Source of the DNA: a virus
Length of the DNA stretch: 21,908 nucleotides
Reading direction: 5' to 3' (one strand)
IMG/VR virus record: IMGVR_UViG_3300025168_000771
Location: 1 to 21,908 of that record
A program made the position numbers and the translations under genes. Below the pieces are notes generated by a model. It did no database searches and had not been told where the DNA came from. It saw only the letters and a list, made by a program, of their open reading frames with translations. Within the stretch, counting starts at the first letter, position 1. Every line of letters starts with the position of its first letter. This document shows, in pieces, positions 1 to 21,908 of this stretch.

Positions 1-1929
1 GCAACTAATCATATCTTCACCAGTATATTTTTGTATTTGTACTCTGTCGTTACCTCTTAAAAAAAGTCTACCAGTCCCAGCATCATCTACATAAGAATTA
101 GAACCATCATGATAAATCTGTAAATCAGAACTAGCACCAAACATTGCTTTTGCATTGTCAGGAAATAAAATATCATCTGTGCCAGTTGGTACTGTAAAGA
201 CAACAGCATCAGCATCATTCTTCAAAGTTATATCTGATGTAGAACCTTGACCAGTTAGGATCAAACCTTCAGCAGCAGTATAACCAATAGCTGCATTGTC
301 TCCAGCAGATGTATCAGCAGTAGCTTCAACAGTTCCACCAGTAATAACACCAGTTGTTGTAATTGCAGATGATCCGTTGTCAATGCTGCCAAAGCCAGAT
401 GTAATAGAACCACTGTTTAATGCACCAGTAGTTACAATATTAGAACCACCAGCAATAGGACTATAAATAGCAGTGAGGTTAGTACCACCAACGGTAATTG
501 AATCAGCCTCTAATGTGCCGTCAAAGTCACCATCTACTGCATCAATGTTACCTTTAAATATTGTTGCTGAAACTGTGCCTGTACTTGGGTTGTATGCAAA
601 GTCTCCGTCTGACTCTAATCCAACATTACCAGTGGCAGAGGCATCTTCTATAAATGTTATTAAATTTTCTTCATTAGTATTTTCATTGTCTGCAACAGAT
701 ACATGAGTTGAGTTTACAGCATTAGTTGCATTGGTAACTGTTACTCCAGCAATAACTGTGTTAAGTGCTGTACCACCAACTGTGATTGCATCAGCTTCTA
801 GTGTACCGTCAATGTCTGCATCACCTGATATATCAAGACTTGTTGCTTCTATTTCACCACTAGCTTTAAATACCACACCATCATTAGCACTTACTCTAAA
901 TGTAATCTGATTGTCTGTGGTAAAATCTATGTCATTGTCTGCATCTCTACCTAACACCAAACTTGCATTTGTTACTGATGTGATTCCAGTTTGAGCTGCG
1001 TCAACAGATAATGTAACGTTGTTGCCAGATGCAGATGATGCTAATCCAGTGCCACCCAAGATGCCTAATGTTTCTGTATCAAGATCAATTCCAATAGCAG
1101 ATGATCCATCAGATACATCCAGGTCTTGTGCATTGAGTGATGTTGTAACAGCATCAACGTATGCCTTAATAGATTGTTGGGTTGCCAATTGAGTAGCTGA
1201 GTCAGATGCCATGTTATCTTCATCAAGAACAGCTGTGCCTGAGACACCAGTATTAAGAACAGGGGAGGTTAGAGTTTTGTTGGTAAGAGTTTCAGAACCA
1301 GTTAATGATACCAAGCCAGCTTCTGCTGGTGTTTGGTTTATGAAATGTGTGCTTGAACTGTCGTATGCTAGGACTTCATTATCAGCTGGGCTGGATAATG
1401 TAACGTCAGTCATTTCAGTCAGTGTGTCTAAATTATTATTTGCAGTTGCATCTAGGTTGCCTGACGCATCAAATGCTAGAATTTTATTAGCACGATCTGC
1501 TGCCGATGTAGTGATAGAGCTAGTTGTAATGGCATTTGTTTTAGATACTTTAAATGAACGATCAACAGCCTCTGACACTTCTTGGATTTGCATTTGCAGA
1601 TTGTCAAATTGGTTTTCAAGACCTTCAGCTAGGAACGGATCATTTTCAATAAGGTCAACAGTCTGGTTTTTTGTAGTGTTTCTGAATAGGACAACAGTTT
1701 CACCACTAGCTGGTATGTTCCCAGATGTGAAGGTTACAGTTCCACCCGTGGCTCCAGCATCAGCAACGGTATAATGAGTTGTTATATCTTTGACAGTTTC
1801 AGCACCAGTTGATGCTTTGATAATAACACTCAGCTCAGATGTTGAGTTTATTGGAAAAGTATATGTAAACGATGACGTTGAGCCGTCACCACTTGCACTG
1901 CTTTTGATTGTTGTATTAGTTATAGTCAT
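1..1929 (-). CDS. Tail fibre protein, gp17-like N-terminus (C-terminal part beyond window)
   Basis: The frame is open from an ATG at 1929 to position 1, 643 codons without a stop, and continues past the left edge. The first roughly 130 residues look like the virion-attachment domain of T7 gp17-type fibres: a beta-rich start (MTITNTTIKSSASGDGS), then a segment containing TTKNQTVDLIENDPFLAEGL and a helix (FDNLQMQIQEVSEAVDRSFK). Further on come LTGSETLTNKTLTSPVL (about residues 210-226), ATQQSIKAYVD, two copies of a DGTLEAD[AS]ITVGGT module (near residues 367-388 and 464-483), and LQIYHDGSNSYVDD (about 602-615). All are low-complexity beta repeats typical of trimeric phage fibres. The start has AGGA about 10 bases upstream and lies 20 bases after a terminator. 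The fibre binds the host receptor; the receptor-binding tip is not visible. Plus-strand frames here are shadows. Confidence 0.9.
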   Translation of the reverse strand, partial: MTITNTTIKSSASGDGSTSSFTYTFPINSTSELSVIIKASTGAETVKDITTHYTVADAGATGGTVTFTSGNIPASGETVVLFRNTTKNQTVDLIENDPFLAEGLENQFDNLQMQIQEVSEAVDRSFKVSKTNAITTSSITTSAADRANKILAFDASGNLDATANNNLDTLTEMTDVTLSSPADNEVLAYDSSSTHFINQTPAEAGLVSLTGSETLTNKTLTSPVLNTGVSGTAVLDEDNMASDSATQLATQQSIKAYVDAVTTSLNAQDLDVSDGSSAIGIDLDTETLGILGGTGLASSASGNNVTLSVDAAQTGITSVTNASLVLGRDADNDIDFTTDNQITFRVSANDGVVFKASGEIEATSLDISGDADIDGTLEADAITVGGTALNTVIAGVTVTNATNAVNSTHVSVADNENTNEENLITFIEDASATGNVGLESDGDFAYNPSTGTVSATIFKGNIDAVDGDFDGTLEADSITVGGTNLTAIYSPIAGGSNIVTTGALNSGSITSGFGSIDNGSSAITTTGVITGGTVEATADTSAGDNAAIGYTAAEGLILTGQGSTSDITLKNDADAVVFTVPTGTDDILFPDNAKAMFGASSDLQIYHDGSNSYVDDAGTGRLFLRGNDRVQIQKYTGEDMISC

Positions 1930-1948
1930 ATTGTTTTGTCCTAGTGGT

Positions 1949-1978
1949 AAAAAAAAAGGCAGCTTTAAGCCACCTTTT
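1949..1978 (-). terminator. Rho-independent terminator between ejection genes and tail fibre
   Basis: Read on the minus strand, a stem GGTGGC / GCTGCC (two G-T wobbles, loop TTAAA) is flanked by AAAA on the 5' side and followed by nine T residues. The T tract corresponds to A 1949-1957. This is a standard intrinsic terminator for leftward transcription. It lies between the last ejection gene and the tail-fibre start, so it should reduce or separate fibre expression. Confidence 0.75.
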
Positions 1979-2001
1979 AGTTAAATCTTGAAACAGAATA
2001 T

Positions 2002-2045
2002 TTGGTAATTGTATATTAATAATTAGTTTATTCGGTCTAAGATGT
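2002..2045 (-). promoter_or_regulatory. Possible leftward promoter upstream of tail fibre
   Basis: On the minus strand a perfect TTGACA lies just after the end of the preceding gene. About 18 bases further is AATTAT as a poor -10, and a separate TACAAT lies further on without its own -35. The terminator at 1949-1978 is downstream of this site, so a transcript starting here would have to read through it. The -10 match is weak and the region is very AT-rich, so chance is a real alternative. Confidence 0.3.
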
Positions 2046-2051
2046 CAAAAA

Positions 2052-4601
2052 TTAATTTAATCCTGGTGTTTGACTTGGAGATTTCTGTCCAGGTTTCCAC
2101 CAGTATGTGTTTTTTTCGTCTTTTTTAGTTCTTTTCATTTTTCGTCTTATTTTTGATTGATAATTTGGATCAGTTAGTTCTTGCATGTATTCAAATAAAT
2201 ATCGTTCTAATAATAATCTCATATACCATGCTGAACTACCTGGAGAGTTTTTACTAATAAATCTTGATATATCTGCTGACACAGTTGTTTTATCTCCGTT
2301 TATATAATCATATAAATTACCAAACGTAATATCAGCTAATGCAGCAGCCATTGTTGGTACTGGACCAGCTAATTCAGCTAATCTTCCTGATGCTGAATCA
2401 AAACTATATCGACCTCCGAATATTAAATCACCAGCAAATCCAAGTCCACCACCATGTAACATAGCATCTAACCAATAATCACCGTCTAAAAATTTGTCAT
2501 CAGCACTAATGTTTTTACCTTTAACTAAATTTTTTAGTTCAAATGATACTGCACCCATTAATGTAGTTGATGCTATAAATGGTAATATATATCCTACTTT
2601 ACCAAGATGAGTTTTTCTACCCATGCCTCTTGCTAATTGTTGATGCCATAAAGTTATAGGGAATTGTTTAAATTGTAGCATCATTCTCACTACTTCACCT
2701 TCTTTAGTGCCTGGTCTTGTTTTGCCTAAAACGGTTGCCCCTTTAGCACTAGCAACTGGCACTGCATAATTAACAAATTCTTGCATAGCATGATTGTATT
2801 TAAGAGATAACTCATTTGCTAGTTTTGGATCTATATCAGTTCGTGCAGCAATATCGTCTGGTCTTAAATATTCAGCACCTTTCCATTCAACGTCATATTC
2901 TCCAGCATCAAACAATTTTGTTTTTCTTATAATTTCCCATTCTTTATTTGAAATTCCATAACTTTCTAAATATTCAGCAAATTTAGGATTGCTTTTTTTT
3001 ATTTGTTTAAAAGACATTTCTGTGTTTCTTGCTGAAAAAGCTAAAAATTCCATACCAGCTCCCCAACGGCCAGCTTGAGTTAACCAAGATAATTGTGTTG
3101 TTCTTAAAATAAAATCTGCTAATCGTCTTGAAAATTCACTGCCAGCAACACGATCAACTGAAACTCTGGCTGCACCTGATGCGTAGGTACTCCAATGTTC
3201 AGCTACCATACCTGATGTAATAGCAACTTTAGCATAAGTATTTTGTTTTTGACCTTTTAAACTTGAGGTTAATGGAGACAGATAAGTACGCATATTTGTG
3301 ACCATTGATTTCCATTGAGGTAATCCACTAAATTGTGCATTAACACGAGTTAAATTAAAATCACCTAATGCTAAAAATGCAGCTGATCCTAAATAAGATG
3401 CTGTTGCAATATTACGAAATGATGCACCAAATTTTGCTATACCCTCATTAACTGGTATATTTAAATCACCTTTTAAATAAAGATACATTGCATCAGCTCT
3501 ATTTATTTTTGAATTAGCTCTATTTTTTGCTTTTTGTTTTACTGAACCTGGTTGTGAGTTAGACCATTTTGTAACTTCAAACCTCATTTTTTTCATAAAT
3601 GCATCAGGGTTTGGACCCATAACTTGCATTAAAGCAATATCTTTATTAATTGAATCTAAATGTGCTAACATTGTATTAAACACATCACCAGCACCAAACT
3701 CTATGTTGTATGTATTCCAAGAATCTGCATCTTTAAAATGTAAAAATCTATGATCTAATTTTGTATTGCCTAATTTTGATGCACCTTGAGCAAAACTTGT
3801 TTGTTTTAAATAACCGTTAGTTGATATTGTGTCCCATACTTCTCCTAAAACTTTAATTAAATCATCGTTACTGAATGGCAAACCATTTACTTGATTAATC
3901 ATTTTATCTCGATCTAAAAATGGCATTATAAATTCTACCCATTCATCTTTTCCTTTTAATGCAACTTTTAATTGATCATGGTGTTGTGGCATAACATTAC
4001 TGTCTAATTTAACTATACGACCACCTTCAGCATTAAATTTTTTTCTTGCTTGTTCGTATGTATCAAGCCATGCTTTTACCAATTGTTCTACACGTGGATT
4101 TTTAGTTGATCCAGGCTCAAACATTTCTTTTAACATTAAATTTAATGTTGCTTTATTTTTAGTTTCACCAAGGACATTTAATCTAAAACTTTCTAATACT
4201 TCGTACATTGTTGCACTTGATTGTCCATTTATTACACGCATTCGAGTTTCTACATTCAAGTATTTAATATTTCCTTGTTTAGTGTCCATAAAACCTATGA
4301 TGTGTTCAAGGGCTTGGCCAGGATCTAATTTACCTTTTTGATCTCTGTATTTAAATAAATATTCAACAGCACGATCTTCAGCTACTGCTTGTAAAACAGT
4401 TTGACGTTTTTTATTATTTGCCTCAACTGTAAATGCAAAATAAGCATCTTTAGCAGCCATAGCTTCTGCTTCTGCTAAACCGTTGCCACGACCAACATAC
4501 GTTTCAGTAAGTTTTTCTACCATAGTTTTAAGTTTAGCTTCTTTTTCTTTTGGTATAATACCTTCAGCTACGGCATTATTTACACAATGTATAAAACTCA
4601 T
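2052..4601 (-). CDS. Internal virion (DNA ejection) protein, C-terminal part of a gp16-equivalent
   Basis: 849 aa from ATG 4601. A TTG at 4607 in the same frame is a longer option, but ATG 4601 gives an ATGA overlap with the upstream gene and has AAGGA about 7 bases upstream, so I prefer it. The C-terminal 150 residues carry the pattern I associate with the end of large podovirus internal core proteins: a hydrophobic Gly/Ala-rich stretch (YILPFIASTTLMGAVSF), then NSPGSSAWYMRLLLERYLFE, DPNYQSKIRRKMKR, and a final aromatic WWKPGQ tail. In T7, gp16 sits in the inner core and is ejected to help form the trans-envelope channel. No lytic transglycosylase motif is evident. Together with the 533-aa neighbour it equals about one T7 gp16 (1,318 aa). 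Role by position and C-terminal pattern; good but not certain. Confidence 0.75.
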   Translation of the reverse strand: MSFIHCVNNAVAEGIIPKEKEAKLKTMVEKLTETYVGRGNGLAEAEAMAAKDAYFAFTVEANNKKRQTVLQAVAEDRAVEYLFKYRDQKGKLDPGQALEHIIGFMDTKQGNIKYLNVETRMRVINGQSSATMYEVLESFRLNVLGETKNKATLNLMLKEMFEPGSTKNPRVEQLVKAWLDTYEQARKKFNAEGGRIVKLDSNVMPQHHDQLKVALKGKDEWVEFIMPFLDRDKMINQVNGLPFSNDDLIKVLGEVWDTISTNGYLKQTSFAQGASKLGNTKLDHRFLHFKDADSWNTYNIEFGAGDVFNTMLAHLDSINKDIALMQVMGPNPDAFMKKMRFEVTKWSNSQPGSVKQKAKNRANSKINRADAMYLYLKGDLNIPVNEGIAKFGASFRNIATASYLGSAAFLALGDFNLTRVNAQFSGLPQWKSMVTNMRTYLSPLTSSLKGQKQNTYAKVAITSGMVAEHWSTYASGAARVSVDRVAGSEFSRRLADFILRTTQLSWLTQAGRWGAGMEFLAFSARNTEMSFKQIKKSNPKFAEYLESYGISNKEWEIIRKTKLFDAGEYDVEWKGAEYLRPDDIAARTDIDPKLANELSLKYNHAMQEFVNYAVPVASAKGATVLGKTRPGTKEGEVVRMMLQFKQFPITLWHQQLARGMGRKTHLGKVGYILPFIASTTLMGAVSFELKNLVKGKNISADDKFLDGDYWLDAMLHGGGLGFAGDLIFGGRYSFDSASGRLAELAGPVPTMAAALADITFGNLYDYINGDKTTVSADISRFISKNSPGSSAWYMRLLLERYLFEYMQELTDPNYQSKIRRKMKRTKKDEKNTYWWKPGQKSPSQTPGLN

Positions 4602-6199
4602 ACGCAATCCTTTAATCTTTTAATTATGTCAACATCATTAGCAACGTCAGCTTTTAAATCTTTAGCAGATATTTCTTTCATAATAGAATTTCCATCAGCA
4701 TCTTCTCCATTTCTAACCGAATATATATAATCTGGGTTTTCATTGGCATGTGCAGTAAATTCATCATCAGCACTTTTTCCAAATATTTTTATATCATCAG
4801 GGTTATCAAATTGACTAAGATATTCTTCATCTGACTTTGTTTTAAAAATATCGTCAGCTTGTTTTTGTGATTCAACAACTGTGCTTAAACCAGTGTCTTG
4901 ATTGTTTTGTAAAATCTTAGTTGCTATTTTTAAATTATCTTCTCTAATTTTTAATCGTTCTTGTCTAACTTCTATGGGTAAATCAGTTTCTACAATTTTC
5001 ATTTCTTCATCTAATAACAAAGCTCTGTGTGCATTAATTTGATTTTGCTCGTGCAGTTTTCTACCTGGCTTTGTGTCAGGATAAACATTTTCTACTTCTA
5101 GTGTTTTTCGTGCATTTATTTCATCTATAATTTTTGATTGTTTTGCACCTTCAGGATCTAGTTGTTCAAACATTTTAACTTGGTCTAAATCATCTAGCTC
5201 ATTTAATTTTTTACCAAGATAGTTTAAAACATCTTCTGTTTTAGCTTTAGACTCTATTAATTTTATATATTCAGCATCAAATATTTTAGCTTGTAATTCA
5301 GAATCAAGTTTATTGATATTTTCAGTCATTTTAGATAAACCTAATCTTAGATTTTTTTCAGTAGATCCTGGTCCAAATACAGCTTTGACTCCTGGTACAG
5401 CTCCATATCGTATTGCACCAGCTAATACTGGTGATAATAATGCACCACCAGCTGCAACCATAGCTATGTTAGCTAAAACATTTTTTGAAGTATAATTTTC
5501 TTCTCCTAATCTTTTTTTAAATGGATAAACTTGAGTTTCAACCATAGCCTGACCAATACCCCCCATGGCAAGTCCAATAACTGATTCTCTTAATAAAAAA
5601 CTAGCTGCTGTTGCACCACCAGAAAATGCTGTTAATGGCATTGTGGCTACAAACATGGGATCAAACATGCCTGATACAGACATTCCTAACATTGGTGATG
5701 TTAATTTTTTAAATCCTCCACCTTTTTGATATTGTGAATACATGGCTGTTTTGTATTCACTCATTCTCATTTTTTCTAATTCTTCTTCTTTAAATTGATC
5801 ATACGTTTTAAAATTTGTTAATCTTTCATCATCTTCAGGCAATGTTTTTATGTAATTATTAATATCTCTAAACATTTTGTTTTTTAAATATTTAGTAACA
5901 TATTTTTTACTTACATCTGCTCCTACTTTAGACATGGCTAAATTTGGAGTAACAAATGGACTGTCCATATAACTATCAGTATCAAAAGGATTAGTTATTT
6001 TAGAATCAGGAAAAAGTTCTTGAAAACTATCTATATAATTAGCATCCATCATTGCTTCATTAACAGCTACACCAACTGTTTGATGCCAATTAAAATGATT
6101 ATCCCTGTTTTGATAAACAACTTCACCATAACCTTTTGGTGACAACAATGCTGGTTTCAAAGCATAGGGGTTTACATTGCTTTTTAAAAATCCACTCAT
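4598..6199 (-). CDS. Internal virion protein, N-terminal part of a gp16-equivalent
   Basis: 533 aa; its start overlaps the stop of the gp15-like gene (TAATG at 6199) and its stop overlaps the next start (ATGA). The N-terminal 160 residues are polar and helical. Residues about 181-221 and 241-277 are Gly/Ala-rich and hydrophobic, enough for two membrane-inserting hairpins. The C-terminal half (from about 285) is charged, helical and coiled-coil-like. Its place after gp14- and gp15-like genes and before the gp16 C-terminal gene suggests an ejected core protein that enters the host membrane. A muralytic active site (the Glu-containing SLT motif of T7 gp16) is not recognisable. Function is inferred from order and hydrophobicity rather than direct homology. 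Confidence 0.65.
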   Translation of the reverse strand: MSGFLKSNVNPYALKPALLSPKGYGEVVYQNRDNHFNWHQTVGVAVNEAMMDANYIDSFQELFPDSKITNPFDTDSYMDSPFVTPNLAMSKVGADVSKKYVTKYLKNKMFRDINNYIKTLPEDDERLTNFKTYDQFKEEELEKMRMSEYKTAMYSQYQKGGGFKKLTSPMLGMSVSGMFDPMFVATMPLTAFSGGATAASFLLRESVIGLAMGGIGQAMVETQVYPFKKRLGEENYTSKNVLANIAMVAAGGALLSPVLAGAIRYGAVPGVKAVFGPGSTEKNLRLGLSKMTENINKLDSELQAKIFDAEYIKLIESKAKTEDVLNYLGKKLNELDDLDQVKMFEQLDPEGAKQSKIIDEINARKTLEVENVYPDTKPGRKLHEQNQINAHRALLLDEEMKIVETDLPIEVRQERLKIREDNLKIATKILQNNQDTGLSTVVESQKQADDIFKTKSDEEYLSQFDNPDDIKIFGKSADDEFTAHANENPDYIYSVRNGEDADGNSIMKEISAKDLKADVANDVDIIKRLKDCV

Positions 6200-8589
6200 T
6201 AATTTCTTCCACTTATAGACATCAAAGTTAAGTTTGGTAAATTATCAATCTTTTTTTGTACTTTTGCTCTTTTTTCTTCTTTGTCTAAATTTTTAATTAA
6301 TTCAGGTTTTATTTTATTTAAATCTAAAACTACTAATTGACCTTCACTGTTTGTATATCCTTCAGTTGCTGAAATAGGAGGACCCCATGTCATAATATAT
6401 TTGCCATCATCTATTTGATACAAACCAATTTCTTCAACACCAAACATTTCATTGGCTGGTATTTCTCTTTTTATAAATTTAGACGCATCACTTGTTTCTT
6501 GTTCGTTTTGTGATAAATGTTCAACCATTCTGTTTGTCATCAATTTTATTGTTTCTTTACCATTTTCATCTAAATCTATAACTTCTTTCATAGTTGCTTT
6601 TTCAAACAATTCATCTGTCATTACATCAGATAAAAGACTTCCTAAATTTGCGTTTGTATCATCAGGATTTAAAGTATTAGGCATCCAAGATGGTAAAATA
6701 ATTTGTTCGTTATTATATTCACCTAATCCACCTTTATTGTTGTGAAAACCAGATGCTTGATTTAAACTTTCTTTCCATAATTTAACAACATCATTATTAT
6801 CAGAAGGTTCATCAATAGAATCTAAATTCATTAATGATGGATTTGATAAAATTTTTCCATAAAAAATATATTCAGCACTGTCATATAATTGATTATACAA
6901 AGTTATATCGTCAGAAAATGTATTATCAGAATATACATCTAAATATTCTTTTGTAGTAATTGCTAATGCTGTATCTACATTAGATATTTGAGTTTTTGGA
7001 TTAAATAATTTAAATTTATCTTTTGTATTTTCGTTATTGATTAAAACAATTGCATCTAATGCATTATCTAAATCACGAGAATAATCACCACCATTTCGTG
7101 CTTGTAATGTACCAATGTGAGCTACACCACTATCTAAGCCATCAACAGATAATTCTTGAAATGCTAATGGTGCATTATCTGGCCCAGAAACTTTTATAAC
7201 ATTGTTTATTAAATTTTGTATTGCTGCTTTACTTCCACTTGAGGCAACTTTAATAGCTTCTGTTCTTTCTTGAGGTGTAAAAAATTGTGGAATTTCATCT
7301 AATCGTTCAGCAATAGAAAGTGCTGTTTTTTTTCTATTTAAGGCAGTTTGATCATCTATAATTACACCTTCATCAATGTTTAAAGGTTCTATAAATTCAG
7401 TTTTTGATTTACCCCATGTTAATAAATTGTCTTTGTTAGTTTCTCTGTGTTCTAAAATACTATCAATTGCGTCTTTTATTGGAATTAAATTAGGATTAAA
7501 ATTTTTAGTACCACTTGTTTTTTGTAATTCTTCTTCAATACTATTTTTATATGCTTCTACTACATCAGTAGGTCTATTTTTTAAATTTTCTGATGCCATA
7601 TATTCATTTACAAATCCTATTTCTTCTAAACTTTGTATTGTTCCTTCAAGGCCACTTACAAGTTTATCAGGATCTGATAAAATTAATTCATGTAAATTTC
7701 TTGCATTTTCTAAAACAGTATTTTGTATTTCAGGATCAAATTGATAACCTTCTGCATTAACATCTAATATTTCTTTTGTTGCTTCTTTTAAAACAGTTTT
7801 TTGATCTGTATAATTTGTTTTTTTTGCAGTGTTTGCAGAATTTACGGCATTAGTTTCAGCAATTTTTAGTCCAGCATAAACTGCATTATCTAAATTATTA
7901 TATGCTCCTTCTTTATCTCTTTTCGTAAATTCACTAACATTAGTTGATATTAAATACTGAGCTTCTGCTTTCTCGTAATCATTTTCTAGTGCTTGATTGT
8001 ATGTTTCTTCAGTTACCCCAGCTTCTAAAGTTCCAGCATTTAATTCTTGGTTGTATAAACTATTTGGTCCAATAAATAATTCATCACGCATTTGAGTTTG
8101 CAATGCTGGATTGCTAGTTAATATTGTATTAAATGACTCATTCTTTTTAAGTTCTAATGAATCTTTAAATATTTTAGTATTGTTCGTTCTAATATTTTTA
8201 CCAATATCAATTTTATATGCACTGTTGTGTCTTAATGCGTGTTCTTCAACACGTCTTTTTACATTATTGTTTTTTATATTTGCAGTTGTGTTTGTTAATA
8301 ATTCATTAGTAGCCGTTTCATACGACATTATACCTTCATCATAATTATTTAATTTATTATGATTAACAACAATTTCATTAAGATCCTCATTGTATTTAGT
8401 TGTTTGTTCAATAACATCTTTATCTTCTTGCATTGATCGGTGTCGTTGTTCAATCTGCATTGTTGTATTTAATAATTGTTGTTGACTTCGAAACACACCT
8501 TGTCCAAAATCTCCTTCTAATTTAGCAGTAGTTACAGACGATTGTTCTTTTGAAACATTAACTTCAGATTTATATAATTTTATAACCAT
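6199..8589 (-). CDS. Internal virion (DNA ejection) protein, gp15-like
   Basis: 796 aa, close to T7 gp15 (747 aa). The protein is soluble-looking, helix-rich and very Asn/Lys/Glu-rich, with long amphipathic stretches and no membrane segments. The first 60 residues resemble the start of podovirus gp15 proteins (Gln/Glu-rich helix after a short polar leader, for example EGDFGQGVFRSQQQLLNTTM). It lies 3 bases after the gp14-like gene and shares TAATG with the next gene. AGGA about 8 bases before ATG 8589 supports the start. In T7 this protein forms the periplasmic tube of the ejection channel with gp14 and gp16. Assignment rests on gene order, size and composition; residue-level similarity cannot be confirmed here. 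Confidence 0.7.
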   Translation of the reverse strand: MVIKLYKSEVNVSKEQSSVTTAKLEGDFGQGVFRSQQQLLNTTMQIEQRHRSMQEDKDVIEQTTKYNEDLNEIVVNHNKLNNYDEGIMSYETATNELLTNTTANIKNNNVKRRVEEHALRHNSAYKIDIGKNIRTNNTKIFKDSLELKKNESFNTILTSNPALQTQMRDELFIGPNSLYNQELNAGTLEAGVTEETYNQALENDYEKAEAQYLISTNVSEFTKRDKEGAYNNLDNAVYAGLKIAETNAVNSANTAKKTNYTDQKTVLKEATKEILDVNAEGYQFDPEIQNTVLENARNLHELILSDPDKLVSGLEGTIQSLEEIGFVNEYMASENLKNRPTDVVEAYKNSIEEELQKTSGTKNFNPNLIPIKDAIDSILEHRETNKDNLLTWGKSKTEFIEPLNIDEGVIIDDQTALNRKKTALSIAERLDEIPQFFTPQERTEAIKVASSGSKAAIQNLINNVIKVSGPDNAPLAFQELSVDGLDSGVAHIGTLQARNGGDYSRDLDNALDAIVLINNENTKDKFKLFNPKTQISNVDTALAITTKEYLDVYSDNTFSDDITLYNQLYDSAEYIFYGKILSNPSLMNLDSIDEPSDNNDVVKLWKESLNQASGFHNNKGGLGEYNNEQIILPSWMPNTLNPDDTNANLGSLLSDVMTDELFEKATMKEVIDLDENGKETIKLMTNRMVEHLSQNEQETSDASKFIKREIPANEMFGVEEIGLYQIDDGKYIMTWGPPISATEGYTNSEGQLVVLDLNKIKPELIKNLDKEEKRAKVQKKIDNLPNLTLMSISGRN

Positions 8590-8592
8590 GTT

Positions 8593-9057
8593 TTATCCTA
8601 TCATTCCAGCAGTTGAAGCAGCACCAAGCAAGGTAGAAGCTGCTCCAAGCCTTGATCCATATTTAGCATACTTGCCACGTTGTATAGAGGCTGCACCTTG
8701 AAATCGTGAACGGCCAGCTTGATTTTGTAAATTAGCTTTTTCTATGTTTGCATTGTATTGAATTAAATTTTCATCTATTTCAAATTGTTCTTGGTTTTGT
8801 TCTAATATTTCTAATACAGTTCCTGATCCAAGATCGACACCACCTCCAGCAAAACCAACTCGGACATCACCTTGGACACCTTCAAATTGATCTCTCAATC
8901 TTGTTTTTTCTAATTGTGCTTTTTGCTGTACGACAATGGCCTCATTTTCTGCATTAACTGCATCCATTTCATAAAGCTGTGCATTGTAGTTTGCTACTCG
9001 TTGTGCTTGTCTCCCAGCTTGTATCTGAGAAAATGCCATCACTGTTGCTGCTGCCAT
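8593..9057 (-). CDS. Internal virion protein, gp14-like
   Basis: 154 aa (T7 gp14 is 196 aa). The N-terminus (MAAATVMAFSQIQAGRQAQR) is followed by a long Ala/Gln/Glu helix with NYNAQLYEMDAVNAENEA, then LRDQFEGVQGDVRVGFAGGGVDLGSGTVLEIL, and a C-terminal helix plus a Gly/Ala tail (LGAASTLLGAASTAGMIG) able to enter a membrane. The A-x-x-NA-x-x-Y start and the central small-residue turn (GVDLGSG) are typical of T7-type gp14 proteins. In T7, gp14 forms the outer-membrane pore for ejection. It ends with codons ATA GGA TAA; that AGGA also acts as the ribosome site of the next gene, 3 bases on. Confidence 0.8.
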   Translation of the reverse strand: MAAATVMAFSQIQAGRQAQRVANYNAQLYEMDAVNAENEAIVVQQKAQLEKTRLRDQFEGVQGDVRVGFAGGGVDLGSGTVLEILEQNQEQFEIDENLIQYNANIEKANLQNQAGRSRFQGAASIQRGKYAKYGSRLGAASTLLGAASTAGMIG

Positions 9058-9058
9058 G

Positions 9059-9490
9059 TTATTTAATCCTTGCTACCATGATGTAATCTTTGCCATCTGG
9101 TCCATATTTTTTCATTACACCTTCTGATGTCATGTTAAACCATTTAGCAAATCGTAGTCCGTGAGTAAAATCAGATCGAACTACTGCCTGGACACGATGA
9201 TAATTACGTTTTGTTATTGTTTCTTCAAATTTTTCTTTTATGTTTTTCAGCATAAAAAATTTATGTTTGTTTGAACCTTTTTTCATAATAATCCAAACGT
9301 CAGCAACACCTTCCCATATAGGGTTGATGCCACCACAAACGATTGGTTGATCATTATGAAAACCTGTCCATGCATCTTTTGTTTCAAGTGCATCTGTTGG
9401 ATAATCTACTGATGAATTTTCAAATTCACCAATTGAAATAATTTTATCAGCATGTGCTGATTGAAATGGTTCAATTCTATAATTATGCAT
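9059..9490 (-). CDS. GNAT-fold protein, T7 gp13-like
   Basis: 143 aa from ATG 9490. A TTG three bases upstream would add one residue, but the ATG is preferred. It overlaps the nozzle gene stop by 8 bases and ends 1 base before the gp14-like gene. The sequence has an N-terminal region ending IVCGGINPIWEGVADVWIIM (a beta-hairpin typical of acetyltransferase folds) and a C-terminus (FNMTSEGVMKKYGPDGKDYIMVARIK) that strongly resembles phage GNAT proteins. T7 gp13, at the same position, belongs to a GNAT-like family and is needed for virion assembly. The canonical acetyl-CoA loop (Q/RxxGxG/A) is not evident, so it may be a structural or assembly protein with a retained fold rather than an active enzyme. 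Confidence 0.7.
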   Translation of the reverse strand: MHNYRIEPFQSAHADKIISIGEFENSSVDYPTDALETKDAWTGFHNDQPIVCGGINPIWEGVADVWIIMKKGSNKHKFFMLKNIKEKFEETITKRNYHRVQAVVRSDFTHGLRFAKWFNMTSEGVMKKYGPDGKDYIMVARIK

Positions 9491-12400
9491 CAAATGTATT
9501 TAGTCTTGGAAACAATGCTACTAAGTTCAATGGTAATGGTTGATCTTGCACGACAACCACATGTCCATCTTTTTCATAATCACCTCTAAACTCAACATCC
9601 TTATCACCCGTAAACAATGGGATAGGAGATGAGATTGGTAGTGATGAATTACGAAATGGTATTGTTTCTAAGTTTTTTAAATCTGGGCCTACTTTACATC
9701 CAAGTGAATCATTTAATCTAACTGTTACACCATGAATACGTTTTATTTTTCCTTGAGCTGTGCCATCATCTGCACCTGATTCTATTCTCATGGTTTGCAA
9801 TACAGACTTATAATTAAATCCTACATGCACTTTTTCTGCTAAATTGTTTAGTGTAATTCCACTAGATGATACTGTTTCATTTGTATGTGTTGCACCATCT
9901 GCCAATACATTAACTAATGCACCTTCTAAATGATGTAATCCAGTTATAGATGTTGTCTTACCACCAGAATACGTTAATCCACTGTCAACATAAAATGCAT
10001 CTTCTTGACTGTTTCCATAATCAAACGGTGTCATAAATTCAACATAATTAACAGTTGCACCATTTACATATCGTTCAACAATCATATACAACTCATCTTC
10101 TGCATTATCAGTTGGTATAGTTGCAATGGTTTTTACTTTTGCGTTAGTTAACCATTTATGAGTTGTTGATGTCGTACTGACTGTTCCTACGGCAACATAG
10201 TTAGTATTAATATAATTTAATCCTGATTTTTTAAAATCTTCAAAATCATATTGATGAATTAATTTAAAAGAATTACCATCAACTGTTATTGTCATGTATG
10301 GATTTTCTATTTCTAATCCAGTAAATTTATCAGCAATCAATTCTGCTGTATAAGATATTATATCTCCATCACCAAAACCATGTGCAGCTGACCAAAACGT
10401 GCTTGTTCTTACGTTTACTTCTTTATATAAATAATGTGTTACAGATTTACCTGAAACAACTGATAATAAATCAACAGCAGTACCAGCAGTTGCATTTGCT
10501 TCTGTTGTTGCAAATTGGATCACATTGGAATCAACAGCAATAATATAATAAAACAGATCTTGTCTTAATCCACCAATAGGATCTGAGTCTGCATAATAAC
10601 TAACAACATCACCCGTAGATAAACCATGAGATGCTTTTGTTATTGCATTGTCACCTACACTTACTGTTGAAGTAGAAACTGTTAAAGGTATTTTTTTAGT
10701 TACTGATTGTTTACCAGTATCAGCCATGCCTCCTAAAATATGTCTATGCCAGGCTATAACATTTTCAGTTCGTTGATATGTTAATCCAGCTAACACACCA
10801 TCAGTTCGTACTACCCACAATATAGATGCTGGCTCTTGTTGGTAAGCAAAGTCAGTAACCAGGCTATCAGTTATGTGATCGGCTAATACCGTAAGATCAG
10901 GTGCAATGTAATTATCACTATCATAGTTATATGTTAGTTCTCGTATCTTACGTTTGGCACGGTGTATAAACAACACAAGGTTGCCAACTGTAATAGCATC
11001 TTTGTTGGCACTGCCGTATGCAGATTGTTTACGAATATTAATGTTAGTAGGGGATAGTCCATTAACACTATCTGATCCTGTTACTAAAAATTCTGCACCC
11101 GTTGTACCAATTAATAATGATCGTGATGCAGCTAAATAACGTATGGCATTAACTTTGTTACTAGCAATGGTAAAGTTCATTGCATCATCTGGATCTGTGC
11201 CTTCTGTAAAGTTTTCGTAATCACCAGACTGTGAAAACCATATTGTCTGTGGATTGTTATTCGTGTTTGCAAAGACCAATCGTTGTTCAAAAAATGACAC
11301 ACACGATGGATAGTTGTTTGTGCCTAAGTTTAATACTGGGTTGTTTAGTTTTGTAACTGTACCTGTTGATCCACTAAATGAACTATAACTTGATGTGTCA
11401 ATGTCTGTACCATCTTTATCTTGCAATACAAAATGTTGATCTGGCCCAGTTAATGTACCTGAAACAAATGTTGTGTAATCAGTTGTATCAATATTAATAC
11501 CATTGCCGTTTTGCAATTGAAATGTAGTTGTAGATGGCACTGTTCCAACTTTAAATGAATTACCATTTAATTGTGTCATACCAACAACATCTGTAATATC
11601 AAAACTATCACCAGCTATCAATCCATGAGCTGCTGATGTAGTTACTACTCCAGGGTTAGCTTTAGTAATTCCACTAATTGTAATTTTATTTTTTAACTCT
11701 CCTACTTTATGAACAACACCATTTATGTTTGTCATACCTCCAATACCAGTAAAAGTTATAAAATCACCTTTGACTAAACCATTATTTAATATTGTAGATA
11801 CAACTCCAGGATTAGCTTGTGTGATAGCTGATACAATAAAATCAGTTCCAGTTGTTAATGTTGGTGTTGAAAATGTCCATGAAGTATGGGCAGTTCTTGA
11901 TAGTTTACGAATAGCATACGATGGATGTGTGATATACATAACATCGGCTGATTGTGCAAATTTAAGATCAGGCAACACACTAAATGGATAAGGTGATGTT
12001 ATTTGATAAATTGGATAAACTACACCTCCTGATGCATACGTTGTTAATGATGTTGTATTAAAATTAGTTCCGTCAGTATTTAATAGTTGAAATGTAGTTG
12101 ATGATCCAACTGTGCCAACCCTAAATTGTCGGCCATTTAATTCTGTCATGCCAACTATGCCATCTAATATAACATAGTCACCAGCTGTTAGTCCGTGAGT
12201 AGCTGATGTCACTACACCTGGATTGGCTTTGGTAATAGCTGATATGTTTAAACCAGTTTTTGTAATGATGCCGTTGTCTTTAAAAAAACGTACATACTCA
12301 TCACCAAACTCAAGCATATATGTTTGTGTCGTTGAAAACTCAAACGGTATAAGTCTGTGAGCTGTACCATTAGTTCCACGTTTGGCTTCGGCAATAAACT

Positions 12401-12560
12401 TTGTGCCTGGTCGTCTTGATGCTACTCCGTGAGGATAGACAATCATATTCTCAATTGTCTTACATCCTACTTTGTACTTTTCTAAATCAATTCGACCATC
12501 CAAATCTTTAGACAGTTCTCCACCAGTAAAACTGGTGTAAGGGTAGGCAGATCTAGCCAT
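9483..12560 (-). CDS. Tail nozzle (tail tubular protein B, gp12-like) with embedded FCCH-type repeats
   Basis: 1025 aa, longer than T7 gp12 (794 aa). The N-terminus (MARSAYPYTSFTGGELSKDL, then KYKVGCKTIENMIVYPHGVASRRPGTKFI) is the conserved start of podovirus nozzle proteins. The core has SVLPDLKFAQSADVMYITHP, NNPVLNLGTNNYPSCVSFFEQRLVFANTNNNPQTIWFSQSGDYENF, and later FYVDSGLTYSGG. Inserted are beta repeats resembling the FCCH-type domain: ITKANPGVV..HGL.AGD..........GMT.LNG..F.VGTV..TTFQL, complete at residues about 106-178 and 296-368, a divided copy at 244-290 plus 373-400, and weaker ones near 645-715 and 725-800. The start shares TAATG with the adaptor gene. The protein forms the end of the tail through which DNA leaves; the repeats probably decorate its outer surface. 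Confidence 0.88.
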   Translation of the reverse strand: MARSAYPYTSFTGGELSKDLDGRIDLEKYKVGCKTIENMIVYPHGVASRRPGTKFIAEAKRGTNGTAHRLIPFEFSTTQTYMLEFGDEYVRFFKDNGIITKTGLNISAITKANPGVVTSATHGLTAGDYVILDGIVGMTELNGRQFRVGTVGSSTTFQLLNTDGTNFNTTSLTTYASGGVVYPIYQITSPYPFSVLPDLKFAQSADVMYITHPSYAIRKLSRTAHTSWTFSTPTLTTGTDFIVSAITQANPGVVSTILNNGLVKGDFITFTGIGGMTNINGVVHKVGELKNKITISGITKANPGVVTTSAAHGLIAGDSFDITDVVGMTQLNGNSFKVGTVPSTTTFQLQNGNGINIDTTDYTTFVSGTLTGPDQHFVLQDKDGTDIDTSSYSSFSGSTGTVTKLNNPVLNLGTNNYPSCVSFFEQRLVFANTNNNPQTIWFSQSGDYENFTEGTDPDDAMNFTIASNKVNAIRYLAASRSLLIGTTGAEFLVTGSDSVNGLSPTNINIRKQSAYGSANKDAITVGNLVLFIHRAKRKIRELTYNYDSDNYIAPDLTVLADHITDSLVTDFAYQQEPASILWVVRTDGVLAGLTYQRTENVIAWHRHILGGMADTGKQSVTKKIPLTVSTSTVSVGDNAITKASHGLSTGDVVSYYADSDPIGGLRQDLFYYIIAVDSNVIQFATTEANATAGTAVDLLSVVSGKSVTHYLYKEVNVRTSTFWSAAHGFGDGDIISYTAELIADKFTGLEIENPYMTITVDGNSFKLIHQYDFEDFKKSGLNYINTNYVAVGTVSTTSTTHKWLTNAKVKTIATIPTDNAEDELYMIVERYVNGATVNYVEFMTPFDYGNSQEDAFYVDSGLTYSGGKTTSITGLHHLEGALVNVLADGATHTNETVSSSGITLNNLAEKVHVGFNYKSVLQTMRIESGADDGTAQGKIKRIHGVTVRLNDSLGCKVGPDLKNLETIPFRNSSLPISSPIPLFTGDKDVEFRGDYEKDGHVVVVQDQPLPLNLVALFPRLNTFDA
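11361..12245 (-). repeat. FCCH-like beta-repeat cluster within the nozzle gene
   Basis: The stretch encodes three copies of a roughly 70-residue repeat: copy 1 about 12245-12027, copy 2 split between about 11831-11690 and 11444-11361, and copy 3 about 11675-11457. Shared residues are ITKANPGVV, a THGL or AHGL turn, GMT.LNG, VGTV and TTFQL. DNA identity between copies is only moderate, so the duplication is not recent. Confidence 0.75.
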
Positions 12561-13126
12561 TAAAACCTCGATGCAATAAACGGATAATCAGAGTCCAATT
12601 CGTCTGGCATACCTTCGGTAGCATCTGCAAATCGAGCATCTTTTAATTTTTCTTTATATCGTTCTTCCATAATCTGAATCATTGTTGTTGATCCAGTTAT
12701 GCCATAAGCAATATCTGCTGCTAGTGCAGCTGTTAGTGTTTCAATTAAACTTGTGTCGTATTGTGTGGTGTCTGTAATTCTTGCCACATATAAAATCTTC
12801 ATAGTCTCAGCATCAGAAACAATTTTTCTGCCTTCGACTTTAAAATCAACATCATCTTGCATTTCAAATGTTTTTAACAATCGAATACAATCAGCTGGCA
12901 ATGTGTACTGGTATGAATATTCATACTCAGGTGTTGCCGTGTCTGCTGCAATTGTTGCACGTTTTAATAAACAATTCCATGGATGTTCACGAAACACACG
13001 GTCTCTTACCATGTCATATCGTTGATTAATCATGCGTGCATTTTTGCTGTCATCAGACAGACTTATAATAGTTGAAGCTCCAATTTGATTTAAAGCTCCG
13101 TTGGCTATGTCAACTTGTGATGTCAT
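12560..13126 (-). CDS. Head-to-tail adaptor (tail tubular protein A, gp11-like)
   Basis: 188 aa, matching T7 gp11 (196 aa). The N-terminal VDIANGALNQIGA, then DDSKNARMINQRYDMVRDRVFREHPWNCLLKRA and YQYTLPADCIRLLKTFE, is the diagnostic pattern of podovirus adaptor proteins. The C-terminus has a helix with LIETLTAALAADIAYGITGS. A dodecamer of this protein sits under the portal and joins it to the nozzle. The gene follows the post-capsid hairpin and has a weak AGAGA ribosome site. Its stop overlaps the nozzle start (TAATG). Confidence 0.9.
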   Translation of the reverse strand: MTSQVDIANGALNQIGASTIISLSDDSKNARMINQRYDMVRDRVFREHPWNCLLKRATIAADTATPEYEYSYQYTLPADCIRLLKTFEMQDDVDFKVEGRKIVSDAETMKILYVARITDTTQYDTSLIETLTAALAADIAYGITGSTTMIQIMEERYKEKLKDARFADATEGMPDELDSDYPFIASRF

Positions 13127-13149
13127 ATAAAATATCTCTTAATGTATGA

Positions 13150-13170
13150 GGGTAGCCATAACGACTACCC
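13150..13170. terminator. Strong hairpin between decoration protein and tail adaptor
   Basis: An inverted repeat of 8 bp (GGGTAGCC, loop ATAAC, GACTACCC, one G-T pair) stands alone in the 62-base gap after the capsid and decoration genes. No T tract follows on either strand. It could be a weak pausing terminator, an RNA processing site or a 3' stabiliser that raises capsid mRNA over the tail genes, comparable in position to T-phi after T7 gene 10. The hairpin is clear; its role is inferred. Confidence 0.6.
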
Positions 13171-13188
13171 CCATAGTTTGCTTAGTGC

Positions 13189-13668
13189 TTAGTTAACAAC
13201 GTAATTGATGTTGAACGACATATCACCAGCAGTACCACCCGCAGCTTGCATAGTTGCAGCCACATAGTAATATCCACCTGGATCTGTTGTATCTCCAGCC
13301 AATTCGTGAAGTTTTTGCCCAGCAGTGTTGATGTTAGCAGCTTCAAAACGAACATCTGCCATTGCCCCAGCGTCAGCTACGGCAGTTGCAAATACATCTT
13401 CGTCTTTAACTACTCCAGCAGAAGTGTAGATTCCAAGATTGAAAGTACACGATCCACCAAGGGTATCTGAACCAATAAATAGTTGAGATATAACAGCATT
13501 ACTTGGTATTGGAGCCAGCATAACAATATCATTGTCATCTGAATCTCCAGCAGCAAGTGCAATAGTACCCTGTGCTACACGAACAACTCCGTGTAAAAGA
13601 GCAGCACTATTTGCCACCTGAGGAGCAGCTTCAAAGTTAGCTACTAAGTCTGAGTTTTTAGTACCCAT
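13189..13668 (-). CDS. Probable head decoration / capsid-associated virion protein
   Basis: 159 aa, low charge, Ala/Gly/Asp-rich and beta-predicted: VRVAQGTIALAAGDSDDNDIVMLAPIP, then NAVISQLFIGSDTLGGSCTFNLGIYTSAG, and PGGYYYVAATMQAAGGTAGDMSFNINYVVN. It has no signal or membrane segment. It lies directly after the major capsid gene with a GGAGA ribosome site before ATG 13668, and before the post-capsid hairpin, so it is probably made at levels similar to the capsid. Position and composition fit a decoration or head-stabilising protein binding the outer shell. I recognise the general type from other short-tailed phages but cannot name a family. Confidence 0.6.
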   Translation of the reverse strand: MGTKNSDLVANFEAAPQVANSAALLHGVVRVAQGTIALAAGDSDDNDIVMLAPIPSNAVISQLFIGSDTLGGSCTFNLGIYTSAGVVKDEDVFATAVADAGAMADVRFEAANINTAGQKLHELAGDTTDPGGYYYVAATMQAAGGTAGDMSFNINYVVN

Positions 13669-13687
13669 AATTATATTCTCCTATCTA

Positions 13688-14560
13688 TTATTCGTTACAC
13701 GGAATTTGAAAAACTTTATTTTCTTCCATTCTTACAGCACCTATGTCCATACAAGTGTAAACTTGTGTAGCATAAGATTTGTCAGCACGAACATCAATTT
13801 TAGCAGTGATATCTTTACCAACGCCTAATTTGATGCTGTCTTGAGTGAAAGCAAAAGCTAGTCTGTCATCCGTATTTGTTGCGTCAAAGTTTAGTCTATT
13901 AGACAAGATGAATTTGAAACCCATAAAAGTATCAATATCACCAGCTGCAAGAGCTTTGACAGTGTTAAAATCACTTGATGTTACTTGAGTTGTACCAAGT
14001 AAATCAGCAATCTGAGTTGCCCCACATACAATGTATCTAGGGATTGAAGGATCGACATCATTCAAATCAAAGAATTTTTTGGCAGCTATCATTTTTGTAA
14101 TAGTTAAGCCATCACCTTGGTTTGCTGTTGCAAACTTAGATGTAGATGGTAATGCAACAGCAGTTGCTCCAGCTACTCCAGCTTGTGCTGATCCTTGTAA
14201 AGCAGAAATGATAACATCATCCATTGATCTTCCCATTGCAGCAGCAGCAGCTTTTGCATAAGAAGAAGTTGGGTCTATTAACATTCTCACTTTGTCTTGG
14301 TCGTCAATCAGGTCTGCCCATTCGTAAGAGGACAAACTTAATCTTCTTCGTGAGTGTGGTGTATCAATCTGAGGTGTATCTGCGTGTCGAGAAGTTCTCT
14401 GTATTGCAGCTGTTACTCCAACTTGATCGTAAAAAGAATTTTTTCCCGTTACGTTTTCCACGTCCACAGCAGCTCTCAAACGGCTTCCCATTTGTTGAGC
14501 TAACATAGCTACATTTGACGAATACTGTTCGACAAACGCAGTTGTGATTTCTGAACTCAT
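13688..14560 (-). CDS. Major capsid protein
   Basis: 290 aa. The N-terminus (TTAFVEQYSSNVAMLAQQMGSRLR) is followed by VTGKNSFYDQVG, RTSRHADTPQIDTPHSRRRLS, YEWADLIDDQDKVRMLIDPTSSYAKAAAAAMGRSMDDVII, and near the end KIDVRADKSYATQVYTCMDIGAVRMEENKVFQIPC. This is the pattern of the roughly 300-aa capsid proteins (HK97 fold presumed) of many T7-supergroup phages of alphaproteobacteria and marine hosts; the RTSRHADTPQ and IDPTS.YA.AAAAAMGR blocks are the most telling. It follows the scaffold, as expected. AAAGGA lies about 8 bases before ATG 14560. Confidence 0.92.
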   Translation of the reverse strand: MSSEITTAFVEQYSSNVAMLAQQMGSRLRAAVDVENVTGKNSFYDQVGVTAAIQRTSRHADTPQIDTPHSRRRLSLSSYEWADLIDDQDKVRMLIDPTSSYAKAAAAAMGRSMDDVIISALQGSAQAGVAGATAVALPSTSKFATANQGDGLTITKMIAAKKFFDLNDVDPSIPRYIVCGATQIADLLGTTQVTSSDFNTVKALAAGDIDTFMGFKFILSNRLNFDATNTDDRLAFAFTQDSIKLGVGKDITAKIDVRADKSYATQVYTCMDIGAVRMEENKVFQIPCNE

Positions 14561-14605
14561 AATTAAGTCCTTTCGTGTTTAAGTTAAGATTAATGTTTCA
14601 GCCAA

Positions 14606-14776
14606 TTATCCCAGTGGGGTTGTCTTGCATTTTACAGCTGGTAGCTGATAGTCTGTCCTATTGTCTTTTGGAGCTGGTAAACCAGTTGTTCCAAATCTTG
14701 TTAGCCAGTTACGATTGATCGTAAGGCCAAAACTTTTTGCACCGTTGCATCGTGTTGAGGATCCATCTTGTTCCAA
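14606..14776 (-). CDS. Possible small reading frame or -1 extension overlapping the scaffold end
   Basis: In the frame one base behind the scaffold, the strand is open from 14785 to a TAA at 14606-14608. It runs through the scaffold stop and 34 codons beyond, encoding LTRFGTTGLPAPKDNRTDYQ and then LPAVKCKTTPLG. Codons are those favoured in this genome (CCA, GCT, ACA, GGA). There is no ATG: the only ordinary start is TTG 14776 without a ribosome site. A -1 slip on the A5 run (14734-14738, codons CAA AAA G) would give an extended scaffold. No other gene explains the 140-base gap. It could also be a chance open frame. Confidence 0.3.
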   Translation of the reverse strand: MEQDGSSTRCNGAKSFGLTINRNWLTRFGTTGLPAPKDNRTDYQLPAVKCKTTPLG

Positions 14777-15543
14777 TACGGGCTGTTAGGTGCAGTTAAG
14801 TCGTTAATCTGTTGTTGCATGTTAGCACTTGATGCAGCTGAGTCTTTGTCTCCAGCAAATACATCTTCTGATACTATGCTTGCCATTTTTGATAGACCTT
14901 TAATTAATGCTGGATTATCTCCGAGCTTTGATCCATCTGCTAATTGCATACCAAACACATCTTCACCAAAGAATTGTTTTCCAACGGTTGATGCTTTGTT
15001 AAGATTGTCATCATAACTTCGGCCCCATTCTTCACGCAGTTCTCTTTGGCTTTGTTCTTTTGCTAGTACAGCATTGTTTTCTAAATCAACCATTGATTGA
15101 CTTGATATGCTATTATAATAATCAAGCAGTCCTTGTGCTTGTGTTGGTGACAATCCATGTTTGTGAGCTGTTTCTTTAAAACTACTCATCAATTGTTCAT
15201 CAATTTGTTCACCTTCACCAACTTCTGCTGTTAGTTCATAAGCATTGGGATCTGACGGTCTACCTAATTTATCGTAAATGTCGTTCCACTCATCTTCAGT
15301 TGTATTAGCTCCTGGTATTACCATCTTGTCTTTGCCAATCATTGACTCAGCATTGATGTAACTTTTTGCTAATGTTGATACGTCACTAAATTTTTCTAGT
15401 GATGCGTTTGTTTTTAGTTCCTCTGGTAAACTGTCTCTCCAGTTTGCAACTGTTTCTTCAGTTGTTACTACTGGAGTTTCTGTTGCAGTTGACTCAGACG
15501 GTTGGCTTTGTTCTTCGACAGCCGTTACCTGATCTTCTGACAT
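14701..15543 (-). CDS. Capsid assembly scaffolding protein (gp9-like)
   Basis: 280 aa (T7 gp9 is 307 aa), acidic, Gln/Ser/Glu-rich and lacking Cys. The disordered N-terminus (EEQSQPSESTATETPVVTTE) is followed by NWRDSLPEELKTNASLEKFSD, a signature of phage scaffolds, then LGRPSDPNAYEL, FKETAHKHGLSPTQAQGLLDYY, REEWGRSYDDNLNKA, and a C-terminal helix with NSPYWNKMDPQHDATVQKVL. The scaffold guides procapsid assembly from inside and leaves before packaging. The gene sits directly before the capsid gene with an AAGGAGA ribosome site before ATG 15543. An open -1 frame continues past its stop. Confidence 0.9.
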   Translation of the reverse strand: MSEDQVTAVEEQSQPSESTATETPVVTTEETVANWRDSLPEELKTNASLEKFSDVSTLAKSYINAESMIGKDKMVIPGANTTEDEWNDIYDKLGRPSDPNAYELTAEVGEGEQIDEQLMSSFKETAHKHGLSPTQAQGLLDYYNSISSQSMVDLENNAVLAKEQSQRELREEWGRSYDDNLNKASTVGKQFFGEDVFGMQLADGSKLGDNPALIKGLSKMASIVSEDVFAGDKDSAASSANMQQQINDLTAPNSPYWNKMDPQHDATVQKVLALRSIVTG

Positions 15544-15553
15544 AGTTGTCTCC

Positions 15554-15661
15554 TTATGTTATGATTAAATAAATTAAAATTAATACGACAGCAGCTGAGA
15601 TAATTTTTATTTTCTTATCTGCATTCCACCATAGTAAAAAATATTGTTTTAATTCTTCCAT
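15554..15661 (-). CDS. 35-aa single-span membrane peptide
   Basis: Read directly from the strand: ATG at 15661 overlaps the stop of the Bbp19-like gene as TAATG, and TAA is at 15554-15556, just before the AAGGAG of the scaffold gene. The peptide begins MEELKQYFLLWWNADKKIKI and ends ISAAVVLILIYLIIT. Residues about 19-35 form one hydrophobic helix; the Lys cluster before it predicts an N-in, C-out orientation. It fits exactly between two well-translated genes, with coupled translation on both sides, which argues it is real. Function unknown: a small lysis (holin or pinholin-like) or virion-membrane role is possible, but nothing proves either. Confidence 0.7.
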   Translation of the reverse strand: MEELKQYFLLWWNADKKIKIISAAVVLILIYLIIT

Positions 15662-15915
15662 TATATTTTCCTATTCAACATTTGAATAATAAACAGAATT
15701 GCTGCACGTTGACCTTCCATAAAAGCAGACTCATGTGAGTCACCTTTAACATTGGTTGTGCTAAACAAATGGCAACGTCTTTGTAAATCTTCTAAGACTG
15801 TTGCTCCGTGTTCACTTTCAAATGTAAGTTTATAAGTTTTAATTAAATAGTTTAACTTTTCTTGTTGTTCTTTTGCTTGATCTTCTTGGTTCTGATTTTG
15901 TTGCTCATCAGCCAT
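15661..15915 (-). CDS. Bbp19-like small phage protein
   Basis: 84 aa. A Gln/Glu-rich leader (residues 1-21) precedes a compact domain: YKLTFESEHGATVLEDLQRRC, then ESAFMEGQRAAILFIIQMLN. The pattern F.S..G..VLEDL...C followed by .....EGQR..........L is what I know from small Bbp19-type proteins encoded beside portal genes in podoviruses. The biochemical role is not established. The AAGGAGAA ribosome site overlaps the portal stop (TAA 15927-15929). The stop overlaps the membrane peptide start. Confidence 0.7.
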   Translation of the reverse strand: MADEQQNQNQEDQAKEQQEKLNYLIKTYKLTFESEHGATVLEDLQRRCHLFSTTNVKGDSHESAFMEGQRAAILFIIQMLNRKI

Positions 15916-15926
15916 AGTGTTTCTCC

Positions 15927-17525
15927 TTATTGTTGTTCTTCAACAGCTTTGAGCATCGGTGCAGCAGATCCAGCTGCTTGTGCTGCTTCAACTGCTTGTT
16001 GTTGCTCCATAGCTTGTTGTTGTTGTTCTTGTCGTTGTTGTCTTACTTGAGCTACTTCAGCATCAGATTTAATAATCCGTGCTGGTAAACCCAACATTTT
16101 TTGGACATACTTAACTAACCCATCTGAGTCTAAGTAATCCAAAACTGGTGCAAATTGAGACATTGATCCAAAGATTTCTATGCCACGCATTACAGAATTT
16201 AAGTCTCCTGATTTTTGTGCTTTGGCAAGTGGACTAACGTATTCAATGTCTATTGTTTGATTGATTAATATATCGGGCATTGGTCTAAACACATCAGCTC
16301 TCATTAAAATATTGAACACTCGTTCAATAAGGGGCTGTAATAGTTCTGATTGCAATCGACCTAAGACTGGGCCTAGTAATCTCATTTTTTCTTCGTTACG
16401 TTGTAATACTTCTGTTGCTGTCATTTGACCACCTTGAGATAACAACAACTGATCTACATAAAATGTTTTTTGTATTGCAAGTTGTCTGTCTTGGATCATG
16501 TTTACAGTAACTGGATTGTTAGCTCCAATCTGTAATGGCTCTATACGATCTCTTGATCCTGAACGGTAGAAGTTTAAACCACCTGGCACTGTCCTGACTG
16601 GTAACATAAAACCGTCATCAGGAACCATAAGGGGAGGATCTATTTGTTTCTGTGCAGCTTTGATTGTTACTTCAGACATTTTGTTTAACATCTTAACGTC
16701 AGGGAGTGCATTCATGGATGGGGATCTTCCATAAATTTCATAACTTGCTTTTAGATAACGTGGCACAACGTATGGAAACTCTTTGAAACCACCTTCGTTA
16801 ATCATGTGAACATCATCAGGATCTACATAACATGACTTAAATGGCATGTTAGCTGCATCTTCTTTTGATGCATCATAAGTATCTCGTGGCATAACCACAT
16901 GCAAAATGTTTACATCTGCATCTAAATCTTTTTTGTATTTGTTAAATATACCTGGCCCAACTGCTTCACCAAATAATTCAAATGCTGATCGTGCATTCAT
17001 TGTGAAATGTCTAAACACTGTGTCAACTTCACCTTTTGCATTTTCAGAAATAAATATTTCTTTAACGTGCCTAGTGTTAAAACGTATTAGATTTTTTTCG
17101 TCTGTTGATACAAACATAGCTGACGTACCAAAGGATATTAAATCTTGGTATAGCTCTTGGATTTCTTGTTGAAAGTTTGAACGGTTAAAAGCAACATACA
17201 TATCCTCAGTTACTGAGTCTAGCCATTCTCTAGCCTCGTCATCTTCAGATAGAGCAAGATCCTTGTAGGCTAATGTAAACCATGGAGTAGCTGAGTTAGT
17301 CAACATACCGTGCAGACTAGAACTCAATAGTTCTAATGCATGAATAGCTGTACCATCAAATATAACCTCAGTTCTTTTATCACCACGAGTACGTTGTGTT
17401 GTGATGTCAGCTTTACGAGGCAACATGTAATCAGCTATTTCTTGCCAATGGCTTTCCCATGTTGACCGATTTGTTCTTAATGAAGCAAAACGGTTTACTA
17501 GCATTTCTGCGTTTTTGTTTTTCAT
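15927..17525 (-). CDS. Portal (head-tail connector) protein
   Basis: 532 aa, matching T7 gp8 (536 aa). Characteristic blocks: RFASLRTNRSTWESHWQEIADYMLPRK (residues about 12-38), VIFDGTAIHALELLSSSLHGMLTNSATPWFTL (about 54-84), LISFGTSAMFV, RFNTRHVKEIFISENAKGEVDTVFR, DRQLAIQKTFYVDQL, MTATEVLQRNEEKMRLLGPVLGRLQSELLQPLIERVF and YVSPLAKAQK. The last roughly 40 residues are Gln/Ala-rich. Twelve copies form the channel at the capsid vertex through which terminase drives DNA. The start is coupled to the preceding 68-aa gene (TAA, one base, ATG) with no separate ribosome site. Confidence 0.95.
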   Translation of the reverse strand: MKNKNAEMLVNRFASLRTNRSTWESHWQEIADYMLPRKADITTQRTRGDKRTEVIFDGTAIHALELLSSSLHGMLTNSATPWFTLAYKDLALSEDDEAREWLDSVTEDMYVAFNRSNFQQEIQELYQDLISFGTSAMFVSTDEKNLIRFNTRHVKEIFISENAKGEVDTVFRHFTMNARSAFELFGEAVGPGIFNKYKKDLDADVNILHVVMPRDTYDASKEDAANMPFKSCYVDPDDVHMINEGGFKEFPYVVPRYLKASYEIYGRSPSMNALPDVKMLNKMSEVTIKAAQKQIDPPLMVPDDGFMLPVRTVPGGLNFYRSGSRDRIEPLQIGANNPVTVNMIQDRQLAIQKTFYVDQLLLSQGGQMTATEVLQRNEEKMRLLGPVLGRLQSELLQPLIERVFNILMRADVFRPMPDILINQTIDIEYVSPLAKAQKSGDLNSVMRGIEIFGSMSQFAPVLDYLDSDGLVKYVQKMLGLPARIIKSDAEVAQVRQQRQEQQQQAMEQQQAVEAAQAAGSAAPMLKAVEEQQ

Positions 17526-17526
17526 A

Positions 17527-17733
17527 TTAGCTTAAAAGTGTGGGTTTGTATGTTGGTGCGTCACCACCAAGGCCCATTGATGTTGTTTCAATCAACGAAG
17601 ATTGTCCTGGCTTTTTCTTTTTCTTAGCAGCCTGGACATCTTGTGCCATGTCTTGAGTTTTAGTCGTTTGTAAGTCTTTTACTTTAGTCATTACATTTGT
17701 TGATGGTGCACGACCTCCGATTATTCCACTCAT
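17527..17733 (-). CDS. 68-aa small phage protein, ILT/KPTLL type, paralogue of the 66-aa gene
   Basis: Starts MSGIIGGRAPSTNV, has a Lys block (AAKKKKKPGQ), then SSLIETTSMGLGG and ends TYKPTLLS. The order (MS.I start, basic run, S-L-I-x-T, G-L turn, YKP[ST]LL end) matches the 66-aa protein at 18525-18725, so the two look like diverged duplicates. Similar small proteins ending KTLLG or KPTLL, with an ILT block, occur before portal genes in many podoviruses from general knowledge; their function is not established. AAGGAGAA lies upstream of ATG 17733. The stop is one base before the portal start. Confidence 0.75.
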   Translation of the reverse strand: MSGIIGGRAPSTNVMTKVKDLQTTKTQDMAQDVQAAKKKKKPGQSSLIETTSMGLGGDAPTYKPTLLS

Positions 17734-17747
17734 AGTATTCTCCTTAA

Positions 17748-18002
17748 TTATGCTTGTTTATTGTTGTTTGCAAAGTTTCGTGCAGCAGCAACACTACCGA
17801 AACCCCATTTTTTTAATGCCAATGCTTTTCGTGTAGGACTGCCATCTGGGTTTTTCATAGCCCCTTTCATTCCAGCAAACCGTGCTGCAAATGAAACACG
17901 TCTAGGGCTTTGTCCTTGTTTGATTGGAGCCTTAACTCCAAAATGTTTTCGACCAGCATCATTTAATCCACCAGTAGGACTCTGGTGTTTTTTCAGAGCC
18001 AT
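17748..18002 (-). CDS. 84-aa basic phage protein, SPTGGLNDAGR type
   Basis: The protein begins MALKKHQSPTGGLNDAGRKH, continues SPRRVSFAARFAGMKGAMKNPDGSPTRKALALKKWGF and is strongly basic. I recognise the pattern SP.GGLN..GR ... R..SFCARM.GM.G.MK...G.PTRKALALRKW as a widespread small protein of phages and marine metagenomes with no assigned function. Here the usual Cys is replaced (SFAAR). It may bind DNA or the connector; that is inference. The gene follows the 51-aa gene with one base between stop and ATG and AGGAG just upstream. It is followed by a good AAGGAG site for the next gene. Confidence 0.8.
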   Translation of the reverse strand: MALKKHQSPTGGLNDAGRKHFGVKAPIKQGQSPRRVSFAARFAGMKGAMKNPDGSPTRKALALKKWGFGSVAAARNFANNNKQA

Positions 18003-18003
18003 A

Positions 18004-18159
18004 TTATGCTCCTACTTTTTTTTGTGCAATTTTATGTGCAGATGTAAATGTTTTGCCTTCAAGCATTTTCTTTTCCATCAATGACATGTGTTTTTTTGTA
18101 TGATGGACAGAGTGCTTTTTAAGAGTCTGTACTTGTCTTTTAGTTAACTCTTTAGCCAT
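18004..18159 (-). CDS. 51-aa basic His/Lys-rich protein
   Basis: Read directly from the strand: ATG 18159 to TAA 18004-18006. The peptide starts MAKELTKRQVQTLKKHSVHH, continues TKKHMSLMEKKMLEGKTFTS and ends AHKIAQKKVGA. The LKKHS.HH..KHM..M...M..GKTFT.AH..A.KKVG layout is one I have seen in other phage small proteins, with no known role. It is helical and strongly positive. It begins 2 bases after the 12-codon frame and its last codons (GTA GGA GCA) supply the AGGAG ribosome site of the 84-aa gene. Preserved phase and spacing with its neighbours make it very likely coding. Confidence 0.75.
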   Translation of the reverse strand: MAKELTKRQVQTLKKHSVHHTKKHMSLMEKKMLEGKTFTSAHKIAQKKVGA

Positions 18160-18161
18160 TT

Positions 18162-18200
18162 TTATTTACCGTATGGTTTTTTCTTTTTCTTTTTAATCAT
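18162..18200 (-). CDS. 12-aa lysine peptide (MIKKKKKKPYGK)
   Basis: ATG 18200, TAA 18162-18164, with a strong AAGGAGA ribosome site about 7 bases upstream placed in the gap after the previous gene. Seven of twelve residues are Lys. It sits between two accepted small genes, with 10 bases before it and 2 after, so the interval holds only this frame and its ribosome site. It may be a real basic micropeptide, or a leader that feeds ribosomes to the 51-aa gene, which has no ribosome site of its own. Confidence 0.5.
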   Translation of the reverse strand: MIKKKKKKPYGK

Positions 18201-18210
18201 GGTGTTCTCC

Positions 18211-18339
18211 TTATGATAGTAAAGTTGGTCTTTTTTTTACTTTTGGTTTTTTTCTTAATAGTACAAAGTCTTGTGCATCTATTTTTTTATTATTATTTGC
18301 ATCAAGTTTTTTTTGATTGCCTTTTAATTGTTTAGTCAT
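18211..18339 (-). CDS. 42-aa basic protein ending RPTLLS
   Basis: Read directly: ATG 18339 to TAA 18211-18213. It begins MTKQLKGNQKKLDANNNKK, continues IDAQDFVLLRKKPKVKKRP and ends TLLS. Highly basic in its last third. The final RPTLLS matches the KPTLLS and KPSLLG ends of the 68- and 66-aa proteins encoded nearby. AGGA of the preceding GGA TAA codons serves as its ribosome site, about 7 bases before the ATG. No known function. Confidence 0.7.
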   Translation of the reverse strand: MTKQLKGNQKKLDANNNKKIDAQDFVLLRKKPKVKKRPTLLS

Positions 18340-18343
18340 GCTA

Positions 18344-18514
18344 TTATCCTAATAAAGTTTTCTTTGGTTTCTTTGCTGTCTTTTCAGATTGTGCAAAGTT
18401 TTTAGCAGTTGGTGCTCCTGGTGATCCTACTTTTCTCATTTTCTCACCTGAGCCACCTTTGATTCTTTTGCGTTTTGCATGAATATTTGCGTATAGTCCT
18501 GGTTTAGTAGCCAT
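18344..18514 (-). CDS. 56-aa protein, YANIHAKRKRIKGGSGEKMR type
   Basis: Read directly: ATG 18514 to TAA 18344-18346. It begins MATKPGLYANIHAKRKRIKG, continues GSGEKMRKVGSPGAPTAKNF and ends KKPKKTLLG. The GLYANIHAKR.RI..GSGEKMRK.GS.GAPTA.. pattern is one I recognise from many phage and metagenome small proteins of unknown role. The C-terminal KKTLLG tail is shared in form with its neighbours. AGGA, located in the last codons of the 66-aa gene, lies upstream of its ATG. Its own GGA TAA end provides the next ribosome site. Confidence 0.85.
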   Translation of the reverse strand: MATKPGLYANIHAKRKRIKGGSGEKMRKVGSPGAPTAKNFAQSEKTAKKPKKTLLG

Positions 18515-18524
18515 AGTGTTGTAC

Positions 18525-18725
18525 TTATCCTAGTAATGACGGTTTATAAGAATCTTCGTCTTTGTTTTGCAATCCACTGTTTGATGTCAGTATAGTTGCT
18601 TTTTTGCCACGTCTTTTTCGTTGTGCATCAGGGTTTTCATCTGGCACAGATCCGATTGGTGTTAATGGAATAACCGTTTTTGTTGTAGTCGGCATATTCA
18701 TTTTGGGGCTTAATATTCTACTCAT
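18525..18725 (-). CDS. 66-aa small phage protein, ILT/KPSLL type, paralogue of the 68-aa gene
   Basis: It begins MSRILSPKMNMPTTT, has a basic block (AQRKRRGKK), then ATILTSNSGLQNKDEDS and ends YKPSLLG. Organisation matches the 68-aa protein at 17527-17733. It overlaps the terminase stop by ATGA, with AGGA upstream in the terminase C-terminal codons. The RGKKATILTS block plus KTLLG-like end is a known arrangement of small podovirus proteins next to terminase or portal genes, of unknown function. A role at the connector or packaging vertex would fit its location but is inference. Confidence 0.8.
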   Translation of the reverse strand: MSRILSPKMNMPTTTKTVIPLTPIGSVPDENPDAQRKRRGKKATILTSNSGLQNKDEDSYKPSLLG

Positions 18726-20002
18726 TGTATTCCTAACGGGTTGTAGTTATTGTCAGCAAATTGTTGTGGTATTTGCTCTTCGTTTTTTAATTCTTGCAAG
18801 CCAACAGCCAATGTTCTCATGCTATCTGCTGCGTGTGAACTCCAGTCATGTACGGGCTTTGCATTAAAGGTTTGCAAGGTGTCATTAAACTTACGGTGAT
18901 AGTTCCTCAAGGCATCTAACAGTTTCTTACAACTATCCATATCTATCCAGCATCTATTGAGTAACAACTGCGTATAGTGCAACCCATCCTCTATGCTCAG
19001 TTTTGGTACTATCTTAAATCGTAAACCAAGTTCGTATGCAATCTCACGTCTTGATTTTCCATTTGTAAACTCACGTTGTTCCAGGTCGTGAGGCCCATAA
19101 TGATCCTTGTAAACGTAATCTTTCTTGTTAATCACACTGATGTAGTGTGGCAGTCCTTCATTACTGTTTTCGTAATAATCTATAATTTGTATTGATCTTC
19201 CAACTTGTTGAAAAAATATAATCGTTGTTTTGTCTGATATTCCTATATCCCAGGCCGTTGATACGGGGTAGGTAGCATCATAAGGTACACGGCCTACTTG
19301 TCCTTTTTGTTCTATTTTTTCTATGACATCTCCGTATATGGCACCTTCTATTGAAGCAACCCAATCACATTCAAACTCTTGCCTGTACTTTTTTTGCCCC
19401 ATCAAATCTAGGGCTGCATCTAGTTCTTCCTGATCGACAATGCCAGTCTCAGATGCTTTAGCAATTTTTGTGTACCAGGTCTTATCTTTGAGTCCGTGCT
19501 GGTACTTAGCATAGAAATCATTGCTCATACCTTGTGGTGTTCCCACAAAGTAACAGAAACCTTTTCGGTCAGATAATGCTGGTCGAATTATTTCAGGAAA
19601 TAATCTTGGATTGACCTGTGCATACTCATCAACAATGATTCCATCATAATAATTACCCCTCAAGCTGTCTGGATTTTCAGATCCAAGAAGTGTAATTTTG
19701 GCACCCGTTGGAAACAAACAACTAAGTTCTTGTTCGTTAAACTTCGTTCCAGGTATGACACCAGCATAGTATTTTAAATAGTCAAATATAATTGACTTTG
19801 TTTGTTTATAAGTTGGGCCGATGTATGCGTACCGTGGGTTCCACATGGTGTTTGTTAAAGCACGTTTTATTAGCTCGTTTATACACAATACAGACTTGCC
19901 AGCTCGTCTATGTATAGATAGTACGGCCCATCTGTATTTAGCTAAGTTTGTGTGTATCTCTTGTTGCAGCTCTCTTGGGCTGTAAGGAATAGTTATTTCC
20001 AT
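18722..20002 (-). CDS. terL: Terminase large subunit
   Basis: 426 aa ATPase-nuclease that packages DNA. ATPase domain: Walker A-like HRRAGKS (residues 31-37), Walker B IIVDE (122-126), coupling motif VGTPQG (153-158). Nuclease domain: acidic STAWDIG (D252), a second acidic candidate in KDHYGPHD (D306), and HDWSSHAADSMR near the end (D386, D393). All expected catalytic positions are present and the length is normal for the compact terminases of podo- and siphoviruses. The start shares TAATG with the upstream 60-aa gene, so translation is coupled; the stop overlaps the 66-aa gene by ATGA. The motor docks on the portal, encoded about 1.2 kb further on. Confidence 0.96.
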   Translation of the reverse strand: MEITIPYSPRELQQEIHTNLAKYRWAVLSIHRRAGKSVLCINELIKRALTNTMWNPRYAYIGPTYKQTKSIIFDYLKYYAGVIPGTKFNEQELSCLFPTGAKITLLGSENPDSLRGNYYDGIIVDEYAQVNPRLFPEIIRPALSDRKGFCYFVGTPQGMSNDFYAKYQHGLKDKTWYTKIAKASETGIVDQEELDAALDLMGQKKYRQEFECDWVASIEGAIYGDVIEKIEQKGQVGRVPYDATYPVSTAWDIGISDKTTIIFFQQVGRSIQIIDYYENSNEGLPHYISVINKKDYVYKDHYGPHDLEQREFTNGKSRREIAYELGLRFKIVPKLSIEDGLHYTQLLLNRCWIDMDSCKKLLDALRNYHRKFNDTLQTFNAKPVHDWSSHAADSMRTLAVGLQELKNEEQIPQQFADNNYNPLGIQ

Positions 20003-20184
20003 TAGTGCATCGTTGGTTTTTCATCACCAAATTCTAGTTGTTCAATATTTAATGTTTCTAATATCCATTCAGACACATCTTTGCCGTGCATGTTGTTTCT
20101 AAAGCCAGTGATGTTTATGAACACACTCTTTGTGCCGTTGTCGTAAAACACCATTGCAATTAAATCTTTTAAATCATCATCCAT
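20002..20184 (-). CDS. 60-aa acidic protein of unknown function between terminases
   Basis: It begins MDDDLKDLIAMVFYDNGTKS, continues VFINITGFRNNMHGKDVSEW and ends QLEFGDEKPTMH. The core (VFYDNGT..VFINITGF) reads as a beta-hairpin followed by a helix (VSEWILETLNIEQ). There are no membrane or metal motifs. AAGG lies about 8 bases before ATG 20184 and the stop overlaps the terminase start, so it is translated with terL. I do not recognise a family; small proteins at this site may modulate packaging, but that is only positional inference. Confidence 0.7.
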   Translation of the reverse strand: MDDDLKDLIAMVFYDNGTKSVFINITGFRNNMHGKDVSEWILETLNIEQLEFGDEKPTMH

Positions 20185-20320
20185 CTAGGTACCTTGAGTT
20201 CGGGATATATATATATAAAAAACTGGGGCCATTTTCTCGGGGTGTGCCATGCCCAAAAACTGCCAAAAATTAATGCTACGGGATCTTATCCCGTCAATAC
20301 TTGAGGCCATACACCAGATA
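20185..20320. other. Gap between terminase genes: GC-rich block, TA run, hairpin
   Basis: The 136 bases between the terminase small subunit and the 60-aa gene contain a perfect inverted repeat ACGGGAT-CTT-ATCCCGT (20278-20294), a G/C-rich stretch (about 20224-20252: ctggggcc, cggggtgtgcc, atgccc) unlike the surrounding AT-rich sequence, and an (AT)n run at about 20206-20217. Packaging initiation sites often lie in or beside the terminase small-subunit gene, so this is a candidate cos/pac or regulatory site. A 61-codon minus frame crosses it but lacks a ribosome site. Confidence 0.4.
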
Positions 20321-20776
20321 CTAGGCTTGTTTATTCTCCAGGGTTGCTTGATTGCTCTGATCTCCATCATGCGTACACGAGGCCGTGTCCGTATGCGTTG
20401 AGCTGGGGACTTCCCATTTAATAGTCAATGAACTATCACCTTTGTTAGTCACTGTAGTTTTATCACCATACAGACCTATCAGTTTACTAGCTAAGAACCT
20501 AATATGGTGCAGCTTCTCTCTTACAATCTGCATTGATTGAGGTGGTATATCTTCTCTATCTAATATCTCTTGAGCTTTGTCTAGCCATGTTTGAGCTGAG
20601 CATCTTCTACCCATTTCAATCTGATTGGTAAATTCTTCATCTTCTCTCATCCAACGATATACAGTAGTCAATGAAGGCATTCCATCCATGCTGCATATTT
20701 TAGTCAATGGTTTGCCAATTTGCAGCTCTTCTATGATCTTGTCACTGATTGCAGTAGTTAACTTTAATTTCTTCAT
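20321..20776 (-). CDS. terS: Terminase small subunit
   Basis: 151 aa. Residues about 5-50 form a helix-turn-helix DNA-binding domain: KIIEELQIGKPLTKICSMDGMPSLTTVYRWMREDEEFTNQ. This is the typical start of Sf6 gp1-type small terminases, followed by the oligomerisation helices (RRCSAQTWLDKAQEIL, and SMQIVREKLHHIRFLASKLIGLYGDK) and a polar disordered tail. The protein binds the packaging site and regulates the large subunit. ATG 20776 lies inside the last 35 bases of the preceding 80-aa gene in another frame. Its 3' part is visibly richer in G+C than the rest of the operon. Confidence 0.88.
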   Translation of the reverse strand: MKKLKLTTAISDKIIEELQIGKPLTKICSMDGMPSLTTVYRWMREDEEFTNQIEMGRRCSAQTWLDKAQEILDREDIPPQSMQIVREKLHHIRFLASKLIGLYGDKTTVTNKGDSSLTIKWEVPSSTHTDTASCTHDGDQSNQATLENKQA

Positions 20777-20984
20777 CTGATAAATGTTTTAATGATTTTA
20801 AATTTCTTAATGCGTTGAACTTGCCTTGCTTAGTTTTTGCGTTCCAATCACTATAACCCCCGTGATTTTTACACCTATAATGGCCAGACTTCATTAAATA
20901 ACCTTTGGCCCTACATTGCACAGTATAATTTGATGATCTTGTGAAGCTCTCACATTGAATGCGTTTTGATGGTCTGCCTGGCAT
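20742..20984 (-). CDS. Small Cys/His (putative zinc-binding) protein, first gene of the late operon
   Basis: 80 aa, basic. Cysteines at 11, 24 and 38 and His41 in the pattern C-x12-C-x13-C-x2-H-GG form a likely single zinc site; the C..HGG ending (CKNHGGYSDW) is frequent in small phage proteins next to terminase genes. The N-terminus (MPGRPSKRIQ) resembles a basic DNA-binding arm. It overlaps the terminase small subunit by 35 bases. No good ribosome site is visible before ATG 20984, which lies about 20 bases downstream of the expected transcription start. A DNA-binding accessory role in packaging or regulation is inference. Confidence 0.75.
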   Translation of the reverse strand: MPGRPSKRIQCESFTRSSNYTVQCRAKGYLMKSGHYRCKNHGGYSDWNAKTKQGKFNALRNLKSLKHLSDEEIKVNYCNQ

Positions 20985-20992
20985 TGTTTATT

Positions 20993-21010
20993 AAATCAAC
21001 ACAATGATTT
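20993..21010. promoter_or_regulatory. Inverted repeat over the leftward transcription start
   Basis: AAATCA-N6-TGATTT, perfect 6-base arms, just downstream of the leftward -10 box and before the first late gene. It would overlap the start of transcription, so it could be an operator or a 5' hairpin in the leader. AT-rich palindromes can arise by chance here. Confidence 0.4.
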
Positions 21011-21013
21011 GCA

Positions 21014-21022
21014 ATTATATCA
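21014..21022 (-). promoter_or_regulatory. Leftward late promoter, extended -10 type
   Basis: Read on the minus strand: TGATATAAT, a perfect TATAAT preceded by TG one base away. The position 17 bases upstream (CCCGAA) is not a -35 match, as is common when an extended -10 is present. It lies 30 bases before the first gene of the leftward operon, so host sigma-70-type polymerase could start the terminase-capsid transcript here. Confidence 0.6.
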
Positions 21023-21075
21023 AGATTTAAAGCTTATTCGGGGCAAAATGTCCAATATTTTTTTTTATTATGCTA

Positions 21076-21103
21076 TTGACATATATTATATTATGACCAT
21101 AGT
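21076..21103 (+). promoter_or_regulatory. Rightward promoter with perfect -35
   Basis: TTGACA at 21076-21081, then a 16-base AT spacer and CATAGT at 21098-21103 as -10 (4 of 6). Other -10-like hexamers (TATATT, TATTAT) lie closer to the -35. It is the only promoter candidate for the rightward genes starting at 21149. The proposed -10 lies inside a palindrome, suggesting repression. Confidence 0.55.
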
Positions 21104-21126
21104 GGTCAATATGATCTATGAGATCA
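21094..21126. promoter_or_regulatory. Paired operator-like palindromes TGAYC-N5-GRTCA
   Basis: Site 1: TGACC-ATAGT-GGTCA, 21094-21108 (perfect arms). Site 2: TGATC-TATGA-GATCA, 21112-21126 (perfect arms). Both have 5-base arms, 5-base spacer and the same outer TGA/TCA bases; their centres are 18 bases apart. Site 1 overlaps the proposed rightward -10 and site 2 the expected start of the transcript. This is the expected form of a double binding site for a dimeric repressor. Confidence 0.6.
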
Positions 21127-21148
21127 AAACATTAATAAAGGAAAAATT

Positions 21149-21451
21149 ATGAACAATATGACAATAAGAGATAGTCAAGCAGCATTTGAAAATGCAATTG
21201 ACCAAGGATTAATGCATATACCAGATGAATATATGTACATGTATTCAAAAACTTTTGATGATGGATTAATACATGATTGTTTTAAAAACATTAAAACAAG
21301 ACATTATGAAACAGTTGTAGTTAAACAAAATTTATCACCAATACAATCAAAATCAAAAGCTATAAAAATTATTGCAAGTAAACAAAACCCTAGTGATTTA
21401 GGTTTTGCAAAAGACGTTTCATTAAAAAATAATACTAAGGGGGCTATATGA
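21149..21451 (+). CDS. 100-aa protein of unknown function, first rightward gene
   Basis: It begins MNNMTIRDSQAAFENAIDQG, continues LMHIPDEYMYMYSKTFDDGL, and ends with a Lys/Asn/Ser-rich tail. It is soluble-looking and mixed charge, with a Tyr/Met-rich centre (DEYMYMYSK). AAAGGA lies 6 bases before ATG 21149 (a second ATG is at codon 4). The stop overlaps the next start as ATGA. Right after the operator-bearing promoter, it is probably expressed early. I recognise no domain. Confidence 0.75.
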   Translation: MNNMTIRDSQAAFENAIDQGLMHIPDEYMYMYSKTFDDGLIHDCFKNIKTRHYETVVVKQNLSPIQSKSKAIKIIASKQNPSDLGFAKDVSLKNNTKGAI

Positions 21452-21612
21452 TCGAACAAATTAAACAAGTTCAAAAGCAGATCAATGACATTTATTGGAT
21501 GTTTGACAATACAAGCTATTCAACTGATGACGTTGAAAGGCTTAACCACTTAGAAAGTAAATTAATTAAACTAAATGAGCAATTGAAAGGGGGTTGCAAT
21601 GAAAGTAATTAA
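21448..21612 (+). CDS. 54-aa helical protein of unknown function
   Basis: Read directly: ATG 21448 overlaps the preceding stop (ATGA), TAA at 21610-21612. The sequence begins MIEQIKQVQKQINDIYWMFD, continues NTSYSTDDVERLNHLESKLI and ends KLNEQLKGGCNESN. Two amphipathic helices with heptad-like spacing of I/V/L suggest a helical hairpin or short coiled coil. AAGGGGG is the ribosome site. Its last 14 bases overlap the next gene. No family recognised; small early phage proteins of this kind often bind host proteins, which is only a general expectation. Confidence 0.75.
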   Translation: MIEQIKQVQKQINDIYWMFDNTSYSTDDVERLNHLESKLIKLNEQLKGGCNESN

Positions 21613-21901
21613 TATGAAAAGTCCAAAAGGAAATGTAGTTCCTAATCAATTTATAATTCAGACTAAAACACCAGAAGGCAATAAGGTGGAATATTTTCAA
21701 AGTTATGAAACTTTAATTGCTAAAACAATTTATGACAGTTCAAACTTTGGTGTGGCAGAAACTTTTTTAGATCAAGAATATTATAATTACAGCAGGACCA
21801 CTTCAAAATATTTACATATGTTTTTGTTAGATCGTTTGGGTGGTCCTATAAATTATGATTCATTAATTTACACAAATTTAAACAATAAGGGGGTTCAATG
21901 A
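21599..21901 (+). CDS. 100-aa small phage protein, NQFII...FQSY...YYNYSRTT type
   Basis: It begins MKVINMKSPKGNVVPNQFII, then has EYFQSYETLIAKTIYD, LDQEYYNYSRTTSKYLHMFLLDRLG. The order MK..N.KSP.GN.VPNQFII ... FQSY...IAK ... L D..Y.(D/N)YS.TT.KY...FL matches a small protein I have seen in various phages and mobile elements, without a known function and without an accession I can cite. AAAGGGGG precedes ATG 21599. The stop overlaps the following start as ATGA. Confidence 0.75.
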   Translation: MKVINMKSPKGNVVPNQFIIQTKTPEGNKVEYFQSYETLIAKTIYDSSNFGVAETFLDQEYYNYSRTTSKYLHMFLLDRLGGPINYDSLIYTNLNNKGVQ

Positions 21902-21908
21902 GTAATAC
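21898..21908 (+). CDS. Start of a further rightward gene (cut by window edge)
   Basis: ATG AGT AAT followed by the edge of the window. The AAGGGGG ribosome site 6-7 bases upstream and the ATGA overlap with the preceding stop repeat the arrangement of the two junctions before it. Only three codons are visible, so nothing can be said of the product. Confidence 0.55.

Follow-up and report, generated by a model that had tools for sequence, protein, structure and literature searches.

Why do several small phage proteins, encoded side by side and mostly unlike each other in sequence, end with the same few residues? This question is raised by the interval between the genes for the terminase large subunit (terL) and the portal in the window, i.e., the whole 21.9 kb IMG/VR virus record that we analyzed. 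The structural genes of the window (terL, seven small ORFs, portal, Bbp19-like protein, scaffold, major capsid protein, adaptor and nozzle) are all located on the minus strand, and the window is related to contigs of marine viruses and to Pelagibacter phages of the HTVC010P group.

The terminase-portal cassette

The place and the lengths of the seven ORFs (66, 56, 42, 12, 51, 84 and 68 codons) were confirmed, and four of the seven products, read off the ORFs, share the end [KRP][KP][ST]LL[GS], as the original prediction had it (Table 1). The prediction also held for kinship within the cassette: the 66- and 68-aa proteins, P1 and P6, are paralogues that both match phrog_831, whereas the bodies of the 56- and 42-aa proteins fall in other clusters. 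The LYANIHAKRKRI body of P2 occurs in marine podoviruses. The dockerin-like match of P3 is below the Pfam cut-off, and a homologue in locus L027 passes the Dockerin_1 cut-off. P5 matches DUF6321 with 55.4 bits (gathering cut-off 28.5), and its AlphaFold model is weak and helical (pLDDT 67). P4 and P5 are basic and lack the tag throughout. The 12-codon ORF MIKKKKKKPYGK is probably a tail-like remnant of the GTYGST...KKTKKPYGK gene of neighboring genomes, as judged from the comparison of sequences. Elsewhere in the window, the nozzle (tubular tail protein B; 9483-12560) contains three Pfam E1_FCCH stretches (E 2.7e-24), which are inserted repeats.

Table 1. Features of the terminase-portal interval, numbered along the window
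Feature	Position	Strand	Basis
Terminase large subunit, upstream boundary	18722..20002	-	profile matches
P1, 66 aa, post-terL phrog_831 protein; Pro-rich, inner motif GKKATILTS, C-terminal tag	18525..18725	-	phrog_831 E 3.3e-6
P1 inner motif GKKATILTSNSG; family form G[RK]xSTILT[GS]xxG	18573..18608	-	alignments
P1 C-terminal tag KPSLLG	18528..18545	-	ORF translation
P2, 56 aa, basic LYANIHAKRKRI body (phrog_16028) and tag	18344..18514	-	profile match
P2 C-terminal tag KKTLLG	18347..18364	-	ORF translation
P3, 42 aa, single dockerin/EF-hand-like loop (LDANNNKKIDAQDF) and tag	18211..18339	-	Pfam match below cut-off
P3 C-terminal tag RPTLLS	18214..18231	-	ORF translation
12-codon ORF MIKKKKKKPYGK, probable remnant of the GTYGST...KKPYGK family (cluster C4)	18162..18200	-	comparison with neighboring genomes
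P4, 51 aa, phrog_31838, never tagged	18004..18159	-	profile match, clustering
P5, 84 aa, DUF6321, never tagged	17748..18002	-	Pfam E 9.6e-15, above cut-off
P6, 68 aa, pre-portal phrog_831 protein and tag; positional counterpart of T7 gp7.3	17527..17733	-	profile match
P6 inner motif KPGQSSLIETTSMGLGG; T7 gp7.3 HMM aligns with GGKKSLSVARSSGGG in close homologues	17563..17613	-	gp7.3 HMM
P6 C-terminal tag KPTLLS	17530..17547	-	ORF translation
Portal / head-tail connector PF12236, downstream boundary	15927..17525	-	E 2e-148

Enrichment of the tag at the portal locus

We scanned 12 related records at their full length and counted ORFs ending with [STN]L[LM][GS] in the cassette and elsewhere. The tag ends 18 of the 40 cassette ORFs and none of the 577 other tiled ORFs (Fisher p = 5.6e-24), which is the enrichment among small terL-portal proteins of relatives that had been anticipated. 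In 300 unique cassette proteins, the same four-residue pattern occupies 52% of the C-termini, compared to 0.05% of the internal positions. Inside this phage group the C-terminus is kept by homologues; its absence from them had been named as the sign of coincidence. Thus, the tail is real, exceeds chance expectation and is confined to the portal locus. Among the papers listed by a full-text literature search with phage terms, none contained the string TLLG.

Proteins from 130 related loci were then clustered after trimming of the last eight residues. The phrog_831 cluster is tagged in 106 of its 115 unique proteins, and the tag is also found in the clusters ANIHAKRKRI (19/19), LDANNN (15/15), MGKMMGK (11/11), MSLYENIN (7/8), C11 (5/6), C12 (3/3) and C4 (2/9). 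Several clusters of the same cassettes are untagged, among them DUF6321 (0/20), P4 (0/10) and C6 (0/11). The bodies of the tag-bearing families C1, C3, C4, C7, C8, C11 and C12 cluster neither with each other nor with phrog_831; remote kinship of some lysine-rich clusters is possible, therefore we state the count as at least six independent bodies. It should be noted that larger untagged cassette proteins (C9, C10 and C13; 144-272 aa) often end with KLGD, KLSD or KLGL (loci L059, L060, L065, L077, L053, L055, L035 and L044), and that an internal-virion-like protein of the window (8593-9057), which ends with GAASTLLGAASTAGMIG, has STLLG roughly a dozen residues from its C-terminus, which may be due to chance.

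To cover phages beyond the relatives of the window, bacterial genomes and more virus contigs were scanned by portal alignment, and 147 usable loci with homologous portals were obtained. The strict tag was found in 139 of 499 ORFs upstream of the portal versus 0 of 790 downstream ORFs of these further loci, and a looser pattern was present upstream in 132 of the 147 loci (90%) versus 3 of 1,683 downstream ORFs. The consensus of the tag is K-K-T-L-L-G, and in prophages of many proteobacterial hosts it is tied to portal-locus genes. Three loci of other virus lineages (L320, L360 and L364) encode an extra tagged protein of 71-96 aa that lacks the inner TILTG motif of phrog_831; therefore, the spread of the tag exceeds the clade of the window. 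The tag is absent from some phages of this portal type, such as Alteromonas phage ZP6, where the PF12236 portal gene directly follows terL and none of the small proteins is tagged. As a separate observation, contig PAOW01000004.1 (L228 and L230), binned as a euryarchaeal MAG, has a pelagiphage-like portal module and is probably a mis-binned phage.

Portability of the tail and selection at the protein level

The same bodies can be found with and without the tail. The P2 body is untagged in S-RIP1, CRP-4, CRP-113, P-SCSP1o and Limnohabitans DC33, and in the three of these with annotated structural genes (CRP-113, P-SCSP1o and DC33) the P2-type gene is located downstream of the portal, outside the terL-portal interval. 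The MSLYENIN body ends with GFPKKKK in HTVC200P, where it is encoded between the scaffold and capsid genes, versus GFPKKKKKTLLG in the present loci; in Baldr this body is encoded just before the portal, yet it ends with KKKKYVLAGKY and is untagged. Cluster C4 occurs in close relatives both with the tag (KKKTLMG) and without it (KKPYGK). The last four residues have 42 distinct encodings among 174 genes. Because homologues of P2 and of the MSLYENIN protein are untagged elsewhere and synonymous codons vary, we conclude that the tail is portable between unrelated bodies and is under selection as protein.

If the tags had been spread by recent copying, an excess of synonymous identity within a genome would be expected. 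The synonymous-site identity between tags of different families is 46% in the same genome versus 49% in different genomes; therefore, recent copying is not the cause. An extremely improbable explanation is that the tail originates at the nucleic-acid level, with the gene end being kept either for a ribosome-binding site that serves the next gene or as a recombination seam. The LLG-stop end is indeed often encoded by CTAGGATAA, which places AGGA at Shine-Dalgarno distance, and GGA is the last codon in 71 of 96 genes with the next start 3-7 nt away versus 16 of 41 otherwise. However, the tag persists with GGT, GGG, GGC or AGC codons and also where the next gene is distant, T-L-L is kept despite many codons, and tightly packed genes elsewhere are untagged (the 0/577 above), so that overlap with a ribosome-binding site accounts for codon choice alone. 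Codon diversity and the synonymous-identity test rule out such overlap and copying of tag DNA as sole causes.

We also considered whether the tags of one genome evolve in concert. This is hinted at by L046/L169, where every recognized tag ends with S or T and not G (TLMS, SLLS, TLIT, TILT and TILS), and is contradicted by L047, where the tags are mixed. A search of the lineages for co-variation between the tag and a partner gave no clean case.

The flanking phrog_831 proteins and T7 gp6.7/gp7.3

P1 aligns through residues 2-66 to positions 2-69 of the 70 in phrog_831 (E 3.3e-6), and P6 aligns, more weakly, through residues 19-67 to positions 16-68 of 70 (E 0.0073). This family without assigned function includes epsilon15 gp3 and both small proteins of HTVC010P (AGE60273 and AGE60274). 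Its alignments contain two conserved elements, the inner G[RK]xSTILT[GS]xxG and the terminal K[ST]LLG, which are common with epsilon15 gp3; the inner motif of P6 is diverged (GQSSLIETTS). Bbp22 of BPP-1 has both elements, with a weak phrog_831 profile match of its own (E 0.0086), and goes unmentioned in the BPP-1 virion paper. AlphaFold predicts a disordered chain for the P1 family (pTM 0.14), and no relative was found in the PDB by sequence, whether the query was P5, P6, a homologue of P2, epsilon15 gp3 or the profile of the family.

The position of the flanking pair recalls phage T7, where genes 6.7 and 7.3 are located directly upstream of the portal gene; the P6 gene, like gene 7.3, lies shortly upstream of its PF12236 portal gene. 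In T7, loop I of gp6.7 encircles the portal barrel, gp7.3 is attached to nozzle proteins through its C-terminal loop, its K84/K85 contact DNA, and both gp6.7 and gp7.3 are ejected (PMC11784390). The gp7.3 family, phrog_1320, matches three pre-portal homologues collinearly (L030, E 0.0017; L025, 0.022; L044, 0.032), and among 2,920 ORFs the top matches of the gp7.3 HMM are mostly pre-portal proteins. The pre-portal proteins of relatives of the window have a gp7.3-like build, with a MGRKIKKAIKKV start and GRKSLINTSSTGLGG near the end. P6 itself gave no phrog_1320 match in the profile search, and the profile-profile comparison with gp7.3 (hhalign) reached 39% on 14 N-terminal columns only. Since profile-profile comparison does not confirm the relationship, we treat it as functional analogy with possible remote kinship and not as family membership; the gp7.3 link of the pre-portal phrog_831 proteins is only suggestive. 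For the post-terL proteins, direct homology to gp6.7 is not supported: they have no match to phrog_1391, the gp6.7 family, and hhalign gave 12%. It should be noted that in T7-like phages (L193-L223) gp6.7 and gp7.3 share GGKKSL(K/S)V, i.e., two small pre-portal proteins have a common peptide there as well.

The probable docking site

The original prediction that a terminal tag shared by unrelated bodies reflects one docking partner is supported by confinement to the locus, the kept C-terminus, untagged bodies elsewhere and varied codons. It had further proposed loading into the procapsid or onto the portal/terminase. The portal family is common to the window, HTVC010P, epsilon15 and BPP-1, and profiles of the adaptor (phrog_394), nozzle (phrog_376) and Bbp19-like protein (phrog_528) are shared by the window, epsilon15 and BPP-1. 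Conversely, the major-capsid families of tag-bearing phages differ (phrog_3437 versus phrog_212). This distribution favors the portal/tail vertex, or the scaffold, over the capsid shell; the retention of the tag across different capsid families makes the shell itself an improbable receptor. The original interpretation is thus partly supported, namely for the shared docking partner, and loading into the procapsid would be one possibility.

We regard it as unlikely that the receptor of the tag is instead the scaffold/prohead protease or the interior of the capsid, and not the portal, with procapsid cargo being loaded in the manner of the T4 capsid-targeting sequence (CTS). T4 internal proteins do show this pattern, a hypervariable basic cargo that has one peptide in common (PMC9026906), and the scaffold/protease families phrog_3742 and phrog_458 cross-match between tag-bearing phages, so a scaffold partner would be shared too. 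However, the T4 CTS is N-terminal and cleaved, the capsid families are not shared, and the carriers hug terL and the portal, as T7 gp6.7 and gp7.3 do. Binding to the terminase large subunit, with carriers that regulate packaging without entering the virion, is improbable: tagged genes do directly follow terL, and TerL of all carriers belongs to the broad phrog_2 group, but TerL subfamilies of the window, epsilon15 and BPP-1 differ widely, the T7 counterparts are virion proteins, and in many phages, including epsilon15 and BPP-1, the tagged gene adjoins the portal, with other genes or non-coding DNA between it and terL.

The tag might also serve as a degradation or processing signal for a host or phage protease, given that, after infection by T7, cellular proteases degrade both gp6.7 and gp7.3 (PMC11784390). 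This seems very improbable, because the tag is conserved together with genes of the portal locus in prophages of numerous proteobacteria. Moreover, -LLG is not known to resemble the C-terminal signals of ClpXP or Tsp.

The reading toward which we lean, if only somewhat, is that [KP][ST]L[LM][GS] is a docking peptide for a conserved portal/tail-channel component of phages with PF12236 portals, reused for accessory basic proteins. The tag would be recognized by this component during assembly. Its primary carriers would be the two flanking phrog_831 proteins, small, probably disordered and in a gp6.7/gp7.3-like structural role, one encoded beside terL and the other immediately before the portal gene. 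In this pelagiphage clade, at least six mutually unrelated small proteins, mostly rich in Lys/Arg and with genes located between those of this pair, would have acquired the tail; by analogy with the T4 CTS, these may use the same dock, be present in the virion and probably leave with the DNA. For a broader version we would claim slightly less than an even chance: that K-K-T-L-L-G is a near-universal portal/tail-channel address peptide of PF12236-portal phages and, in some lineages, a general cargo tag of small basic proteins delivered before the DNA. If this is true, a peptide of four to six residues can be used to predict the unannotated phage genes whose products travel in the virion, and an uncharacterized protein family gains a testable place in the particle. 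It would also open a way into the small proteins that podoviruses eject, which are poorly understood, and into a very abundant group of ocean viruses, and possibly provide a protein-delivery tag.

Comparison with known systems

P1 and P6 have the inner motif, the C-terminal tag and the place before the portal gene in common with epsilon15 gp3 and the HTVC010P proteins. Epsilon15 and BPP-1 have one tagged gene per genome, whereas the window has two paralogues around further tagged, non-homologous proteins.

With T7 gp7.3 and gp6.7, the carriers share the place upstream of the portal, the size and the basic, low-complexity composition. The MGKKxKKAxKK start and GKKSLSVARSSGGG loop of gp7.3 resemble the pre-portal homologues, and in the post-terL family, the FKPKIxMP start is similar to MCFSPKIKTPK at the start of gp6.7. 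However, gp7.3 stops where the inner motif stops and has no TLLG tail; the similarity covers the inner motif and not the terminal tag, therefore T7 is no direct template for the tag. Such motifs were not seen on further small T7 proteins in a search that was not exhaustive.

The T4 CTS (IPI-III, Alt) is likewise a short shared peptide on variable basic bodies, with loading of accessory proteins as the probable common function. It is N-terminal, comprises ~10 residues, acts on the core of the scaffold and is cleaved off by the gp21 protease, whereas the present tag has 4-6 residues, is located at the extreme C-terminus in all carriers, so that the N-terminal placement of T4 is not found, and is tied to the portal locus. 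In encapsulin cargo-loading, a C-terminal peptide recruits unrelated cargo to an HK97-fold assembly. The encapsulin peptide thus resembles the present tag in its C-terminal location and unrelated cargo, and differs from it in sequence; the present tag, moreover, persists through a change of the capsid family.

Follow-up and report, generated by a model that had tools for sequence, protein, structure and literature searches.

The window, by which we mean the whole virus contig of 21,908 bases analysed here, carries the late half of a pelagiphage of the HTVC010P type (proposed Ubiqueviridae). Its leftward genes, with terminase, portal, capsid and virion structural proteins among them, follow the HTVC010P-type order in a homologous and syntenic late module, and the large terminase subunit is 59–62% identical to those of HTVC035P, Lederberg, Greip, HTVC010P and Skadi. 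Terminase identity and late gene order together therefore place the window with the Ubiqueviridae and not with relatives of T7. The initial annotation had viewed the locus against the background of a T7 relative, a frame that is not supported, in view of the terminase similarity and of the reported absence of a phage RNA polymerase from Skadi, a member of the HTVC010P-type group (PMC10504331). The RNA polymerase profile PF00940 matched none of four relatives, and the control likewise remained without a match. A control region of 164 bases (20985–21148) separates the leftward 80-aa gene from the rightward small genes (Table 1).

Table 1. Positions of genes and regulatory elements in the window
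Feature	Position	Strand	Remarks
Second late promoter copy, TTTGACATCTTAGACCGAATAA-N14-TACAAT	2008..2049	-	upstream of tail-fibre-like gene
Terminase large subunit	18722..20002	-	used for placing the phage
Terminase small subunit	20321..20776	-	phrog_1482, 6e-21
First gene of leftward late operon, 80 aa	20742..20984	-	Cys/His-rich, HGG motif
Late promoter element, TTGGACATTTTGCCCCGAATAA-N14-TATAAT with extended TG	21014..21055	-	conserved where the 80-aa gene of relatives is 61–100% identical
TTGACA, -35-like hexamer of rightward promoter	21076..21081	+
Putative operator palindrome 1, TGACCATAGTGGTCA, TGACC-ATAGT-GGTCA	21094..21108	.	arms invariant; spacer TAAAA in relatives
ATA linker between putative operators	21109..21111	.	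found again, with the 18-bp register, 5' of the G001/G002 recombination (nuclease) operon
Putative operator palindrome 2, TGATCTATGAGATCA, TGATC-TATGA-GATCA	21112..21126	.
First rightward small gene, 100 aa	21149..21451	+	other small genes in its place in relatives

Results

Two palindromes overlie the rightward promoter

Both palindromes claimed in the initial annotation are present, and exact TGAYC-N5-GRTCA occurs in the 21,908 bases at these two places of the control region and nowhere else; the reversed pattern, used as a control across the window, gave no match. Their separation had been described as 18 bases, which is right as a start-to-start distance but not as a gap, as only the 3-bp ATA linker lies between them. 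When the sequence of the control region was shuffled with dinucleotide composition preserved (n = 20,000), at least one exact site arose in 8 shuffles and two sites in none, and nowhere else in the window do two like 5-N5-5 dyads lie within 60 bp of each other. Allowing up to two mismatches raises the count in the window to 35 sites, against a shuffle mean of 23; therefore the exact sites alone stand out, and weak matches mean little. A Dam-type GATC as the point of the motif was ruled out, one of the palindromes having GACC/GGTC instead.

The TTGACA hexamer that had been assigned to a rightward promoter was likewise found. Its −10 is uncertain: the point 16–18 bp past TTGACA is an operator spacer, which is variable among relatives, and the A/T-rich TATTAT (21089–21094) just 5' of the first palindrome is an equally good candidate. 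The palindromes cover the rightward promoter, as the earlier view had it, with this uncertainty as to the −10.

A separate predicted promoter for the leftward late genes

The left-facing extended −10 of the initial annotation was recovered as TGATATAAT at 21022–21014. The late promoter there lacks a consensus −35 and has instead a conserved block that spans about −30 to −52, for which reason we consider it probably a promoter of the host RNA polymerase that depends on an activator. The signature common to this element and to the second copy, upstream of the tail-fibre-like gene, TTKGACAT-NTT-N3-CCGAATAA-N14-TAYAAT, is found also in G001, G003 and G004. Taken singly, the terminase-operon copy is kept with 0–4 mismatches in G001, G002, G003, G004, L094, L096 and L098, and the tail-fibre copy is the same in G001 and G004 and has one mismatch in G003. 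As the search pattern was derived from the two window copies, their own zero mismatches follow by construction; mononucleotide-shuffled windows gave 0.2 matches at up to six mismatches. Among the loci of isolates, the best matches had 5 mismatches in Lederberg and 6 in HTVC035P and Skadi-10, with none in Greip.

The left-facing late −10 lies about 75 bp from the palindromes, which cover the rightward promoter only. Of the repressor-controlled early/late switch that had been proposed, repressor control is supported by the regulator and integrase genes of G001 and G002 described below, but the early/late part, taken strictly, is not supported, the late promoter being separate from the palindromes and its −10 that far off. 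Between the second late promoter and the start of the tail-fibre gene, we also noticed a terminator-like hairpin, AGGTGGC/GCTGCCT followed by a T run (1949–1975, minus strand), as if transcription there needs antitermination.

Arms of the palindromes are conserved in close relatives

Loci of relatives were fetched by terminase (80 loci) and by the 80-aa gene (45 loci), and those with an 80-aa gene at least 81% identical were taken as close relatives, excluding L015, which ends before the control region. Conservation of the palindromes, a check proposed with the initial annotation, was seen in all nine scorable close contigs (L010, L011, L013, L014, L090, L091, L092, L093 and L207). These palindromes are represented by seven distinct sequences, in which none of the 20 arm columns varies, against six of 10 in the spacers (Fisher P 3.5e-4); the linker is invariant in its three columns, the flanks vary in 14 of 128, and the comparison of arms with flanks alone is not significant (P 0.22). 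The first rightward gene has been swapped among relatives, encoding 100, 54 or 75 aa, while the palindromes persist unchanged; on this ground we reject the suggestion that one of the rightward small proteins binds them. Most of the distant relatives lack the exact consensus at the control region; L099 retains one exact copy.

The sites recur at other promoters of relatives

G001 is the nearest long relative (35,476 bases, or 35.5 kb), about 95–98% identical to the window in long aligned blocks and 88% identical across the control region. It has four exact sites: two at the control region, one beside attP and one placed 17 bases ahead of the gene start of a 73-aa HTH protein. All four fall inside four regulatory regions, namely attP-integrase, the nuclease upstream region, the gap between two regulator genes and the control region, which together make up 904 of the 35,476 bases (2.5%) and whose limits were drawn from gene starts, yet after sites had been noticed there (P 4e-7 under these limits). 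At up to one mismatch, 8 of 12 sites are inside these regions (P 8e-11) and 4 of 12 elsewhere, and at up to two mismatches 15 of 66 are inside (P 1e-10). Many equal matches scattered in coding regions, which the initial annotation had named as evidence to the contrary, are thus not what G001 displays, with four of four exact sites in regulatory regions. G002 has the same pattern of sites, and in both genomes the nuclease promoter again carries a tandem pair with the ATA linker, the second site being degenerate.

A dyad search used GC-containing half-sites with gaps in four promoter regions per locus, for 13 loci with 100 shuffles each. In G001 and G002 the top dyad was TGATC-N5-GATCA or the equivalent GATCT-N3-AGATC, scoring above 100 of 100 shuffles in each. 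L098 and L094 also scored above all shuffles, but with other half-sites, and there about 30 bases are common to the cro and nuclease regions, so that the significance is inflated; the score of L053 was reached by one of 100 shuffles. Eight of the 13 loci had no shared dyad above chance, and the network is therefore not recoverable in more distant clades. Operators common to several early promoters are accordingly found in G001, by site counts, and in G002, by the dyad search. One exact site of G001 (6148; L129 6116–6162) is 8 bases from the tRNA-Glu attP core, and the repressor may act at the attachment site too.

Candidate regulators encoded in relatives

The initial annotation allowed for a regulator gene beyond the edge of the window and proposed looking there for an integrase as well; both are present in the near relatives G001 and G002. 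Divergent genes for CI-like and Cro-like HTH proteins are found in G001, G002, L188, L190, L191 and L193; the window ends before this region. For the Cro-like protein (73 aa), each of the 15 members examined matches HTH_3, and a further match is to phrog_35, a transcriptional repressor family (2.5e-6). The predicted structure of the Cro-like protein has five helices (pLDDT 91.7) and a fold nearest YdaS, HigA, P22 Cro and TP901-1 CI, with restriction-modification control (C) proteins also among the matches and no structural match at E < 0.1. The CI-like protein, 226 aa, matches HTH_3 in two of seven members. In its AlphaFold model (mean pLDDT 80), the C-terminal domain has the LexA/lambda-CI fold: it aligned with a fragment of lambda CI at a VIA-align Z of 9.1 over 119 residues and with LexA too, Hfq-like entries scored lower (Z about 6), and the best Foldseek match of the protein was a lambda-186 hybrid repressor (E 1.4e-4). 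Pfam S24, looked for as a mark of RecA-stimulated autocleavage by a catalytic Ser/Lys pair, remained unmatched at E up to 10 in the seven members. By HMM, a small HTH gene also stands beside the nuclease gene in Skadi-10 and Lederberg. In G001 the Cro-like gene is followed by a gene resembling C5 cytosine methylases (L093 5791–6642), which is missing at that place in G002.

When recognition helices of the Cro-like proteins were set against operator sequences at 23 loci (L131, a reverse-strand locus, being the same contig as L090), TGAYC sites were enriched in the regulatory regions of loci where the helix reads (P/A)T(S/T)VTRW (L129, L188, L190, L191, L193, L099 and L131). TRACC-N5-GGTYA was enriched instead in G004, whose helix is SATSVARW, and TGACA-N5-TGTCA in L094, whose helix is SPRSVFRW. 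Among these relatives, the operator class thus follows the recognition helix of Cro. The loci L194–L200, a sister group of close relatives, keep the Cro-like protein at 90–93% with the (P/A)T(S/T)VTRW helix and keep the integrase; the CI-like gene is absent, and no TGAYC-type operator is found between nuclease and cro. In the four of them that cover the region upstream of integrase (L194, L195, L199 and L200), the tRNA-like attP core is gone and one or two sites remain there. G003 (L099), for its part, has no CI-like gene beside cro and has kept operators. From G003 and the L194 group it follows that neither regulator alone tracks the sites perfectly.

Integrase and attachment site

An integrase (PF00589) was found in 7 of 7 relatives tested and in 14 of 14 controls. 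Before the integrase gene of G001 and G002, and also of G004, a 24-base core equals the 3' end of the SAR11 tRNA-Glu(TTC) gene. The exact 25-mer is present in 47 GTDB stretches, 45 of them titled Pelagibacteraceae or Pelagibacterales; no phage gene adjoined attB at these 47 loci at E 1e-5, and at E 10 only chance-level hits appeared among the matches listed. Relatives of the terminase (52–58%) occur in 6 of 397 Pelagibacterales genomes, and the six stretches gave no match to Cro-like or CI-like HMMs; their regulators therefore differ. One of the genomes, G086 (L221, contig 1, at about 267 kb), has a terminase-related prophage inside a 399-kb contig, with its integrase next to tRNA-Met and different regulators. 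Among 53 genomes of one SAR11 family, searches run without a positive control gave no terminase or integrase match.

HTVC010P and Greip are exclusively lytic according to PMC8163748; PMC11094077 has many HTVC010P-type phages carrying an integrase, cites the SAR11 prophage PNP1 and describes these phages as temperate, as the window's phage would also be in our reading. Temperate members of the group are thus already known, and it is the operator network that our analysis adds; the genes and sites of its relatives would fit temperate growth of the window's phage.

Discussion

Our preferred reading, which we consider probable, is of the two palindromes as operators in tandem for a lambdoid repressor pair of the CI/Cro type. 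This pair would be encoded outside the window and would repress the rightward early operon. The sites themselves, their conserved arms, their recurrence in relatives, the genes and attP are observed; the protein that binds the sites, the sign of the regulation and temperate growth of this phage we infer. In the lysogenic state, the operators of the control region would be occupied by the CI-like repressor (226 aa in relatives), and so would the equivalent sites at the recombination operon, at the divergent cro promoter and at integrase/attP. With the start region covered in this way, RNA polymerase would be blocked at the rightward early promoter, and the small-gene operon, the recombination operon and cro would all be kept shut by tandem operators over the transcription start. 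During lytic growth or after induction, the Cro-like protein (73 aa) would compete for the sites of the CI-like protein and take them over. The leftward late genes, meanwhile, would be served by the separate promoter for host RNA polymerase, fired by a putative activator. Lambda CI and Cro share operators, and that the CI-like and Cro-like proteins do the same would be the simplest reading of the imperfect tracking of the sites by either regulator.

Let us assume, however, that the Cro-like XRE protein alone is the ligand, as a cooperative autoregulator in the manner of C proteins and with no lysogenic role in this phage. The Cro-like gene is indeed more widespread than the close CI-like gene, G003 keeps operators with no CI-like gene beside cro, the predicted Cro-like fold matches C proteins too, and the tandem 18-bp register is one that we take to resemble that of C-protein operators. 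Such a scenario would leave the L194 group puzzling, where the same recognition helix goes together with the loss of operators from the nuclease-cro region; the C5 methylase gene that follows cro in G001 and not in G002 does not amount to a stable restriction-modification cassette; and an integrase is present in every one of the seven records tested. We therefore regard a Cro-like protein acting alone as rather unlikely, though it is the strongest of the alternatives. Considerably less probable is that an activator or a host protein, of the LexA type for example, binds the sites and switches the rightward operon on, since the sites of the window and of the cro promoter coincide with the likely −10 or follow it, as is typical of repression, and since they cluster at phage promoters and accompany the phage's own HTH genes.

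A structural role of the palindromes, as a packaging or cos site, a replication origin or a transcript hairpin, could be suggested by the location of the region just upstream of the terminase genes, including that for the small subunit, and by a conserved GGGGC block nearby. However, the dyad is met again kilobases away, at the promoters of nuclease, cro and integrase, and its spacers are free to change; the GGGGC block is explained as part of the late promoter, since it recurs before the tail-fibre gene at the same distance from a −10. A packaging or origin element was rejected on the recurrence of the motif at other promoters, and we hold any structural role to be very improbable. Chance palindromes in A/T-rich DNA, to which the modest excess of loose matches over the shuffle mean might be thought to point, are already refuted by the conservation of the arms, and the double exact site that no shuffle reproduced and the distribution over promoters leave that explanation next to no probability.

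Read as operators of a CI/Cro-type pair, the sites invite comparison with the immunity region of lambda and P22. As in these phages, the HTH genes for the CI-like and Cro-like proteins of the relatives diverge from each other; operators occupy the gap between the two genes and recur at further early promoters; the palindromic operators come in pairs; and the integrase is accompanied by a tRNA attP. They differ in that the operators here are 15-bp dyads 18 bp apart, in that the CI-like C-terminal domain has no Pfam S24 match, and in gene order, since ci has the recombination operon as its neighbour and the small-gene operon adjoins the terminase genes at a distance of about 4.5 kb. The CI of bacteriophage 186, which is among the structural matches of the CI-like protein, likewise joins an HTH to a CI/LexA-like C-terminal domain; sequence identity is 8–16%. 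With HTVC010P-type pelagiphages the window shares the early/late layout in addition to terminase and late gene order, whereas in the isolates HTVC035P, Lederberg, Greip and Skadi-10 neither a late-promoter block nor an operator pair of this kind was seen in the intergenic region that corresponds to the control region. In the accessible portions of the literature searched on pelagiphages, SAR11 phages and Ubiqueviridae, we found no description of the operator network or of the late promoter.

The L194 group is possibly a natural virulent-type derivative that has lost repressor, operators and attachment site. Extending this thought, we tentatively suggest, while holding it somewhat more doubtful than not, that the Ubiqueviridae, usually regarded as lytic, derive from phages using a lambdoid CI/Cro network and activator-dependent late promoters, or interbreed with such phages, and that lytic lineages lose the CI gene, operators and attP core together, as in that group. 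If true, one of the most abundant phage families of the ocean would hold a natural record of how temperate phages turn virulent. In PMC10504331, PMC8163748 and PMC11094077, the timing of HTVC010P-type gene expression without a phage RNA polymerase and the extent of lysogeny among SAR11 phages are left open. The parts described here lend themselves to testing: a 33-bp operator pair, two regulator candidates, a tRNA-Glu attP/attB pair and a late-promoter sequence that each genome has twice. In metagenomes, the presence or absence of these parts could also help to separate temperate members from virulent ones. Eleven relatives from another clade (L106–L116) carry TGATCCAAAGGATCA in the same position each time, about 325 bp upstream of the 80-aa gene.
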